In this document: piece by piece, positions 1 through 64,000 of the stretch
How positions within the stretch are numbered: position 1 is the first letter of the stretch
Layout: each line of letters opens with the position of its first letter
Source of the DNA: Candidatus Angelobacter sp. Gp1-AA117
Lineage (GTDB): Bacteria; Acidobacteriota; Terriglobia; Terriglobales; Acidobacteriaceae
Length of the DNA stretch: 64,000 bases
NCBI GenBank assembly: GCA_003223515.1
Contig: QHVI01000039.1
Coordinates: 1-64,000, forward strand
Direction of reading: 5' to 3'
Notes under the pieces: generated by a model
Database searches by the model: none
Told to the model about the DNA's origin: nothing
The model's input: only the letters and a program-made list of their open reading frames with translations
Position numbers and translations under genes: made by a program

Positions 1-132
1 CACGCCCGCCGCCCCTCTTGCTTGGACTTAATCACCTTGCTTAGAAAAGAGATGGTGGAACACCCGGAACTCCTTCGTCCGCTGGGCATTGAGCTTACAG
101 ATCGCTCCCTAGCCGCTGCCGCAGCGGCCTAA
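1..132 (+). CDS. C-terminal fragment of an unidentified protein
   Basis: An open frame enters from the left edge and ends at TAA 130-132, giving 43 residues. The tail contains PELLRPLGIELTDRSL followed by six alanines. The composition looks like a real protein C-terminus, and two hairpins follow the stop at once. I do not recognise the family. It is plus-stranded and convergent with the arginase gene. The call depends on sequence to the left of the window. Confidence 0.4.
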   Translation, partial: HARRPSCLDLITLLRKEMVEHPELLRPLGIELTDRSLAAAAAA

Positions 133-150
133 AAATGTAGAAACTCCAGA

Positions 151-195
151 CCCACAGCTTGCGCTGTGGGCAAGAATAACGCCAGCTTCGCTGGC
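151..195. repeat. Pair of adjacent short hairpins between convergent genes
   Basis: Positions 151-170 form an 8-bp perfect stem with a 4-nt loop (cccacagc/gctgtggg). Positions 181-195 form a 6-bp stem with a 3-nt loop (gccagc/gctggc). They lie between the end of the left-edge gene and the end of the arginase gene. They could act as a bidirectional terminator or be a small dispersed palindromic repeat. No strong T run follows, so a classical terminator is not shown. Confidence 0.5.
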
Positions 196-248
196 TGGGG
201 TAATACCGAACTCTTTTCTCTCTACAGCATTCAGGTTGTCCCCACGCT

Positions 249-1232
249 CTATAGAATCTTCTTTCCGAAAGCTGACAAGGCCAGTTCGACAGCCAGGTCG
301 GCGGTGCGGTTGTGCTCGTCGATGACGGGATTAACCTCGACAATTTCGAAGCTGGCCATGCGCCCGTGGTCGGCAATGATCTCCATGGCGAGGTGGGCTT
401 CGCGGTAGCTGGCGCCGCCGCGCACCGGTGTTCCCACGCCGGGAGCATCTTCAGGATCGATCCAATCCATATCCAGCGAGACGTGGTAGCCGGCGGTGCC
501 GCGTCCGGCGATGCGCAATGCTTCTTCAATCACCTGGCGCATGCCGCGCTCGTCGATGTCGCGCATGGTATAGAACTCAATGCCGGTGTGCCGGATGTTG
601 TCGCGCTCGCGCGCATCGACATCACGCACGCCTACCAGTACGCAGTTTTCCGCATGCACCTTGGGAGAGAAGTTGTAGATATTGGCGAGTTCCGCCGGAC
701 CGAGTCCCATGATGGCCGCCAGAGGCATGCCGTGCACGTTGCCGCTGGGTGAAGTTTCCGGCGTATTGATGTCGGCATGAGCGTCGATCCAGATCAGCCC
801 AACCTTCTGGTTCTGGCGGCGGTAGAACTCGGCTACACCGGCCACCGTGCCTGCGGCTACGGAGTGATCTCCACCCAGCACCAGGGGAAACTTGCCTGCT
901 TCCAGCGTCTTAAGAACCGTATCGGCATGCTTGGTGCAGGTGGCGGTGATCTCTTTGAGATATTTCGCGTGCGGGTCGCCTTCCTTCTTCTGCTCGGCGA
1001 TGGCAACAGGAATATTGCCGCCATCTTCCACCACGTGCCCAAGAGCTTCCAGGCGGGCCTCGAGTCCGGCAACCCGGACAGCAGAGGGCCCCATATCTAC
1101 ACCACGGCGGGACTGGCCAAGATCGAGCGGCACGCCCAAAATCCTGATCTTCTTGGGGACAATGTTTTCAGCAACTACAGGTTTATTGGCGCTGTCAGAT
1201 TTGGTTGGCGTAGCTGTCAGTTCCGGACTCAT
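249..1232 (-). CDS. rocF: Arginase
   Basis: Ureohydrolase-superfamily enzyme of 327 residues, predicted to hydrolyse L-arginine to ornithine and urea with a binuclear Mn2+ centre. Metal-binding signatures are visible in order: GGDHSVAAGT, DAHADINTP and SLDMDWIDP, followed by the substrate-side segment GVGTPVRGG. The ending EVNPVIDEHNRTA is typical of arginases rather than agmatinases. About 35 residues before KIRILGVPLDLGQ form a variable, proline- and threonine-rich leader, so the true start could be slightly downstream. It lies 12 bp after asnS on the same strand and is probably cotranscribed with it. Agmatinase is the main alternative and is less likely. Confidence 0.9.
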   Translation of the reverse strand: MSPELTATPTKSDSANKPVVAENIVPKKIRILGVPLDLGQSRRGVDMGPSAVRVAGLEARLEALGHVVEDGGNIPVAIAEQKKEGDPHAKYLKEITATCTKHADTVLKTLEAGKFPLVLGGDHSVAAGTVAGVAEFYRRQNQKVGLIWIDAHADINTPETSPSGNVHGMPLAAIMGLGPAELANIYNFSPKVHAENCVLVGVRDVDARERDNIRHTGIEFYTMRDIDERGMRQVIEEALRIAGRGTAGYHVSLDMDWIDPEDAPGVGTPVRGGASYREAHLAMEIIADHGRMASFEIVEVNPVIDEHNRTADLAVELALSAFGKKIL

Positions 1233-1244
1233 AAGCTCTCAATC

Positions 1245-2588
1245 TCAGGGATAAATGCGGGTCAGCGTTCGCGCGAAAGGAATGGTTTCGCGCACATGTT
1301 CAAGGCCGCAGATCCAGGCCACAGCCCGCTCAATGCCCATGCCGAAACCCGCGTGCGGCACTCCGCCGTACTTGCGCAGGTCCAGGTACCACTTGAATGC
1401 CTCCTCCGGCAAGCCGTGTTCGCGGATGCGCTGCAGCAGCAGGTCGTAATCGCCGATACGCTGCGAGCCGCCGATGATCTCTCCATAACCTTCGGGCGCC
1501 AGCACGTCCACGCACAGGGCCAGCTCCGGATTCCCGGGATCGGGCTCCATATAAAACGCCTTCACCTTCGCCGGATAGCGATGCACCATCACCGGTCTGT
1601 CAAACTGTGACGAAAGGTAAGTCTCATCGGGAGAACCGAGGTCGCCGCCCCATTCGAAACGGGTCTCAAGCTGGCCTTTCTGGTGGCCTTCCTGCAGACG
1701 CTTCACAGCCTCATCGTAGGTGATGCGCGGAAATGGAGCCTTGATGTTTTCCAGTTTGGTTACATCGCGATCCACGGCTTTGAGATCGTCGCGGCGGTTC
1801 GCCACCACCGACTGCACGATGTGGCTGATGAAGTTTTCCGCCAGCTCCATGATGTCGTCAAGCTGCGCATAGGCAACTTCCGGCTCCACCATCCAGAACT
1901 CCGTCAGGTGCCGGCGGGTCTTGGATTTCTCAGCGCGAAACGTGGGGCCGAAGGAATAGACCTTGCCCAGCGCCATCGCTGTAGCTTCAATATAAAGCTG
2001 GCCGGACTGGGTGAGATACGCCTGCTCTTCGAAGTAATTCACCGGGAATAAGGTGCTGGTGCCTTCGCAGGCGGCAGGAGTCAATATCGGTGGATCGGTG
2101 AGCACGAATCCGCGCTCATCAAAAAAATTGCGGGCGGCGCGGATGATTTCATGGCGAATACGCAGAATGGCAGTCTGGCGCGGCGTGCGCACCCACAGAT
2201 GCCGGTGCTCCATCAGGAAATCAGGGCCGTGTTCTTTCAGTGAAATCGGGAATGGGTCATCCACCGGGACTTTCTCCACCACGCGCACGTCACTCACATC
2301 GAGTTCATAGCCGCCGGGAGCGCGCTTATCTGCACGAACTTTGCCGGTAACCACCACACTGGATTCGAGCGTGAGGTTCTTTATGGTCTCGAACGTTTCC
2401 GGCGTGACCTGGCTTTTGGGAACCACGCCCTGAATCACGCCTGTGCCATCGCGGAAGATGGGAAAGAGGAGCTTGCCGCTCTCACGCAGGTTATAGAGCC
2501 AGCCGCGGATGATGACGGTTTGACCATCATGCTGGCCGATTTTGGCAATCGTACCGATGGGTGGTTGGGTTGTGGTTGTCGTTTCCAT
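1245..2588 (-). CDS. asnS: Asparaginyl-tRNA synthetase
   Basis: Class II aminoacyl-tRNA synthetase of 447 residues that charges tRNA-Asn with asparagine. An N-terminal OB-fold anticodon-binding domain (roughly residues 15-110, with [11 protein letters not shown]) precedes the catalytic domain. The catalytic domain has motif 2 around [19 protein letters not shown] and motif 3 near the C-terminus ([21 protein letters not shown]). The ending [12 protein letters not shown] is characteristic of AsnS. The length is normal for the family. gatB is also present at 17191-18669, so whether a transamidation route operates alongside depends on gatA and gatC, which are not in the window. The start follows a repeat-rich 72-bp gap. 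Confidence 0.95.
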
Positions 2589-2690
2589 TGAATTCCTGAT
2601 AGTTTTTCCACCGCAAAGAACGCTAAGGACGCAAAGGCAGCCAAAGCTAGCTGCTAACTGCTAGTTGCCAACTCCTAGCTGCTGGTACGT
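2589..2690. repeat. Degenerate period-9 and period-7 tandem repeats
   Basis: At about 2612-2640 a 9-nt period is visible (gcaaagaac, gctaaggac, gcaaaggca). From about 2650 to 2685 a 7-nt period is visible (ctagctg, ctaactg, ctagttg, ccaactc, ctagctg). The second tract overlaps the last codons of the sugar isomerase-like gene on the minus strand. Related 7-nt units recur at 43667-43687. Confidence 0.6.
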
Positions 2691-3488
2691 TTGCGTCATC
2701 TTCGCCGATACGTCCGCGCCTTCTACGCCTTCAATCTCCAGCAACACCGCGGGAACGTGCGGGGCGGCGTGCAATGATTCCATCGTCTGTGGCCAGTCGA
2801 TGTTGCCTTCACTTGGCCACAGATGCGCGTCGCGCTCACGATGGTTGTCATGCACGTGGGTGGAGCGGATGCGGCTTTCCAGCACTCCAAATGCCTGGTG
2901 CACGGAGCTCATGATATGTGCATGGCCGGTATCAAAACAGACACCCAGATCTTCATAGTGCAGCGCCTTGATCAGTTCCATGAGCCGCTCCGGTGTTGCC
3001 AGATCGTTGCGGATGTTTTCCACCAGCAATGAAACACCCAGCGGACGGGCAAAGGCGCGCAGATGCTCAATCGAACTGAGAGCGGCCTCAAACTTGTGCG
3101 GTTCAAACGCTTCGTCATTCTTGCCAAGATGCTGAATCAGGAAGCGAAACGGCAGGGTCTCGGCCACTTCCAGCGCGCGCTTGATCTCGTCCATGGCCTC
3201 AATGCGGCGGCGCTTGTCTGGATCGACAATGTTCAACTGAGATTCCATGGCACGCGCCCGGTCAAAATCGTTGGTCATGTACAGGGGCGAGTGCATGGAA
3301 TGAAACTCCACGCCATTGGCTTTGAACCAGTTGCCGACTTCGCGGATGTGGGCCTTGTCGCTGTAATCGAAGTGCCCGCGCGCGGCAAATATCTCAATAG
3401 CCTGCGCGCCGCCACGGGCCATGGTGTCCAGCAGGCCGGGGTGCAGGCGCTGCTTGATAAAGACGTAGCTTGACATTGCGCGCAGCAT
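2661..3488 (-). CDS. Sugar phosphate isomerase/epimerase-like TIM-barrel protein
   Basis: 275-residue protein of the xylose-isomerase-like TIM-barrel (AP-endonuclease 2) superfamily. Visible signatures include GVEFHSMHSPLY, LLVENIRND, GVCFDTGHAHI, STHVHDNHRERDAHL and AVLLEIEG, whose Glu, Asp and His residues form the usual divalent-metal site. The substrate cannot be told from sequence. The start codon shares one base with the ggt stop (TGATG), which indicates translational coupling with ggt. A second Met four residues in (3476) is the alternative start. Confidence 0.8.
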   Translation of the reverse strand: MLRAMSSYVFIKQRLHPGLLDTMARGGAQAIEIFAARGHFDYSDKAHIREVGNWFKANGVEFHSMHSPLYMTNDFDRARAMESQLNIVDPDKRRRIEAMDEIKRALEVAETLPFRFLIQHLGKNDEAFEPHKFEAALSSIEHLRAFARPLGVSLLVENIRNDLATPERLMELIKALHYEDLGVCFDTGHAHIMSSVHQAFGVLESRIRSTHVHDNHRERDAHLWPSEGNIDWPQTMESLHAAPHVPAVLLEIEGVEGADVSAKMTQTYQQLGVGN

Positions 3489-5227
3489 CAGTAGCCTACC
3501 GCCTTCCCGCCGCTGCGGCCGTCTGGCGCGCCCAGCCGCTCATTGGTTTTTGGATCAATGGCAATGCACTCACCGTCACTCCAGTAACTCTGCGCATTTA
3601 TTTTATGACCGCGTGCTTCCAGCAGTTTGATGGTATCCGGGGAAACGCCGACTTTCTCGATGTAAAGCTCGTCCGGCTCCCACTGATGATGGAAGCGCGG
3701 GGCGTTCACGGCCTGCTGAATATCGAGGCCATAATCCACCACTCCCATGAGGATGTTGGCCACGGTGCTGATGATGCGCGGCCCACCGGGAGAGCCCAGC
3801 ACCAGGAACAGCTTGCTGTCTTTTAGCACGATAGTGGGAGCCATGGCGCTCAGGGGACGCTTGCCCGGAGCAATGGCATTGGCTTCGCTTTGAATCAGTC
3901 CGTAGCCGTTGGGCACGCCGGGCTTGGAGGTGAAATCGTCCATCTCGTCATTGAGCAGGAAGCCGAGTTTGCCCGCAGTCACGCGTGAGCCGAAGCCATC
4001 ATTCAAGGTGGTAGTCACCGCCACCGCGTTGCCCTGCTCATCTACCACGGAATAATGCGTGGTGTTCTCCGGCTCCGGTCCGCTGTAAGGAGCATGCAGA
4101 GCTGCCTGCCGGTCCAACTGGCCGAATCCCGATGGCCGGCGCAGCTCTTTACTGGCGCTGGAGCGCATCATGTCCAGCGACGAGCGCCAGGCATCCGCAT
4201 ATTTTTTGTCAATCAACTGCGGCACGGGAAGCTGGCTGAAATCCGGGTCCCCCAGGAATTCGGCGCGGTCATAAAAGGCGCGGCGAAAAGCTTCTACGGT
4301 GAGGTGAATGGAATCGGCAGAGCGGTTGCCCAATCGACCCAGGTTGTAGCCTTCCAGGATATTCAACGTCTCCAGCAGGGTAACGCCGCCTGAGCTCGGT
4401 GGGGGGGCGCTGATAATCTCATAGCCGCGATAGGTGCCGCGTACCGGCTGGCGCTCCTTGACTTCATAGGCTGCCATATCTTCGGCAGTGATGAGGCCGC
4501 CATCGCGTTTCATCTCGGCCTCCAGCTCTTTGGCCATGGTGCCTTTGTAGAAATCGTCAGGATTGGCGGCAATGCGCTCCAGGGTGCGCGCGAGTTCGGG
4601 CTGGCGGAAGATCTCCCCGGGCTGGTAGAACTTTCCGTTGCGCTGGAAGATGCGGTGTGAGTCGGGGAATTTATCCAGGTACTTGTCGCGCTGCATGGAC
4701 TGCGCTTCTTCGTAGGTCAGCACCACGCCTTCACGCGCCAGCCGGATGGCCGGAGCTATGACCACGCTAAGCGGCAGCTTGCCCCAGTGCTTCTGCGCGT
4801 AGACCATTCCCGCCACTGATCCGGGAACACCGATTGCCTTGTAGCCGACGAGGCTGGCGTTGGGGATCACCTCGCCCTTTTCGTCCAGGTACATGTCACG
4901 TGCGCCTGCTTTGGGGGCTTTCTCGCGGTAGTCGAGAAAATGGACATCGCCGTTGGCCATGCGCAGCATCATGAATCCGCCGCCGCCAATATTACCGGCA
5001 GCAGGATGCACCACCGCCAATGCGAAGCCCGTGGCTACGGCGGCATCTACGGCATTGCCGCCCCGGCGCAGGATGGCAATCCCGGTCTTGGACGCTTCAC
5101 CGTGTACGCTCACCACCATGCCATGCTGAGCGTGAACCGGACGCAGACCATCTGCCCAGGCCGGCTGCAGAGCCAGCATACACAGCACAACTAGATGAGA
5201 AATCAGATATTTGCGCAGAACTCTCAT
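3488..5227 (-). CDS. ggt: Gamma-glutamyltranspeptidase precursor
   Basis: 579-residue periplasmic or secreted Ntn-hydrolase that cleaves glutathione and other gamma-glutamyl compounds. A signal peptide occupies about the first 25 residues, ending PAWA. The family start GMVVSVHGEASKTGIAILRRGGNAVDAA follows. The autoprocessing site and catalytic Thr lie in TTHYSVVDEQGNAVAVTTT, and GSPGGPRII is the conserved small-subunit segment. The length and the order of large and small subunit match the family. It is the first gene of a minus-strand run, with the sugar isomerase-like gene coupled to its stop. It probably serves in glutathione or amino-acid salvage outside the inner membrane. Confidence 0.95.
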   Translation of the reverse strand: MRVLRKYLISHLVVLCMLALQPAWADGLRPVHAQHGMVVSVHGEASKTGIAILRRGGNAVDAAVATGFALAVVHPAAGNIGGGGFMMLRMANGDVHFLDYREKAPKAGARDMYLDEKGEVIPNASLVGYKAIGVPGSVAGMVYAQKHWGKLPLSVVIAPAIRLAREGVVLTYEEAQSMQRDKYLDKFPDSHRIFQRNGKFYQPGEIFRQPELARTLERIAANPDDFYKGTMAKELEAEMKRDGGLITAEDMAAYEVKERQPVRGTYRGYEIISAPPPSSGGVTLLETLNILEGYNLGRLGNRSADSIHLTVEAFRRAFYDRAEFLGDPDFSQLPVPQLIDKKYADAWRSSLDMMRSSASKELRRPSGFGQLDRQAALHAPYSGPEPENTTHYSVVDEQGNAVAVTTTLNDGFGSRVTAGKLGFLLNDEMDDFTSKPGVPNGYGLIQSEANAIAPGKRPLSAMAPTIVLKDSKLFLVLGSPGGPRIISTVANILMGVVDYGLDIQQAVNAPRFHHQWEPDELYIEKVGVSPDTIKLLEARGHKINAQSYWSDGECIAIDPKTNERLGAPDGRSGGKAVGY

Positions 5228-5640
5228 GTGTCCTTAAATCCGGAAAGCCGGTGTTCCGCTGCTGGAAGGTGGACAGAATGACCGCAGCTATTGAGGCTAG
5301 CTTACCCGCTAAGTGGCAGTCAAATCATTGCCACAATTTGCCATGATTTCCAATTGCCATCCTTGAATACAGAGGGTCGTTCACTGTGCTATTCGGCAAA
5401 CATAAACACGCCTCATACGAGCTTCACATGCCAGGGCAGAATCAGCTTTTACAAACAAAATACCTCGTTCAGGCAACTCGCTGAATCCACCGCTCAGCGC
5501 CTCTAGGGTGTTTATAAAAGTTACAACATAGCCTGTGGAATATCCTCCTAACTGATTGATTCTTAAAAAGAGAGAGTGGCACGCCAGTTGCTCTTCACCT
5601 AGGAATCCTGCCCACGGTGGCAAAGAAGGAGGGCTCAATA
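5228..5640. other. Intergenic region without a convincing gene
   Basis: About 410 bases between the divergent ggt gene and a small plus-strand gene. The DNA is more AT-rich than its surroundings. No open frame here has a convincing start or recognisable product, and I see no clear hairpin terminator. Promoters for both flanking genes must lie here, but I could not assign them. Confidence 0.4.
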
Positions 5641-5889
5641 GTGGGTAGTCAAAAACTGCAAAAGTCTCAGAAAGTCCGCCTTTTTCCCACCACGCAATCA
5701 CATCGTACGGGCGAGTCTGCTCCGGTTTCCGGAGTGTACTGGGTGGAGCACAGCAAGCATATTGCCCGTCGCGAGGTATACGTCCATCAGGGAATTCATT
5801 TTCCAGCTTGTCCCCGTTGCGGCGAGGCGCTGGAGTTCCGGCTGGTCGAACAGGTCGCTCCCATTTCAGAAGATCCAGACTTTAGCTAA
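5641..5889 (+). CDS. Small zinc-ribbon-like protein, paralogue of 56491-56751
   Basis: 82-residue protein with the pattern P-x-S-G-x-Y-x-V-x-H-x-x-H followed by HFPACPRCGEALEFRL and a final DPDF. The CPRC knuckle and the conserved histidines could bind one zinc. GTG 5641 is preferred because AAGGAGGG (5626-5633) sits seven bases upstream. A GTG at 5617 is in frame but lies before this site. The protein at 56491-56751 has the same spacing of GxY, H, FPxCxxC and FxL, so the two are paralogues. Function unknown; a regulatory or metal-binding role is a guess. Confidence 0.6.
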   Translation: MGSQKLQKSQKVRLFPTTQSHRTGESAPVSGVYWVEHSKHIARREVYVHQGIHFPACPRCGEALEFRLVEQVAPISEDPDFS

Positions 5890-6054
5890 GAGCAACTCAG
5901 CCACGCGATACATGACTGAAACTTCGCGGGGCCGGCCCGCTAGCCCCATCCCTTTGGTGCGCATTCGGGCTGCAACATTTCCAGTGTCGCTCAATCTATA
6001 CTCAGCAGTTCCAATCTCGGGCCCTTGCTTCGCTCGATCAAGAAGGAGTACCGG

Positions 6055-6732
6055 ATGTCTCAGACCAAACGAATTGTTGTGCTGCTTGGAATCCTGTTGC
6101 CATGTTTTGCCTTTGGGCAGAAAAATGAAATAAGCCTTTCGGCGGGAGCGGCTTTCGCTAGCGATCAGACTGCGGCCAGTGGCGATCCATCTGCGTGCAG
6201 CATCGCTGTGCCTCATTGCGTTTTTCACTTACTCACGTCCTCGCCCAAGCAACTGGGAATTGAAGGAACAGTTGCCCATCGGGTATTCGGAACAGATGTG
6301 GCATCCATTTATCTTGAACTGCCGGTGATGGCTGTGCCCAATCGCAAGGTGAACGCCAAGAGCACTGACGTGTTTGCATTCGTGGATGGGACCTTGAATG
6401 GATCGGCGGTGTTCTTCACGCCCGGCTTGAAACTGAAGGTTCTCGCTTCACAGCCAATTGCGCCATGGGTCAGCGTGGGAGTCGGACTGGCCCATGTCAG
6501 CGTGAACAACGGGGCGACCGTTACAGTAACCAGCGACAGCTCCCGTAGTTCCGCGGCCCTGCAGGTGGGTGGCGGGCTGGATTTCAAAACTCCCATTCCT
6601 CTTCTGGGCTTCAGAGCCGAGTTCCGCGATTTCTGGGCGGGCTCGCCGATTACCACCCGCCAGTTTTTCGCGGTGGATAAGGAGCGGCAGCACAATTTTT
6701 TTGCCGCCATAGGCGTTGTGCTCAAGTTTTAA
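6055..6732 (+). CDS. Predicted outer-membrane beta-barrel protein
   Basis: 225-residue protein with a signal peptide (MSQTKRIVVLLGILLPCFAFG) followed by alternating hydrophobic/polar strands rich in Gly, Val and aromatics. It ends in phenylalanine after AAIGVVLKF, as many OmpA/OmpW-like barrels do. The start at 6055 is supported by AAGGAG at 6043-6048. No enzyme motif is seen. An outer-membrane or opacity-type barrel is inferred from composition only. Confidence 0.65.
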   Translation: MSQTKRIVVLLGILLPCFAFGQKNEISLSAGAAFASDQTAASGDPSACSIAVPHCVFHLLTSSPKQLGIEGTVAHRVFGTDVASIYLELPVMAVPNRKVNAKSTDVFAFVDGTLNGSAVFFTPGLKLKVLASQPIAPWVSVGVGLAHVSVNNGATVTVTSDSSRSSAALQVGGGLDFKTPIPLLGFRAEFRDFWAGSPITTRQFFAVDKERQHNFFAAIGVVLKF

Positions 6733-6812
6733 ACCGCCAATGCCAACTGATGGACCTGAAAATCAGCGCACTCAGCGTTCATCAGCGGCAAAAATCTCAT
6801 GCGTCCTGGAAT

Positions 6813-7757
6813 TTAAATATCGGGCATGAGTAGCTTGAATGTCCTGGGTGCGATGCTTACCTCTACCGGCAGCGTTCCCAGCAGTTCGCCGTCAACTTCT
6901 GAGTGGATGGCATTGGGATCTTTTCCCGGCAATGGCGTGCAGCGGAACCAGGTAGAGTACGCCAGCTCCACCAGCGGGACACGCCAGTTCATTCCGGTAG
7001 CGACGCTGGCGAAATAATTCAGGAAGTGGCGCACCTTGTCAGTCTGGAACATCATGAGACGGTAGTCATTGCGCCTGAGCGCTGAACCCAGGCGCACCCG
7101 CTGGAGCACGCCGGGAAACTTGCCCGCCCGTATGGCCATGATCGAAGCCACTCCGGCGGTATGCAGGCCGCCCTGATCGTCGCGCCACTCCACCTGGAAC
7201 ATGTGGAAGCGTCCGCGCATAGCCATGCGGAACATCTCCAGGAAGTAGGCATATATACCATAGCGTCCTTTGGCTTCTATGGCAGTGCGGTACATCAATT
7301 CAGCGTCGGAACCGATTCCGGCGGCCACAATGAAATAGCGCGGCTGCGGCCCTTCTTTGGTCTGGCACACCAGCATTCCCGGATTGAGCTCGCAGGGTTT
7401 GTATTGCAAGAGCCGCTGGGCCGCCATCTCGGGATTTCTTGGCAGCAGCAGATCGGTGGCCAGCAGATTACCGCTGCCCAACGGAACCACGCCCAGGCTG
7501 GCGCTGGCGTTGCACTGCATCAGACCGTTCAAGACTTCATTGGCTGTACCGTCCCCACCGCAGGCCACAATGGTGTCAAAACCGGCAGCGACGGCTTCCT
7601 GGGTCTGGATAATGGCGCTGCCCGCGTGAGTAGTGCCACAGGTTTCTACCTGGATTCCGGCGGACTGGAAGATGGCTGTAACGCGGGCCATGATGGCGGC
7701 GCGCTTCTCGCGGCGCCGCCCCGAGGACGGATTGAAAATGAGGATTGCCCGGTGCAA
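6813..7757 (-). CDS. Diacylglycerol/sphingosine kinase family lipid kinase
   Basis: 314-residue cytoplasmic protein of the DAGK/YegS/LCB5 catalytic family. The N-terminus reads AILIFNPSSGRRR. The nucleotide-binding signature CGGDGTANEVLNGL lies near residue 65, and GVVPLGSGNLLATDL follows. These are the diagnostic motifs for kinases that phosphorylate diacylglycerol, ceramide-like lipids or phosphatidylglycerol. The C-terminal beta-sandwich domain is present (VDGELLGTLPVEVSIAP). The substrate cannot be chosen from sequence. It stands alone on the minus strand, convergent with the barrel-protein gene. Confidence 0.85.
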   Translation of the reverse strand: MHRAILIFNPSSGRRREKRAAIMARVTAIFQSAGIQVETCGTTHAGSAIIQTQEAVAAGFDTIVACGGDGTANEVLNGLMQCNASASLGVVPLGSGNLLATDLLLPRNPEMAAQRLLQYKPCELNPGMLVCQTKEGPQPRYFIVAAGIGSDAELMYRTAIEAKGRYGIYAYFLEMFRMAMRGRFHMFQVEWRDDQGGLHTAGVASIMAIRAGKFPGVLQRVRLGSALRRNDYRLMMFQTDKVRHFLNYFASVATGMNWRVPLVELAYSTWFRCTPLPGKDPNAIHSEVDGELLGTLPVEVSIAPRTFKLLMPDI

Positions 7758-7896
7758 GACCTCTCATTTGTAATTTGTAATTGCTGATTTGAAAAGCAAA
7801 AACCAAAACCTTACCGCAGATTACGCTGATTGGACTGATAAACGCCGATTGCTGGATCGATGTTTAACAATTGTGCAGGGTAGCTGCGGTGCCACC

Positions 7897-7973
7897 GGCG
7901 CTAAAGCGCCGCTTCATTCCTTGTGCATCTACGTGGGCTTGAAAGCCCACGTCCCCGGACTGAAAGTCCGGGG
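7897..7973. repeat. Cluster of three palindromes (REP-like)
   Basis: Three successive inverted repeats: 7897-7910 (ggcgct/agcgcc, 2-nt loop), 7931-7952 (10-bp arms acgtgggctt/aagcccacgt, 2-nt loop) and 7953-7973 (9-bp arms ccccggact/agtccgggg, 3-nt loop). The last two are contiguous. All have very short purine-rich loops. The arrangement resembles repetitive extragenic palindromes. No T run follows, so termination is not the obvious role. Confidence 0.65.
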
Positions 7974-8005
7974 CTTCCACCAATGTGCCTTACAGCATTT
8001 CTTAA

Positions 8006-10080
<2,075 letters not shown>

Positions 10081-10081
<1 letters not shown>

Positions 10082-10112
10082 TTTTACCCATTTACCCATT
10101 TCTCTTCCCATG
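10081..10112. repeat. TTACCCA-type tandem repeat at the ligA 3' end
   Basis: Short tract of period-8 units (acccattt twice) directly after the ligA stop. It belongs to the same family as the tract just before ligA, so the gene is bracketed by it. It lies between convergent genes and has no obvious coding role. Confidence 0.45.
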
Positions 10113-10135
10113 CGTTGGCGCATCCTTCGCGGTCC

Positions 10136-10948
10136 TCACTTTTTCTCGATCCTCTGTAACCTGAACGTAATGGTTCCCCAGAACATCTTGCCTTTCATCT
10201 GCACAGGGATACGGTTGGCGTCGTCGGAGTACCAGACCCAGATTCTGCCTTTGTTTTTCAGCAGGCTTTGCTGGGCTTCCGGCTGCACGCGGATGGCGTT
10301 GAATGTTCCGGCCGGCGTCTTCACCTGCTCTTTGGCTTCTACATGCAGATCGACAGTCTCCGTTTTTCCGCCGTCATTCAGTGGAAACGAATAGGTTTTG
10401 CCGACCTGCAGCGGCAGCGCTCCTGCGTAATAAATCGCGGAGATCACATCGGTGACACAACCGGGGATGTCATTTTCAGCGTGCTTGCTGTCATTCTTCT
10501 TGAGGTTCTTCTGGTCGAGCACGGCCTTGCCGCGCTGGTAGTCGAACTTTATGTCGGCGTTTACGCGGCGCAGGCCTTCTTCGATCCTTTTGCTGAGCGC
10601 GCGTGAGCAGGAATCAGTCGGATTGAAGTAGGAGTCGAAACGGTCGTGAACGTGGTAGAGCAGGGCGACCGCGCCTGAAGCATCGGCCAGCCCGACGACG
10701 TGCTGCTCCTGTCCGGACTGCTCGATATGCAACGTAGCGATACCGGCGTTAAAGACACGCCATTCCGCGCCGTAAACCCATGTCTGTCCGACAGGAAAAT
10801 GGTAATTAGGATCGGGCTTGGGCAGCGGAGGAAATGTTGCCGGAGCCTGTGCGGCCGCAGAGGAAGACGGTGCGGCTGTCCGGGCCTGGAAAGCACCGTT
10901 CGGCAGAAGCAATAAGAATGAAAGCAATACGACAGGGAGTCTGATCAA
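10136..10948 (-). CDS. DUF3108 domain-containing secreted protein
   Basis: 270-residue protein with an N-terminal signal sequence (MIRLPVVLLSFLLLLPNGAF) and a Ser/Ala/Pro-rich linker. The mature domain has features I associate with DUF3108: NYHFPVGQTWVYGAEWRVFNAG near the start, FDSYFNPTDSCS, then [23 protein letters not shown]. This family lies in the cell envelope and its biochemical role is not established. Its start overlaps the stop of the methyltransferase-like gene by 4 bp (ATGA), so it is the last gene of the lipopolysaccharide operon. A role in envelope assembly is inferred from context. Confidence 0.75.
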   Translation of the reverse strand: MIRLPVVLLSFLLLLPNGAFQARTAAPSSSAAAQAPATFPPLPKPDPNYHFPVGQTWVYGAEWRVFNAGIATLHIEQSGQEQHVVGLADASGAVALLYHVHDRFDSYFNPTDSCSRALSKRIEEGLRRVNADIKFDYQRGKAVLDQKNLKKNDSKHAENDIPGCVTDVISAIYYAGALPLQVGKTYSFPLNDGGKTETVDLHVEAKEQVKTPAGTFNAIRVQPEAQQSLLKNKGRIWVWYSDDANRIPVQMKGKMFWGTITFRLQRIEKK

Positions 10949-11502
10949 TGCTTGTACCAGGTCATCTTTAGAATCAGAACGCCAAACATCAAGAGTGAGC
11001 CTATAAGAGCATTGTACTCGCGATGCCGCATGTAAAGCTCTCCCGAGAATACCGGAGAACCAGCATCAGTACCGGCCTTCCACGGAGTGCGGCGGGGCAG
11101 GAGCCGGGGCACGTGCTCTGCATAACCGGCGTATTCAGGAAATGCCGAGCGCAAATAGGTTTCTTCTGCTCGGATGACGGGCAGGTAGATGGCCAGGAAC
11201 ATGATCATGGTGGCCACAGCGATCCACAGGTTGCGCGATGCAATGATGAAACCTACGGCAATCAGGATGGAGCCGAGATACAGCGGGTTGCGCGTGTATG
11301 CATAAGGGCCGGTAGTGGCGAGCTGGGCGTTTTTGCGGATGTGTCCAGAGGCGGCAGCGCGCATGAGCAGCCCCAGCGCAACAAAGACAAACCCGATTTC
11401 GATCACCAGCCACCCAGGATGAGCGAACCACAGGTAAGCCGCTGCAAAGAGAAATCCCAGGGGCACACGGAAGCGGGTGGCAATGCGGGACCAACTGGGC
11501 AT
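10945..11502 (-). CDS. Isoprenylcysteine methyltransferase-like membrane protein
   Basis: 185-residue integral membrane protein with several hydrophobic helices. It carries the ICMT/phospholipid-methyltransferase signature TTGPYAYTRNPLYLGSILIAVGF, with RAEETYLRSAFPEYAGYAEHV further on. Such proteins transfer methyl groups from S-adenosylmethionine to lipid or prenyl-linked substrates. The bacterial substrate is unknown. Its start shares a base with the heptosyltransferase stop (TGATG) and its stop overlaps the DUF3108 start, so it is translationally coupled on both sides inside the lipopolysaccharide operon. Methylation of an envelope lipid is a reasonable inference but is not shown. Confidence 0.8.
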   Translation of the reverse strand: MPSWSRIATRFRVPLGFLFAAAYLWFAHPGWLVIEIGFVFVALGLLMRAAASGHIRKNAQLATTGPYAYTRNPLYLGSILIAVGFIIASRNLWIAVATMIMFLAIYLPVIRAEETYLRSAFPEYAGYAEHVPRLLPRRTPWKAGTDAGSPVFSGELYMRHREYNALIGSLLMFGVLILKMTWYKH

Positions 11503-12569
11503 CAGCTTCCTCCCAGCAGCCAGCGGGCGGCGGCGATGGTTTCTTCTACTGTGATCTTGAGCAGGCCTTCTTCCGGGGCGCGATGATGAGAAAACGTCGT
11601 CTGGCTGTCAGGATGGCGGAGCGGCACTGCCCTGGTTCCAAACGGACCGGTGCGCGCAGGATCAGTGGGGCCAAAGATTGCGACCACAGGAATGTCGAGC
11701 GCGGCGGCCAGATGCAGGGGGCCGGTATCGCCGCCAATGAAGAGGCGCGCACGGCGGGTGAGCGCAATCAGCTGGCCCACGGTGCCGCGGATTGCAAAAG
11801 CGTTTCCGCCGCTGGCCTGAATGAGTCGCTGGGCCAGCTCTTCTTCTCCAGGGCCGCTGTTCACCAGGGTTTTCAGGCCGTGAACGGCGAGGGCTCTGGC
11901 TACTTCTCCGTAGCGCTCTACCGGCCATTGCTTTGCGCCCCATCCTGCGCCCGGATTCATGATGGCAAAACCGGCAATGCCCAGATGCCTGATCTCAGCT
12001 TCAGCCCAGGCCTCGGCGGCAGCATCGTAAGGAAGCTGCGGCGCAACCAGCGAGAGTTCCGGCACGCCGAGGTGCTTCTTCAACGTCTGTTCCGCCAGTC
12101 CCTTGTTTTGCTCGATCACATGCTCACCCAGGCGCGAGAACCTGGAAGAATAAAAAAAACGCGCTGCTGCTTCGCGGGGATCGATGAAGCCCGCCTTAAC
12201 TTTCGCGCCGCTGAAGGAAGCAGGCAAGGCTGACTTTACCGCTCCCTGAAAATCAATGGCCAGATCGTAATGCATAGCGCGCACAGCCTGCACGGACCCG
12301 AGCGCCTCCGCCACGGTCGCGCGCTGGTAGAAGCTGCTGCGCCATCCTCTGGTGTTCACGGTGTGAAGAAGGTTCACGACCGGACGCTGTTGGCAAACTG
12401 TATTCGGTTCGCAGGTCTGATCGCGGGCGGCCAGAAGCTCCGACCATTTTTCTTCGATGACCCAGCCGATCGTGGCATCAGGCAGGGCAGCGCGGATGGC
12501 GGTGACTGCCGGCAGAGCATGAAGAATGTCCCCCATGGCGCCCAGGCGCACGATCAGGATTTTTGCCAT
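11502..12569 (-). CDS. Glycosyltransferase family 9 heptosyltransferase
   Basis: 355-residue cytoplasmic glycosyltransferase with GT-B fold that adds ADP-activated heptose to the lipopolysaccharide inner core. It begins [21 protein letters not shown], the family-9 start. The C-terminal nucleotide-sugar site is visible as [33 protein letters not shown]. The N-terminal DILHALPA and WVIEEKW resemble heptosyltransferase I (WaaC) more than WaaF, but one gene alone does not settle it. It overlaps rfaE2 by 16 bp, which fits a common role, since RfaE1 and RfaE2 make its donor. Confidence 0.85.
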
Positions 12570-13048
12570 TCTCCCTGTCTCAGCAATTCTGTAGTGGAAT
12601 GATTCTTGGGATCGCCAACGATCTCCACGCGCCCGCCATAAGCAAGCACCTCGTCGCGCTCAGGGACACTCTCAGCCGTGTAATCGGTGCCTTTCGCGTG
12701 AACGTCAGGGCGGAGCAGGCGAATGAGTTCGCGCACGTCGAGCGAATCGAAGATGGTCACGGCATCCACATCCTGGAAAGCGGCCAGGATTTCGGCGCGC
12801 TCATTGGCGGGGATGCGCGGACGTCCTTCACCCTTGAGAGAGCGGGCGCTGGCATCAGAATTCACGCCCACCACCAGCTTCCCGCCAAGTTGCTTCGCGC
12901 CGCGCAGATAGCGGACGTGTCCTACATGCAGCAGATCAAAACATCCATTGGTAAAGATGATCTTTTCTCCGGCAGCGCGCCACTGTTTTACCTGCTGCGC
13001 CAGTTCATTCTGATTGAGTATCTTGGAAATAGCGGGATTCACTTTCAC
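12554..13048 (-). CDS. rfaE2: D-glycero-beta-D-manno-heptose 1-phosphate adenylyltransferase
   Basis: 164-residue nucleotidyltransferase that makes ADP-heptose from heptose 1-phosphate. Signatures are [17 protein letters not shown] (the GxFDLLHxGH nucleotide site), [20 protein letters not shown] and [12 protein letters not shown]. In Escherichia coli this activity is the C-terminal half of HldE. Here it is a separate gene, with the kinase half encoded just upstream after a 74-bp gap. It overlaps the following heptosyltransferase gene. Confidence 0.92.
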
Positions 13049-13122
13049 CTTTACCGTAAACGTTTCGGTAATCGAGACTACTGCAACGGGGACAAAGTTC
13101 TCGCCATCGCCTGCGTAACGAC

Positions 13123-14136
13123 TCAGCTCTCCATCACCGCCCGCAGCAGTTCATCGCGGGTCACGGTGGCGGTGCCGCGCTTCATCACTACGATGCCTCC
13201 AGCGTAGTTGGCAAGACGCGCCGCAGATTCCGCATCTGCTCCGGCAGCGAGAGCGGCCGTGTAAGTGGCGATTACGGTGTCACCGGCGCCGGTTACGTCC
13301 GCCACTTCATCAGGGCCGTAGATTGGGATAAAGACCGGCTTTTTCGACTTGGGAAAGACAACCATGCCGTCTTTGCCGCGCGTAACCAGCAGAGACTGTA
13401 ATTTCATCCGCTGAAGTATGGCGTTGCCGGCTTTCACCAGCGTGTCATCGTCATTGCCGATGCGGATGCGCAGCGCCTCTTCCAGTTCCGGCTCGTTCGG
13501 TGTAGCAGCGGTTACGCCTGCATAATCCAAGGTGCGATAGCGCGAATCCACGGTGACAGGAATACCGTTGAGCGCCGCCTTGGAGCGCACGTTGCTGTAA
13601 ATCTGCGGGGTGGCCGCACCATAGCCATAATCTGAAATCAGCAAAGCATCCGAAGCGTGAATGTAACCCCGCGTTTCATAGATCAACTCGTGGATTGAGG
13701 CGCGGTCGAGAGCTTCTTCTGGCTCGCGATCCACGCGAATCACCTGCTGGCGCGCGGAGTGGGTGGTGCCTGCGAGTACCCGCGTCTTGGTGATGGTGTT
13801 GCGGCCCTTGATCCGGCGAATTCCGCTCACCGAGATGCGCTTCCTGCGGAACGCCTGCAAGAGCAGTCGTCCGGGCTCATCATCACCGATTACGCCTACC
13901 GGCAGCACGTTTACGCCCAGGTCGGCAAGGTTATAGATGGCATTGCCCGCACCGCCGGGCACTACCGTGCGGTCCCGGTGACGCAGAATCAATACCGGCG
14001 CTTCGCGCGAGACGCGCGAAATTTCGCCGTAGATGAATTCGTCGGCAATCAGGTCGCCAAGCACAGTGATGCTGAGCTTGGGGAACTCATCGATAATCTT
14101 GACCAGCCGGTCAGACGCTTTTGGAGCCCTTTGCAT
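13123..14136 (-). CDS. rfaE1: D-glycero-beta-D-manno-heptose-7-phosphate kinase
   Basis: 337-residue PfkB/ribokinase-family sugar kinase that converts heptose 7-phosphate to the 1,7-bisphosphate for lipopolysaccharide core synthesis. Motifs: [17 protein letters not shown] near the N-terminus, [20 protein letters not shown] in the middle and the catalytic [20 protein letters not shown] near the C-terminus. It corresponds to the N-terminal half of fused HldE. Its neighbours rfaE2, heptosyltransferase, lpxK and waaA support the pathway. Confidence 0.92.
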
Positions 14137-14233
14137 AGGCTATGGCAAATTGTCTCACGAGAGGGCTCATCACCCTTTCCTTTCTACTATAGAACAATCG
14201 GAATCCACGCTGTAGAAACAAGCAGAGCTTTCT

Positions 14234-15172
14234 CTAAAATCGGCACTGGCAGCGCCCTTCCAGCGTGCTCAGCAGGGTATTGACGGCATCATCAGGGTTT
14301 TCCAGCTCCAGTTCCAGCGCGACGATCTTGGTTTCCGGAAGGCGCAGGTTGCCGAGATTGATTGCGTCTTTTTCGGTAGTGGCAAATCCTTCTGCCCTGG
14401 TTTTTTCCTGAAGCTGCAACAAACGATCTATATCACGCTGGGAATAGCGGTGATGATCGGGAAAAACAGCAGTCTCCACCAGCTCTGCTCCGGCTTGCCT
14501 CAAGGAATCAAAGAACTGCTGCGGACGGGCAATGCCGCAGAAAGCTACCAGCCGCTGCGGCAGCTTTGTTTCTGCATTGAGTTTGCGCCGCACTCGCCAC
14601 ACTGTTTTTGCCGGATGAGGCGACTTGACCTCCGGGGCGAGCACCAGGGCGTCGGCGCGCTCCAGTGCGGAGAGCGGCTCACGCAGCCTGCCCACCGGCA
14701 GCAGCGTGTCTTGCAGATCAGCAGCAGGCAGCATGACGATGTCGAAGTCGCGATGCAAACGCCGGTGCTGAAAGCCATCATCCAGCAAATGGAGTTTCGT
14801 ATCAGGAAATTGTTTTTCGGCAAACAAGCCTGCCTGGTAGCGGTCGGCGCCGACGATCACCGGAACCTGCAGCTTGCGGGCCATCAGCAGAGGCTCGTCG
14901 CCAAATTGCTCCGGAGTGCCGCCTGGATCGACCGCGGCGATTTCTGAAGAATTTCTCTTGTAACCACGCGAGATCACATCAAAGGTAATGCCACGCTGCT
15001 TGAGCAGCTTGCCCAGGGCAATGGTGAAGGGAGTCTTGCCGCTGCCTCCTACGGAGATGTTGCCGATGCTTACCACAGGACGCGTGAGCCTGTGAACATT
15101 GAAGATCTGCCGGTCATAGAGTTCATTCCGTAACGCGACAATGCTGCCGAAGATGGAAGAGAGCGGATTCAC
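14234..15172 (-). CDS. lpxK: Tetraacyldisaccharide 4'-kinase
   Basis: 312-residue inner-membrane-associated kinase that phosphorylates the 4' position of the lipid A disaccharide. The P-loop ISVGGSGKTPFTIALG lies near residue 40, followed by VISRGYKR, FGDEPLLMARK and LLDDGFQHRRLHRDFDIVM, all diagnostic of LpxK. The C-terminal AFCGIARPQQFFDSL segment is present. It overlaps waaA by 4 bp, an arrangement that couples the two consecutive lipid A/Kdo steps. Confidence 0.95.
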   Translation of the reverse strand: MNPLSSIFGSIVALRNELYDRQIFNVHRLTRPVVSIGNISVGGSGKTPFTIALGKLLKQRGITFDVISRGYKRNSSEIAAVDPGGTPEQFGDEPLLMARKLQVPVIVGADRYQAGLFAEKQFPDTKLHLLDDGFQHRRLHRDFDIVMLPAADLQDTLLPVGRLREPLSALERADALVLAPEVKSPHPAKTVWRVRRKLNAETKLPQRLVAFCGIARPQQFFDSLRQAGAELVETAVFPDHHRYSQRDIDRLLQLQEKTRAEGFATTEKDAINLGNLRLPETKIVALELELENPDDAVNTLLSTLEGRCQCRF

Positions 15173-16437
15173 TGTGCCCGTTCTCCGGCCAACAAATCCT
15201 GCAGCGCCTTCATGGTCTTGGGGGTTGCGCCGGTATTTTGCAGGAACAGTTGTTTGGCGCGATTGCCCAGCAGCGTGCGTGCTTCGCGGTCCTGCAACAG
15301 GCGCAGCAGTTCCTGCGAGAGTTGTTGTTCGGTGACTACCTTCAGCCCTCCGCCTTGCTCGAAAATGCGCACGATCTCGCGAAAGTTAAATGTATACGGG
15401 CCGGTGAGGACTGCAACTCCGTACTGCGCCGGTTCGAGAATGTTGTGGCCGCCAACAGGAACCAGGCTTCCGCCAACAAAGGCGAGATCAGCCAGAGCAT
15501 AGATCGAAGCCAGTTCGCCCACGCTATCCAGAAGGAAGACGCCGCCGGAAATGGGGCAGGAGGCCGCCCAGGAGCTGCGGCGCACCAGCCCGATCTCCGT
15601 AGTCGAGATAAGATTCGCAACTTTATCGAAGCGCTCGGGATGGCGCGGCGCCAGCACCATGACCGCCGAAGGATGCTGCCGCAGGACATCCCTGAAACCC
15701 TGCAGCAGGATCTCTTCTTCACCCTCGGTGGTGCTGCCGCAGACGATGACACGAGAATCTTTGGCCAGTGCCTGGCGCAAATCATCGACGATTGCACTAT
15801 CCGTTGCGGGGCGTATATCAAACTTCAGATTGCCGCTTACCTGAATGCGTTCGCGCGGAGCGCCTATGGCTAGCAGCCTGATGCCATCCTCTTTCGTCTG
15901 CACCAGAAATAGATCGATATTTTGCAGCACACGCTGGAAGAACCAGCGAAATCTGCGATAGCGCGGAAAGGAGCGGTCAGAGATGCGGGCATTCACGACC
16001 GCAATCCTTACACCGCGTTTCCTGGCCAGATGCAGCAGGTTCGGCCAGAACTCGGTCTCGGCCAGCACCAGCAGGCGCGGCTGCAATGCGTTGAGAAATG
16101 GGCGCACCGCAAAGCCCATATCAATGGGCAGAAAAAAACTTTTGTCTGCTCCGAAGCGGTTGCGGGCCTGCTCCTGTCCAGTCTGGGTGGTCGTTGAAAC
16201 ACACACCGGATACTGCCGAAGCTCGCGTACCAGATTGCCGATGGCCAGCACCTCGCCTACGGAGACCGCGTGAATCCAGATTCCGCCTTTCGTTGCCTGA
16301 CTGAGGCGTTTGGGCACGAATCCCAGCCGCTCGCGCAGGCCGGCGCGATATTTCCCCTGGCGCAAAATCTGCAAGATCCACCACGGAGACGAAAGCAGCA
16401 GGAGGCATACCAGCAGCAGGCTGTAAACGATATACAT
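15169..16437 (-). CDS. waaA: 3-deoxy-D-manno-octulosonic acid transferase
   Basis: 422-residue GT-B glycosyltransferase that transfers Kdo from CMP-Kdo to lipid IVA. An N-terminal membrane anchor (YSLLLVCLLLLSSPWW) precedes the core. Visible motifs are IWIHAVSVGEVLA, PVCVSTTTQTGQEQARNRF, VLAETEFWPNLLHLARKRG, VVNARISDRSFPRYRRFRW and LVPVGGHNILEPAQYGVAV. These are characteristic of KdtA/WaaA. It is the first gene of the minus-strand lipopolysaccharide operon. Whether it adds one or two Kdo residues cannot be read from sequence. Confidence 0.95.
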   Translation of the reverse strand: MYIVYSLLLVCLLLLSSPWWILQILRQGKYRAGLRERLGFVPKRLSQATKGGIWIHAVSVGEVLAIGNLVRELRQYPVCVSTTTQTGQEQARNRFGADKSFFLPIDMGFAVRPFLNALQPRLLVLAETEFWPNLLHLARKRGVRIAVVNARISDRSFPRYRRFRWFFQRVLQNIDLFLVQTKEDGIRLLAIGAPRERIQVSGNLKFDIRPATDSAIVDDLRQALAKDSRVIVCGSTTEGEEEILLQGFRDVLRQHPSAVMVLAPRHPERFDKVANLISTTEIGLVRRSSWAASCPISGGVFLLDSVGELASIYALADLAFVGGSLVPVGGHNILEPAQYGVAVLTGPYTFNFREIVRIFEQGGGLKVVTEQQLSQELLRLLQDREARTLLGNRAKQLFLQNTGATPKTMKALQDLLAGERAQ

Positions 16438-16506
16438 GAAGGAATGTACATTTTATGCGCCCCACATGGAGTTGTGAAAACCCTGTTCCGGCGGGATAAT
16501 CGACGG

Positions 16507-17166
16507 GTGAAGTTTTCTCGCCGCCTCACTGCGTTCCTGCTGATCGCCATCCTGGTTGTCTGGGCTGACAATAAGCCGGTTCCCATGCCTGCGGCCACGC
16601 ATGCCAAGACCTATCCTGCGCATGAAGCCCATGATGATGAGAAGGTCAGCATCGCCGTCGATCCCTTTGATATGCCCGACAAGGCCAAAGTCTTCAAGGT
16701 CAACTACCAGCAGAAAGGGCTGCTGCCGGTGCGGGTGATCATCTCCAATGATGCCGACGGCTACCTGATGCTCAACGATCTGAAAATAGAGTTCATCACC
16801 GTGCAGCGCGATAAGCTGGAGCCGCTTACCAGTGACGATATCTACCGCAAGCTTATGAAGGCCGATTCGCGGCCCGACCAGCGCGGCGGAGTCAAGCTGC
16901 CCCTGCCGCTTCCCAAGCGCGACAAATCTCCGGTAAGCAAAGAAACCAGGGAGTCGATCACTGAAACCCAGGACGCACAGCTTCTGCTCACCCCGGTAGA
17001 CGGACATAGCTTGCGCAGCGGATTTCTTTTCTTTGACGTGACCGGGCTTTCGACGCCGGAGGCGGGCGCGCACATCCTTTTCACCGGCCTGAAGGTTGGG
17101 GGAAAAGAACTCTTCTACTTCGATATTCCGCTGGAAAAATACCTGAGCTATCAGCCGGGCAAATAA
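16507..17166 (+). CDS. Secreted protein of unknown function
   Basis: About 219 residues. GTG 16507 gives a clean N-terminal signal sequence (VKFSRRLTAFLLIAILVVWA). In-frame starts further upstream would intrude on the divergent waaA start and are less likely. The mature part contains PVRVIISNDADGYLMLNDLKIEFI and LFFDVTGLSTPEAGAHILFTGLKVGGKEL, which suggests a beta-sandwich domain. The middle is rich in Lys, Pro and Asp. I do not recognise a named family. It lies 24 bp before gatB on the same strand. Confidence 0.6.
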   Translation: MKFSRRLTAFLLIAILVVWADNKPVPMPAATHAKTYPAHEAHDDEKVSIAVDPFDMPDKAKVFKVNYQQKGLLPVRVIISNDADGYLMLNDLKIEFITVQRDKLEPLTSDDIYRKLMKADSRPDQRGGVKLPLPLPKRDKSPVSKETRESITETQDAQLLLTPVDGHSLRSGFLFFDVTGLSTPEAGAHILFTGLKVGGKELFYFDIPLEKYLSYQPGK

Positions 17167-17190
17167 CAGCGGTTTCACTATAATTTCTGC

Positions 17191-18669
17191 ATGGCAACGC
17201 TCACGCAGCTTCCGCCGGGAATTCGCGAAAAATACGAGCCTGTGATCGGGCTGGAAGTCCACGTCCAGCTTCTTGCGGCGACCAAGATTTTCTGCGGATG
17301 CTCCACCCGGTTCGGCGCGCCGCCCAATACCAACGTCTGTCCGGTATGTCTGGGATTGCCGGGCGCGCTGCCGGTCTTGAACAAGAAGGCCGTTGAGTTT
17401 GCGACCCTGGCAGCCATGGCACTGAACTGCCAGATTCGCGAGACATCGATCTTTGCGCGCAAGAACTATTTTTACCCGGACCTGCCCAAGGGATACCAGA
17501 TTTCCCAGTACGACAAGCCGCTGGCTGAGCATGGATACATCGAGATACCTTCAGGCAGCGGAACCAGGCGCATCGGCATTACGCGGCTGCACCTCGAAGA
17601 AGATGCGGGTAAGAGCATGCATGAAGGTTTTCCTGATTCCAGAAGCAGCTACATTGACCTGAACCGCACCGGAGTGCCGCTGAGCGAGATCGTGAGCGAG
17701 CCGGACATGCGCTCACCCGATGAAGCTTACGAATATCTCACGCGGTTGAAAGAGATCATCCTTTATACGGGTGTGAGCGACTGCAACATGGAAGAAGGCT
17801 CGTTGCGCTGCGACGCCAACGTGAGCGTGCGTTCTCGTGGGCAGGAGAAATTCGGCACCAAGACGGAAATCAAGAATGTGAATTCCTTCCGCTTCATCCG
17901 CGAGGCGCTGGAATACGAAATCGAGCGGCACATCGAGGTGCTGGAGGGCGGAGGACGCATCCAGCAGGAGACCCGGCTTTACAACTCCCATGAAGGCCGT
18001 ACCTATGGCATGCGCTCCAAAGAGCAGGCGCACGATTACCGCTATTTCCCCGAACCGGACCTGCTGCCATTAGTGGTGGATGCAAAGTGGCAGGAAGAGA
18101 TTCGCGGCATGCTGCCGGAATTGCCCGAGGCCCGGCGCAAGCGCATGGTAAGTGAGTATGGAATTACGGAGTATGACGCCCAGGTGCTCACCGTAAACAA
18201 GACCCTGGCTGATCAGTTTGAAGAAGCAGCCAGGGCGGCCAAGAGTCCCAAGCGGGTCGCCAACCTGGTGCAGGGCGAACTCATGGGACGTCTGAAAGCC
18301 AAGGGGCTGGAGATTGAGAAGTCGCCCATCTCGATGAAGGGTGTGGCCATGTCCGCCGACCTGCTGGAATCGAATACCATCTCCAGCAAGATTCTGAAAG
18401 ACCTCTACGACAAGGCTTTTGAAAACGGCGAGGATTTCTCCGCAGTCTATGAGCGAGAAAAACCGCAACAGATTACCGACAGCGCTGCCCTCGAAAAGAT
18501 CATCGATGAAATCATTGCCGCCAATCCCAGGCAGGTAGAGCAGTATCGCGGCGGCAAGACAACCGTGATCGGCTTCTTCGTGGGACAGGTGATGAAGGCC
18601 TCAAAGGGACAGGCCAGTCCGGGGCTGGTGAATGAACTGCTGAAGAAGAAGCTGGACAGTGCTACGTAA
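17191..18669 (+). CDS. gatB: Aspartyl/glutamyl-tRNA(Asn/Gln) amidotransferase subunit B
   Basis: 492-residue kinase/tRNA-binding subunit of the GatCAB amidotransferase, which converts Glu-tRNA-Gln (and Asp-tRNA-Asn where needed) to the correct amidated form. The N-terminus carries EPVIGLEVHVQL, and CVNPVC-like cysteines lie in NVCPVCLGLPGALPVLN. Further family segments are FYPDLPKGYQISQYDKPL, RLHLEEDAGKSMH and NVSVRSRGQEKFGTKTEIKN. The C-terminal YqeY-like tail (QVMKASKGQASPGLVNELL) is intact. GatA and GatC are not in the window. Confidence 0.97.
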   Translation: MATLTQLPPGIREKYEPVIGLEVHVQLLAATKIFCGCSTRFGAPPNTNVCPVCLGLPGALPVLNKKAVEFATLAAMALNCQIRETSIFARKNYFYPDLPKGYQISQYDKPLAEHGYIEIPSGSGTRRIGITRLHLEEDAGKSMHEGFPDSRSSYIDLNRTGVPLSEIVSEPDMRSPDEAYEYLTRLKEIILYTGVSDCNMEEGSLRCDANVSVRSRGQEKFGTKTEIKNVNSFRFIREALEYEIERHIEVLEGGGRIQQETRLYNSHEGRTYGMRSKEQAHDYRYFPEPDLLPLVVDAKWQEEIRGMLPELPEARRKRMVSEYGITEYDAQVLTVNKTLADQFEEAARAAKSPKRVANLVQGELMGRLKAKGLEIEKSPISMKGVAMSADLLESNTISSKILKDLYDKAFENGEDFSAVYEREKPQQITDSAALEKIIDEIIAANPRQVEQYRGGKTTVIGFFVGQVMKASKGQASPGLVNELLKKKLDSAT

Positions 18670-19028
18670 CCGAAAATTTACCGCCTGATGACGCAGATGG
18701 CACTGATTAACGCTGATAGGCCCTGATAGAGCGATGGGGGCCTTTGCGCCTTCGCACCGCAAGGTGCTTTGAAATCGTGCTTTCTCGCGCAAATTTTATT
18801 CGATCATCTGCGACAAAGGACGCAGAGGAAACCACAGAAAGTTTTGTGGGTCAAGCCGCGAAGAATTCTGCTTGGGCAGCTAAATGCTAATCCCATTTCT
18901 GATTCGCGAGATTCGCGCAGTTCTCGTCATTCGCGGCTTACTTGCCTTCCTCTGCGCTCTCTGCGTTCTCTGCGGTTAAAGCCGTTTGGTTGTGGCTCGC
19001 CACGCTGTGTCCTTTGCGGTTATAAGTT
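18670..19028. repeat. Repeat-filled intergenic region (period-9 families)
   Basis: No gene is seen in about 360 bases between convergent genes. At about 18681-18730 a 9-nt period is visible (gcagatgac, gcagatggc, actgattaa, cgctgatag). From about 18803 to 18835 and again at 18948-18980 a second family appears, the latter as ctctgcgct, ctctgcgtt, ctctgcgg. Short tracts of gattcgcg type lie between them. No terminator hairpin with a T run was found. Confidence 0.6.
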
Positions 19029-19532
19029 TCACGCGGAGCGCGCTTTCGGCAGCGGCAGTTCCACGATTGGCAACGGCAAAATGCCTTTATTTGCGGCCAC
19101 GCGCAGTATCTGCTCGCCTTTGGCGTTCTTGTCGATCTGGATGCGGGATGGTTCTACCATTCCCAATTTGCCGCTATCGACCCGGACGCCTCTGAGCCGC
19201 GAAACGGTGGGCAGGGATTTGTCCATACCAACTTTGAAGCGAATCAATTTGGAAAGCTCCACCTTCATCCCCTGAAGCTCGCCTTTGAAACGCTGCTTAT
19301 TCTCGACGACCACGGTATCGTCTTTCTTCGTGACCTTCACCACGTTGTCAAGGGCTTTGCGGCTGGTTTCATCGGGCGGTTCGAGGCTGGTGCCATTCAG
19401 GGCTTCGCGCAGCGTGGCTCCGTCGACTTCCACGTCAGGGCCCAGTTTATGGAAGAGGTTGAGCAAAGCAAGAGGGTCTTCTTGCGTGCCTGCAGCTTCA
19501 TGGACGAGAGATTTCAATTCTTCGACTGTCAT
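19029..19532 (-). CDS. Hypothetical protein
   Basis: 167 residues without signal peptide or membrane segment. An N-terminal helical part (VEELKSLVHEAAG...LALLNLFHKLGPDVEVD) precedes a basic beta-rich part with VRVDSGKLGMVEPSRIQIDKN. I do not recognise the family. It is followed on the same strand, 15 bp upstream in transcription order, by the Kdo hydroxylase-like gene, and the two are probably cotranscribed. The composition matches neighbouring core genes. Confidence 0.6.
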   Translation of the reverse strand: MTVEELKSLVHEAAGTQEDPLALLNLFHKLGPDVEVDGATLREALNGTSLEPPDETSRKALDNVVKVTKKDDTVVVENKQRFKGELQGMKVELSKLIRFKVGMDKSLPTVSRLRGVRVDSGKLGMVEPSRIQIDKNAKGEQILRVAANKGILPLPIVELPLPKARSA

Positions 19533-19547
19533 TCTTCAACCTGGTTT

Positions 19548-20447
19548 TTAATTCACCATGGGCATGCCGGTCACGGTCTCCAGCACGCGAATTGGAGCCA
19601 CCTCGGGTGTGACGAATGCCTCCGGAGGAATGATGAATGTCTGTTCCATGGCATAACGTCCGGAGAGCACGGCATGCGGCACGCCATCCGTGTAAACCAT
19701 CCAGGTACAGCCCGGAGGAAAGACCATCTCCTGCTTGGGCGAATTCTGCTGGAAATCACTGTTCTCTTTCAGCCAGTCATGGAGATAGAGCATGTATTCG
19801 TCATAGCGGGAGCGGTCAGCCACCGGCAGGCCCATACTGCTGGCCAGATGGGCAAGGCTGCGGGTGACAGCGCCGCGCAGGGGCGGAGAGATGGTTTGTG
19901 CCTTCGTCAAGCGGGGCAGCAGGACATCAAAGGGTTCGCCGATGTTCCACACCCGTCCGGCCTCAGGGTTGATATTCACAAAAAAGCGCAGGATGCGTCC
20001 GCCGCGCGTGGGACGCGTGGGAAAAGCATCCACATGCAGAAGGTCGTTGCGCTTGTGCAGCGGCAAATCGCGGCCTTCTTCTTCCAGCGGGCGGAAGCTG
20101 GCGAAATCGAGCTTCAACTTGCCTGCATAAGGGGCCAGCAGCCGGGAGACAAAACGCGTCACTTCGAGCGAGAAATGCTGCATCACGCGCTGCAGCCGCT
20201 CGCGATCCGGCGAGTCCGAGGAGACGCCTTTCAGAATGTCTTTGGTCGGGCGGTACGAGATGTTCTTATGAAAACGCGAGCCTGTCTGCTTTTGTGAGAG
20301 CAGGAAGTCGCGGTCATCCTGCGGAAAATCAAAGGGGATTCCACGGAAGAACAGTACCTTGCCGCGCTCCAGTTGATCACAATACCAGCGGGTGCGCTGC
20401 GGCTCGATGTGTGCGATCTCCACTAATGCTGGTGCAGTGCTTGCCAT
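19548..20447 (-). CDS. Kdo hydroxylase-like Fe(II)/2-oxoglutarate oxygenase
   Basis: 299-residue protein resembling 3-deoxy-D-manno-oct-2-ulosonic acid hydroxylases (KdoO), which convert the Kdo of Kdo2-lipid A to the 3-hydroxylated sugar. Supporting segments are RGIPFDFPQDDRDFLL, the metal ligands HVDAFPTR (His138, Asp140), FFVNINPEAGRVWNIGEPF and TDGVPHAVLSGRYAMEQTF (His258). The HxD...H triad is as expected for an Fe(II)/2-oxoglutarate dioxygenase. The substrate is inferred from family resemblance and from waaA, lpxK and lpxC in the same window. Confidence 0.8.
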   Translation of the reverse strand: MASTAPALVEIAHIEPQRTRWYCDQLERGKVLFFRGIPFDFPQDDRDFLLSQKQTGSRFHKNISYRPTKDILKGVSSDSPDRERLQRVMQHFSLEVTRFVSRLLAPYAGKLKLDFASFRPLEEEGRDLPLHKRNDLLHVDAFPTRPTRGGRILRFFVNINPEAGRVWNIGEPFDVLLPRLTKAQTISPPLRGAVTRSLAHLASSMGLPVADRSRYDEYMLYLHDWLKENSDFQQNSPKQEMVFPPGCTWMVYTDGVPHAVLSGRYAMEQTFIIPPEAFVTPEVAPIRVLETVTGMPMVN

Positions 20448-20467
20448 GCTCTTATCATACCTCCGGC

Positions 20468-21208
20468 CTATTCATCTTCGCTGCCGCTGGAGCGCTCAAT
20501 ATGGGTGCAATGGTGCTCCCCTGATTCGCTGGTGCGGTGAGGCGGCGACTCCTGCGGCTCAAGTTCGCGCAGAAACTCGATCTTCACTACTGGATGCAGT
20601 TCAATACAATTTTCAGCCACTCCCTTTTGCCGGTGAAACATATCGAAGAAGCCCATGCCTTCCACCCGTACCCTCCACGCCGGAGTGAAGTAGCGAAACT
20701 GCGCATGCGGCTCAGGGAAGTGGCTGAGCAGGATCTGGCGCGTCTGCAGAAACTGCTGCAAGTGAGATGACGAGCAGGCATTGGCGCAATCGCCGGAAGG
20801 CACCTCGGCAATCATGGTGCGATTGGGATCATCAGGATCGGCCAGCACCAGGTGGTAGTCGCGGTCACCGTGTTCTCCGGTTTCCGCCTTCCAGCCCAGC
20901 AGAATGGCTTCCACCGAGTAGATGTGGGTTTCAGCTTCAGAGCGGGTATCGCCCGACTCCCGTGGCGCCGGAAGACTGGCCAACTCGGCAATGCTGCTGG
21001 ACTGCGGCGCCGGGTTGATGCTCGCCGCTTCCGCATCAGAGGCTGTCTTGATCTGCCAGCGTTCGGTGCCGCAGTGCTCACCGCAATGGATTTCTGGAGT
21101 GTGCGTGCGTGTGCGCTGCATGTTGCGGTAAAGAAGCACCGCAATGATCAGGCAAATGACGATGATCACCAACAGTGATGGCGGGGATTGACGGGTTCTT
21201 CGAGCCAT
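20468..21208 (-). CDS. Membrane-anchored protein with a GFFDxxHxQxGVAxNxIELHPV domain
   Basis: 246 residues. A single N-terminal transmembrane helix (LLVIIVICLIIAVLLYR) follows a basic start, so the rest should face the periplasm. A cysteine-containing linker precedes a domain with ILLGWKAETGEHGDRDYHLVLADP, TMIAEVPSGDC and VEGMGFFDMFHRQKGVAEN-CIELHPVVKIEF. I have seen this DYHLVLxDP...GFFDxxHxQxGVA...IELHPV pattern in uncharacterised bacterial proteins but know no function. The acidic C-terminus is short. It precedes the Kdo hydroxylase-like gene on the same strand. Confidence 0.6.
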   Translation of the reverse strand: MARRTRQSPPSLLVIIVICLIIAVLLYRNMQRTRTHTPEIHCGEHCGTERWQIKTASDAEAASINPAPQSSSIAELASLPAPRESGDTRSEAETHIYSVEAILLGWKAETGEHGDRDYHLVLADPDDPNRTMIAEVPSGDCANACSSSHLQQFLQTRQILLSHFPEPHAQFRYFTPAWRVRVEGMGFFDMFHRQKGVAENCIELHPVVKIEFLRELEPQESPPHRTSESGEHHCTHIERSSGSEDE

Positions 21209-21224
21209 AAGCTAAAAAATTAAC

Positions 21225-21255
21225 CGCAGAGGCCGCAGAGAGCACAGAGGAACTC
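21225..21255. repeat. Period-9 tandem repeat
   Basis: Units gcagaggcc, gcagagagc, acagaggaa between two co-directional minus-strand genes. The same family occurs at 18948-18980 on the other strand orientation. Confidence 0.55.
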
Positions 21256-21264
21256 GGATTGTCA

Positions 21265-22296
21265 TCATCTCTTCAGTCGTCTGTGACGGGATGTCATGCG
21301 GCCCTGGGGGCCAACCAGCCATCCAGTACTCGGGCCAAAACTAATGGCGTTGTATTCCTCACGGGCGATGGACGACCATATTTTGCCGCCGTCGTAAGAG
21401 GCATCTGCGCCGTTGATGCCTACCGCAACCAATACCGGCGGTGAAGGGTAAGTATCCCGGGCTACGGCTGAGCGATAGCCTGAAGGCGGTTTGCTGGCCA
21501 GGGTCCAGGTCTTTCCGCCATCGTGCGTAACTGCGGCATTTTTCTCTGCCAGATCGGGCTTCTTGTAATCGCCGCCCACGATTACACCGTCTTTCGCGCT
21601 CCAGAAAAGAACCGAGAATATCCCTTGAGATGCCTCTCCGCTGAGAATGGGAGTGTTGGCGACCGTCCAGGTCTCGCCCCGGTCGGAGGAGTGAAAGACC
21701 CGTGCTGCTGGCCCTCCGGTGGCAAACCAGGCATCGCGCTTGCCGAAGGTGACAAGGCAGGTGCCGCTGGCGGCAAAGGCACCTTCATTGGGCAGCGCTG
21801 CTGGCAGAGTGCGCGGATGCAAGGGCACCCAGGTTCTGCCATCAGAGGTGCTCAGCAGAACGAACTTGCCGTCTACAGCATCACTGATCGCGATACCGTG
21901 GTTGCGATCCCAAAAGGCCATGCAGTCGTAAAAAGCTTTGGGCTCCGGGTTGGTGAACTGAAGCTGCCAGTGCTCGCCGCCATCCTCAGTCTTGTAGATG
22001 CGGGACTGCTCGCCGGGACCGGCAGCCAGAATAAAGGCCGTCTTATCGTCAAAGGCCTGGATATCACGGAAGTCGAGGTTTTCAGCGCCGGGAACTGGCA
22101 GCTTTTGCCAGGAAATGCCATATTCCAAGGTGCGCAGCACCGTGCCTTTGGTTCCGCTGAGCCAGATCACCTTGTCAGATACAGTGCTGATTCCACGCAG
22201 GTTAGCATCGGTCACGCTCTTCTCAGAGCGGAAATATTCATTCTGGTAAGAAAAGCCGGACAGGACTAAGACAAGAATGAGAACGATTCGCGCCAT
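21265..22296 (-). CDS. YCF48/BNR-repeat beta-propeller protein, secreted
   Basis: 343 residues with an N-terminal signal sequence (MARIVLILVLVLSGFSY). The rest consists of repeated blades with the pattern I-x-K/S-T/S-x-D-G-G-x-x-W: IYKTEDGGEHWQ, LLSTSDGRTWV, VFHSSDRGETWT, AAVTHDGGKTWT. These are BNR/YCF48-type sialidase-like repeats, and the fold should be a beta propeller. In plants and cyanobacteria YCF48 assists photosystem II assembly, but most bacterial members have no known function. No catalytic sialidase motif is seen. Confidence 0.75.
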   Translation of the reverse strand: MARIVLILVLVLSGFSYQNEYFRSEKSVTDANLRGISTVSDKVIWLSGTKGTVLRTLEYGISWQKLPVPGAENLDFRDIQAFDDKTAFILAAGPGEQSRIYKTEDGGEHWQLQFTNPEPKAFYDCMAFWDRNHGIAISDAVDGKFVLLSTSDGRTWVPLHPRTLPAALPNEGAFAASGTCLVTFGKRDAWFATGGPAARVFHSSDRGETWTVANTPILSGEASQGIFSVLFWSAKDGVIVGGDYKKPDLAEKNAAVTHDGGKTWTLASKPPSGYRSAVARDTYPSPPVLVAVGINGADASYDGGKIWSSIAREEYNAISFGPSTGWLVGPQGRMTSRHRRLKR

Positions 22297-22372
22297 TTAC
22301 GCTCCAGTGAACAGCTAAAATTGTAACTTCCAGCACAAAACAATCTCTATTTATTTGACGGAGGTAATACGC

Positions 22373-23080
22373 GTGGCTACCATCCCGGCGATCCAGCCCG
22401 GTGCCCAGGAACTTCAGGATGAAGAAGTTGTAAGACGCGTCCTGGCTGGGGAAACGGCAATGTTTGAGATCCTGATGCGGCGTTACAACCAGCGCCTGTA
22501 CCGGGTTGCGCGCGTGATCCTGCGGAATGACGGTGAAGCTGAAGACGTGATGCAGGACGCCTACGTGCGCGCCTACCAGCATCTCGACCAGTTTGCCGGG
22601 AAGGCCGCATTTGCCACGTGGCTTACGCGTATCGCCGTCCATGAGGCCCTGGCCCGAAAGCGCCGTCGTGAACGACTCGACGAACTTGACGCCCTGGCGG
22701 TGAATGGAGATTCCATGTCCATCCTCAAATCGTCTGCTCCCAGCCCCGAGGCGAATACGGCCCAGACACAGGCGCGCCAACTGCTGGAAGAAGCTATCGA
22801 AGCCCTGCCCGAAGCTTACCGCACCGTCGTTGTACTGCGGGAAGTCGAGGAGATGAGCGTCGCCGACACCGCCGAGACTCTGGGCGTAAACGAAGGCGTA
22901 GTGAAAACCCGCCTGCACCGCGCCCACGCCATGTTGCGCAAAGAACTGCTGCAACGGGCCCAGGGCCGCGCCACCGATCTTTACCAGTTCCACGCTGTAC
23001 GCTGTGACCGCGTAGTGAAAGCTGTATTCGAGCGCGTTGCGGAGTTGCAAGCCGGATCAGCAGAGCCAACCGTCAACTAA
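22373..23080 (+). CDS. ECF-type RNA polymerase sigma factor
   Basis: 235-residue sigma-70 family factor. Region 2 is clear (FEILMRRYNQRLYRVARVILRNDGEAEDVMQDAYVRAY split over residues about 25-65, then FATWLTRIAVHEALARKRR). Region 4 follows (LPEAYRTVVVLREVEEMSV...LGVNEGVVKTRLHRAHAMLR), with a roughly 35-residue C-terminal tail. GTG 22373 is chosen because GGAGGT (22360-22365) lies seven bases upstream. No anti-sigma gene is adjacent. The first downstream gene is a small protein of unknown function. Confidence 0.9.
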   Translation: MATIPAIQPGAQELQDEEVVRRVLAGETAMFEILMRRYNQRLYRVARVILRNDGEAEDVMQDAYVRAYQHLDQFAGKAAFATWLTRIAVHEALARKRRRERLDELDALAVNGDSMSILKSSAPSPEANTAQTQARQLLEEAIEALPEAYRTVVVLREVEEMSVADTAETLGVNEGVVKTRLHRAHAMLRKELLQRAQGRATDLYQFHAVRCDRVVKAVFERVAELQAGSAEPTVN

Positions 23081-23113
23081 ATCGAGCTGGTGATCGGGTG
23101 ATCTGAAGATCAG

Positions 23114-23210
23114 GTCATCGGAATTGGGTAATGGGTAATTTAGTGAATGGGTAAATGAAACCCTGTATCTCGTATCTTCAACTTACCAATTTACCCATTT
23201 ACCCAATCTG
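23114..23210. repeat. Inverted pair of TTACCCA/TGGGTAA tandem-repeat tracts
   Basis: A left tract of gggtaat/gggtaaat-type units (about 23116-23155) is followed after some 25 bases by a right tract of complementary ttaccaat, ttacccat, ttacccaa units (about 23184-23206). Together they can fold into an imperfect hairpin. It lies between the sigma factor gene and the small gene at 23245. Same family as 8022-8060 and 44224-44350. Confidence 0.55.
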
Positions 23211-23244
23211 CTCAAAGGCTGAGTGCTTATGAGAAACTAGATAG

Positions 23245-23457
23245 ATGGCCCGTTGGGAGCAATTTGAAGTGTGGACGCAGACCGGCGACAAGTGGGAAAT
23301 GCTTGCCAGCTTCCACGATTTCGAATTGGCCTCTGCCATGGCTCGCACCCGTTCCAACAAAATGCGTCTGGTCCATGCTGTCTATGAAGGTAGAAAGATG
23401 ATCGAGCAGGACATCCTTGCCGAACTAGGCGCTACCCGCTCTGAAAAAGATGGTTGA
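23245..23457 (+). CDS. Small conserved protein, paralogue of 26610-26825
   Basis: 70 residues: MARWEQFEVWTQTGDKWEML, then FHDFELASAMARTRSN, RLVHAVYEG and IEQDILAELG. Compared with 26610-26825 the pattern Q-F/Y-E-V/I-W-x-Q-x-G-x-K-W-x-M-L, L-A-x-x-M-A-R-x-x-S, R-L and QD-x-L-x-E-x-G is shared, so the two are paralogues. No metal site or membrane segment is seen. It follows the ECF sigma gene after a 164-bp gap that contains an inverted repeat tract. Function unknown. Confidence 0.65.
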   Translation: MARWEQFEVWTQTGDKWEMLASFHDFELASAMARTRSNKMRLVHAVYEGRKMIEQDILAELGATRSEKDG

Positions 23458-23566
23458 AGATCGACCAGCCTACAGAAGTTCACAAGATCAAGCATCTCTT
23501 TGCAAATCTTAATCGCTAAGTCATGGAATAATGTCCGGGCTGCTGGTTGGCGAGGAGAACCCTGGT

Positions 23567-24205
23567 ATGGCATATATTCACAGAATCATTGGGTGCACGG
23601 CAGTTTTGCTGGCTTTGATGTCTCCGTGTGCGGATGCGTACGGCCAGCAGGCTGCCCCTGAGGCGGCGCTCACGTTGGATCAACTCGTGGGAGCGGCCAG
23701 GCGCTACTTTCGCGATACCGCTGAATTCCTGCGGGGCGCAAAGATGTTCAAGATTTCTGCCGGCAATGCTTTCTGGACCATGCTGCCTGGCATAGTGCTG
23801 TCCGCTGATCCCAGCGGATATGTCTTTGCAGCCCAACCCACTGACCCTGCGGCCAGTCTGCTGAACGCCCAGTTGACTTCGAGTAAACCCTGTCCGGCGC
23901 TTACGATGACTGGAAAGGTACTTTTTTATTTGCCCGACGAGGTCTGCGGCACGAGCAGCTTTGCGGTACACAACGACCTGAGTTTCCACAAGTTTGCTTT
24001 TGATGTTGCCGGATTGCCCGCTCCGGTAAAGATCAGCCCTTTCGGCCGGTGCATGCTGCAGCGCTATCGCGTGGAAATAGAGTTTCAGAGTGTCACCCTG
24101 CCCGGGGACAAAGAGCCTTTTCTCGTTCCCAAACAGTCTTCAGCGCACCTGGAAACCGATAAAGGCGCCATCGTGATTACCAGCGTTTTCGAACCGAAGA
24201 AGTAA
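23567..24205 (+). CDS. Secreted protein of unknown function
   Basis: 212 residues from ATG 23567, which has GAGGAG (23552-23557) nine bases upstream. Starting here exposes a signal peptide (MAYIHRIIGCTAVLLALMSP) that a start at 23531 would bury. The mature protein contains four cysteines (CPAL, EVCG, GRCM) and short beta segments. No known domain is recognised. It is probably periplasmic and lies 105 bp before the M2 peptidase gene on the same strand. Confidence 0.55.
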   Translation: MAYIHRIIGCTAVLLALMSPCADAYGQQAAPEAALTLDQLVGAARRYFRDTAEFLRGAKMFKISAGNAFWTMLPGIVLSADPSGYVFAAQPTDPAASLLNAQLTSSKPCPALTMTGKVLFYLPDEVCGTSSFAVHNDLSFHKFAFDVAGLPAPVKISPFGRCMLQRYRVEIEFQSVTLPGDKEPFLVPKQSSAHLETDKGAIVITSVFEPKK

Positions 24206-24310
24206 TCGTGACATCCGAATCACAATGGTGTCGCAGGCGTTGATTTCCATTTGCCAACTTTCCCCGCAAGAGAATAGTCTTACCTGTTCCTATCCGCTTC
24301 CGGAGGCCCA

Positions 24311-26218
24311 ATGGTTCGGAAATTCTCTCTCGCAATGCTGGCCACCGCATTGTGTCTGTCATTTGCGTTGCCCGCTTTTTCCCAGAGCAGTTCTACAGCA
24401 GCCAGGCCGAAGGCGGCAGCCAGAGGCAAGGCTACGGTGGCTGAAGCTGAAGCTTTCATGAAGAAAGCAGAAGCACAGCTCGAAGACGCGAATATTCGCG
24501 CCTCACGCGCCAATTGGGTCCAGGAGAACTTCATCACTGACGATACTGAGATACTCAACGCGCAGGCCCAGGAAAAGCTTACGGCCCTCACTACACAACT
24601 GGCCCTCGGTACCCGCCGCTTCGACGGGCTGAAGATGCCGGCTGAGCTGGCCCGCAAATTCAAACTGCTGAAGCTCTCGCTGGTGGCTCCTGCGCCCAAC
24701 AATGACCAGGAGCGCGCCGAACTCACCCAGATTGCCTCTTCGCTCGATGGCGACTACGGCAAAGGCAAGTACTGCAAGCCGGATGCAAATGGCCGGCAGA
24801 AGTGCCTGTCATTGAACGATCTTGAACTCATCCTGGCCAACAGCACCAATCCCGACGAACTGCTGGACGCCTGGACAGGCTGGCACAAGATTTCCGCTCC
24901 CATGCGTAAACGCTATGCGCGTTTTGTCGAGCTGTCGAATAGAGGTGCGGCGGATCTTGGGTTCAAGGACACCGGAGCTATGTGGCGCTCCAACTATGAC
25001 ATGACGCCGGATGAGTTCAGCGCCGAACTGGAGCGGCTCTGGCGCCAGGTCGAGCCCTTGTATATCTCGCTGCACGCTTACGTGCGCAAGCAGCTCATTC
25101 AGAAATATGGAAAGATTGCCGACCGTCCGGATGGGCTGATTCCCGCGCACCTGCTCGGCAACATGTGGTCGCAGGAGTGGGGCAATATCTACCCGATCGT
25201 AGCACCCGCCAATGCCACCCAGGGCTATGACCTCACTCAACTCCTGAAAGATCACAAGGTAGATGAGCTGGGCATGGTGCACTACGGTGAAAACTTCTTC
25301 AAGTCACTGGGCTTTTCACCTGCGCCAGAAACCTTCTGGGAGCGCTCGCTGTTCGTCAAGCCGCGTGACCGCGACGTGGTCTGCCACGCCAGCGCCTGGG
25401 ACATCGATACTCAGGAGGATGTCCGGCTGAAGATGTGCATTCAGATCCGCGATGAAGACTTTGTCACCATCCATCATGAGCTGGGCCATAACTTCTACCA
25501 GCGCGCGTACAAGAACCAGCCCTACCTGTTCCAGGACAGCGCGAATGACGGGTTTCACGAAGCTGTGGGCGACACCATTGCTCTCTCCGTCACACCGGAA
25601 TACCTGAAGGAAGTTGGACTGCTGCAGACTGTCCCGCCGGAGAGCGCCGATACCGGCTACCTCCTCAAAATGGCCCTGGACAAGATCGCCTTCCTGCCAT
25701 TCGGGCTGCTCATCGATCAATGGCGCTGGAAGGTATTTTCGGGCGAGATCACCCCTGAGCAGTACAACAAGGCATGGTGGGAGCTGCGCGCCAAATATCA
25801 GGGTATTGCGCCGCCGGTTGAACGCACCGAGGCAGATTTCGATCCTGGCGCTAAATATCACGTGGCCGCCAATGTTCCTTACACACGCTATTTCCTGGCG
25901 CGCATTCTCCAGTTCCAGTTCCACCGCGCCCTGTGCGAGGCGGCTGGAATCAAAGGCCCGCTGCACCGCTGCTCCATTTATAAGAACCAGGCTGCGGCGG
26001 AGCGGCTGACCAGGATGCTCACCATGGGCAAGAGCCGTCCGTGGCCGGATGCCCTGGAGGCCATCAGCGGCCAGCGGCAGATGGATGCCACCGCCATTCT
26101 CGACTATTTTGCGCCCCTTAAGAAGTGGCTGGACGAGCAGACCCAGGGCGAGAAGAAGGGTTGGACCGGCATGGATGCAAGCCCGGCGGAAACCCAACCA
26201 CGGCATGCGAGCAGATAA
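24311..26218 (+). CDS. Peptidyl-dipeptidase A family (M2) zinc metallopeptidase
   Basis: 635-residue secreted enzyme related to angiotensin-converting enzyme, which removes dipeptides from peptide C-termini. A signal peptide (FSLAMLATALCLSFALPAFS) precedes the catalytic domain. The zinc site TIHHELGHNFYQRAY near residue 390 holds the HExxH motif (HELGH), and the third ligand lies in NDGFHEAVGDTIALS about 25 residues later. Typical M2 segments such as GFKDTGAMWRSNYDM and VCHASAWD are present. It probably degrades peptides in the periplasm or outside the cell. Confidence 0.93.
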   Translation: MVRKFSLAMLATALCLSFALPAFSQSSSTAARPKAAARGKATVAEAEAFMKKAEAQLEDANIRASRANWVQENFITDDTEILNAQAQEKLTALTTQLALGTRRFDGLKMPAELARKFKLLKLSLVAPAPNNDQERAELTQIASSLDGDYGKGKYCKPDANGRQKCLSLNDLELILANSTNPDELLDAWTGWHKISAPMRKRYARFVELSNRGAADLGFKDTGAMWRSNYDMTPDEFSAELERLWRQVEPLYISLHAYVRKQLIQKYGKIADRPDGLIPAHLLGNMWSQEWGNIYPIVAPANATQGYDLTQLLKDHKVDELGMVHYGENFFKSLGFSPAPETFWERSLFVKPRDRDVVCHASAWDIDTQEDVRLKMCIQIRDEDFVTIHHELGHNFYQRAYKNQPYLFQDSANDGFHEAVGDTIALSVTPEYLKEVGLLQTVPPESADTGYLLKMALDKIAFLPFGLLIDQWRWKVFSGEITPEQYNKAWWELRAKYQGIAPPVERTEADFDPGAKYHVAANVPYTRYFLARILQFQFHRALCEAAGIKGPLHRCSIYKNQAAAERLTRMLTMGKSRPWPDALEAISGQRQMDATAILDYFAPLKKWLDEQTQGEKKGWTGMDASPAETQPRHASR

Positions 26219-26228
26219 CAAAAAAGAA

Positions 26229-26476
26229 CTGTATGGAGCGCAGCCGCCCCCGGCTAATGCCACTTACTTTAGGGACACCATGCTGTATCCCAATGAGAGA
26301 TGTCATTCCGAACGCCCGTTAAGCTCACGCGCGTTTTCTTCAGCGCGTGAGTAGGGCGGAGGAATCTGCCCCGCTGCCGCCCGCCCATGCGAAAATTCTC
26401 TTAAATTCATGCTCGAATGTGCAAAGTAAGTGACATTGGCCACCCCCGGCTGCGGGGATAAGTCTTTAGGAATCAG
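26229..26476. mobile_element. Dispersed repeat copy split by a MITE-like insertion with 9-bp direct repeats
   Basis: Positions 26229-26255 match the left half, and 26443-26470 the right half, of the repeat seen intact at 32249-32320 and 40459-40530. Between them lie 187 bp (26256-26442) flanked by a perfect 9-bp direct repeat cccccggct (26247-26255 and 26443-26451). The insert carries near-terminal inverted repeats: aatgccacttacttt (26256-26270) against aaagtaagtgacatt (26423-26437), 14 of 15 positions complementary. It has no coding capacity and contains a 9-bp-arm hairpin at 26324-26351. These are the marks of a non-autonomous transposable element. Confidence 0.75.
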
Positions 26477-26609
26477 ATTAGTTAGGAGCGCAGCGGATTA
26501 CCCTCGAACACATCGGCATGTCCGGGGGGCTGCGCTGCGCCTGTGTCCCTCCGTAATCTTCTTTGCCGGGCCTAGATTTGGCACAATCCTGCTGCAAAGG
26601 AAACTCCCT

Positions 26610-26825
26610 ATGATCCGTCAAGAACAGTATGAAATCTGGGTCCAGAGCGGCAGCAACAAATGGGACATGCTGGGCTGCTTCGAAGATCTCACCCTGGCCG
26701 CCATCATGGCCAGAAACCACTCCGCGCGTACACGCCTGATCTGCGTCACCTTTGAACATGGAAAACTCATTTCCCAGGACCTGCTCACGGAAATGGGATT
26801 TGAGCCGCAACGGATGTCTGCCTGA
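26610..26825 (+). CDS. Small conserved protein, paralogue of 23245-23457
   Basis: 71 residues: IRQEQYEIWVQSGSNKWDML, FEDLTLAAIMARNHSARTRL, then FEHGKLISQDLLTEMGF. The shared pattern with 23245-23457 is clear over the whole length, including the KWxML, LAxxMAR and QDxLxExG blocks. ATG 26610 is chosen because similarity to the paralogue begins there. AAAGGA about eight bases upstream is a fair ribosome-binding site. Further upstream the frame runs into repeat DNA. Function unknown. Confidence 0.65.
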   Translation: MIRQEQYEIWVQSGSNKWDMLGCFEDLTLAAIMARNHSARTRLICVTFEHGKLISQDLLTEMGFEPQRMSA

Positions 26826-26908
26826 TATCCCAACACACGCAGCATCGGCGCGTGCCGGAAACCTGAAAGAGCGAATTCGATGATCGGATGTGTGTCTCAG
26901 CAGAAGCA

Positions 26909-26936
26909 TTGAACCGGTAGTAGGTACTCATATAAT
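26909..26936 (+). promoter_or_regulatory. Probable sigma-70-type promoter for a leaderless queA transcript
   Basis: TTGAAC (26909-26914) and a perfect TATAAT (26931-26936) are separated by 16 bp. The queA GTG begins at 26945, eight bases after the -10 box, so transcription would start at or within a base or two of the start codon. No ribosome-binding site is present, which fits a leaderless mRNA. Confidence 0.55.
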
Positions 26937-26944
26937 CCAGTTCA

Positions 26945-28039
26945 GTGCTGATTTCTGATTTTGACTTTCATCTTCCCGGGGAGCTGATTGCGCAGGAGCC
27001 GCTGCCCAACCGCAGCGCCTCGCGCATGCTGCATCTGAGCCGGGCAACCGGGGAATATCAGGATCGCCACTTCGTCGAGTTCCCCGATCTGCTTCGCCCA
27101 GACGATCTGCTGGTGGTCAATAACAGCCGCGTCTTTCCTGCCCGCCTGTTTGGCCGCCGCGCAGGATTGCATTCTCAGCCGGTCAGTCCCAGGAATCCAG
27201 CCTCCCGCGATTTCCTTCAGGGACAAGTAGAAGTTCTTCTTACCCGGCAACTCGGTCAGTGGGAGTGGCAGGCGCTGGTGCGTCCCGGCCGCAAGATTGG
27301 CGTTGGCGAGAGGATTTATTTTGGCCAGGAGGCAATGCCTGAACTCCAGGCTGAAGTCACCGGACGTGGCGAATTTGGTGAGCGGACACTGCGGTTCCAC
27401 CCGATAGATGACTTCTTTGCTGTGGTGGAGCGCATCGGACATGTGCCGTTGCCGCCCTATATCAGCCGCGCCGACCGCGCCGAAGATCGCGAACGCTATC
27501 AAACTGTCTATGCGCAGCAACAGGGCAGTGTGGCCGCCCCTACTGCCGGCCTGCATTTCACTCCGGAAATTCTCGCCCGCATCCGCCAGCACGGCATCGA
27601 TATCGCGGAAATCACCTTGCATGTGGGCCTGGGCACCTTCCAGCCGGTGCGCGTGGAAAACATTGAACAGCACAAGATACACCGCGAGCGTTTCACCATC
27701 TCTCCGGAGACTGCCGGGAAGATCAACCGTGCTCTTGCCGAGAACCGCCGCATTGTTGCCGTAGGGACCACGACTGTCCGGACTCTCGAATATGCCGCAT
27801 CCCAGGATTCTGCAGGACGCATCTCTCCCGGCTCCGCTGAAGCCGATATCTTCATCTATCCCGGCTTCCGCTTCCGGGTCATCGGCGCCCTGCTGACCAA
27901 TTTCCATCTGCCCCAATCCACACTGCTCATGCTGGTCTCAGCCTTCGCCGGACGCAAAACCATCCTCAAGGCGTATAGATATGCCGTGAATTCCCGGTAC
28001 AGGTTCTTCTCTTATGGGGACTGTATGTTCATCGAATGA
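26945..28039 (+). CDS. queA: S-adenosylmethionine:tRNA ribosyltransferase-isomerase
   Basis: 364-residue enzyme that transfers and isomerises the ribosyl group of S-adenosylmethionine onto 7-aminomethyl-7-deazaguanine in tRNA, giving epoxyqueuosine. Family segments are [20 protein letters not shown] at the start, [68 protein letters not shown] and [10 protein letters not shown]. The last part [17 protein letters not shown] is intact and the length is normal. The GTG start directly follows a perfect -10 box and lacks a ribosome-binding site. Confidence 0.96.
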
Positions 28040-28247
28040 TTTCAGGCTTTGACATGCATTGACTTTCGTTTGTTATTCGCCTATGCTGCGGCTACGACTT
28101 GTCTACTTATGACGCGGAAACAATTCGATGTTGACTCAATTTCCACATTTGCAATAAATCCACAGTTGCTCCTCACCGCACCAGCATGTAATTGTGAGTT
28201 TTCAATCCATCAGAGATCCACGTAAAAGGAATCGGAGAAACGACCTC

Positions 28248-29123
28248 ATGCGCAGGGAAAAGCCTATCCATGAAGATCATTCTGGCCTGCCTCTCGATAC
28301 CATCATCAAAGGCGATTGCCGCAACGTACTGAAGACATTTCCGGATGCTTCTGTGGACCTGGTTGTGACCTCGCCACCCTATGCAGACAGCCGGAAACAC
28401 ACTTATGGTGGTGTCTCTCCTGACGAGTACGTCGCCTGGTTTCTGTTGATCACTTCAGAGCTGCATCGTGTCTTGAAACCTACGGGTTCATTCATCTTGA
28501 ATATCAAAGAGCGCGTCAAAGATGGAGAGCGGCATACCTACGTGCTGGAACTGATTCTGGCACTGAGAAAACAGGAATGGCTGTGGACGGAAGAATACAT
28601 CTGGCACAAGAAGAATTGCTATCCGGGCAAATGGCCCAACCGCTTCCGCGATGCATGGGAGCGATGCCTTCACTTCACTAAGAACAAGAACTTTCACATG
28701 TACCAGGATGCAGTAAGAGTTCCAATGGGAAAATGGGCAGAGACGCGCCTTGCAAAATTGAGCAATACCGATCGTATAAGAGATGAATCGAAAGTGAAGA
28801 GCGGCTTCGGCAAGAATGTCTCCAACTGGCTTGGCCGAAATACGGTTTATCCCACCAATGTCTTGCATCTGGCCACCGAGTGCAGCAATCGCAACCACAG
28901 TGCTGCGTTTCCTGAATCTCTGCCGGCCTGGTTCATCAAATTGTTCACCAACCCCGGAGACATTGTGCTTGATCCATTTGTCGGGTCGGGAACCACCGCG
29001 GTTGCCGCAATGGCCTTGGACCGCCGATATGTCGGAATAGAGCTTACGGACGAACATTATGCGCATGCCCTGGAATCGGTTGCACGAGCGAAGCGGGCTA
29101 AAAGCGGCTTGCAACTGGTTTGA
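28248..29123 (+). CDS. Orphan beta-class DNA methyltransferase (TSPPY type)
   Basis: 291-residue site-specific DNA methyltransferase. The catalytic motif IV TSPPYADS (residues 41-45) comes first and the S-adenosylmethionine motif DPFVGSGTT (residues 242-250) near the end, which is the beta-class order. (T/S)SPPY variants are commonest in N4-cytosine enzymes, but N6-adenine cannot be excluded. ATG 28248 is preferred. An in-frame GTG at 28194 would add 18 basic residues and neither start has a strong ribosome-binding site. No restriction enzyme is recognised nearby. Two small genes follow, in DNA that looks AT-richer than the flanks. Confidence 0.88.
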   Translation: MRREKPIHEDHSGLPLDTIIKGDCRNVLKTFPDASVDLVVTSPPYADSRKHTYGGVSPDEYVAWFLLITSELHRVLKPTGSFILNIKERVKDGERHTYVLELILALRKQEWLWTEEYIWHKKNCYPGKWPNRFRDAWERCLHFTKNKNFHMYQDAVRVPMGKWAETRLAKLSNTDRIRDESKVKSGFGKNVSNWLGRNTVYPTNVLHLATECSNRNHSAAFPESLPAWFIKLFTNPGDIVLDPFVGSGTTAVAAMALDRRYVGIELTDEHYAHALESVARAKRAKSGLQLV

Positions 29124-29166
29124 ATGGGAGCAAATAGCAGTAAAATGATTAAAAGGCGGTATTTTT

Positions 29167-29424
29167 ATGGAACATTGCGTCATCTCAGGATGTAAAAATC
29201 CAGCAAAGCACAATTTTGGAGTCAGATTGCGCCGACCCAGCACAAGGGCTATTTGGGCTCCGAACACAGATGCATTCATCTGTGATGAACATGCGACGTC
29301 CGGAATGAAGGTTCATGTCGAGCTTACACCCACAACGAGCGGAAATATTGATACCAGTATCATCTCTCCAGGCGGTCGGCCCATGAACAGAAGCACGCCT
29401 ATCAAAAAGCCAGCCCGGGACTAA
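29167..29424 (+). CDS. Small cysteine-containing hypothetical protein
   Basis: 85 residues starting MEHCVISGCKNPAKHNFGV, with a later FICDEHA. The two early cysteines and the CDEH group could form one zinc site. AAGGCGGT (29153-29160) lies six bases before the ATG, a good ribosome-binding site, which supports a real gene. It follows the DNA methyltransferase by 43 bp and may be cotranscribed with it. I do not recognise the family. A link to the methyltransferase is only positional. Confidence 0.5.
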   Translation: MEHCVISGCKNPAKHNFGVRLRRPSTRAIWAPNTDAFICDEHATSGMKVHVELTPTTSGNIDTSIISPGGRPMNRSTPIKKPARD

Positions 29425-29526
29425 CTCGAATAGAAAGGCCGGACAGTGTTTCAAACTCGCCCCGCCTTCTTGTCTACTTATTCTTCCTGTATCGTGTAGC
29501 TTTTCACTCATGTCTCAACCGTCACC

Positions 29527-29844
29527 GTGGATGGTTACGCAGGCGAAGCGGAGCAAAAGCGGCTGCAGCTCGTAAACAAGTGCCCGCCACCGGATCCTAA
29601 TTCTCAGAGTATTTGGGAAGAATACGCATGCGCATTTCTCACCTGCTATTTCAGTGACGCGGATCACATCAGCGTGTTCCTCCCACTATCACTGCTCGTA
29701 GAACTTTACAAATCCAGAGTTGCTGACACTACGGAACACATTGTGGATGTTGTGCAGTCTCTTCCGGTCAGCCTCTTCTTGAGAAGTTCAAAGGTGCAGC
29801 TTGGAGTGTATCCGGCAGTCTCCCTCCCGTTCTTAAAAAGTTGA
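29527..29844 (+). CDS. Possible small hypothetical protein (doubtful)
   Basis: A 105-residue frame from GTG 29527 with helix-rich composition (NSQSIWEEYACAFLTCYF, LLVELYKSRVADTTEHIVD). There is no ribosome-binding site. A better-looking ATG at 29509 opens a different frame that stops after 21 codons, so the gene may be a remnant or carry a frameshift. It belongs to the AT-richer stretch with the methyltransferase. Low confidence. Confidence 0.3.
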   Translation: MDGYAGEAEQKRLQLVNKCPPPDPNSQSIWEEYACAFLTCYFSDADHISVFLPLSLLVELYKSRVADTTEHIVDVVQSLPVSLFLRSSKVQLGVYPAVSLPFLKS

Positions 29845-29884
29845 GAGGTCGTATGAAGTGTTTGCGCGCTCTTCGTCTGTCGCT

Positions 29885-31996
29885 CTATCGCCCGGCTTTC
29901 ATCTTCTGCAGCATGCCTTTAATCAGCCGTTCACTCACACTGCCGAAAGGCTGATCGGTGGTGAGATAGGTCCAGGTAGCGCCGCGCTGTGACGGACTGA
30001 TGCCTGTGCGCCCGGCTTCCTCCAGGCGCCTTTCGATCTCTTCTTCGATCTTCTGCTTCAGTTGCTCGAATTCCTGGTCGACGGTGGAAAGATACTCGTA
30101 CAGCGGATCGCGTCCTCCCCATGAGACCCAATGGATTCCGGCGCGCAGTTCGGCGATGTCATTGAGGTAGTCGGCCCACAGATCGTCGATGGTGGTGAGC
30201 CGCACCAGCCGCTCTGTTTCTGATTCAGAGGGTATCTTGCCGGTGAGAATGTCCTGGCGCTTCTGCTGGATGGCAAGCCGCTGGCCCTCGATCACCGATT
30301 CGTACTTCTGCAGGAACCGGCGTATGGAGAGGTTCTGTCCTTCCACCACCCGCTGAATGCCATCAGGGTCGTTTCTGAAAAGCTGATCTTCGTCGGCGTA
30401 GCGCACCAGCAGGTCATCTTGTAGAGAAATGAAAAACTGCGAGCTGCCGGGGTCCCCCTGGCGTCCGGCGCGGCCACGCAACTGGTTATCGATGCGGCGG
30501 CTCTCGTGCTTGTTGGTGCCGATCACCAGCAGGCCGCCGAGTTCAGCCACGCCTTCCCCCAGCTTGATATCTGTGCCGCGTCCCGCCATGTTGGTGGAGA
30601 TGGTCACTGCACCGCGTTCGCCGGCGCGCGCTACGATAGCCGCTTCTTCTTCCTCATGGCGGGCATTCAATACCTGGTGCGGTATTCCCTGCCGCCGCAA
30701 TCGCGCACTCAGCCGCTCGGACTCTTCCACGCTCGTAGTTCCCACCAGCACCGGACGCCCGCTCGCGTGCCGGCGCTCGATCTCGCCGGCAACAGCATCT
30801 TCCTTCGCGGCTTTGGTCTCGAATATCTCGTCAGGATGGTCTACGCGAATGACCGGACGATTGGTGGGAATTACCTCTACCTCAAACCCATAGATCTCCT
30901 GAAATTCGCGTTTCTGCGTGGCCGCTGTGCCGGTCATGCCGCATACCTGTGGATAGAGCGCTACCAGGTTCTGCAGGGTAATGGAGCCGATCACGCGGCC
31001 CTGCTTTTTCAGCGCCACGCCTTCTTTGGCTTCGATCGCGGTATGCAGTCCGGCGGGCCAGCGCCGGTCCTGGATGATGCGCCCTTTGAACTCATCGACA
31101 GATTGAATGGTTCCGTCTTTGACCAGGTAATCCACGTCCCGGCGCAAGAGAGCGTGAGCGTGAATGGAATCCTGCACTGCCGCCAGCAATGACAGGTTCT
31201 GCTCGGCAAAGAGATTGCCGCAGCGGAAAGCTCCTTCCACCGATTGAATGCCGGTCTCGGTCAAGGCAACATTCCTCCCGAACTCGTCGATGGTGTATTG
31301 CACGCCCCGGTGGAAGTGGCGCGTGATAGCGTCTACGCGGTACGGCAGCGTCTCTGGAGCGTTATCGCCACTGGCAATCACCAGAGGAATGCGCGCCTCA
31401 TCGATCAGGATGGAATCGGCCTCATCGATGATCGCTGCGGCAAAGTCACGGTGTACCTGCTCCCGAGGATAAAGCGCAAGCTGGTCACGCAGATAGTCAA
31501 ACCCTACCTCATTGGCAGTGGCATAAGTTATGTCACAGGAATAAGCCTGCTGCCGCGCCGCTGTTTCCATGTCGCGCTGGACGTAACCCACAGTCAGTCC
31601 GAACCATTGGTAGATCTCTCCCATCCATTGCGCATCACGGCGGGCCAGGTAATCATTCACCGTGAGCACATGCGCGCTGCCTGCAGTCTTTGCATACCAC
31701 GCGACCGCGGGAACAGCGGTCAGGGTCTTGCCTTCGCCGGTCTGCATCTCGGCAATCTTGCCCTCGGTGAGCGCCAGCGCACCCTGAAGCTGGACCTCGA
31801 ACATCTCCAGTTGCAGCACCCGTGACGCGATGACTGCCCCGGCGGCAATGGTCTCCAGCCGGTCCGTCGTGCGCTGCGCAAAACTCTTCAGCTCTGCATT
31901 ACTCAAGGCTCCCAGCCGGCTGCGTATCTGCTGGATTTTGGGAATAGCGGGTTCCGCGACTGCTCTGACGAACAGTGAACGTAAAAATCTATGCAC
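29885..31996 (-). CDS. SecA-family preprotein translocase ATPase, short accessory form
   Basis: 703-residue DEAD-type translocase motor that drives proteins through SecYEG. Walker A is MQTGEGKTLTAVPAV near residue 85, followed by AHVLTVNDYLARRDAQWMG, ANEVGFDYLRDQ, IIDEADSILIDEARIPLVI, VCGMTGTA, STNMAGRGTDIKL and RGRAGRQGDPGSSQFFISLQDD. E. coli SecA has about 900 residues. Here the C-terminal zinc-binding linker is absent and the helical domains look reduced, as in accessory SecA2-type proteins. Neighbouring genes do not encode Sec partners. Whether it is the only SecA of the organism cannot be judged from the window. Confidence 0.85.
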   Translation of the reverse strand: MHRFLRSLFVRAVAEPAIPKIQQIRSRLGALSNAELKSFAQRTTDRLETIAAGAVIASRVLQLEMFEVQLQGALALTEGKIAEMQTGEGKTLTAVPAVAWYAKTAGSAHVLTVNDYLARRDAQWMGEIYQWFGLTVGYVQRDMETAARQQAYSCDITYATANEVGFDYLRDQLALYPREQVHRDFAAAIIDEADSILIDEARIPLVIASGDNAPETLPYRVDAITRHFHRGVQYTIDEFGRNVALTETGIQSVEGAFRCGNLFAEQNLSLLAAVQDSIHAHALLRRDVDYLVKDGTIQSVDEFKGRIIQDRRWPAGLHTAIEAKEGVALKKQGRVIGSITLQNLVALYPQVCGMTGTAATQKREFQEIYGFEVEVIPTNRPVIRVDHPDEIFETKAAKEDAVAGEIERRHASGRPVLVGTTSVEESERLSARLRRQGIPHQVLNARHEEEEAAIVARAGERGAVTISTNMAGRGTDIKLGEGVAELGGLLVIGTNKHESRRIDNQLRGRAGRQGDPGSSQFFISLQDDLLVRYADEDQLFRNDPDGIQRVVEGQNLSIRRFLQKYESVIEGQRLAIQQKRQDILTGKIPSESETERLVRLTTIDDLWADYLNDIAELRAGIHWVSWGGRDPLYEYLSTVDQEFEQLKQKIEEEIERRLEEAGRTGISPSQRGATWTYLTTDQPFGSVSERLIKGMLQKMKAGR

Positions 31997-32248
31997 TTTT
32001 ACTTTCCGGGCCTCGGCATCTGGTACAGGTCAAAGATTGCGTTGGTCACCGCACTCGGATTCACTCCATGTGATGTAGGTTACCCCGGTAGTGAGAATTG
32101 TGAAAGAACCAATCATCCCTAAAACATTCTTGCGGAGACCTTCCGGTGATCCACGGCAAGCCGGAACAGGTGACACAGATGAATGGATTCGCGCAGATAA
32201 GCTCACCGCAGATAAACACAGCGTACCGGGCCGCAACCAAAACGAAAA

Positions 32249-32320
32249 ATCTTTATGGAGCGCAGCCGCCCTCGGCTGCGGGGAATAAATTTTCGTGAGT
32301 CGAGAATAATTTGACGATAA
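32249..32320. repeat. Dispersed ~70-bp repeat, intact copy A
   Basis: It starts atctttatggagcgcagccg, contains the palindrome cgcagccgccctcggctgcg (32261-32280) and ends near tttgacga. Copy B at 40459-40530 is nearly identical over the whole length, including ttcgtgagt and the closing ttgacga. A third copy at 26229-26476 is split by an insertion. It is non-coding and intergenic in all three cases. Confidence 0.75.
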
Positions 32321-32345
32321 TAGTGGAGAGGACACAGATAAATTA

Positions 32346-32390
32346 AATCACTCATTTACCAAATTACCCATTTACCCATTTCACTTGTGC
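32346..32390. repeat. TTACCCA-type tandem repeat upstream of the M13 peptidase gene
   Basis: Units ttaccaaa, ttacccat, ttacccat with period 8, about 90 bases before the peptidase start. Same family as the tract before ligA. Confidence 0.5.
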
Positions 32391-32473
32391 CAATCACGTC
32401 GGCTTGTCTTCAACATTCATAAAAATTACACTTCTCGCACGTGTTTTCGACCAGATCAAAACCAGGGGCTTAA

Positions 32474-34606
32474 ATGAAGACCGCAAAACTTCTTATAGCT
32501 TTGTTCATCCTTACCGGCATATTCTTCGCGCAGAGCGCAACTCAAAACCCGCAACAGCAGCCCGGGAAAGAGCCGGGAAAACCCAAAGTCGTGCCTCCTA
32601 ACAAGAAACCTGCGCAGACACCCGCCAAAACCAAGACTGAAAAAGTCCTGGAATTGAAAGGCCTTGATCCGGCGTTGATGGACAAGTCCGCAGACCCCTG
32701 CGCGGATTTTTACCAGTATTCCTGCGGCGGATGGCTCAAGCAGAACCCGGTGCCTGGTGATCAATCGAGCTATGGCCGGGATACGGAATTGGCCGAGCGC
32801 AACCGCCTTATCCTGCGTAACATTTTGGAAAAGGCTTCAGTGATCCGCGCGGACCGCAGCCCGGAAGAGCAGAAGATCGGCGACTTTTATTCGTCCTGCA
32901 TGGATGAGGCCGCAATCGAGCGCAAAGGCATCGCTCCGCTCAAGCCCGAACTGGATCACATTGCCGCTCTTAAATCCAAAGACGATCTTGCGGATCTTCT
33001 CGCGCACCTGCACCTGATCGATGCTGGCGCGTTCTTCAGCTTCGGCTCCAACCAGGATTTCAAAGATGCAACCTCGGTGATCGCCGAAGCCGATCAGGGT
33101 GGCCTGGGACTTCCGGAGCGTGACTATTACACGCGCACCGACGCCAACTCGGAGAAGACACGCAAAGAATATGTGCAGCATGTGGCCAACATGTTCAAGC
33201 TGCTGGGCGATTCTCCGCAGGCTGCGGCTGCCAATGCGAAAAAGGTCATGGAGATCGAAACTGCATTGGCCAAAGCCTCGCTCACCGTGGTGCAGCGGCG
33301 CGATCCGGCAAGCATCTATCACAAAATGCCGCTGAATGATCTGGCGGGAATGGCGCCTGCATTCAACTGGAACCGCTACCTGCGCGCTACCGGCACGCCT
33401 GAAGTGCAGAGCCTCAACGTTGCTGTCCCGGATTTCTTCAAAGGACTTCAAACTGTTTTGCAGCAGCAGGATATTGCCTCCATCAAGACTTATCTGCGCT
33501 GGCAACTGGTGCATGACGCCGCGCCCATGCTGTCCAAGCCATTTGTGAATGAGAACTTCAATTTCTTCGGCAAGAAGCTCAATGGACAGAAAGAGCTGCG
33601 CGCCCGCTGGAAGCGCTGCGTGCAGGCCACCGACCACAACCTTGGCGAAGCGCTGGGAAAAGTTTATGCAGAGCGCGCCTTCGGCGCAGAAGGCAAGGCC
33701 CGCACTCTGGCCATGGTGAAGGACATCGAGAGCTCCATGGAACGCGACATCAAGCAGCTTACCTGGATGACGGATGCCACGAAGCAGCGCGCCCTGGAAA
33801 AGCTGCATGCGGTGGCGAATAAGATCGGTTATCCCGATAAATGGCGCGATTATTCCGCCTATAAAGTAGTTCGTGGTGATGCCCTGGGCAATCAGATACG
33901 CGGTTCAGAATTCGAGTCGCACCGCGAAATCGCAAAGATCGGCAAACCTGTAGACAAGCTGGAATGGGGCATGACTCCGCCCACCGTCAATGCCTATTAC
34001 AACCCGCAGATGAATGACATCAATTTTCCCGCCGGAATCCTTCAGCCTCCTTTTTACGACCAGCGCATGGACGATGCCGTGAATTACGGCGATGCCGGAG
34101 GGGTGATTGGCCATGAACTCACCCATGCCTTTGACGATGAAGGCCGCCAATTCGACCCCAAGGGGAACCTCGAAGACTGGTGGACTCCGCAGGATGCCAA
34201 GGAATTTGAAGAGCGCACCGCGTGCATCGTTCGCGAGTATGACAACTTTGTTGCCGTGGACGATGTCCACGTGCAGGGCAAGCTCACCCTGGGAGAAAAT
34301 GTGGCCGATATCGGTGGACTGAAGCTGGCCTTCATGGCCCTGATGCAGCGCGAAGAAGAAAGCCATGAGCAGCTTCAACCCGCAGACGGCTTTACTCCCG
34401 CGCAGCGCTTCTTCATCAGCTACGGACAGGGCTGGTGCGAAAACGATACCCCGGAATCACTGCGCGTACTGGCACAGACCAATCCCCACGCACCGACGAA
34501 GTTTCGTGTGAATGGCGTGGTGCAAAACCTGCCCGAATTCCAGCAGGCCTTCTCTTGTAAAGCCGGAACGCCCATGGCGCCGGAAAAGAGGTGTGAGGTC
34601 TGGTAG
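32474..34606 (+). CDS. Neprilysin-family (M13) zinc metallopeptidase
   Basis: 710-residue secreted endopeptidase of the neprilysin/PepO family. A signal peptide (LLIALFILTGIFFAQS) and a Pro/Lys-rich linker precede the N-terminal M13 domain with CADFYQYSCGGWLKQNPVP. The zinc site GVIGHELTHAFDDEGRQFD near residue 546 holds HExxH (HELTH), and ENVADIGGLKLAF near residue 607 supplies the third ligand. The C-terminus ends in CEVW after RCEV, as in family members whose final Cys and Trp are conserved. It probably cleaves short peptides in the periplasm or outside the cell. Confidence 0.95.
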   Translation: MKTAKLLIALFILTGIFFAQSATQNPQQQPGKEPGKPKVVPPNKKPAQTPAKTKTEKVLELKGLDPALMDKSADPCADFYQYSCGGWLKQNPVPGDQSSYGRDTELAERNRLILRNILEKASVIRADRSPEEQKIGDFYSSCMDEAAIERKGIAPLKPELDHIAALKSKDDLADLLAHLHLIDAGAFFSFGSNQDFKDATSVIAEADQGGLGLPERDYYTRTDANSEKTRKEYVQHVANMFKLLGDSPQAAAANAKKVMEIETALAKASLTVVQRRDPASIYHKMPLNDLAGMAPAFNWNRYLRATGTPEVQSLNVAVPDFFKGLQTVLQQQDIASIKTYLRWQLVHDAAPMLSKPFVNENFNFFGKKLNGQKELRARWKRCVQATDHNLGEALGKVYAERAFGAEGKARTLAMVKDIESSMERDIKQLTWMTDATKQRALEKLHAVANKIGYPDKWRDYSAYKVVRGDALGNQIRGSEFESHREIAKIGKPVDKLEWGMTPPTVNAYYNPQMNDINFPAGILQPPFYDQRMDDAVNYGDAGGVIGHELTHAFDDEGRQFDPKGNLEDWWTPQDAKEFEERTACIVREYDNFVAVDDVHVQGKLTLGENVADIGGLKLAFMALMQREEESHEQLQPADGFTPAQRFFISYGQGWCENDTPESLRVLAQTNPHAPTKFRVNGVVQNLPEFQQAFSCKAGTPMAPEKRCEVW

Positions 34607-34638
34607 GGCACTCAGCGTGGTTCCTTTGCGCCCTTTAA

Positions 34639-35304
34639 TCAGGCATTGGCAGCGCCCGACGAACTGAGCGGCAGGAAATACTGCGTGCCCCGGATCGGCT
34701 CGCTCACCCGCCGCAGCAGTTCCTGCAGATCGGAGTGGTGCTCCACGAAATCGATGTCATTGGTATTTACCACCAGCAGGTCTGATGAGCTGTAGTGAAA
34801 GAAGAAGTGTTCGTAGGCTTTCACCACTTCCTCAATGTAGTCATCGCTGACCGCTCCTTCCGCCGGAGCGTTTTTCTTGCGTAACCGTTTCTTCAGCACA
34901 TCTGGAGAGGCCTGCAGATAAATCACCAAGTCGGGCGTGGGCACCTGCTCGCGAAAATACTGGTAATACCGGTTATAGATCTCCAGTTCCACATCGCTCA
35001 GGTTGATGTAGGCAAAGATCTTGTCTTTTTCAAAGATGTAATCGGCCACCACGGTCTTTTGCGATTTGGCCCCGACTTCCAGCCGGTGGAGTTGCTCAAA
35101 GCGGCGAATCAGAAAGGCAAACTGCGCCTGGAAACCTGCGCCGCGCTCTCCCTCGTAGAATGCCCGCAGGAACGGATTGTTTTCCGGTTCAATGACGCGT
35201 TGCGCGTTCAGCCGGTCAGCAATGATGTTTGCGAGGGTGCTTTTGCCGACGCGAATAGGTCCTTCTACTGCTATATACCGGGGCGGTTCGAAAAGCTTTG
35301 CCAT
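34639..35304 (-). CDS. Deoxynucleoside kinase
   Basis: 221-residue P-loop kinase of the deoxyadenosine/deoxyguanosine kinase family, which phosphorylates deoxynucleosides for nucleotide salvage. Motifs are YIAVEGPIRVGKSTLAN (P-loop with the family EGPIGVGK-like start), FLIRRFEQ, VVADYIFEKDKIFA (the E/D-R-Y-like catalytic area) and PTPDLVIYLQASPDVLKKR followed by LID-like arginines. The base preference cannot be read. The gene is convergent with the M13 peptidase gene and its neighbours give no further hint. Confidence 0.85.
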   Translation of the reverse strand: MAKLFEPPRYIAVEGPIRVGKSTLANIIADRLNAQRVIEPENNPFLRAFYEGERGAGFQAQFAFLIRRFEQLHRLEVGAKSQKTVVADYIFEKDKIFAYINLSDVELEIYNRYYQYFREQVPTPDLVIYLQASPDVLKKRLRKKNAPAEGAVSDDYIEEVVKAYEHFFFHYSSSDLLVVNTNDIDFVEHHSDLQELLRRVSEPIRGTQYFLPLSSSGAANA

Positions 35305-35445
35305 GAGGTTTCGAAAGCGACTTGCCGCAGCATATCGCGCCCCCGTCCAGATGGCAATTAAAGAATGAGTTAACCCTGTGGAAAGAAGGTCCGCTCAGCC
35401 GCTGATCGGCCTTATCACCGTTTACCAGCGGCAAATATTTGTTCG

Positions 35446-36606
35446 CTACACCGCAATCGCCAGTTCCGCTATCGCGGCGCTGATCCTGGATAATGCCGTC
35501 TCCACTTTTGCTGTGTCATATCCCACCGTAATCCGCAGGTGGTGCTCGGTTCCCAGATATGCTCCCGGCGCTACCAGCACCGAGGCGTTCTTCCGCAAAT
35601 AATCCACCAGCTCTACCGACGGCATGTCGAAGTAGTAACGCACAAAGGCAATCGATGTAGCCACGGGCTTGTGCAGGGAAAATCTGCCTTCCTGTTGCGC
35701 AATCCACTTCTCTAGAACCGCATGTCCATTCCGCGAAAGCTCTCTTTGGCGCTGCAGCAGCATGGCGCGCTTTTCGGGTTGCAAGGCAATTTCTGCCAGC
35801 GTCATGCTCGGTCCTGCAGCGGCAATCACGGCATATTCATGCCGACGCCATAATTCCCCGACCATCTCCGGCGCTGCGACAGCCCAGCCAATGCGCAATC
35901 CTGCCAGCCCGTAAGCCTTCGACAGGCTATTGGTGCAGATGAGCTTGTCGTATTGTCCCCAGAAGCTGGGCGTTTCAACTCCATGAAACTCTGTTCCGCG
36001 GTACACCTCATCGGCGTGCAGCCATGCGCCGCTGCGCTCACAGGTCTCTACAACCTGCTTCATTTCATCAGGCGCGAGCACAGTTCCTGTAGGATTATTC
36101 GGATTCACGATCGCAATCAGCTTGGTCTTGTCGCTCGTCATGGCCGCGAGCCTGTCCAGATTCAGCCGCCAGTTCTCCTCCGGAAGAAGCTGAAGCTCTT
36201 TTACGTTGCATCCCAGGTTCTTCGCCAGTCCCCACACTTGCCGGTAACCCGGAGAGACCACGATCACTTCATCGCCGCGTTCCAGCAGCGTGCTCACCAC
36301 CATGCAGTTGGCCTGTGCTGCGCCCACAGTCACCAGCACGTTGTTCGCGGTCGCTCCGGGATACAGCGCCGCAATGCGCTCCCGCAGCAGCCCGGTCCCA
36401 TTCACCTCCGGATAAAACAACCCTGTGCTCAGCAGTTGCTCAGCCTCTTCCTCGCTGAGCCATTCACGCGTGCTGAGGCACTTCACCGAGCTATCCGCCA
36501 GGTTGTACTCGACGGTCCGCTCAAACTGCGACTGAAAGTATTCAAGCTCAAAATTCTGGAATTGCATAGAGGAGTGCAGGTTATCTTTCTTAGACATCAT
36601 CATCAT
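35446..36606 (-). CDS. PLP-dependent class I/II aminotransferase
   Basis: 386-residue fold-type I aminotransferase. The pyridoxal phosphate lysine lies in TNSLSKAYGLAGLRIGW. VNPNNPTGTVL and HADEVYRGTEF supply the Asn and the Asp-x-x-Tyr cofactor contacts, and RITVGYDTAKVE holds the carboxylate-binding arginine. The substrate is not determined. The start overlaps the end of the zinc-ribbon gene by 17 bp within a run of ATG codons, so initiation at any of the first four Met is possible. Translational coupling with the zinc-ribbon gene is likely. Confidence 0.88.
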   Translation of the reverse strand: MMMMSKKDNLHSSMQFQNFELEYFQSQFERTVEYNLADSSVKCLSTREWLSEEEAEQLLSTGLFYPEVNGTGLLRERIAALYPGATANNVLVTVGAAQANCMVVSTLLERGDEVIVVSPGYRQVWGLAKNLGCNVKELQLLPEENWRLNLDRLAAMTSDKTKLIAIVNPNNPTGTVLAPDEMKQVVETCERSGAWLHADEVYRGTEFHGVETPSFWGQYDKLICTNSLSKAYGLAGLRIGWAVAAPEMVGELWRRHEYAVIAAAGPSMTLAEIALQPEKRAMLLQRQRELSRNGHAVLEKWIAQQEGRFSLHKPVATSIAFVRYYFDMPSVELVDYLRKNASVLVAPGAYLGTEHHLRITVGYDTAKVETALSRISAAIAELAIAV

Positions 36607-37657
36607 CTTCGTCCTCTTCGTCCTCTTCTTCTCCAGGTTCGATTACATCCACTTCCGTGTCTTCTCCCCACTTGGACCAGGAAATTCCCAGCTCCGAATC
36701 GCAGCCTTCACACTTATATTCGATGTGTCCAGACACCTCTTCGATATCGTTTCCATCAATGGTAAAGTCGTCATCGCATTCAGGGCAGGCCAACTCCAGA
36801 TCAGGCGCGTGCGTTTCCACATCTTCAATCGTTCCAGAAGAAGAACGGGAGATTTCAAGAGTAGCCCCGCAGGTCTCACATTTGATCTCGTCGCCGTCGT
36901 CGTCAACAGAAACATCATTTTCACATCTCCCACAACTGATTACGTTTCCGCCTCCGGAGTTTCGAGAGCGCTGATTGCCGGGGCGCCCAGTTGAGCGAGA
37001 CCCTTCACCTGCCAATTCTGCGCCCAATTCTGCGCCCCAGTCCGACCACGATACTTCCAGCTCGGCACCGCATTCATCACATTCATATTCAATTTCACCC
37101 TCTTTAGTCTCGATCTCCTGCCAATCCAGCTCCATCTCCGTTTCACATTCGGGACAAGCAAAGTTGCCGTCACCGGCTACTCCTGTAACCTCGATCTCTG
37201 TTACCTGAAACGACGCCTTGTAGTAAACCTCCAGGTCCGCATTGCAGGTCGGGCAGTTCACGATATCGTTACCCTTTGGAAGATCGGCAAATTCAATCAC
37301 CGCGACCGGTACTACTTTGCGGCAAACAGGGCAGTTCTTCTTGGTTGCGCTAGCGTCCTTCCGTTCCAGCACCTCTCTTGATAGCTCATCATAGGGTTTC
37401 TTGAGTTTTGTTTTTGGTAGGTCGATAAAGATCACTTCCTTGATTTCAACAGCCGTTTCGTATGAAAACTCCAGGGAAGCTCGGCATTCGCTGCACTCAA
37501 GCTCTTCTGAGCCTTTGGGACAATCGATGTGTTTGATCGAAGCCAGCGACAAAACATGCTGACAGCGAGGACAGAGTTGTCGACTCTTGCTCCCCTTCTC
37601 AAGTCTTTGCTGGCTACCGGAGCGATGGCGCTTTTGTGATTCTCGTGTTTTTTTCAT
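36590..37657 (-). CDS. Protein with five tandem zinc ribbons and an acidic tail
   Basis: 355 residues from ATG 37657. An ATG at 37738 adds 27 residues and cannot be excluded, and neither has a good ribosome-binding site. After a basic N-terminus, ten CxxC knuckles occur as five pairs: CPRC/CSEC, CPVC/CPTC, CPEC/CDEC, CGRC/CETC, CPEC/CEGC. Each second knuckle is followed by a strand of LExS or LGIS type, with SWSDWG and SWSKWG after pairs three and five. The protein ends in about fifteen Glu/Asp. I know no family with this exact architecture. Zinc-dependent binding of nucleic acid or protein is a guess. Confidence 0.7.
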   Translation of the reverse strand: MKKTRESQKRHRSGSQQRLEKGSKSRQLCPRCQHVLSLASIKHIDCPKGSEELECSECRASLEFSYETAVEIKEVIFIDLPKTKLKKPYDELSREVLERKDASATKKNCPVCRKVVPVAVIEFADLPKGNDIVNCPTCNADLEVYYKASFQVTEIEVTGVAGDGNFACPECETEMELDWQEIETKEGEIEYECDECGAELEVSWSDWGAELGAELAGEGSRSTGRPGNQRSRNSGGGNVISCGRCENDVSVDDDGDEIKCETCGATLEISRSSSGTIEDVETHAPDLELACPECDDDFTIDGNDIEEVSGHIEYKCEGCDSELGISWSKWGEDTEVDVIEPGEEEDEEDEDDDDV

Positions 37658-37978
37658 AGGTGGTTTGTTCACCAACTGGATCTGACGCGGTGCCTGTCCG
37701 GAGACTGCGTTTATCCGTTGCGCTACTAACAGTAGCAACTTATATTCACACGCACCTCTGCGGTTTCAAAACGAAAAAGGAGGCATTGCCCCGAAAGTTT
37801 TCAGGGGAAATTCGGCTTCTTTCCGTAACCGATCACCGAAGCGGAAGGGTTGAGAAGCGTTCTTGTCTTTCCGCAACAATCCTCGGCACTTGATTCCTGT
37901 GTCGGCGATGGCGTCGCATTCGCCAGGGGTACCGATGTTATCGATTAAACCCAAGGTCAATTTTGATTACACTGGAAT

Positions 37979-38758
37979 GTGAGTTCCTCGCAGATTGTGC
38001 TTTTGTTTTCGGCGGCTGTGGCCGGCGGCGCCATCAACTCCGTTGCCGGTGGTGGAGGCTTCATTGCCTTTCCTGCCTTGCTATTCACCGGCATGCCGCC
38101 CGTGAATGCCAATGCTACCAACACCATTGCGCTCTGGCCGGGCACGCTGGCATCTACAGGAGCTTATCGCCGGGCGCTAAGCTGGAAGCTGCTCAGAAGC
38201 CTGTTACCGCTGATTGTCATTACCTTTCTGGGAAGTACCGCCGGCGCGTTCCTGCTCCTGCATACGCCGCAGACCACCTTCATGAAGATGGTTCCGTGGC
38301 TGCTTCTGGCGGCGACCATCTTGTTCAGCTTCGGCAGCCGCATGACCGCCTGGATACGCCAGCGCCACCCCATTCATGGCCCCGGACGCGCAACCGTCAT
38401 CAGCATTACCTTCCTGCAATTATGCGTGGCGATTTATATCGGCTACTTCGGCGCCGGGGTGGGCATCATTATGCTGGCCCTGCTGGCCATCATGGGATTG
38501 GAAGATATCCACGCCATGAACGGCATGAAGACCCTGCTGGCCACCTGCGGCAACGGGGTGGCGGTGGTCATGTTCATCTTTGCTCACGCCGTCTACTGGC
38601 CCCAGGCATTGCTCATGGTCTGTGGCGCGATTGTGGGTGGATACGGCGGGGCCTATTACGCCCAGAAGACCAATCCCAGGGTGGTGCGTTACATCATTCT
38701 GGCCATCGGCAGCAGCATGACCGCCTATTTCTTCTGGAAGGTGTATGTAGCCGGATAA
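37979..38758 (+). CDS. TSUP (TauE/SafE) family membrane transporter
   Basis: 259-residue integral membrane protein with about eight hydrophobic helices. The N-terminal signature is VLLFSAAVAGGAINSVAGGGG-F followed by NATNTIALWPG, and the second half repeats it with YIGYFGAGVGIIMLALL. This is the TauE/SafE sulfite or organosulfonate exporter family, and the ion moved here is unknown. GTG 37979 is the first in-frame start and is followed directly by the first helix. No ribosome-binding site is evident. Confidence 0.85.
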   Translation: MSSSQIVLLFSAAVAGGAINSVAGGGGFIAFPALLFTGMPPVNANATNTIALWPGTLASTGAYRRALSWKLLRSLLPLIVITFLGSTAGAFLLLHTPQTTFMKMVPWLLLAATILFSFGSRMTAWIRQRHPIHGPGRATVISITFLQLCVAIYIGYFGAGVGIIMLALLAIMGLEDIHAMNGMKTLLATCGNGVAVVMFIFAHAVYWPQALLMVCGAIVGGYGGAYYAQKTNPRVVRYIILAIGSSMTAYFFWKVYVAG

Positions 38759-38845
38759 GCCTTCGCTCCGCCAGAACATCAATCAGCGTTAATCGGCTTC
38801 ATCAACGCCCTCAAGGGTAAGGTTTTGAATTTCTTTGGCTTAAAG

Positions 38846-38875
38846 TTGACCCGCTCAGGCCCATCACGTTAAAAT
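38846..38875 (+). promoter_or_regulatory. Probable sigma-70-type promoter for rplU-rpmA
   Basis: TTGACC (38846-38851) and TAAAAT (38870-38875) are separated by 18 bp and match the housekeeping consensus closely. Transcription from here would give a leader of roughly 115-120 bases before the rplU ATG, long enough for autoregulation by L21, though no specific structure was identified. Confidence 0.5.
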
Positions 38876-38999
38876 TACAGGGTTTGCCAGTCGTTTCGGT
38901 TCCTGCCTGTAGAGCAAACCGTAGCAATCAGCAATCTTAAAATCCATACGTAAGCCCTTTGTTTTCCGATCAGTACGGCAGGGGCACTGGGAGAGAGAT

Positions 39000-39500
39000 A
39001 TGTACGCGGTGATTCGCGCCGGGGGAAAGCAGTATCGGGTTGCGCCCGGAGATGTAGTCAAGATTGAAAAACTGCCTGCCGGTCAGGGAGACGTCATTCA
39101 GTTCAACGATGTCCTGGCCGTATCCGCCGAGGATGGAAAGATCGGTCCCGGTAATGATGTGCAGGTAAGCGGCGAGGTCATGGAAAGCGGACGGGCAGAC
39201 AAGATCCTGGTCTTCCACTTCAAGCGCAAGAAGCAGTACAAGAAGATGTATGGGCATCGCCAGCCCTTCACGGCCGTGCGCATCACTGAGATCGCTTTTG
39301 ACGGCCAGAAATTTACCGCTCCAGAGCTGCCTAAGAAGCAGCCCAGGCACCCACCGCAGAAGACAGAAGCTGCGGAAGGCGCTCAGGAGCAGGCGAAGGC
39401 TCCGAAAAAGAGCACCGGCAAGAAGGCTGCACCCAAAAAAGCTGCGAAGCAGAAGCCCGCAGCCAAAAAGGGCAGCGGCGCAAAAGGCAAGAAGAAATAA
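39000..39500 (+). CDS. rplU: 50S ribosomal protein L21 with a long basic C-terminal tail
   Basis: 166 residues. The first 100 or so form a normal L21 (MYAVIRAGGKQYRVAPGD at the start, then VLVFHFKRKKQYKKMYGHRQPFTAVRI). Ordinary L21 stops near there at about 103 residues. Here about 60 more follow, rich in Lys, Ala and Pro (KKAAPKKAAKQKPAAKKG), resembling histone-like tails. GGAGAGAG just upstream is a usable ribosome-binding site. It is followed by rpmA, the standard pairing. Confidence 0.96.
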   Translation: MYAVIRAGGKQYRVAPGDVVKIEKLPAGQGDVIQFNDVLAVSAEDGKIGPGNDVQVSGEVMESGRADKILVFHFKRKKQYKKMYGHRQPFTAVRITEIAFDGQKFTAPELPKKQPRHPPQKTEAAEGAQEQAKAPKKSTGKKAAPKKAAKQKPAAKKGSGAKGKKK

Positions 39501-39511
39501 GTTTGAACGTG

Positions 39512-39581
39512 GCACAGCCGCCGGGGCCCCCGACGCGCGCGGATTTTGCGCGTGGCGGGGTGGAGGCACCCTCGGCTGTGC
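39512..39581. repeat. Compound palindrome between rplU and rpmA
   Basis: Outer 9-bp arms gcacagccg (39512-39520) and cggctgtgc (39573-39581) enclose an inner imperfect hairpin of ccccg-acgcgc against gcgcgt-gg-cgggg. The outer arms resemble the palindrome in the dispersed repeat at 32261-32280. Being inside the rplU-rpmA transcript, it could modulate mRNA stability or the relative expression of L27. Confidence 0.55.
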
Positions 39582-39618
39582 GGATTACCAGGAATTTTGT
39601 AACAGTTAAGGATTTGTC

Positions 39619-39891
39619 ATGGCACATAAAAAAGGTTTAGGAAGTTCAAGAAACGGACGCGACTCCAATGCGCAGCGGCTGGGCGTAAAAGCCTTCGGCG
39701 GACAACTTGTTCCCGGCGGCACCATCATCGTGCGCCAGCGCGGCACCCGCATTAAGCCGGGCATCAATGTAGGACGCGGCAAAGACGACACTCTCTTCGC
39801 CAAGGTCACTGGCGTGATTCAGTTTGTGGATAAAGGCGCCGGCGGCCGCTTCGTCAACGTGGAGCCGCCAGAAGAGACTGCTAAAGCTTAA
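39619..39891 (+). CDS. rpmA: 50S ribosomal protein L27
   Basis: 90-residue ribosomal protein located at the peptidyl-transferase centre. The sequence [20 protein letters not shown] at the start is canonical, and no N-terminal cleavable extension of the Firmicutes type is present. [18 protein letters not shown] and [14 protein letters not shown] follow as expected. AAGGA lies about nine bases upstream of the ATG. It is cotranscribed with rplU and followed by a terminator-like hairpin. Confidence 0.97.
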
Positions 39892-39914
39892 TTCTCGAAT
39901 CAAAAGATCCATGC

Positions 39915-39939
39915 GCCCCGTCTTCATGGCGGGGCTTTT
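39915..39939 (+). terminator. Rho-independent terminator after rpmA
   Basis: A 6-bp GC-only stem gccccg/cggggc with a 9-nt loop is followed by tttt and a T-rich stretch, 24 bases after the rpmA stop. It should end the rplU-rpmA transcript. Confidence 0.65.
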
Positions 39940-39973
39940 CATTCTTTACAATAGATGAGAAGAAGGAGAACTT

Positions 39974-40438
39974 ATGCCTCCAGCAGCAAAACCCGTTCCC
40001 GAAGGCTACCACGCAATAACACCCTACCTGGTCGTGAAGAATGGCGTCCAGGCGATTGATTTCTACAAGAAGATTTTCGACGCCACCGAAGTCATGCGCA
40101 TGCCCATGCCCGATGGACGCATCGGCCATGCCGAACTGAAGATCGGTGACTCGTACATCATGCTGGCCGATGAGTTCCCGGAGCGCGGCCACGTAGGCCC
40201 GCAGACACTCGGCAACAGCACAGTCGGTATTCTCGTCTATGTAGACGATTGTGATGCGACTTACAAGAAGAGCATTGATGCCGGAGCAACCGTGCTGCAG
40301 CCGATTCAGGACCAGTTTTACGGTGACCGCAGCGGAACCGTCCAGGATCCCTTCGGTCATCACTGGACCATTGCCACGCACAAAGAAGATGTAACACCGG
40401 AAGAGATGAAGAAACGCATGGCGGCAATGAAAGGCTAG
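39974..40438 (+). CDS. VOC-family (glyoxalase/PhnB-like) protein
   Basis: 154 residues of the vicinal-oxygen-chelate superfamily. ITPYLVVKNGVQAIDFYKKIF starts the first beta-alpha-beta-beta-beta module. GRIGHAELKIGDSYIMLAD and YVDDCDATYKKSIDAGATVL, then DPFGHHWTIAT, give the usual pattern. PhnB-like members of this group are often without known enzyme activity. GAGAAGGAGA lies about seven bases before the ATG, a strong ribosome-binding site. Metal ligands are not clearly complete, so catalysis is uncertain. Confidence 0.85.
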   Translation: MPPAAKPVPEGYHAITPYLVVKNGVQAIDFYKKIFDATEVMRMPMPDGRIGHAELKIGDSYIMLADEFPERGHVGPQTLGNSTVGILVYVDDCDATYKKSIDAGATVLQPIQDQFYGDRSGTVQDPFGHHWTIATHKEDVTPEEMKKRMAAMKG

Positions 40439-40458
40439 CAAGTGCTTTTGTCACGAAG

Positions 40459-40530
40459 ATCTTTATGGAGCGCAGCCGCCCTCGGCTGCGGGGATAAGTC
40501 TTTCGTGAGTTGAGAAGAATTGACGAATAG
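40459..40530. repeat. Dispersed ~70-bp repeat, intact copy B
   Basis: Near-identical to 32249-32320 over about 70 bases, with the same central palindrome cgcagccgccctcggctgcg (40471-40490) and the same ttcgtgagt downstream. It sits between the VOC-family gene and obgE. A period-9 tract of gcagag type follows directly (about 40531-40562). Confidence 0.75.
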
Positions 40531-40607
40531 CAGCGTAGAGATCGCAGAGTCTGCAGAGGGTCCTCCAGATTTTTTCTGCGTCCTCTCCGGTAAAAGATTG
40601 AATGTAA

Positions 40608-41747
40608 ATGTTCATTGACGAAGCAATCATTCGGGTAAAGGCCGGCAATGGCGGCAATGGCTGCATGGCCTTCCGCAGGGAGAAGTTTGTCCCGCGCGGC
40701 GGGCCTTCAGGCGGCGATGGCGGACACGGCGGCGACATCATCATGGAATCAAGCGAGCGCCATAATACGCTGGTGCACTTCCGCTTCAACCCTGAATACA
40801 CAGGCGAGCGCGGACGCCATGGCGAGGGCTCAAACTGTACTGGCCGCGATGGCGAGAGCATCGTGCTGAAAGTCCCGGTGGGAACCATCCTCTATGACAA
40901 GGAAACCGGGGAAAAGATCCACGACTTCTCTCATCCTGATGAACGCATCGTGGTGGCCCACGGCGGACGCGGAGGACGCGGCAACCAGCACTTCGCCACC
41001 AGCACGCACCAGGCCCCGCGTGAGCACGAGCCCGGCAAGCCCGGAGAAGAAAAAGTTTTGCGCTTGGAGTTGAAGCTGCTGGCTGATGTGGGCCTGGTGG
41101 GATATCCGAATGTGGGCAAGTCAACGCTGATCTCCCGCATCTCGGCGGCACGTCCCAAGATCGCCGATTATCCCTTCACTACCCTTCAACCGAATCTGGG
41201 TGTGGTAACCATTGGTGAGATGCCTCATGAAGAAAGCTTTGTGGTGGCAGATATTCCCGGACTGATTGCAGGCGCGCATACCGGCACCGGCCTGGGCATT
41301 CAGTTTCTGCGGCACATCGAGCGCACGCGCCTGCTCGCGCACGTAATCGATATTTCTGACGCCAGCGGACGTCCTGATCCCGTCAAAGACTTCCAGGTGA
41401 TCATGGAAGAACTGGCCAGCTTCGGGGCCGGTCTGGAAAAGAAGCCGATGATCCTGGTGGCTTCCAAGATGGATGTCGTCAATCCTGAGAAACTGGCCGT
41501 ATTCAAGAAGCTTTCCAAAAAGCTGAAGCTCGATCTGTACGAGATTTCTGCAGTCACCGGCAAGGGCATACCGGAACTGAAGTACGGAATGGGCAAGCGC
41601 GTGGCGGAAATTCGCGCCGGCACTTACGTGCAGGAGAAGCCCAAAGCCCGCAGGAAATCGGGCACAGACCGTAAAACCAAAAAGAAAGCGCAGAGCGTCC
41701 GCCGTATTCCCAAGCGCGCAGCGTTCAAGAAGAGAAAGAGCAGATGA
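40608..41747 (+). CDS. obgE: Obg-family GTPase
   Basis: 379-residue ribosome-associated GTPase involved in 50S assembly and stress control. The glycine-rich Obg fold occupies residues 1-158 ([20 protein letters not shown], then [12 protein letters not shown]). The G domain follows: G1 [12 protein letters not shown]2/G3 [11 protein letters not shown] and [11 protein letters not shown]4 SKMD, G5 SAVTGKG. The usual C-terminal OCT domain is replaced by about 40 residues rich in Lys and Arg. The gene overlaps nadD by 4 bp (ATGA), forming the run obgE-nadD-rsfS. Confidence 0.96.
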
Positions 41748-42496
41748 AGCTGGCCCTGTTTGGCGGCACCTTTGATCCTGTACATCGCGGACACCTGGCC
41801 ATCGCCCAGGCCGCTGCGGATAAGTTCGGGCTCCACCAGGTCTACTTTGTTCCTGCTGATCTGCCCCCGCATAAGCTCACACGCCAGCTCACAGGCTTTC
41901 ATCATCGCTTTGCCATGCTGGCTCTGGCTACCGCCGATGACCAGCGCTTCGTGCCTTCCCTGCTGGATTCCAGCACCGGCCAGCCGAATTATTCGATCCA
42001 CACCGTGCGGCGGCTCAAAGACAAGCTGAAAAAATCAGACCAGCTGTACTTCCTGATCGGCATTGACGCGTTCATGGAGATAAGCACCTGGTACCATCCA
42101 GTGGAACTGCTGGCCGAATGCGATTTCATCGTGGTCAGCCGCCCCGGTCATTCGCTGGGCGATGTCGGTGAAGCCCTGCCCGAGGCCTTGCGTCCTGCAC
42201 CCGCAGTATTGCAGGCCTTGCGCAAGCAGCAGGCCACCGGCGCCATTGCCTTGCCCTCAACTACCATCCATCTGCTCAGTGGTGTGAATGAGCGGGTCTC
42301 TTCCACGCAGATTCGTGCAGCAGCCGGCAAATCAGTGAAGCAGCTCAGCCGCTTTGTTCCTGAGATGGTCGCTGAATACATCAGGAAAGAGCATCTATAT
42401 ATAAACAAGCCCGCACAGGGTGAAAAAGAGGGCGTTGAGAGCCACAAAGTGCTATCTTTTCGAGGAGCAACCCACAGGAGCAAGACACACGGATGA
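41744..42496 (+). CDS. nadD: Nicotinate-nucleotide adenylyltransferase
   Basis: 250-residue enzyme of NAD biosynthesis that adenylates nicotinate mononucleotide. Motifs are [20 protein letters not shown] (the GxFxPxHxGH nucleotide site), [10 protein letters not shown] and the C-terminal [15 protein letters not shown] (the SxTxxR site). A tail of about 30 residues beyond the normal end (after YIRKEHLYI) is polar and probably unstructured. Both ends overlap neighbours by 4 bp, so translation is coupled with obgE and rsfS. Confidence 0.95.
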
Positions 42497-42987
42497 GTAT
42501 TGCGATCAGACAACAGGTAATCCTTGCGGTCAAGGCTGTTGAGAATAAAAAGGGGGAAGACCTGACCATCCTGGAGATGGACAGGAACTCCGGAGCATTT
42601 ACCGATTACTTCATTGTCTGCACAGGCACGAACCCGCGCCAGATTCAGGCTATTTCTGACGAAGTCCAAAGGCTGCTCAAAGAAACTGGTTCCCTGCCCA
42701 ACAGTATTGAAGGCTACAACCAGGCTGAATGGGTGCTGCTCGATTATGTGGACTTCGTCGTGCACATTTTTTCTGAACGCGCCCGCAAGTTCTATGACCT
42801 GGAGCGCCTCTGGAAGTCTGCCAGCCGCCTGACCTCCGCCGATCTGGCCAGGAAGCCTGCCAAGCCCGCAGCCAAAAAAGCCAGGAAGAAAGCTGCACCA
42901 GCGCGGGCCACGAAGACCAAAAGTACATCCACGCGCGCTACTCGAACCAAGACCACCCCCAAAAAACGCACGCGAAAAGTATCGTAG
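42493..42987 (+). CDS. rsfS: Ribosomal silencing factor with a basic C-terminal tail
   Basis: 164 residues. The first 115 form RsfS (Iojap/DUF143), which binds L14 and blocks subunit joining in starvation: AVENKKGEDLTILEMD, DYFIVCTGTNPRQIQAISDEV and EWVLLDYVDFVVHIFSERARKFYDLERLW. About 45 residues of Lys, Ala, Thr and Arg follow (KPAAKKARKKAAPARATKTK and more), not usual in the family. The ATG overlaps the nadD stop. Confidence 0.95.
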   Translation: MSIAIRQQVILAVKAVENKKGEDLTILEMDRNSGAFTDYFIVCTGTNPRQIQAISDEVQRLLKETGSLPNSIEGYNQAEWVLLDYVDFVVHIFSERARKFYDLERLWKSASRLTSADLARKPAKPAAKKARKKAAPARATKTKSTSTRATRTKTTPKKRTRKVS

Positions 42988-43111
42988 CGAAAACTCAACA
43001 ATGCTACCTTGGCGCCTTGCGGTAAATCTCTGGAAGGATGTTCAAGGCTGGGTGCTTCTCATCATTTAGAATTCCCTGTCACAACAGAATCTCCTTATTG
43101 GACGCATTGAC

Positions 43112-43555
43112 GTGAAACTCCAGATTGCCTGGATTGGTAAAACCAAAGAACCGGCCATTCAGGCGCTTTCAGCGGAATACCTGAAGCGCATCTCGCGCTA
43201 CGTGCAGACCGATTCGCATGAACTGGCCGCCGAACCAGCTCTTCTGAAACTTGCCGACCGGGCTTCTGGCCGCACCGCCCCGGTCCTCATTTTGCTCGAT
43301 GCTCGCGGCCGCCAGTTCACTTCAGAAGAGTTTGCGGAGTTGCTGCGCGATCAGCAGGACCGCGGCACGCAGAACCTGCTGTTCGGCATTGGCCCTGCTG
43401 ATGGTTTCAGCGACCAGGCCCGCTCCGCTGCCGACCTGATTCTTTCCTTCGGCAAGATGACTCTGGCCCACGAGTTGGCCCGCGTGGTTTTGCTGGAACA
43501 GATCTACCGGGCATTTACAATCTTGAAAGGCCACCCGTACCACACAGGACACTGA
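43112..43555 (+). CDS. rlmH: 23S rRNA pseudouridine-1915 N3-methyltransferase
   Basis: 147-residue SPOUT-class methyltransferase acting on helix 69 of 23S rRNA in assembled ribosomes. The start KLQIAWIGKTKEPAIQALSAEYLKRI and the knotted C-terminus (LLFGIGPADGFSDQAR, then LSFGKMTLAHELARVVLLEQ-IYRAFTILKGHPYH) are characteristic. The GTG start at 43112 has no strong ribosome-binding site. It follows rsfS after a 124-bp gap, a common order in bacteria. Confidence 0.95.
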   Translation: MKLQIAWIGKTKEPAIQALSAEYLKRISRYVQTDSHELAAEPALLKLADRASGRTAPVLILLDARGRQFTSEEFAELLRDQQDRGTQNLLFGIGPADGFSDQARSAADLILSFGKMTLAHELARVVLLEQIYRAFTILKGHPYHTGH

Positions 43556-43559
43556 GGGG

Positions 43560-43687
43560 AATTGGTAAATGGGTAATTTGGTAATTGCATAAATGAAGCA
43601 GATTTGGAATTGGTAAGTGTAATCTGAATCGCAGAGTATTGAGGCAAAAGCCAAAGCTAAGAGCCATTTGCTAGCTGCTAATTGCTA
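43560..43687. repeat. TTACCCA-type and CTAGCTG-type tandem repeats
   Basis: Directly after rlmH, units of ggtaaatg, ggtaattt, ggtaattg (about 43564-43591) show period 8. Just before the next gene a 7-nt period ctagctg, ctaattg, ctatgac (43669-43689) runs into the start codon. The second type also occurs at 2650-2685. Confidence 0.5.
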
Positions 43688-44223
43688 TGACAGACATTCA
43701 TCGCGGACTTATCATCGTGAATACCGGCCCCGGCAAGGGCAAGACCACCGCCGCCATGGGCACGGCTCTGCGCGCTGTGGGCAACGGCATGAAGGTGCTC
43801 ATGCTGCAGTTCCTGAAAGGTTCATGGCATTATGGTGAACTCGATGCCGTGAAAGCTTTCGGTGATAAGTTCATCATGAAGCAGATGGGGCGCGGCTTTG
43901 TGAAAGTCGGCGGGGCCGAGACCGATCCCGAAGACATCCGCATGGTGGAAGAAGCCTGGGAAGAGGCGCGGCAGGCCATCAACTCCGGCCAGTGGGATCT
44001 GGTGATCCTGGACGAGATCAATTACGCCATCAGTTACGGCATGATTGATCCCGGCAAGGTGGTTGAGGCTTTGAAGCAGAAGCCGGAGCAGGTACACGTA
44101 ATCTTGACGGGCCGCAATGCTCATCCGACAATTGTTGAGTTGGCCGATACCGTGACCGAAATGAAGCAGGTCAAACACGCTTACGAAAAAGGCGTAATGG
44201 CCCAACGCGGAATCGAGTATTGA
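43687..44223 (+). CDS. cobO: Cob(I)yrinic acid a,c-diamide / corrinoid adenosyltransferase
   Basis: 178-residue CobA/CobO/BtuR-type enzyme that adenosylates cobalamin or its precursors using ATP. The P-loop NTGPGKGKTTAAMGTALRAVG near residue 12 is typical. VLMLQFLKGSWHYGE, LVILDEINYAISYGMI and VILTGRNAHPTIVELADTVTEM follow the family pattern. The length is somewhat shorter than the E. coli enzyme, which has an additional N-terminal helix. No other cobalamin genes are in the window. Confidence 0.92.
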   Translation: MTDIHRGLIIVNTGPGKGKTTAAMGTALRAVGNGMKVLMLQFLKGSWHYGELDAVKAFGDKFIMKQMGRGFVKVGGAETDPEDIRMVEEAWEEARQAINSGQWDLVILDEINYAISYGMIDPGKVVEALKQKPEQVHVILTGRNAHPTIVELADTVTEMKQVKHAYEKGVMAQRGIEY

Positions 44224-44350
44224 ATTGGAAAATGAGTAATGAAGAATGGGTAAATGGGTAATTAGCAAATGAGTAAATATAGAATCTATTTCACGCAGAT
44301 TTTCATTTACCCAATTACCCAATTACCCAATTACCAGATTACCCACTTAC
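44224..44350. repeat. Large inverted pair of TTACCCA/TGGGTAA tandem-repeat tracts before accD
   Basis: A tract with atgggtaa, atgggtaa units (about 44230-44275) is followed by 44305-44350 with acccaatt repeated three times exactly and further degenerate copies, period 8. The two halves are complementary and could fold into a long imperfect hairpin. This is the longest and most regular member of the family in the window, lying 40 bases before the accD start. Confidence 0.65.
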
Positions 44351-44389
44351 CAAATCCTGATTGCTCAGTGCTAAACGAGGGTCTCTACC

Positions 44390-45241
44390 TTGGCTTGGTT
44401 TAAACGCGAATCCACCGAAATCCAATCATCCGACGAGAAACGTGTGCGTACAGAAGGTTTGTGGGTCAAGTGTGAGGGTTGCCGCCAGATCATCTGGAAG
44501 AAAGAGTTGGAAGAGAACCTGAATGTCTGTCCCAAGTGCGATTACCATTTCCGCATCGATGCCTTCACCCGCCTCTCTCTCTTGTTGGACGACGCCGCTT
44601 TCTCGGTTGAAGATGAGAAACTCTCTTCCACCGATCCCTTGAACTTCTTTGACACTCGCACTTATAAGGCGCGCCTGCAGAAAAGCCAGAATGATACCGG
44701 CCTGAAAGATGCCGTCGTAAATGCCGAAGGAAAGATCAACGGCCGCCCGGTGATCGTGAGTGCCATGGAATACTCCTTCATCGGCGGCAGCATGGGCGCG
44801 GTGGTCGGAGAAAAAATCACCCGCGCCATCGAACGAGCCGCCGCTCAGCGTAAACCCATCATCGTAGTTTCTGCCTCCGGTGGCGCCCGCATGATGGAAG
44901 GTGTGGTCAGCCTGATGCAGATGGCAAAGATTTCTGCCGCACTCGCCAGGTTGGATAATGCGCGTGTTCCCTACATTTCCCTGCTCACCGATCCCACCAC
45001 CGGCGGCGTGACTGCTTCTTATGCCATGCTGGGCGATCTCAACATCGCCGAACCCGGCGCGCTCATTGCTTTTGCCGGTCCGCGAGTCATTGAGCAGACC
45101 ATTCGCCAGAAGCTCCCGGAAGGCTTTCAGCGCAGCGCTTTTCTGCTGGAACACGGAATGCTGGACGCGGTTGTGCACCGCAGAGATTCAAAAAACTACA
45201 TCGCCCGCGCGCTGGACTTCATGGCGCCCAGAGCCGCCTGA
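44390..45241 (+). CDS. accD: Acetyl-CoA carboxylase carboxyltransferase subunit beta
   Basis: 283-residue subunit that transfers the carboxyl group from biotin to acetyl-CoA in fatty-acid synthesis. The four-cysteine zinc ribbon is seen early (VKCEGCRQIIWKKELEEN then VCPKCDYHF), followed by the crotonase-like core with IGGSMGAVVGEKITRA, VVSASGGARMMEGVVSLMQM and TGGVTASYAMLGDLNIAEP. TTG 44390 is used because GAGGG lies about eight bases upstream and the protein begins MAWFKR as in homologues. folC follows after one base. Confidence 0.96.
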   Translation: MAWFKRESTEIQSSDEKRVRTEGLWVKCEGCRQIIWKKELEENLNVCPKCDYHFRIDAFTRLSLLLDDAAFSVEDEKLSSTDPLNFFDTRTYKARLQKSQNDTGLKDAVVNAEGKINGRPVIVSAMEYSFIGGSMGAVVGEKITRAIERAAAQRKPIIVVSASGGARMMEGVVSLMQMAKISAALARLDNARVPYISLLTDPTTGGVTASYAMLGDLNIAEPGALIAFAGPRVIEQTIRQKLPEGFQRSAFLLEHGMLDAVVHRRDSKNYIARALDFMAPRAA

Positions 45242-45242
45242 T

Positions 45243-46583
45243 ATGGCCGGCAGCTATGAAGATGCAGTTTCCGAACTTCTAGCAAATGGCCCGGAGTTAG
45301 CAGTCTTCCTGCGTTTTAATCTTGATTCCATCACCAGGCTTGCTGCCGCTTTAGGAAATCCGGAAAGGCGGCTCCTAGCCGTATTAATTGCCGGAACCAA
45401 TGGCAAAGGCTCAACGGCCGCCACATTAGCCGGCATTGTACAGGCCGCCGGGTACCGCACTGGCTTGTACACTTCGCCTCACTTGCTCCAGATCAACGAG
45501 CGTATCCAGATCAATCAAGAGCCGATCAGTAATGCGGAGTTTGCTGAAATTTATGATCGCGTACAAAGCGCGTCCCTGCAGCTCATTCAGAGGGGCACTC
45601 TGTCTTCTCATCCCAGCTTTTTCGAGATGCTCACGGCCATGATGTTTGAGTATTTTGCCAGCGCCGGTGTTGAGCTGGCCATCGTTGAAGCAGGCATGGG
45701 CGGAACCGATGATGCCACCAACATTGTCGACCCTATCCTCTCCATCATCACCGACGTTGATTTCGACCACGAAGATTATTTAGGCAAGACGTTGCGGGAA
45801 ATTGCTGCGAAGAAAAGCGGCATCATCAGGAGTAATGCTCCCGTGGTGCTCCTGCCGCAGCATCCGGAAGTGAATGACACACTAGGAAATGCGATTCTGG
45901 AGAAAAACGCTCGCCCGGTAAGCGCGACGAAACATATGCCGCCTTTAACTCCCGGAAGCCATAATTACTTTGCTCATAAGGCCAATCAAGTTCCACGCGC
46001 TGTTTTCCCGCTGCTGTTCATGGGAAAAGAAATCTTGGTGAACTCGCCGCTGGTTGGCCGGCATCAACTTCGGAACATCGCACTGGCAATCACTGCAGCC
46101 GAGCAACTCAATTCCTGCGGCTACAAAATATTGCCCACGCATGTGGAAGAAGGAACACAAAACACCAAATGGCCGGCACGGTTTCAAGTTTTTCTTTCAG
46201 GTGCAGACTTTCCTGAAGCCGTATTGGACGTAGCTCATAATCCTGCCGGCGCATGGGCGTTGCGTTCTACCCTTTCCGCTCTTTACGCAGATCGGCTACT
46301 CACTCTTATCTTCGGCTGCATGCGCGACAAGCACGTGAAAGAGATCATCCAGATTCTTTTCCCTTGTGCAGAACGCGTAATCGTGACCCGTGCGGACCAT
46401 CCCCGCGCTATGCCTGCCAGAGACATAGCGTTGGCAGCAGAAGACATGGGGGTTATGACGACGACTGCTGAAACTGTTCGCGAGGCCGTCAAGTTGGCAC
46501 GCAGCATGCCCATCCCCGGAGAAGTGTTGGTAATTACAGGCTCTTTTCCAATAGTAAAGGACGGACTCGAATTGCTGAGATGA
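45243..46583 (+). CDS. folC: Dihydrofolate synthase / folylpolyglutamate synthase
   Basis: 446-residue Mur-ligase superfamily enzyme that adds glutamate to dihydropteroate and folates. Visible motifs are GTNGKGSTAATLAGIVQ (P-loop), YTSPHLLQINERIQIN, VEAGMGGTDDATNIVDP, FDHEDYLGKTLREIAAKKSGI and VLDVAHNPAGAWALRS. The ATG is two bases after the accD TGA, so the two are translationally linked, as in many bacteria. It is the canonical member among three FolC-like genes in the next 5 kb. Confidence 0.93.
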   Translation: MAGSYEDAVSELLANGPELAVFLRFNLDSITRLAAALGNPERRLLAVLIAGTNGKGSTAATLAGIVQAAGYRTGLYTSPHLLQINERIQINQEPISNAEFAEIYDRVQSASLQLIQRGTLSSHPSFFEMLTAMMFEYFASAGVELAIVEAGMGGTDDATNIVDPILSIITDVDFDHEDYLGKTLREIAAKKSGIIRSNAPVVLLPQHPEVNDTLGNAILEKNARPVSATKHMPPLTPGSHNYFAHKANQVPRAVFPLLFMGKEILVNSPLVGRHQLRNIALAITAAEQLNSCGYKILPTHVEEGTQNTKWPARFQVFLSGADFPEAVLDVAHNPAGAWALRSTLSALYADRLLTLIFGCMRDKHVKEIIQILFPCAERVIVTRADHPRAMPARDIALAAEDMGVMTTTAETVREAVKLARSMPIPGEVLVITGSFPIVKDGLELLR

Positions 46584-46597
46584 GACGCCCAACAGGG

Positions 46598-47554
46598 CTA
46601 AAGTGCTGCCGAATCCGTCAGGACATCGTTGAAATGTTTCCGGAGCAGCTTCTTGTATATCCCCGCAACCAGATCGTTTTCGCGGGAGCCCTGCTGGTAG
46701 AGGTGCGTGAGTCCGGGATTTCCATTAACCTCCAGGACTATGGCTTCGGTGACAGGCCGGGCTATGTCACCGCACCGCAAATCGATGCCGACATATTCGA
46801 GTCCAGTAACTGCACATATCGTCTTTGCCCAATCCAGATAACTGGGGTGGACACGGGCGGTCTCGATTCGCGCACGGGCTCCGGAAGAAAGATTAGCAAT
46901 CAGGTTGAAACCAACCTTTTTGTAGCAAACCAACATGTCATCGTCCAGGAGCATGAGGCGATACTCGTTGCCTTTTACAAACTCCTGCACGATGAGCATA
47001 TATTCATCGGAGACCGAAAGAGCTTTTTTCAGCGCCGCAGAAATTTCTTGGGGTCCGTGGACGATGGAAACACCCAGGCCCTGCTGCAAATGTGCTGGCT
47101 TGATTACGATGGGATAGCCAGTTTCAGTTGCCAAACGTCGAGAGTACTTGCGGGCCTCATTCAGTCCCTTGCCCTTCGCGAAGTCAACTTTTGTAAAGCG
47201 GCCGCTCTTAAAGAAATAATCCCCACGTGGGATTTTGATTCCCGCACGGGACAGAAGCATGTATGTGTATACCTTATCGATTGTCAGATCGCAGCTACTG
47301 TAGGAATTCGGTGTAACTGCAGAACTTTTCAATGTGATTGATTTGCCGCGATAAGAGAGGCTGACAAGAAAACAGTATTTTGGATCGATGATTTTCCATT
47401 CAATACCCAATGATTCGGCGGCTGTACAGAGAATTTGCGTGGGCAATGGAAGCTTCAGGCCGGATGATGGATGCAGATAGTTATCTGCGTATGGCTGCCG
47501 GTCGGTCCTTTCCTGCGTGTCCTGAGACTTCTTATGCGTCATTTCAGCAGTCAT
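46598..47554 (-). CDS. ATP-grasp ligase, cyanophycin-synthetase/glutathione-synthetase-like
   Basis: 318 residues from ATG 47554. An upstream in-frame ATG (47725) would overlap the divergent ligase gene, so it is not preferred. The ATP-grasp fold is seen as YPIVIKPAHLQQGLGVSIV, YMLIVQEFVKGNEYRLMLLD and the metal-binding ending LEVNGNPGLTHLYQ, with GLEYVGIDLRCGDIA before it. This arrangement is closest in style to the ATP-grasp domain of cyanophycin synthetase and GshF, enzymes that join amino acids through acyl phosphates. It is convergent with folC and divergent from two FolC-like ligases 82 bp away, suggesting shared control and one pathway. Substrate unknown. Confidence 0.85.
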   Translation of the reverse strand: MTAEMTHKKSQDTQERTDRQPYADNYLHPSSGLKLPLPTQILCTAAESLGIEWKIIDPKYCFLVSLSYRGKSITLKSSAVTPNSYSSCDLTIDKVYTYMLLSRAGIKIPRGDYFFKSGRFTKVDFAKGKGLNEARKYSRRLATETGYPIVIKPAHLQQGLGVSIVHGPQEISAALKKALSVSDEYMLIVQEFVKGNEYRLMLLDDDMLVCYKKVGFNLIANLSSGARARIETARVHPSYLDWAKTICAVTGLEYVGIDLRCGDIARPVTEAIVLEVNGNPGLTHLYQQGSRENDLVAGIYKKLLRKHFNDVLTDSAAL

Positions 47555-47636
47555 CCCATTGATCCGCCACCCTGGGGCCGATCTCAATATACATTCAAGA
47601 GGAGAGTACGGTATATTTGGATTGTAAATTGTCCCG
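47555..47636. promoter_or_regulatory. Short divergent intergenic region, presumed shared promoter
   Basis: 82 bases separate the preferred starts of the ATP-grasp gene (minus) and the first FolC-like ligase (plus). The DNA is AT-rich toward the ligase side (tatattt, ttgtaaat). Both promoters must lie here or within the first codons. Specific -35/-10 pairs could not be assigned with confidence. Confidence 0.4.
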
Positions 47637-48938
47637 ATGACGAGTACTTCCGGATGGCAGAACCTGCTGGCATGGTCCGGTAGCACCGGACAAGGCAGAG
47701 AAGCGCGTACCCTCCGTTTTTCCACTATTTTGAAACGCTACGAGCAGGAATTTGGCAATCTCCCGCTCATTGTGAAGATTGCAGGCACGAGTGGAAAAGG
47801 ATCAACGGGGGCAATGCTCGAAGCGGCATTGGCGGCAGACGGCAAGAAGACAGGTTTCTTCACATCTCCCCATCTTGTTCACCCAACAGAACGAATCCGC
47901 GTGCAAGGAATCGATGCCACCAGTCAGAGTCTGGACCACGCGGCAGTCGAAGCGGCAAGCTTGCTGGAGGACATCGTGGACACGAGGGGTACAAGCTTTC
48001 GCCCTTCGTACTTTGAAACGCTGCTTGTGTTGGCCCTGAGGGCCTTTGCGCATGCGGCAGTCGAAATTGCCATCATGGAAGCGGGGATTGGCGGCTATAA
48101 CGATGTTATCAGCATGCTCGAAGGTCCGCTCTCTGCGATTACGGCCATAGGTTATGACCATATGGAAATTCTCGGTAATTCCCTGGCAAATATTGCAGCC
48201 GATAAAGCTGGCATAGCGAGCAGTTTTTCTGAACTGGTACTCGGGCCGCGTATCGATCCGCTGGCCCAAAAAGTAATTAAAAATGATGCAGAGAAGCGTG
48301 GGGTTCGATTGAGGATTGCTTCCCGGCAGAAGATACGATCTGAACCGCTCGGCCTAACAGGACACAGGATATATCTTGGTGCGGGCATAGGAGAGGACTG
48401 TTTCGTTTTACCTCTTGCCGGCGACTACCAAGTGGATAATTTAGCGGTAGCTGTGGAGATGCTGCAGGCACTTTGGGAGCGCGGTGCCGTTTCTCGAATG
48501 GAGAGCCTGAGCGGAGCAGCGATAATCCGCTGGCCTGCGCGGCTTGAGTACCTGCCGGGAATGCCTGCCTGGATTCTGGATGCTGCTCACAATCCACTGG
48601 CATTCGCGGAATTATTCAAATTCGTCAAGCAATTCCCACGAAAAGACCTGACATTGGTTTTCGGTGCCACCGAAAAGCTAAAGGCAGTTCAGGGACTAGG
48701 CCTTCTCGGGCCAGCCTTTCAACAGATCATTTTGGTCGACGGCTTCTACAGAGCTGTGCAGATCGAGTCGGCAGATTCGCTGGAATTACCACCTTATACC
48801 TATGTTCCAACTCCTGAAGAGGTGCTGCGCCGGGTTCTGAGTCAATACCATGGTCGCGAGCACACCATTGTAGTAACCGGCTCCATTTTCCTGGTCGGAG
48901 CGGTCCGGCAACTGCTGACGGAGCGCCGAACAGATTGA
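47637..48938 (+). CDS. FolC/Mur-type ligase A of the ligase cluster
   Basis: 433 residues of the Mur-ligase superfamily, FolC branch. The P-loop IAGTSGKGSTGAMLEAAL lies at residues 50-57, followed by FFTSPHLVHPTERIRV, MEAGIGGYNDVISMLEG, IGYDHMEILGNSLANIAADK and LDAAHNPLAFAELF near the C-terminus. All catalytic landmarks of FolC are kept, but the sequence differs widely from the canonical folC 1 kb upstream. It is divergent from the ATP-grasp gene and its stop overlaps the next ligase. It probably activates a carboxylate with ATP and couples an amino acid to it. The substrate is unknown. Confidence 0.85.
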   Translation: MTSTSGWQNLLAWSGSTGQGREARTLRFSTILKRYEQEFGNLPLIVKIAGTSGKGSTGAMLEAALAADGKKTGFFTSPHLVHPTERIRVQGIDATSQSLDHAAVEAASLLEDIVDTRGTSFRPSYFETLLVLALRAFAHAAVEIAIMEAGIGGYNDVISMLEGPLSAITAIGYDHMEILGNSLANIAADKAGIASSFSELVLGPRIDPLAQKVIKNDAEKRGVRLRIASRQKIRSEPLGLTGHRIYLGAGIGEDCFVLPLAGDYQVDNLAVAVEMLQALWERGAVSRMESLSGAAIIRWPARLEYLPGMPAWILDAAHNPLAFAELFKFVKQFPRKDLTLVFGATEKLKAVQGLGLLGPAFQQIILVDGFYRAVQIESADSLELPPYTYVPTPEEVLRRVLSQYHGREHTIVVTGSIFLVGAVRQLLTERRTD

Positions 48939-50296
48939 CTGATCATCCAACTTACAACGCCGCTCCCGGTATTCGAGCTAAGTTCCTGGCTTTACCGAAG
49001 CATGGGACCGGCATTGGTCTGCACAGAATGCTGTTTGTTACCCGGAGCCTGCCCTCGCCAATATGGCTCAACGGGCTGGAAGCTCTGAAGGTAACGGGCT
49101 CGAAAGGGAAAGGAAGTACTAGCGCGATGATCGCTGCAATCCTGCGGCAGCTCGGAATCAGCACAGGGCTTTATACATCTCCGCACCTGTTGAAAGCCAA
49201 CGAGCGCATCAGGATCGGCGATCGGCTTATCAGCGATGGGGAGATGGATGCGAGCCTGGAATGGATGCTTGCATTGCGAGATAGTTACGAATCACGTCAC
49301 TCCAATGACAACTTTGGCGCATTTGAAGTGCTGACCGGTGCCGCACTGTATCACTTTTTCAATCAGCGTCCTGAAACCATCGTCTGTGAAGCTGGCATCG
49401 GTGGACGATACGATTCGACGCGAGTCATACCAGGAAGGATAACGGCACTCACGTCTGTGGAGTTGGAACACACAGAATTGCTGGGAAATTCTGCAGAGCT
49501 GATTGCCTACGATAAAGCAGACTTGTGTCCGGACGGAGGCACGCTTGTGGCAGGGAAGCTTGAGGACGCATTGCTCCCGCGCCTCCGTGCTTATTGTGCG
49601 CTGCGCTCTATCACGTTCGTCGAGGCCGCCGCCGAGATTTCAGAATTGAAATATAACTCGGCCATGATGCAGTTCAAGATGTCTTGCGCCGGAATCGATT
49701 ACGGTACGATTGAAACCGGGTTGGTGGGAAAGCACCAGGCAAGAAATGCGGCGGTTGCAATTCAGGCTGTGTGGCACTGGCTGCAATGCAGCAAACGAGA
49801 GGTTGAGGAGCAGCGCTTTACAAGAGCCGTACGGGAAGCGTTTAAGGCAGTGCGCTGGCCGGGCCGCTTTGAACGGATTGCAGAAGATCCTGAAACCATT
49901 ATTGATGTGGGCCACACCCAACTGTCGCTGCATGCGGTTGCAGAAACAGTCCGGGAAATGAACAGCGCGAAGCCCATTATGCTGGTGACGGGTGTCTCCT
50001 ATGACAAAAATGTCAGGGGCATCTTAGATGAGCTGCTTCCCATTGCCACGGAAGTGATTTGCACGCGAGCCTATCACAAAGGATCGCCGGTGGAGACGGT
50101 GGCTGCTCTATGCGAAGCGATCCGCCGCGGGATTGTGTGGAAATCAGCCGATACCATCGAGGAGGCGATGGATCTGGCGGTAAGCCGCGCGCGCGAACAG
50201 AACATGACCGTGCTGGTGGCCGGTGGATTGTTTCTGGCGACAGAAGCATTTGTACATCTCTCCGGCGGCGATCCGCGTCTGCTACAGTTCTTTTAG
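48935..50296 (+). CDS. FolC/Mur-type ligase B of the ligase cluster
   Basis: 453 residues. TTG 48935 overlaps the preceding stop (TTGA), indicating translational coupling. GGAGCG about nine bases upstream may serve as ribosome-binding site. The P-loop VTGSKGKGSTSAMIAAILRQ (residues 55-62) is intact, followed by YTSPHLLKANERIRIGD, CEAGIGGRYDSTRVIPG and LEHTELLGNSAELIAYDKAD. The C-terminal substrate motif D-x-A-H-N-P of FolC is changed to DVGHTQ (IIDVGHTQLSLHA), so its second substrate is likely different. It may work with ligase A and the ATP-grasp enzyme in a stepwise ligation. Confidence 0.85.
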   Translation: MTDHPTYNAAPGIRAKFLALPKHGTGIGLHRMLFVTRSLPSPIWLNGLEALKVTGSKGKGSTSAMIAAILRQLGISTGLYTSPHLLKANERIRIGDRLISDGEMDASLEWMLALRDSYESRHSNDNFGAFEVLTGAALYHFFNQRPETIVCEAGIGGRYDSTRVIPGRITALTSVELEHTELLGNSAELIAYDKADLCPDGGTLVAGKLEDALLPRLRAYCALRSITFVEAAAEISELKYNSAMMQFKMSCAGIDYGTIETGLVGKHQARNAAVAIQAVWHWLQCSKREVEEQRFTRAVREAFKAVRWPGRFERIAEDPETIIDVGHTQLSLHAVAETVREMNSAKPIMLVTGVSYDKNVRGILDELLPIATEVICTRAYHKGSPVETVAALCEAIRRGIVWKSADTIEEAMDLAVSRAREQNMTVLVAGGLFLATEAFVHLSGGDPRLLQFF

Positions 50297-50409
50297 GGCA
50301 AACCGATTTTTATTAATGCAATTGTGGCGGACAGATGAAGAAGAAGTTAAGGGACTTAGATTAAGTCGACCGCACAAATTTCGTTGCCGGGTATTTTCCC
50401 GTGATTGCT

Positions 50410-53400
50410 TCAAGATAGGCTTGCGGCACTGCTTCCCGTCTGTACCTGACCAAAAATGAGTGCAAAGATATGTGATTTACATAATCCTTCCAGACTGATG
50501 CCACCGCCGAAGCACGCTGCAGCACTCTCCGGAGTGACCGGTACCGCGCCCTGAAGAGCCAAAATCAGCAATGAGAGAACTCCCTGATACCACATGCCCT
50601 TTGCTTCTTGATACTCCTTTTTGAGCTCGATTGCTCGTGCAAGAAGTGTTTCCAGAGAGGACAGCCGGGCGCAGTAGTCTCCAAATAGACGAATGAACTT
50701 GGTACGCCGCACCTGGTTGGGGCTTATGGAAAAGTTCTGCGATCTGGAAATCATGCTGCCCAGGTCTTCTTCCATGGCCGCGACATTGCCACAAGCGGCA
50801 AACAACAGGGCACGGGTCTGGAAGGCCCAGGAGATGCCCGCATTGTGCGCGGCCCTGCGATTTAGCCTGATCGATTCATCGGCACATTGGAAAGAAGCGC
50901 CGAAATCTCCACCCAAGAGTACAGCGGCTGTCGCTTTAAGGTCCAGGATGCCTGCATATGTCAAGTAATAAGGAAGGTTCCGTGTTGCCTCAAGGGCAGC
51001 ATTGATAGCATCGAAAGCTTTTACAGCTTCAAATCGCCAGATGTACAACTGTGCCTGGTTACGAAGAGCCCTTCCATACCCTAATCGTTGCTTCGCTTTT
51101 CTTCTTATTTCCACCTCTTCTGCCAGGAGTGACTCAGCTTCATCATATAAGCCCATTTCAGAGAGGCATCCGGTGTAGAGAAGCTTGGAAGAAGAGTTGG
51201 TCCATCTGTGGTTTGAAGCAAGATATGCCTGCTTCAGCATTTGGGCCGCGGCGGGGTAGTCGGATTCATGGAAGTAGCGAATGAATGCAATCTGATGGCG
51301 GCATCGTGAGCTATAGGGATTGTCTACGGAGAGGCATTGCTCAAACACAACCCTGGCTTCCCTGTACTGTCCCCTGAATTGAAGGCAGCGACCCATGACA
51401 AAAGCCCATCTTGGATGGACTTGGTCGGGTATAGTCGGTCCAATTTCTGCCAAATCCTTCATAGCAAGCTCAATTTCGTGACATTCCAGATACTTCAGTG
51501 CCCTGATTGAAAGCAGCATGGTCATTGCATTGCGGTCCAGCCCTGCCCACATTGGCTTATGGCAAAGGAGCAAAAGCGTCTCGCGGGAGCCTTCGTTCTG
51601 GAGAAATTCAAGATAGTGCAGCAAGCGGTGGATGCCATAGGTCCCCAGATCACTGCTCAAGGAGGTCAGAATGTCGCGGAAAGATTCTGCGCCGTGCTTT
51701 TCCGTCTTCGGTATGGATTTATCGAATCCAAAGTTCAACCTTATGTATTCGAAGACCGTTGAGAGCAACATCTGCCTGGAAGTGGATTTGTTTTCGAGTG
51801 AAAGCAACTGAAGAAGGGCTGCGAAACAATGGTGATCGCTGCTGAGAGCCCACTCTGCGAAATAGGCCAATGCTCCTGAAAATATGTTGCTTTTCAAATG
51901 GCGTCCGGAAAGCAGCATATGCTCGTTGAGGAACTTTACCCTAGTGGATAGATCCTGGTGCTCGAGGCATTTGGCGCAGAAAAACAACGACAGGTAGTAT
52001 TCGAGCAGCCAGTCGGAACTAAAGCTTACGCCCGAAATGGTGGATGGTTGCAAACGGCTCTTCGCAAGGAAGAAGGTATGTTCCAAAAGCTGGGTGAAAA
52101 CTTCCAGATCAAGCTGCTCGTCTGCCAATCGAAGCGTTGAAATCGCAGGCTCGCGGGTCCGGGAAAGAACATCCGCAAGACGAATCATGAATATCTCTGC
52201 CCGCTCCCATATGGAAGAGGAGGCGGCCCAGCGCGTAGTGTCGGGACTGGTGATCTCCTTCAATAATAAGTATCTGATTGGGGATTCGGGAACATCGCAT
52301 CCGTCATACCGCACCATAAATAACTTGAGCAACAAAGGACGGTCCAGGAAAGTGCGCACATTCGCAGGTAAGTCCCGGTAGGCGGTGTTCGGCCGAATGC
52401 CTATTAAACGGCCTGCAAGATCGGAAATCTTCTGTTGCTTCCTGTAATGCTCGTAAAGAATTTCCTGCTCTGAAGTACCATTTTCCTGCGATGGATGCAG
52501 AATGGGCAGATCGATGGTGCTCAGAACCTGCTCCCTGCCGACCTCCTGTCCCTCAGAATATTGAAAGATGATATTCAGCGGGTCAGTGCTTTGCACGCGT
52601 ATCGGATCTGTGAGCAACTCGGGGGCCTGTTCCCGCAGGAACTCCGTTCTGATGCTGAGAATCAGTTTCAAAGTTCCGGCATGACCTTGAGATATTTCCT
52701 TCCATGCTTTCAGAAGCCGCAGGAAGCTTGCCTTAGAGGCGTGCTGCCATTCATTGAATGCATCGAGCACAATCGTCAGCTTCTGCCCATCTTCACCAAC
52801 GAAACGAACGAACGTCTGCAACTCGCCCGCGACTCCTAGCATGGGACAGATTGAACCAAGAGGTTCCGCGTTATCACCGGCTGTATTACCCTGAACAAGG
52901 ACAAACAAATCGTCCTGCCTCTGATGCTGCAGAACGAAATTGGCGAGCAGGTTTGTTTTGCCGGTGCCGGAAGCCCCGGACACTATCGCTGCTGAATATT
53001 CAGGCTCCTGAAGAAAGCGATGAATTTTTTTCTCGACAGGCCGTGGAACAAACAATTGGTCGTTGAAGATACCGGCCTGCTGCAAAGAATCAATGACCGC
53101 CTGATTATTTTGCTGAATCAGCGTTTTCGCATCGCGGCGGGTGAGTAATTCACACGGAATCGCCATGCCGCGGATGTTGAAAATCTGCTGTTTCTTCCTG
53201 TCGGCGAGAAGCCCTGCCGCTCTCCATTCGTTCCGCAGATCAGAGCGACTCCGCAGCAGGTTGTCGAGAAGGCAGGCTCGGCCCAACCGCTCCACTGAAG
53301 GACTGTTGCCGGAGACATTCTTGGCCAGCAAGTCCTCGTCCAGCAACTTTCCCTGAATGTAAGCGACTACCCGGAATTCGCGGAGATCGAATACTGGCCC

Positions 53401-53907
53401 ACCGCTCATGCCTTTTCCCACGGCCAGGTCCACCACTTCGAGCGTTCGGACCATCCTGCCTGAAGAGTGACGATATTCCACAATCCCGAGGGAGTGTCCA
53501 TCGACTACTCGCATTCGCAGAGGGGCGAATGGGTCTTCCATCGCGGGAAAGCCCAAGGCCACAAGCGTGTCGGCGGATTGATGGGACGAGAGGGAAATAT
53601 CCAGCAGCGGCACCGGCGCCGTCTTTTTATGGAGCAGCCGCTCATCTATGTGAAACATTGCGAAATCATGCTCCGGCCTGGATATCTCCGCGTCATAGTC
53701 CAGCAGCAACTGCTCATTTCCTAAACGGGCGCTGACCGATATTGTCGTATTGTGCGGATCGAGATAATGATGACAGGAACAGACATCGCCTGATTCGGAA
53801 ACAACAAAACCGGTTGCCACCGGTTTTTCGTCGATCATGATCAGGACAACGGATTCACGGAACAAATCTTCAATAGCTGGGTACAGTTGCTGTGGAAGAT
53901 AGGACAT
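50410..53907 (-). CDS. Trypsin-like protease / STAND NTPase / TPR fusion protein
   Basis: 1165 residues. Residues 1-220 form an S1-type protease: His46 or His47 in CSCHHYLD, Asp81 in PEHDFAMFHID and Ser168 in GKGMSGGPVFD complete a triad. A P-loop NTPase follows, with Walker A GASGTGKT at 311-318 and Walker B LTIVLDAFNEW near 378-387, as in STAND/NACHT proteins. From about residue 770 to 1090 helical TPR-like repeats are seen (RGQYREARVVFEQCLS, MGLYDEAESLLAEEVEIRR). An AGGA site lies seven bases before the ATG. The architecture matches conflict-type STAND proteins in which a repeat sensor controls an N-terminal effector. The trigger and target are unknown. Confidence 0.85.
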   Translation of the reverse strand: MSYLPQQLYPAIEDLFRESVVLIMIDEKPVATGFVVSESGDVCSCHHYLDPHNTTISVSARLGNEQLLLDYDAEISRPEHDFAMFHIDERLLHKKTAPVPLLDISLSSHQSADTLVALGFPAMEDPFAPLRMRVVDGHSLGIVEYRHSSGRMVRTLEVVDLAVGKGMSGGPVFDLREFRVVAYIQGKLLDEDLLAKNVSGNSPSVERLGRACLLDNLLRSRSDLRNEWRAAGLLADRKKQQIFNIRGMAIPCELLTRRDAKTLIQQNNQAVIDSLQQAGIFNDQLFVPRPVEKKIHRFLQEPEYSAAIVSGASGTGKTNLLANFVLQHQRQDDLFVLVQGNTAGDNAEPLGSICPMLGVAGELQTFVRFVGEDGQKLTIVLDAFNEWQHASKASFLRLLKAWKEISQGHAGTLKLILSIRTEFLREQAPELLTDPIRVQSTDPLNIIFQYSEGQEVGREQVLSTIDLPILHPSQENGTSEQEILYEHYRKQQKISDLAGRLIGIRPNTAYRDLPANVRTFLDRPLLLKLFMVRYDGCDVPESPIRYLLLKEITSPDTTRWAASSSIWERAEIFMIRLADVLSRTREPAISTLRLADEQLDLEVFTQLLEHTFFLAKSRLQPSTISGVSFSSDWLLEYYLSLFFCAKCLEHQDLSTRVKFLNEHMLLSGRHLKSNIFSGALAYFAEWALSSDHHCFAALLQLLSLENKSTSRQMLLSTVFEYIRLNFGFDKSIPKTEKHGAESFRDILTSLSSDLGTYGIHRLLHYLEFLQNEGSRETLLLLCHKPMWAGLDRNAMTMLLSIRALKYLECHEIELAMKDLAEIGPTIPDQVHPRWAFVMGRCLQFRGQYREARVVFEQCLSVDNPYSSRCRHQIAFIRYFHESDYPAAAQMLKQAYLASNHRWTNSSSKLLYTGCLSEMGLYDEAESLLAEEVEIRRKAKQRLGYGRALRNQAQLYIWRFEAVKAFDAINAALEATRNLPYYLTYAGILDLKATAAVLLGGDFGASFQCADESIRLNRRAAHNAGISWAFQTRALLFAACGNVAAMEEDLGSMISRSQNFSISPNQVRRTKFIRLFGDYCARLSSLETLLARAIELKKEYQEAKGMWYQGVLSLLILALQGAVPVTPESAAACFGGGISLEGLCKSHIFALIFGQVQTGSSAASLS

Positions 53908-53980
53908 TTATTGATCCTGACCAGTCAAAGCCACAAGTGGTACTGATACTCGCAGGCAAAACCCATGATGTAGCATTCGA

Positions 53981-54337
53981 TCAGTCGCTACAATGACAAG
54001 TTGCGTCATATCCATATTCAACGAGAAGAACAGCTACGCTAATGGCTCCATGGGTAGGAAGCCCGGTAAGACTTGCAATGAAATCAGAGACGCTCGCGAC
54101 GAATTTCGCTTTCTGTCCTATGTTTTTTTTCTTCTCACAATACTTCCAATCAACACATAAGAGGTGAGAGATCTTGTGGAGCCAGCCGTCAAATGACTTT
54201 TTCATATCGGCAGCAACGCCGGTTGCCTGAGCTGGCGCAATTCCAAAGGTCTGGCGATACGTCTCTTCATACCACCGGCCAAGCAACTTCTCCTGTGGTT
54301 CGTTTAGATAAGCGGCAACTATTTCTGATTGTTCCAT
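53981..54337 (-). CDS. Small protein upstream of the protease-STAND gene
   Basis: 118 residues. ATG 54337 is chosen over the in-frame GTG two codons earlier because GAGGT sits just upstream, though close. A charged, helical first part (EIVAAYLNEPQEKLLGRWYE) precedes a basic stretch with CVDWKYCEKKKNIGQK and a hydrophobic C-terminal segment (LTGLPTHGAISVAVLLVEYG). It lies 73 bp before the protease-STAND gene on the same strand and may be its partner or regulator. I do not recognise the family. Confidence 0.6.
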   Translation of the reverse strand: MEQSEIVAAYLNEPQEKLLGRWYEETYRQTFGIAPAQATGVAADMKKSFDGWLHKISHLLCVDWKYCEKKKNIGQKAKFVASVSDFIASLTGLPTHGAISVAVLLVEYGYDATCHCSD

Positions 54338-54457
54338 TACCACCTCTGGTTTGTCTGGTCGCCTGAACAGGCGTGCTTATCTTACATGATGAGCGCCGTT
54401 TCGAGCAGCGGGCAAATGCTATATTGATGAAGAACTTCGAAGCAAATGTAACTCATT

Positions 54458-55336
54458 TTGAAGCGTAAAACTGTGCCGGAAACTCCCAAACCCCAGGTTT
54501 CATATACCCAAAAGCCTGCTTTAGGGGTTGGCCATCTGCTGTCACGCCTGCGTTCGTACCTCATCTTCGATCCGCTGATCTGGATTTACACCATCATCCT
54601 GGGTGCAGTCTCTCTCTTCTGTTCTTTGTTTGATCGTGATGGCAGCCTTCAGCACCGCATCGCCCGGCTTTGGTCGCGCATGATTCTGGGAACCATTGGC
54701 GTGCACGTGCATGTGATCGGCATGGAAAAGGTTGATCCGGCCAAGCCGCACATCTATGCCGTCAATCATCTCTCCGCGCTCGATGTTCCAGTGCTGTACA
54801 AGCATCTGCCTTCGCAATTCCGGATTCTCGCCAAGAAAGAACTCTTCCGCTACCCCTTCCTGGGCTGGCACCTGCGCCGTTCAGGACAGATTGCGGTCGA
54901 CCAGGAGAATGTCCGCAACGCCGTACGCAGCATGGGACGCGCCGTGGAGAGCCTGAAGGCCAACATGTCAGTCATGATTTTTCCTGAAGGCGGACGCTCG
55001 GAAGATGGCCAGCTACAGGGGTTCATGGCTGGCGCGTTCTATCTGGGCATCAAGGCGCAGGTGGATGTTGTGCCCATGGCGCTGGTGGGAACCTATGAAA
55101 TTCTTCCGATGAATACGGGCCACATCATGCCCCAGCCGGTGTTTCTGCTGGTAGGCGATTCCATTCCGACTACCGGCCTGACTCTTCGGGATCTCGAAAA
55201 CCTCACTCAGCAGGCAAGGCACTCCATTGCTGAGCTGTACTACTCCCGCGCGTCCTTCCCTGACCTCCGCGACCAGCACCTCGAAAAGAATTCTTCGCGG
55301 CCCGAAAAGAAAATCCATAATGATGCTTCTCCGTGA
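54458..55336 (+). CDS. plsC: Lysophospholipid (1-acylglycerol-3-phosphate) acyltransferase
   Basis: 292-residue membrane-bound acyltransferase that makes phosphatidic acid. The catalytic HxxxxD motif is in AVNHLSALDVPVLYKHLP, and the second substrate motif is FPEGGRSEDGQLQGF. A hydrophobic helix (LIWIYTIILGAVSLFCSLF) precedes the catalytic part. The start is uncertain: TTG 54458 or GTG 54473, with no clear ribosome-binding site for either. It is divergent from the small gene at 53981-54337, and with it core genes resume. Confidence 0.88.
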   Translation: MKRKTVPETPKPQVSYTQKPALGVGHLLSRLRSYLIFDPLIWIYTIILGAVSLFCSLFDRDGSLQHRIARLWSRMILGTIGVHVHVIGMEKVDPAKPHIYAVNHLSALDVPVLYKHLPSQFRILAKKELFRYPFLGWHLRRSGQIAVDQENVRNAVRSMGRAVESLKANMSVMIFPEGGRSEDGQLQGFMAGAFYLGIKAQVDVVPMALVGTYEILPMNTGHIMPQPVFLLVGDSIPTTGLTLRDLENLTQQARHSIAELYYSRASFPDLRDQHLEKNSSRPEKKIHNDASP

Positions 55337-55424
55337 CCTCGTTTTTCCTCGTTATTGTTGCTGGCGAGATTCTTATCGGCCCAGAAAGACGAATACGAGT
55401 AAGGTCATAAGCTCTTATCAGCTT

Positions 55425-55485
55425 TTTCTCCGTGTCTCAGTGTCTCAGTGTCTCCGTGTCTCCGTGCCTCCGTGGTGGATTTTGC
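55425..55485. repeat. Period-8 tandem repeat
   Basis: Five consecutive 8-nt units gtctcagt, gtctcagt, gtctccgt, gtctccgt, gcctccgt (about 55435-55475), preceded by a degenerate copy. It is intergenic, in the gap between plsC and the C26 peptidase-like gene. Confidence 0.65.
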
Positions 55486-55621
55486 CTTTCATTTCCTCTG
55501 CTTACTCCTTTCCTCTGTGTTGCAAAGGTTTTGCCGTTGGTTGCGGCCAGCCGCGTTGTGTTTATCTGTGGTGAGAGTGGGTTTTTGACAAGGATGCTTT
55601 TCCGGCCAGACACTATAAGCA

Positions 55622-56353
55622 GTGAAGCCCAAGATCGCTATTCCTGAACCCTGCTCTTACGATGCCGATTACAGCGGACGCGCCCTGCCCGCCTACCTTC
55701 GCGCTGTTGAAAATGCAGGCGGCCAGCCAGTCGTAATTTCTCTCAACCTGTCTCCAGCAGAGATCGCGCGGCGCATCACTGAGTGTTCGGCCATCCTGCT
55801 GCCCGGCAGCAAGGCTGATGTTGATCCGCAGAAGTGGGGAGCGGAGCGGCACCCTCGGACCGCGCCTGCCGATCCTCTGCGCGATACGGCCGATGAACTG
55901 CTTCTGCAGGATGCCTATAACATGCACAAGCCCATTCTCGGCATCTGCTATGGATTGCAGTCGCTGAATGTCTGGAGAACAGGCACACTCCTGCAACACA
56001 TTGAAACCAGCGTGAACCACACCCCTGCCAACAAGATCGAGCCGGCGCACGAAGTCATGGTGGAATGCGACTCACTACTCGCGGATCAACTGGAAGTTTA
56101 TTCTCACCGGGGCGTTATTCCGGTGAACTCCAGCCATCATCAATCGGCGGAGCAGGTGGGCGATGGCCTGCGGGTTGTGGCTCGATCAGCAAAAGACGAT
56201 GTGATTGAGGCCATTGAAGGAACCTTGCCGAATCATTACGTGCTGGCGGTGCAGTGGCATCCGGAGCGCAGCTTTGAGCATGATCATGCCTCTCGCAATC
56301 TCTTCCGGGGATTCGTCGACGCCGCCAGCCACTGGAAGCCTGCGAACCCTTAA
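55622..56353 (+). CDS. Class I glutamine amidotransferase-type gamma-glutamyl hydrolase (peptidase C26)
   Basis: 243-residue protein of the gamma-glutamyl-gamma-aminobutyrate hydrolase/C26 family. The nucleophile Cys109 lies in ILGICYGLQSLNVW and the His213/Glu215 pair in AVQWHPERSFEHD, so the triad is complete. LPGSKADVDPQKWG and VNSSHHQSAEQVGDGL are typical of this family. The GTG start at 55622 fits the family N-terminus. It probably hydrolyses gamma-glutamyl bonds. The exact substrate is open. Confidence 0.85.
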   Translation: MKPKIAIPEPCSYDADYSGRALPAYLRAVENAGGQPVVISLNLSPAEIARRITECSAILLPGSKADVDPQKWGAERHPRTAPADPLRDTADELLLQDAYNMHKPILGICYGLQSLNVWRTGTLLQHIETSVNHTPANKIEPAHEVMVECDSLLADQLEVYSHRGVIPVNSSHHQSAEQVGDGLRVVARSAKDDVIEAIEGTLPNHYVLAVQWHPERSFEHDHASRNLFRGFVDAASHWKPANP

Positions 56354-56367
56354 ATTCGGGTTTTTTT
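56345..56367 (+). terminator. Probable rho-independent terminator overlapping the stop of the C26 gene
   Basis: A short stem aaccc/gggtt with an 8-nt loop that includes the stop codon region is followed by a run of seven T (56361-56367). The stem is weak, so efficiency is uncertain. Confidence 0.4.
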
Positions 56368-56490
56368 CTAAATTTTGGCAATTTTACGGCTCTGCTGCGT
56401 TGTGTTATTGAGAGACTTGAGCAGCAGCAGCGTTGATTCAGCTCTGAATTCCACTTATATTTCTTTATGTTCCCCGTCGGAAGCTAGATT

Positions 56491-56751
56491 ATGCCGAATG
56501 GGTCCTTCAGGCCGGGGGACGGAGTCCCGGTTACGGGAATTTATACCGCAACGCATTACCAGCACCGAATGCCGCACGAGGTGTTTGCCGTAGAAGGCGA
56601 CCAGTTCCCCACGTGCAGAAAATGCGACGGGCGTACCCGCTTTGTCCTGTCACAGGCGGCCACGCATATCGACACTGACCGGGATTTCGCCAAAGCTGCT
56701 GAGAATGCAAAAGCCAAAAGAGCCAAAGCGGGAACCAAAAAGATCCCGTAG
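56491..56751 (+). CDS. Small zinc-ribbon-like protein, paralogue of 5641-5889
   Basis: 86 residues with GDGVPVTGIYTATHYQHRMP, then QFPTCRKCDGRTRFVLSQAA and DTDRDF, ending in a Lys/Ala-rich tail. The order GxY, HxxH, FPxCxxC, FxL, DxDF matches the protein at 5641-5889, so they are paralogues. The single CxxC and the histidines could bind zinc. GGAAG lies about nine bases before the ATG. Function unknown. Confidence 0.6.
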   Translation: MPNGSFRPGDGVPVTGIYTATHYQHRMPHEVFAVEGDQFPTCRKCDGRTRFVLSQAATHIDTDRDFAKAAENAKAKRAKAGTKKIP

Positions 56752-56861
56752 CGTCGGGCAGCTATTTAGACTTTGACGACTGCAGGAGCCCTGCCATCCT
56801 GGTAGCCCTTCTTTTGCGTGTAACTTGCTAACTTCCAGTCCTGTTCCGTATCTTTGTCGCT

Positions 56862-57644
56862 ATGGCGCAACAAGGGCTTGTACTCTCCCTGGATGGAAAA
56901 GTTGCCGTGGTGACCGGAGGTTCGCGCGGCATCGGCGCCGCCGTCGTGCGCATGTTTGCAGCTTCTGGTGCCCAGGTACTGTTCAACTACCAGCAGGCCA
57001 GAGAAGAAGCTGAAACGCTTGCTGGGGAATGCGGAGGGCCTGCGCGTTGTGCTGCCGTACAAGCGGAGCTCTCTTCGCCGGACGCGTCCAAAAGGCTGGT
57101 GCAGGCTGCCGTTGAACGCTTTGGTCGAGTCGATGTACTTGTGGGCAATCATGGTGTATGGCCGCCTCGCGATGTTCCCGTAGAGCAAATGTCTGACGAG
57201 CAATGGCGGCGCACTCTGGCCATCAACCTGGATAGCATCTTCGGGCTGGTGAAATACGGAGTGGCCGTGATGAAGAAGCAAAAATCCGGAGGCCACATCG
57301 TGCTCATCAGCTCCACCGCCGGTCAGCGCGGAGAAGCTTTTCATTGTGATTACGCCGCCAGCAAGGGCGCAATCATCAGCATGGTGAAAGGGCTTTCCAC
57401 GGAACTGGCGCGCGATGGTATCTATGTAAATTGCGTGGCGCCGGGCTGGGTCGAGACAGACATGGCTGCGCCGGCACTGCGTGATCCGGAGATCGGTCAG
57501 CGGGTATTCAGCACCATTCCCCTGGGCCGCGCCGGCAAGCCGGAAGAGATTGCCGCAACGGTATTGTTCTTATGCACGCCTCATGCGGGCTTTATCACCG
57601 GCGAGATTCTCAATGTGAATGGCGGGGCGGTGCTGGTAGGATAA
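56862..57644 (+). CDS. Short-chain dehydrogenase/reductase (FabG-like)
   Basis: 260-residue SDR oxidoreductase. The cofactor motif VVTGGSRGIGAAVVRMF lies near residue 15 and the catalytic Ser/Tyr/Lys in LISSTAGQRGE and DYAASKGAII. NHGVWPPRD replaces the usual NNAG-type segment. The C-terminal GEILNVNGGAVLVG is family-typical. It resembles 3-oxoacyl-ACP reductases, but SDR substrates cannot be assigned from sequence alone and it is not next to other fatty-acid genes. Confidence 0.85.
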   Translation: MAQQGLVLSLDGKVAVVTGGSRGIGAAVVRMFAASGAQVLFNYQQAREEAETLAGECGGPARCAAVQAELSSPDASKRLVQAAVERFGRVDVLVGNHGVWPPRDVPVEQMSDEQWRRTLAINLDSIFGLVKYGVAVMKKQKSGGHIVLISSTAGQRGEAFHCDYAASKGAIISMVKGLSTELARDGIYVNCVAPGWVETDMAAPALRDPEIGQRVFSTIPLGRAGKPEEIAATVLFLCTPHAGFITGEILNVNGGAVLVG

Positions 57645-57771
57645 AAATCTGTTTCGTCATCCTGGGGAATTCCCAACGTGCCAGCGGAGGAAATTCGGGG
57701 GGGAATTTATGGTTAGCTGTTGACCTTGAAATTTGGAAATTGTATAGCTACTCTCGTTCCATGGGCATCTA

Positions 57772-58584
57772 ATGACTAAAATGACATTCTGTGCTGCTGC
57801 TTTATTGAGTTTATTTCTCTCACTGACGCTTGCTGCCCAACAACCGCAGTCCAGCCCCGGCAATGAAGCCCAAGCCAACCAGCAGAAAGCCAAAAACATT
57901 CTCGATCGCGCCGTCCAGGCCATGGGCGGCCAGGCTTACCTCAACATCGATGACTTGAAAGAAGAAGGACGCACCGGCAGCTTCTACCACGGACAATCGC
58001 GCGGTGTTGACACACTCTACTTTCGGTCCTGGCTGTGGCCCGATAAAGAGAGAACCGAATTCACCAAGCAGCGCGACATTGCTATTGTCTATAACGGTGA
58101 CAAGGTCTACGAGATTACCTTTCGCGGGACCAGGCTCCTCGATCCTGTTAAGGACGAGAACCTCAGAGTGTCTCTGTTGCGCAAGATGCACTCTCTCGAA
58201 CTCATCCTGCGGAAGTGGTTGCAGGATCCCGGCGTAGCTCTTTTCTATGAAGGTACCAGCCTGGCCGAAAACCATGAGGTGGATACCGTTACTGTCATGA
58301 ACGCGCAGAACGATGCCGTGACCCTGCAGATCGACACTGCCACGCACCTGCCGGTGAAGAAGACATTCACGGTTCGCGACCCGCAAAGCCGCGAACGCGA
58401 CCAACTCGCCGAAGTTTACGATAACTGGAAGGAAGTGCAGGGCATCAAGGTTCCGTACAATGTCACGCTGCTGAAGAACGGCGAACTCACCTCGCAGCGA
58501 TTCATCAACTCCATCAGCTTTAACACTCATCCCGCGGAGAACCTTTTTGCCCCCATTACGAACTACGACCGAACCAAAAAGTGA
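57772..58584 (+). CDS. LolA-like outer-membrane lipoprotein-sorting protein
   Basis: 270-residue periplasmic protein with a signal peptide (MTFCAAALLSLFLSLTLAA). The mature part begins NILDRAVQAMGGQAYLNIDD, a pattern common to LolA/LolB-like proteins, and ends with KVPYNVTLLKNGELTSQRF and NTHPAENLFAPI. The fold is predicted to be a lipid-binding open beta-barrel. Its lipoprotein or lipid ligand is not known. The ATG is followed by TKM, and an ATG four codons on is an alternative. Confidence 0.7.
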   Translation: MTKMTFCAAALLSLFLSLTLAAQQPQSSPGNEAQANQQKAKNILDRAVQAMGGQAYLNIDDLKEEGRTGSFYHGQSRGVDTLYFRSWLWPDKERTEFTKQRDIAIVYNGDKVYEITFRGTRLLDPVKDENLRVSLLRKMHSLELILRKWLQDPGVALFYEGTSLAENHEVDTVTVMNAQNDAVTLQIDTATHLPVKKTFTVRDPQSRERDQLAEVYDNWKEVQGIKVPYNVTLLKNGELTSQRFINSISFNTHPAENLFAPITNYDRTKK

Positions 58585-58604
58585 ACGTCTGCCTGATACG
58601 GAAG

Positions 58605-58736
58605 TGGGTCAGTTGATGGCATTTCACCCAATACGCCTGTTCCCGCATCCTGCCGTATTTGTGGTCAAATCAGCAGGTGACCGGGAAGTGCCGAAGCCGG
58701 AAGAGTCCATGGGAAATCAACTTCCACACTGACCCA
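58605..58736. mobile_element. Small element with inverted-repeat ends (possible MITE)
   Basis: 132 bp bounded by perfect 9-bp inverted repeats tgggtcagt (58605-58613) and actgaccca (58728-58736), with further internal similarity (gatggcatttc against gaaatcaac). There is no coding capacity. No clear target duplication is seen at the edges. It lies between the LolA-like gene and the toxin-antitoxin pair. Confidence 0.5.
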
Positions 58737-58780
58737 AGAAAGTAAAAGCGCAAAATAGCGGTAAGAAGCATTCCTGACAT

Positions 58781-59188
58781 TTATTTCGGTTTATTTGCCC
58801 ATTCGGCAATGCACCGCTCTTTTATGTCTTTTTTGACAAGTTTGGACTTCAGCAATCCATTTTGGACATCTTCCAACATCTTGGGGGAGCATGGCTCGTG
58901 GATTTTGCAAACATAGCTCCTGGGTTGTGCTGCAATAGCGGCCTGAATGGATTTGATATTGAGGAGCTGTGAGTCTGCATAATTTATTACCGAGTCATGT
59001 TGAATGAAAGGGTGATCGCCCTTTTTTAATATCACTGTAGTCTCGGAATATGAATGTTGCGTAGTGACATTTACGCAGACTGCTCTTCCATCTTTGTCGG
59101 GATGAGTAACGATAATCCAAAGATGCTCAATAGCAGAACTGGTTTTAGGGGCAAGAAAGGTATCTCCGCATTTGAGCGTGCCAGCCAA
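58781..59188 (-). CDS. Predicted toxin of a Panacea-type toxin-antitoxin pair
   Basis: 135 residues. The N-terminus (GDTFLAPKTSSAIEHLWIIV, then VCVNVTTQHS and ILKKGDHPFIQHDSVINYAD) has the small beta-barrel flavour of PemK/MazF-like folds, but the family is not firmly recognised. It follows the Panacea-domain gene by 8 bp on the same strand, the standard antitoxin-first order. In Panacea systems the partner is usually a growth-inhibiting toxin, so the role is inferred from context. The DNA is AT-richer than its neighbours. Confidence 0.65.
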   Translation of the reverse strand: MAGTLKCGDTFLAPKTSSAIEHLWIIVTHPDKDGRAVCVNVTTQHSYSETTVILKKGDHPFIQHDSVINYADSQLLNIKSIQAAIAAQPRSYVCKIHEPCSPKMLEDVQNGLLKSKLVKKDIKERCIAEWANKPK

Positions 59189-59196
59189 TCGTGGTG

Positions 59197-59757
59197 TTAC
59201 GCGAACACCTGGACATTTCCAAGGTTTTCGAGTTCATCCTCAATTGCCTTTATGTCGTCAGCAGATTTTTGTCCAGCTCTCAGAACTTCAGAAATTTCAA
59301 TCGGGGTACGTTCGCCTTTTCTGACTTCTTTCCATTCAGGGAGTGTTTTGTGGAGCAAATCGACAAGATCAAAAGGACGGTTCATGTACCTCTTCCCGTA
59401 TTTGGCGAAGAGTTCATCAATCAATTCGTCTTCTGCTTCTGAAAGCTCACCAGTGCCGATGTCCTTCAGCAACTTAACCTTGAAATTGGATGGGCTGGAG
59501 ATGAATTTATTCCAAACATTATCTTCTTGTGGGGCTGATTCCTCAGTAATGAGATCATGAACATTGCTCAAAATAGGCCCCTTGTTCATCGAATAGAAGT
59601 CATCAAAACTGACTGGCCGTCCCCACCGAATGAGTGCTTCACGATCCAACAGGTAAAGCAACTTAATCAGCACCATGTAATTAAGTTCACCACCAGCAAG
59701 ACGCAAGAACCGTGCAGCAGCTTGGGTTGTCTTTGTCTCATCAAAGCGATGTCTCAT
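59197..59757 (-). CDS. Panacea-domain (SocA/DUF4065-like) antitoxin
   Basis: 186 residues. The Panacea fold is shown by MVLIKLLYLLDREALIRWGR, PVSFDDFYSMNKGPILSNVHDL and ELSEAEDELIDELFAKYGKRYM. Panacea domains neutralise many unrelated toxins and are close to the SocA adaptor of Caulobacter. Being the first gene of the pair, it probably binds the product of the gene 8 bp downstream. The start MRHRF at 59757 is followed at once by a helix-rich segment. No typical DNA-binding domain is added at either end. Confidence 0.8.
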   Translation of the reverse strand: MRHRFDETKTTQAAARFLRLAGGELNYMVLIKLLYLLDREALIRWGRPVSFDDFYSMNKGPILSNVHDLITEESAPQEDNVWNKFISSPSNFKVKLLKDIGTGELSEAEDELIDELFAKYGKRYMNRPFDLVDLLHKTLPEWKEVRKGERTPIEISEVLRAGQKSADDIKAIEDELENLGNVQVFA

Positions 59758-60135
59758 GAGTAAAGTGTACTAGATCTGTGCAAAGCTCTACGAAATTATA
59801 TGTCTTTTCGATTCATGAAGTTAACTTAACAGATTCGTTTTTTGCTCTTCTAGATATTCGCTTTTTCTTCGTATCTTAACTAATTAAATAAGCTCAGATA
59901 CGAGTCGCCTGAAGGAGTCAGTCCAACATCCCACCCCCACCAGGGGAACAAAATACATCCAAGCCAGAACCAAAACCGTGGTTCATACATAGAGAATGGG
60001 ATTAAGCCTATTTTCGGACAAGCCGTGGAATGATTAGTTAGGCAGAACTGATTTTGTGGGCAAAGCCACGAAGCGTTGCAAAAATACCACATCCGGCTAT
60101 TCTCGCCGGGGTGTAATGTACTGATTAGGAATCAC
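59758..60135. other. AT-rich intergenic region between divergent antitoxin and lpxC genes
   Basis: About 380 bases, clearly AT-richer than the flanking core genes. It must hold the promoter of the toxin-antitoxin operon and that of lpxC. A Trp-rich 70-codon frame on the minus strand (59880-60092) has no ribosome-binding site or recognisable domain and was not accepted. No terminator or clear inverted repeat was found. Confidence 0.4.
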
Positions 60136-60987
60136 TTGTCATTCGAGCAGACAATTCGCACCGCGGTAGAGTGCCAGGGTGTGGGTTTGCACAGCGGCGC
60201 GCCGGTGACTCTGCGAATCCTGCCTGCGCCTGCCGGAACCGGCATCGTCTTCCGTCGCGTCGATCTGGATGGCTATGAAATCGAGGCCATAGGACGCAAT
60301 GTAGCCAAGGTGAGCTACGCCACCAGCCTGCAAAAAAAGGGCGTGCTGATCTCCACCACCGAGCATCTGCTTTCTGCTTTCATCGGCATCGGCCTGGATA
60401 ATGCGATTGTCGAACTGGACAACCTTGAGCTTCCTATTCTCGATGGCAGCGCCAAACCATTTGTGGACATGGTGCTGCAGGCCGGACTCAAGCAGCAGCG
60501 CAAGAAACGCTCGTACCTGAAGATCATCCGCGAAATTGAGGTGCGTGAGGGCAACAAGTTCATTGCCGCTTATCCGGCAGACGGATACTCAGTCGCTTAC
60601 AAGATCAACTTTGCTCCCCCCATCGGCCAGCAGTCATTTGAGGTGGATCTCTCGCGCCATCTCTATCGCCAGGAACTGGCGGCGGCCCGCACCTTCGGAT
60701 TCCTGCATGAAGAGCAGGCCATGCGCAACATGGGGCTGATACGCGGCGCCTCAGAAGAAAATGTGATCGTGGTGACCCATGACGGCGTTAAGAATGGCCC
60801 GTTGCGTTTTCCTGATGAGTTCGTCCGGCACAAGATTCTCGACCTGATTGGCGATCTGGCGCTGCTGGGAAAACAGATTGTCGGGCGCATCGTAGCCGAT
60901 CGCGCCGGACACGCCATGCACACCGCCCTGGTTTCCCGCCTGCTCACCAGATGGTTGGTTTTCTGGTATGCGGGCAGGCTTTCCTGA
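60136..60987 (+). CDS. lpxC: UDP-3-O-acyl-N-acetylglucosamine deacetylase
   Basis: 283-residue zinc deacetylase, the committed step of lipid A synthesis. TTG 60136 is chosen because AGGA sits five bases upstream and the product then begins at the family start (SFEQTIRTAVECQGVGLHSG). The zinc histidine lies in STTEHLLSAFIGIGLDNAIV, and further ligands in FPDEFVRHKILDLIGDLALLG and DRAGHAMHTALV. The last 13 residues after SRLL look non-native (TRWLVFWYAGRLS), and the end overlaps the convergent dinG frame by 325 bp. Confidence 0.94.
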   Translation: MSFEQTIRTAVECQGVGLHSGAPVTLRILPAPAGTGIVFRRVDLDGYEIEAIGRNVAKVSYATSLQKKGVLISTTEHLLSAFIGIGLDNAIVELDNLELPILDGSAKPFVDMVLQAGLKQQRKKRSYLKIIREIEVREGNKFIAAYPADGYSVAYKINFAPPIGQQSFEVDLSRHLYRQELAAARTFGFLHEEQAMRNMGLIRGASEENVIVVTHDGVKNGPLRFPDEFVRHKILDLIGDLALLGKQIVGRIVADRAGHAMHTALVSRLLTRWLVFWYAGRLS

Positions 60988-62909
60988 AAGACACGGCCAT
61001 ATTGCTGCTTGAGGAAACGATTATCGAGCAGCACCAGCACGCCCCGATCTTTCATGGAGCGAATCAACCGTCCAAAGCCCTGTTTGAGCGCGATCACCGC
61101 CGAGGGAACCTGGTATTCATAGAATGCGTTTCCGCCCGCATCGTTGATGGCCTGAATGCGCGCTGCCACCACCGGGTCATTGGGAACGGCAAAGGGCAGA
61201 CGGTCGATGATCACGCAGCTTAGCTGTTCGCCCTGCACGTCTACGCCCTGCCAGAAGGATGAAGTCGCAAACAATACCGCATTGGGGGTCAGCCGGAATT
61301 CTTCCAGCAGCGCGTTCTTGGGTGCGGAGCCTTGCAGCAGCATGGGGTATTCAATCTGTCCCAGCAGGCGGTTGTGGATTTCATTCATCTGGGCGTAGCT
61401 GGTGAACAGACAGAAGGCGCGTCCTTCGGTGATCGCCAATACGCGCCGGATCTTTTCCGCTGCTTCCTCGGGAAATGATTGCGAGCGCGGATCAGGAAGG
61501 TCCGGCGGCACGTAGAGGATGGCCTGGTTGGCATAATCGAAGTGCGAGGGCACGATCAACTCGCGCGCATGATCGATGCCGAGCCGCTGGCGGATGTACT
61601 GAAAGCCTCCGCCTACGGCTAATGTCGCCGACGCGAGCACCGCAGTATCCAGGGCTTCAAACAGGTTTTCCTTCAGGATCTGTGAGACGTCAATTGGCGT
61701 GCCCTGTAAGATGATGTGCCCCATTCCAGTGCGGCTCCGGCGCGATTCACCCCGGCGCTCGATCCAGAACACGGTGTTCCTGTCTTTCGATTCCATCAGG
61801 AAAGCCAGATATTTATGCAGTTCCCGCGTGCGGCGGCCGAAGTTCATTACCTCGGCAGGCTTGTCATTGATGCGTTCCAGTTCGGCGAAAAGCCAATCCA
61901 GAGACTGCATCAGCCCGGAATAGCTCTCGCCGTGTTTCTCTAGGAACTGGGGCCGGTTTTCAAACGCGAAACGTCCCTGCTTGACCGGCAGCACGGAATA
62001 GAAACGCTGTACCTTGTCGCGCAGCTTGGCCACGGCCTGCAGCAATGTGGGGCTCAGCAGTTCTTTCTGCTTCAGCGTGATCTCGATATCGCGGGCCAGC
62101 TCTTCAAACTGCAGGTTGCTGATGGCAATGCCGAAGTAGTCGCTGGCCACATCTTCAAGCTCGTGTGCCTCGTCGAAAATCACCGAGGTAAATTCCGGCA
62201 GGATGCCCTGCGTGTTGGGATTGTCCATCTTGACCCGCAGGTCGGCGAAGAAGAGATGGTGGTTCACAATGATGATGTCGCTCTCCAGCATGCGGCGGCG
62301 CATCTCGGTAATGAAGCAGCGCTCCCACTGTGGACATTCCTGTCCGGTGCAGCGCTCGGCGCTGGCGTCGAGCTTTTGCCATAGCTGGCTGTTTTCCGGC
62401 AGGTCTTTCAACTCACTGCGATCACCGCTCTGGGTCTGCGCCTCCCATTCCATAATCTGCTGCAGGTGCTCGATGTTCACCAGGCCGCTCAATGCCGGCT
62501 GGCGCTGCAGATCGTAGAGCTTTTCCCGGCAGAGATAATTGTTGCGTCCCTTCATGTAGCAGACGCGCAGCTTGCCCAGGTGCTGCTCGAGGAAAGGAAC
62601 ATCTTTGAAGAAGAGCTGTTCCTGCAGCGTCTTGGTGCCTGTAGAGATGATCACGCGCTCGCCGCTGCGGATCACCGGCAGCAGGTAAGCCAGGGTCTTG
62701 CCGGTGCCGGTACCGGCCTCCACGATCAGGTGTTTGCGTTCCTGCAGGGCTTTTTCTACCGCGTCACCCATTTGCAACTGGCCGCGGCGAAACTCATAAT
62801 GAGGATGCGCCTGGCTCAGCTTCCCATTGGGCGCGAAAAACTGGTGCAGCGTGGGCCAGGAACGGGTTTGCGCGCGGGCAGGGGCCTCGGAATGGGATGA
62901 AGACGGCAC
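60663..62909 (-). CDS. dinG: DinG/XPD-type ATP-dependent DNA helicase with an abnormal C-terminus
   Basis: 748-residue superfamily 2 helicase. Walker A is VEAGTGTGKTLAYLLPV, and FDEAHELEDVASDYFG is the DEAH box. Four cysteines fit an iron-sulfur cluster (KGRNNYLCREK, CTGQECPQWERC). Later motifs are FATSSFWQGVDVQGEQLSCV and KQGFGRLIRSMKDRGVLVLLDNR. After YGRVFQESLPAYQKTNHL about 110 residues continue as the antisense of lpxC (RRETRAVCMACPARSATMRP and so on), which is unlike any DinG end. The normal stop near 60960 seems lost. Confidence 0.88.
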   Translation of the reverse strand: MPSSSHSEAPARAQTRSWPTLHQFFAPNGKLSQAHPHYEFRRGQLQMGDAVEKALQERKHLIVEAGTGTGKTLAYLLPVIRSGERVIISTGTKTLQEQLFFKDVPFLEQHLGKLRVCYMKGRNNYLCREKLYDLQRQPALSGLVNIEHLQQIMEWEAQTQSGDRSELKDLPENSQLWQKLDASAERCTGQECPQWERCFITEMRRRMLESDIIIVNHHLFFADLRVKMDNPNTQGILPEFTSVIFDEAHELEDVASDYFGIAISNLQFEELARDIEITLKQKELLSPTLLQAVAKLRDKVQRFYSVLPVKQGRFAFENRPQFLEKHGESYSGLMQSLDWLFAELERINDKPAEVMNFGRRTRELHKYLAFLMESKDRNTVFWIERRGESRRSRTGMGHIILQGTPIDVSQILKENLFEALDTAVLASATLAVGGGFQYIRQRLGIDHARELIVPSHFDYANQAILYVPPDLPDPRSQSFPEEAAEKIRRVLAITEGRAFCLFTSYAQMNEIHNRLLGQIEYPMLLQGSAPKNALLEEFRLTPNAVLFATSSFWQGVDVQGEQLSCVIIDRLPFAVPNDPVVAARIQAINDAGGNAFYEYQVPSAVIALKQGFGRLIRSMKDRGVLVLLDNRFLKQQYGRVFQESLPAYQKTNHLVSRRETRAVCMACPARSATMRPTICFPSSARSPIRSRILCRTNSSGKRNGPFLTPSWVTTITFSSEAPRISPMLRMACSSCRNPKVRAAASSWR

Positions 62910-62962
62910 AGCGAAGTATCTTTTTATAATAGCCGTGGAATAGTTTTAGGAGGCCAGAATTC

Positions 62963-64000
62963 TTGCCGGAAAATAACTCTAAGCCGCAGCCGCCCATTTT
63001 GGCCATCGTTGGGCGGCCGAATGTGGGCAAATCGACGCTCTTCAACCGGTTGATCGGTGCCCGCCGCGCCATCGTCGGTGATGAACCCGGCATTACCCGG
63101 GACCGCCTCTATGGCGAGGTCACGTGGAACGGACGGCGGCTGCGCGTGATCGATACCGGCGGCATCATTCCCGACGAAAAAGATCTGATCCCCTCAGAAA
63201 TCTTCCGCCAGGCACGCATGGCCCTCGAAGAAGCCGGCGCCATCGTGATGGTGGTGGACCTGCGCACCGAACTGGCTGCCCCGGATATGGAACTGGCCCG
63301 CCTGCTGCGGCGATTGAACAAGCCGCTGTTTCTGGCGGTCAATAAAGTGGATGCGCAGAAGCTCGAAGCCGAGGCTGAGAACTTCAGGACTTTAGGCATA
63401 GAGAATCTTTTCCCGGTTTCCGCCGAGCACGGCAACGGCGTGGCCGAATTGCTGGAAGCTGTTCTCGAAACCATTCCTGAATCGCGTGAGAGAGAGGCTG
63501 AAGATTCTGAGCCGGAAACGGCTGAGACAGAACCGGCCAAGCCGCAGGAAACCAAGGTAGCCATCATTGGTCATCCCAATGTGGGTAAGTCCACCTTGCT
63601 GAATGTGCTCACCGGCACGTCGCGCGCCATCGTCACGCCCATCGCTGGAACTACGCGGGATGCCGTCGACGAGGTCATGGAGAAAGACGGTGCACGCTAT
63701 CGTTTCATCGATACCGCAGGAATCCGCCGCAAGGGCAAGACCCACCTGATGGCTGAAAAGCTTTCGGTGGTGATGGCGCGCAAGCACCTGGAAGCTGCCG
63801 ATGTTGCCTTGCTGGTGATTGATGCAGTCGAGGGCGTAAGCGCGCTGGATGCCAATATCGGCGGCTATGCCCACGAGAGTGGCAGGTCCGTCATCATCGT
63901 GGTGAACAAATGGGACCTGGTGAGCAGGCAACGGGAGGATGGACCCGCGGCCAGCCGTGAAGTCTATGAGCAACAGGTGCGCCGGGTGCTCAAGTTCCTC
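62963..64000 (+). CDS. der: GTPase Der (EngA), partial at the right edge
   Basis: 346 codons are present and the frame is open at the window end. Der has two tandem G domains and acts in 50S ribosome assembly. G domain 1: [30 protein letters not shown] domain 2 from about residue 195: [37 protein letters not shown] 62963 is chosen because a perfect AGGAGG (62948-62953) lies nine bases upstream. The linker between the domains is acidic (EREAEDSEPETAETEPAKPQ). The C-terminal KH-like domain lies beyond the window. Confidence 0.95.
   Translation, partial: MPENNSKPQPPILAIVGRPNVGKSTLFNRLIGARRAIVGDEPGITRDRLYGEVTWNGRRLRVIDTGGIIPDEKDLIPSEIFRQARMALEEAGAIVMVVDLRTELAAPDMELARLLRRLNKPLFLAVNKVDAQKLEAEAENFRTLGIENLFPVSAEHGNGVAELLEAVLETIPESREREAEDSEPETAETEPAKPQETKVAIIGHPNVGKSTLLNVLTGTSRAIVTPIAGTTRDAVDEVMEKDGARYRFIDTAGIRRKGKTHLMAEKLSVVMARKHLEAADVALLVIDAVEGVSALDANIGGYAHESGRSVIIVVNKWDLVSRQREDGPAASREVYEQQVRRVLKFL

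What the first reader, a model, noticed from the sequence alone, without database searches (positions are those of the whole stretch)
46598..50296. Three-gene ligase cluster: ATP-grasp enzyme divergent from two coupled FolC/Mur-type ligases
The sequence shows a cyanophycin-synthetase/GshF-style ATP-grasp ligase 82 bp from two overlapping FolC-like ligases, directly beside the canonical accD-folC pair. It is established that cyanophycin synthetase joins one ATP-grasp and one Mur-ligase activity to build a peptide-like polymer. Here the two chemistries are split into separate genes and a second Mur-type enzyme is added. I infer an amino-acid-ligating pathway, such as a short gamma-linked peptide, a modified folate or a cofactor tail. 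I know no described system with this composition.
Basis: partly seen in the sequence, partly recalled or inferred. Interest (0 to 1): 0.75.

Follow-up and report, generated by a model that had tools for sequence, protein, structure and literature searches.

The report
Folate-ligase relatives beside immune-like protein
A bacterium has gained a small block of genes next to its folate-building gene: two unusual relatives of the folate-tail ligase, a third peptide-bond ligase, and a protease-sensor pair that looks like bacterial immunity; parts of the block recur in distant bacteria, so it is probably a real and undescribed system.

Summary
An ATP-grasp gene (ATPG) is head-to-head with two overlapping FolC-family ligase genes (M1, M2), immediately after accD-folC. 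The ligases are not recent folC copies: M2 (32 rows) and M1 (6 rows) are clades separate from 32 canonical FolCs, which include those of many of the same genomes and of E. coli. M2 keeps FolC's catalytic residues but swaps invariant pocket residues. M2 occurs in several phyla; ATPG lies directly upstream in 60 of 80 fetched loci, all of these in or grouping with alphaproteobacteria. In 6 of 16 M2 genomes examined, M2 lies within about 3 kb of, or is fused to, the only other folC.

A trypsin/NACHT/TPR STAND protein and a 120-aa partner follow M2 convergently here, in two other Acidobacteriota and in a planctomycete; the STAND was not found in 296 other genomes of the phylum. The five genes separate folC from plsC, which adjoin in 5 of 5 congeners inspected: an acquired cassette.

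Best guess: ligases that cap a folate-type glutamyl tail, guarded by the STAND protein. The chemistry and immune role are inferred.

The parts
44390..45241 (+). accD, native neighbour (context, not part of the cassette)
   Evidence: same order accD-folC in congeners
45231..46583 (+). canonical folC; start approximate (the mechanical ORF begins at 45021)
   Evidence: 340 bits to TIGR01499; in the canonical FolC clade with congeners; GC3 0.55 against 0.62-0.71 in flanking genes
46598..47554 (-). ATPG: CphA/GshF/RimK-type ATP-grasp ligase (long ORF to 47725)
   Evidence: carries the invariant columns of a 15-row family alignment
47637..48938 (+). M1: FolC-family ligase of a separate clade, catalytic and Ser403-equivalent residues kept
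48935..50296 (+). M2: FolC-family ligase of a separate, widespread clade; GGLF and DVGHT motifs, C-terminal FF
50410..53907 (-). STAND protein: trypsin-like protease + NACHT/AAA + TPR, convergent with M2
53981..54343 (-). small 120-aa partner of the STAND protein (weak match to PADLOC PDC-M35B)
54458..55336 (+). plsC-like acyltransferase, native neighbour that directly follows folC in 5 of 5 congeners inspected (right edge of the inserted block)

Best explanation
An acquired five-gene cassette (ATPG, M1, M2, STAND, small protein). Its ligase core is a FolC-derived amide-ligation module. M2, the conserved core, uses FolC chemistry (ATP gives an acyl phosphate on the acceptor's end carboxylate, which an amine attacks) to add something other than plain glutamate to a folate-type glutamyl tail made by FolC or by its paralogue M1. 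ATPG either makes the amino-acid or dipeptide unit that M2 attaches (as Ddl does for MurF) or adds a final cap (as MptN does in sarcinapterin). The STAND protease and its partner are best read as a guard that responds when this product or its enzymes are disturbed. Shown: the genes, their clades, conserved catalytic residues, swapped pocket residues, repeated linkage to folC and to STAND, acquisition of the block. Inferred: folate-type acceptor (about 0.45), order of steps (about 0.25), guard role (about 0.35).
For: Clades: M2 32 rows (100/99), M1 6 rows (100/100), canonical FolC 32 rows (100/98); the same three groups in a 72-row tree. Catalytic residues kept in all M1 and M2 rows compared (E. 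coli K60, E146, H173, K188, R289, D302, H305); 90-100% of 21 M2 rows change FolC-invariant D172 to E, N306 to T and S403 to G, and near-invariant N157 to R and G190 to D. Partners: ATPG directly upstream of M2 in 60 of 80 loci, nearby in 5. folC: M2 fused to or within about 3 kb of the only other FolC-family gene in 6 of 16 M2 genomes searched (distances); a rough binomial chance is 5e-12. M2 follows glyA in L037; folC-ATPG, without M2, on a 7.9-kb contig of G380. STAND: 4 lineages in two phyla have M2 convergent with STAND and the small gene, while 0 of 296 other genomes of the phylum had the STAND. Block between folC and plsC absent in 5 of 5 congeners inspected; GC3 0.45-0.59 inside, 0.62-0.71 in flanks.
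Against: No product or activity is known. Outside alphaproteobacteria only 4 of 18 M2 loci have ATPG within the fetched flank, some of them short contigs, and M1 occurs in only 5 of 80 loci plus the window. In 9 of 16 genomes M2 is not near folC. 17 of the 20 other M2 genomes searched have no STAND homologue (E at most 1e-20), so the STAND cannot be required for the ligation. M2's pocket changes could equally mean a non-folate acceptor. The 80 loci are dominated by Bradyrhizobium relatives and are not independent; they are the best 80 of 114 hits.
Confidence: 0.45

Rival explanations
1. The ligases make a free small peptide or signal (for example a gamma-linked peptide) unrelated to folate; folC linkage reflects shared ancestry or an insertion hot spot. 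The STAND protein senses or is held silent by that metabolite.
For: M2 pocket residues that are invariant in FolC are changed; M1 lacks the conserved N157; the STAND pair recurs beside M2 in four lineages; L034 and L047 also carry a papain-like protein beside M1-M2.
Against: M1 and M2 score as FolC family and the M2 model is nearest FolC, not CphA or MurC-F. FolC linkage occurs in unrelated organisms (SAR324, Chloroflexota, Azospirillum, a myxobacterium, a gammaproteobacterium), including a FolC-M2 fusion.
Confidence: 0.27
2. M1 and M2 are spare folylpolyglutamate synthases (backup or longer tails); ATPG and STAND are unrelated passengers.
For: Both pass the FolC subfamily cut-off; M1 keeps the catalytic residues and the FolC Ser403 and N306.
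Against: Separate deep clades; M2 loses residues invariant in all 14 canonical FolCs compared; ATPG in 65 of 80 loci; STAND linkage.
Confidence: 0.13
3. The ligases modify proteins: ATPG, like RimK, adds residues to a protein C terminus (perhaps the M2 tail or the small partner), marking it for the STAND protease.
For: M2 ends in FF in 68 of 80 loci and FL in 7, a strictly placed C-terminal motif not seen in the FolC and M1 tails listed; ATPG model also matches RimK and ArgX; the STAND has a trypsin-like domain.
Against: The FF tail is kept in loci without ATPG near; FolC-family enzymes are not known (recalled) to act on proteins; the small proteins' tails were not compared systematically.
Confidence: 0.08

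Closest known systems
FolC (dihydrofolate synthase / folylpolyglutamate synthase)
   Same: Fold (M2 model against FolC structures, TM about 0.8), P-loop, metal and carbamate-lysine residues, SPH loop, an N-terminal GLxRM-like loop in M2; over the TIGR01499 cut-off.
   Different: M1 and M2 are separate clades in genomes that also have a canonical folC; M2 swaps FolC-invariant pocket residues, has GGLF for TGS(L/I)Y and a C-terminal FF.
Cyanophycin synthetase CphA1
   Same: Pairs an ATP-grasp with a Mur-type ligase; ATPG is nearest to the CphA ATP-grasp part.
   Different: Not one polypeptide; the Mur-type parts are FolC-like, not CphA-like (31 bits or less); no cyanophycin cut-off reached.
MptN / CofF / MyfB cofactor-tail ATP-grasp ligases
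   Same: ATP-grasp enzymes that finish or extend glutamate tails of one-carbon cofactors (MyfB and MptN: PMC8141765, abstract and passages read; CofF from its model name and memory).
   Different: ATPG scores low on the MptN and CofF models (42 and 32 bits, cut-offs 350 and 300) and lies in the CphA/GshF neighbourhood.
Ddl + MurF of peptidoglycan synthesis
   Same: Possible logic (recalled): ATP-grasp makes a dipeptide, Mur-type ligase attaches it.
   Different: M2 is FolC-branch, acceptor differs; the dipeptide step is only a proposal.
Avs-type and trypsin/STAND conflict proteins with small partners (Trypco; PADLOC PDC-M35)
   Same: Protease + STAND NTPase + repeats, with a small co-encoded protein (Kaur et al. 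2020, PMC7159879, passages read).
   Different: Only weak matches; the small protein matches no Pfam family; a word search of that paper's main text finds no ATP-grasp, FolC or Mur ligase.

Membership tests
FolC (TIGR01499) | Score over the curated cut-off | tested here: met
   M1 260, M2 266, folC 340 bits; cut-off 162.65
FolC (TIGR01499) | Falls inside the canonical FolC clade | tested here: not met
   M1 and M2 each their own strongly supported clade
FolC (TIGR01499) | Keeps FolC-invariant residues of the binding pockets | tested here: not met
   M2: D172E, N306T, S403G (invariant in 14 of 14 canonical rows), N157R (N in 13 of 14); M1 keeps D172, N306 and S403 but not N157
FolC (TIGR01499) | Adds glutamate to dihydropteroate or tetrahydrofolate | not testable with these tools
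   needs enzyme assay or complementation
Cyanophycin synthetase | ATP-grasp and CphA-type Mur domain reaching the family cut-off | tested here: not met
   ATPG 95.8 bits, cut-off 850; M2 31.3, M1 16.5 on TIGR02068; separate genes
MptN / CofF / RimK glutamate ligases | Score over the curated cut-offs | tested here: not met
   MptN 42 (350), CofF 32 (300), rimK_fam 65 (143) bits, cut-offs in brackets
Known anti-phage system (PADLOC) | Full-length match of the STAND gene to a known system | tested here: not met
   only partial matches of 31 bits or less, to RT-Protease_XI, Avs2, LmuA, PDC-M35A and others
Trypsin/STAND + small partner conflict pairs | Trypsin-like domain, STAND NTPase, repeats and an adjacent small protein | tested here: met
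   function as defence not tested

The most novel reading that the evidence does not exclude
A metabolite-coupled immune module: the ligases give the cell's folates (or a folate-like molecule) a non-glutamate cap, and a protease-armed STAND sensor with its small partner fires when that cap, or the enzymes that make it, is disturbed by an invader. This would tie one-carbon cofactor chemistry to prokaryotic immunity and would define two new FolC subfamilies.
Probability: 0.17. Interest if true: 0.88.

Novelty: new variant of a known kind. Interest (0 to 1): 0.63.

Why it matters
M1 and M2 pass the standard FolC model, so they are likely to be annotated as FolC. Two deeply separate subfamilies with altered pockets would mean that some 'folC' annotations are wrong and that an unrecognised tail modification of folate, or a new small molecule, exists in rhizobia and many other bacteria. 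Bradyrhizobium and Rhodopseudomonas species carry the ATPG-M2 pair, so the chemistry can be tested by knock-out and folate mass spectrometry. The recurring STAND protease links it to immunity-like systems, a pairing for which I found no description.

Tried and rejected
Chance neighbourhood or false ORFs: rejected.

Recent folC duplication: rejected by trees that include many of the genomes' own FolCs. The canonical FolC of the L045 genome, and of several others, was not fetched.

Split cyanophycin synthetase: rejected for M1 and M2.

Vertical inheritance in the genus: unlikely. Of 8 other species searched with M2, 7 gave one canonical-level match of 29-33% identity and one gave none; the folC-plsC junction has no insert in the 5 inspected.

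Plasmid carriage: ATPG hits on 23 plasmid records and M2 hits on 110 were all below 60% identity; the listed ones look generic. The STAND had no plasmid hit.

Exact direct or inverted repeats of 9 bases or more between 46451-46660 and 54331-54480: none, so no integration mechanism is proposed.

Led nowhere: ATPG alone as query of genome contigs found no relative. A papain-like protein beside M1-M2 in L034 and L047 matches no Pfam family, and a profile of the two found no third copy in the fetched loci. Glutamate-site residues could not be checked in print: PMC10861534 (abstract and passages) says ligand information for FPGS is scarce, and the paper on FolC pocket mutations is not held. The role of L. 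casei Ser412 (E. coli S403) in binding the incoming amino acid is recalled, not looked up.

Full report
WHAT IS THERE. folC ends 14 bases before the ATPG stop. ATPG resembles the ATP-grasp parts of cyanophycin synthetase, GshAB and RimK, below the NCBIfam cut-offs; its predicted structure (mean pLDDT 84) matches CphA1 and GshF first, then Ddl, RimK and ArgX. M1 and M2 pass the FolC cut-off; the M2 model (mean pLDDT 91) matches FolC structures first (TM about 0.8) and MurE, MurF and MurC later.

NOT RECENT COPIES OF FOLC. Among 70 FolC-family domains, with canonical FolCs of nine further M2 genomes and E. coli FolC added, M2 forms one clade of 32 rows (support 100/99), M1 one of 6 (100/100), and canonical FolC one of 32 (100/98). 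The window's own folC sits with its congeners. A first tree of 72 rows gave the same three groups. Rows were thinned by hand: the 63 loci L050-L112 were cut to 19 in the first tree, and further close relatives were dropped before the second.

RESIDUES. On an alignment of 14 canonical FolCs, 6 M1 and 21 M2, all three groups keep the nucleotide, metal and carbamate-lysine positions (E. coli K60, E146, H173, K188, R289, D302, H305; the roles are recalled). M2 departs, in 90-100% of its rows, where canonical FolC is invariant: D172 to E, N306 to T, S403 to G; and where it is nearly invariant: N157 to R, G190 to D. M1 keeps D172, N306 and S403 and loses N157. Of the 80 fetched M2 loci 68 end in FF, 7 in FL, 2 in LY, 1 in RG, 1 in MS (L049), and 1 is cut by its contig end (L047; the rest of that gene, on another contig, ends in FF); GG replaces GS near the end in 77, two (L046, L049) keep GS. 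S403 corresponds to L. casei Ser412 by the alignment; that this serine holds the incoming glutamate is recalled, not checked.

DISTRIBUTION. M2 was not found in the rest of the genus (of 8 other species, 7 gave one canonical-level hit and one none) and was found in 1 of 395 other genomes sampled across the phylum (that genome, G496, has a contig of the same 1,220,212 bases as the Thermoanaerobaculia record L042, so I take the phylum to be Acidobacteriota). M1 had no hit above canonical level in that sample (seven hits of 33-36% identity, each scoring higher against folC). ATPG gave only partial matches of 30-36% in 3 of 395 (at most four candidates scored per genome in these phylum searches). 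Yet a scan of 84,980 species genomes with the two-row M2 alignment gave 114 relatives, best 80 kept, in Acidobacteriota, Planctomycetota, Bacteroidota, Chloroflexota, SAR324, Myxococcota, a cyanobacterium, gammaproteobacteria and many alphaproteobacteria. The M2 tree does not follow organism kinship in several places (for example the cyanobacterium with Hyphomonadaceae, 100/100), which suggests transfer.

PARTNERS OF M2. ATPG is directly upstream on the same strand in 60 of 80 loci, near in another arrangement in 5, absent from the fetched flank in 15. By group this is uneven: 61 of the 62 loci that are labelled, or arranged and grouped, as alphaproteobacterial have it (not L052), but only 4 of the 18 others (L033, L039, L048, L063). 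A genome-wide search in the genomes of 14 of the 15 loci without it, plus two controls that have it (both found), gave strong unlinked copies for L042 and L052, partial matches of 128-149 bits for L034, L035 and L101 that may be other ATP-grasps, and nothing in nine. M1 lies next to M2 in five loci (L034, L041 fused, L043, L045, L047) and the window; because the loci were fetched around M2, M1 without M2 was tested only. None of L034, L041, L043 and L045 has an ATPG nearby; L047 has a RimK-type ATP-grasp just before M1. M1 and ATPG may thus be alternative partners, with the window a combination of both.

LINK TO FOLC. In 16 M2 genomes searched for FolC-family genes, chosen by me for diversity, the only other family member found lies beside M2 in six: fused in G527 (L033), adjacent in G529 (L035) and G530 (L036), one gene apart with ATPG between in G531 (L038, Azospirillum), 2-3 kb away in G532 (L039) and G540 (L101) (distances). 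In G539 (L063) one of two FolCs is about 7 kb away. In the other nine it is elsewhere. With a 20-kb target in 6.7 Mb the chance of six or more of 16 is about 5e-12, a rough figure that ignores shared ancestry and my choice of genomes. Further hints: M2 follows glyA, another folate enzyme, in L037; ATPG follows folC on a short contig of G380. The window's folC has a longer end branch than its five congeners in the tree (0.41 against 0.065-0.21) and a lower GC3 than its neighbours (0.55 against 0.62-0.71).

THE STAND PAIR. Downstream, convergent with M2, lie a 1165-aa protein with trypsin-like, NACHT/AAA and TPR parts and a 120-aa protein. Both recur downstream of M2 in the same orientation in L033 (35% and 36% identity) and L034 (26% and 24%, one gene between), and in the planctomycete of L047: its contig C246 opens with the last 105 residues of M2, then the STAND gene (35%) and the small gene (39%). 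The STAND was not found in 296 other genomes of the phylum (E at most 1e-40, at most two candidates scored per genome), in 17 of 20 M2 genomes (E at most 1e-20), or in 72,556 plasmid records. So every STAND homologue found lies beside an M2, but most M2 genes have no STAND. A cyanobacterial locus (L063) has a different trypsin/TIR/NB-ARC protein with a Trypco1 partner between ATPG and FolC, which may be coincidence. PADLOC gives only weak partial matches.

ACQUISITION. In five of five congeners inspected (of eight) folC is followed directly by plsC, a C26 peptidase and an SDR gene; in the window the 7.8-kb block separates folC from plsC. Its genes have GC3 0.45-0.59. No flanking repeats were found, and none of the five genes scanned is an integrase.

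HOW IT MAY WORK. FolC-type enzymes activate the acceptor's terminal carboxylate as acyl phosphate and let an amino acid attack it; terminal extension of the glutamate tail by FPGS is shown in PMC10861534 (abstract and passages read). The simplest reading of altered pocket, FolC fusion and folC linkage is that M2 works on the product of FolC, or of its stand-in M1, and attaches something other than glutamate. ATP-grasp enzymes make or cap such tails: MyfA and MyfB in methylofuran and MptN in sarcinapterin (PMC8141765, abstract and passages). Hence the proposal of a capped folate-type tail. The STAND pair would guard the pathway or its product. None of the chemistry is shown here.

NOVELTY. Searches for FolC or folylpolyglutamate synthase with ATP-grasp, Mur ligase, STAND, conflict or anti-phage terms (held open-licence library only; listings read, capped at 12 of 349 and 12 of 786) showed no paper describing such a set. 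A word search of the survey of STAND conflict systems (PMC7159879) finds no ATP-grasp, FolC or Mur ligase in its main text. The parts are known kinds; the two FolC subfamilies and their pairing with ATPG and the STAND pair appear undescribed. I therefore call it a new variant of a known kind, with a bolder reading left open.

Noticed in passing
L034:289-4083: Beside M1-M2 in Pyrinomonadaceae: a ferritin-like protein, a cysteine-rich probable RiPP precursor and an MbnB/TglH/ChrH-type enzyme, a RiPP-like cluster.
   Followed up: partly
L034:7463-8149 and L047:4932-5630: Two papain-like proteins of about 230 aa without any Pfam match next to M1-M2, sharing an NHYA motif; possible further component of the system.
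   Followed up: partly
L063:3440-11370: Cyanobacterial operon-like run FolC, TPR, Trypco1, trypsin-TIR-NB-ARC, ATPG, convergent with M2; the genome has a second FolC elsewhere.
   Followed up: partly
window 55622-56353: Class I amidotransferase / peptidase C26 (family of gamma-glutamyl hydrolases) shortly after folC and plsC, kept in the five congeners inspected.
   Followed up: partly
window 43687-44223: cobO-type corrinoid adenosyltransferase between rlmH and accD, also in the congeners inspected.
   Followed up: no
window 46598-47554: The window's ATPG lacks a central stretch of about 50-60 residues carried by most relatives, making it RimK-sized.
   Followed up: partly
L041:6573-9326 and L033:4554-7433: Natural fusions M1-M2 (Bacteroidia) and FolC-M2 (Acidobacteriia), M2 the C-terminal half in both.
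   Followed up: yes
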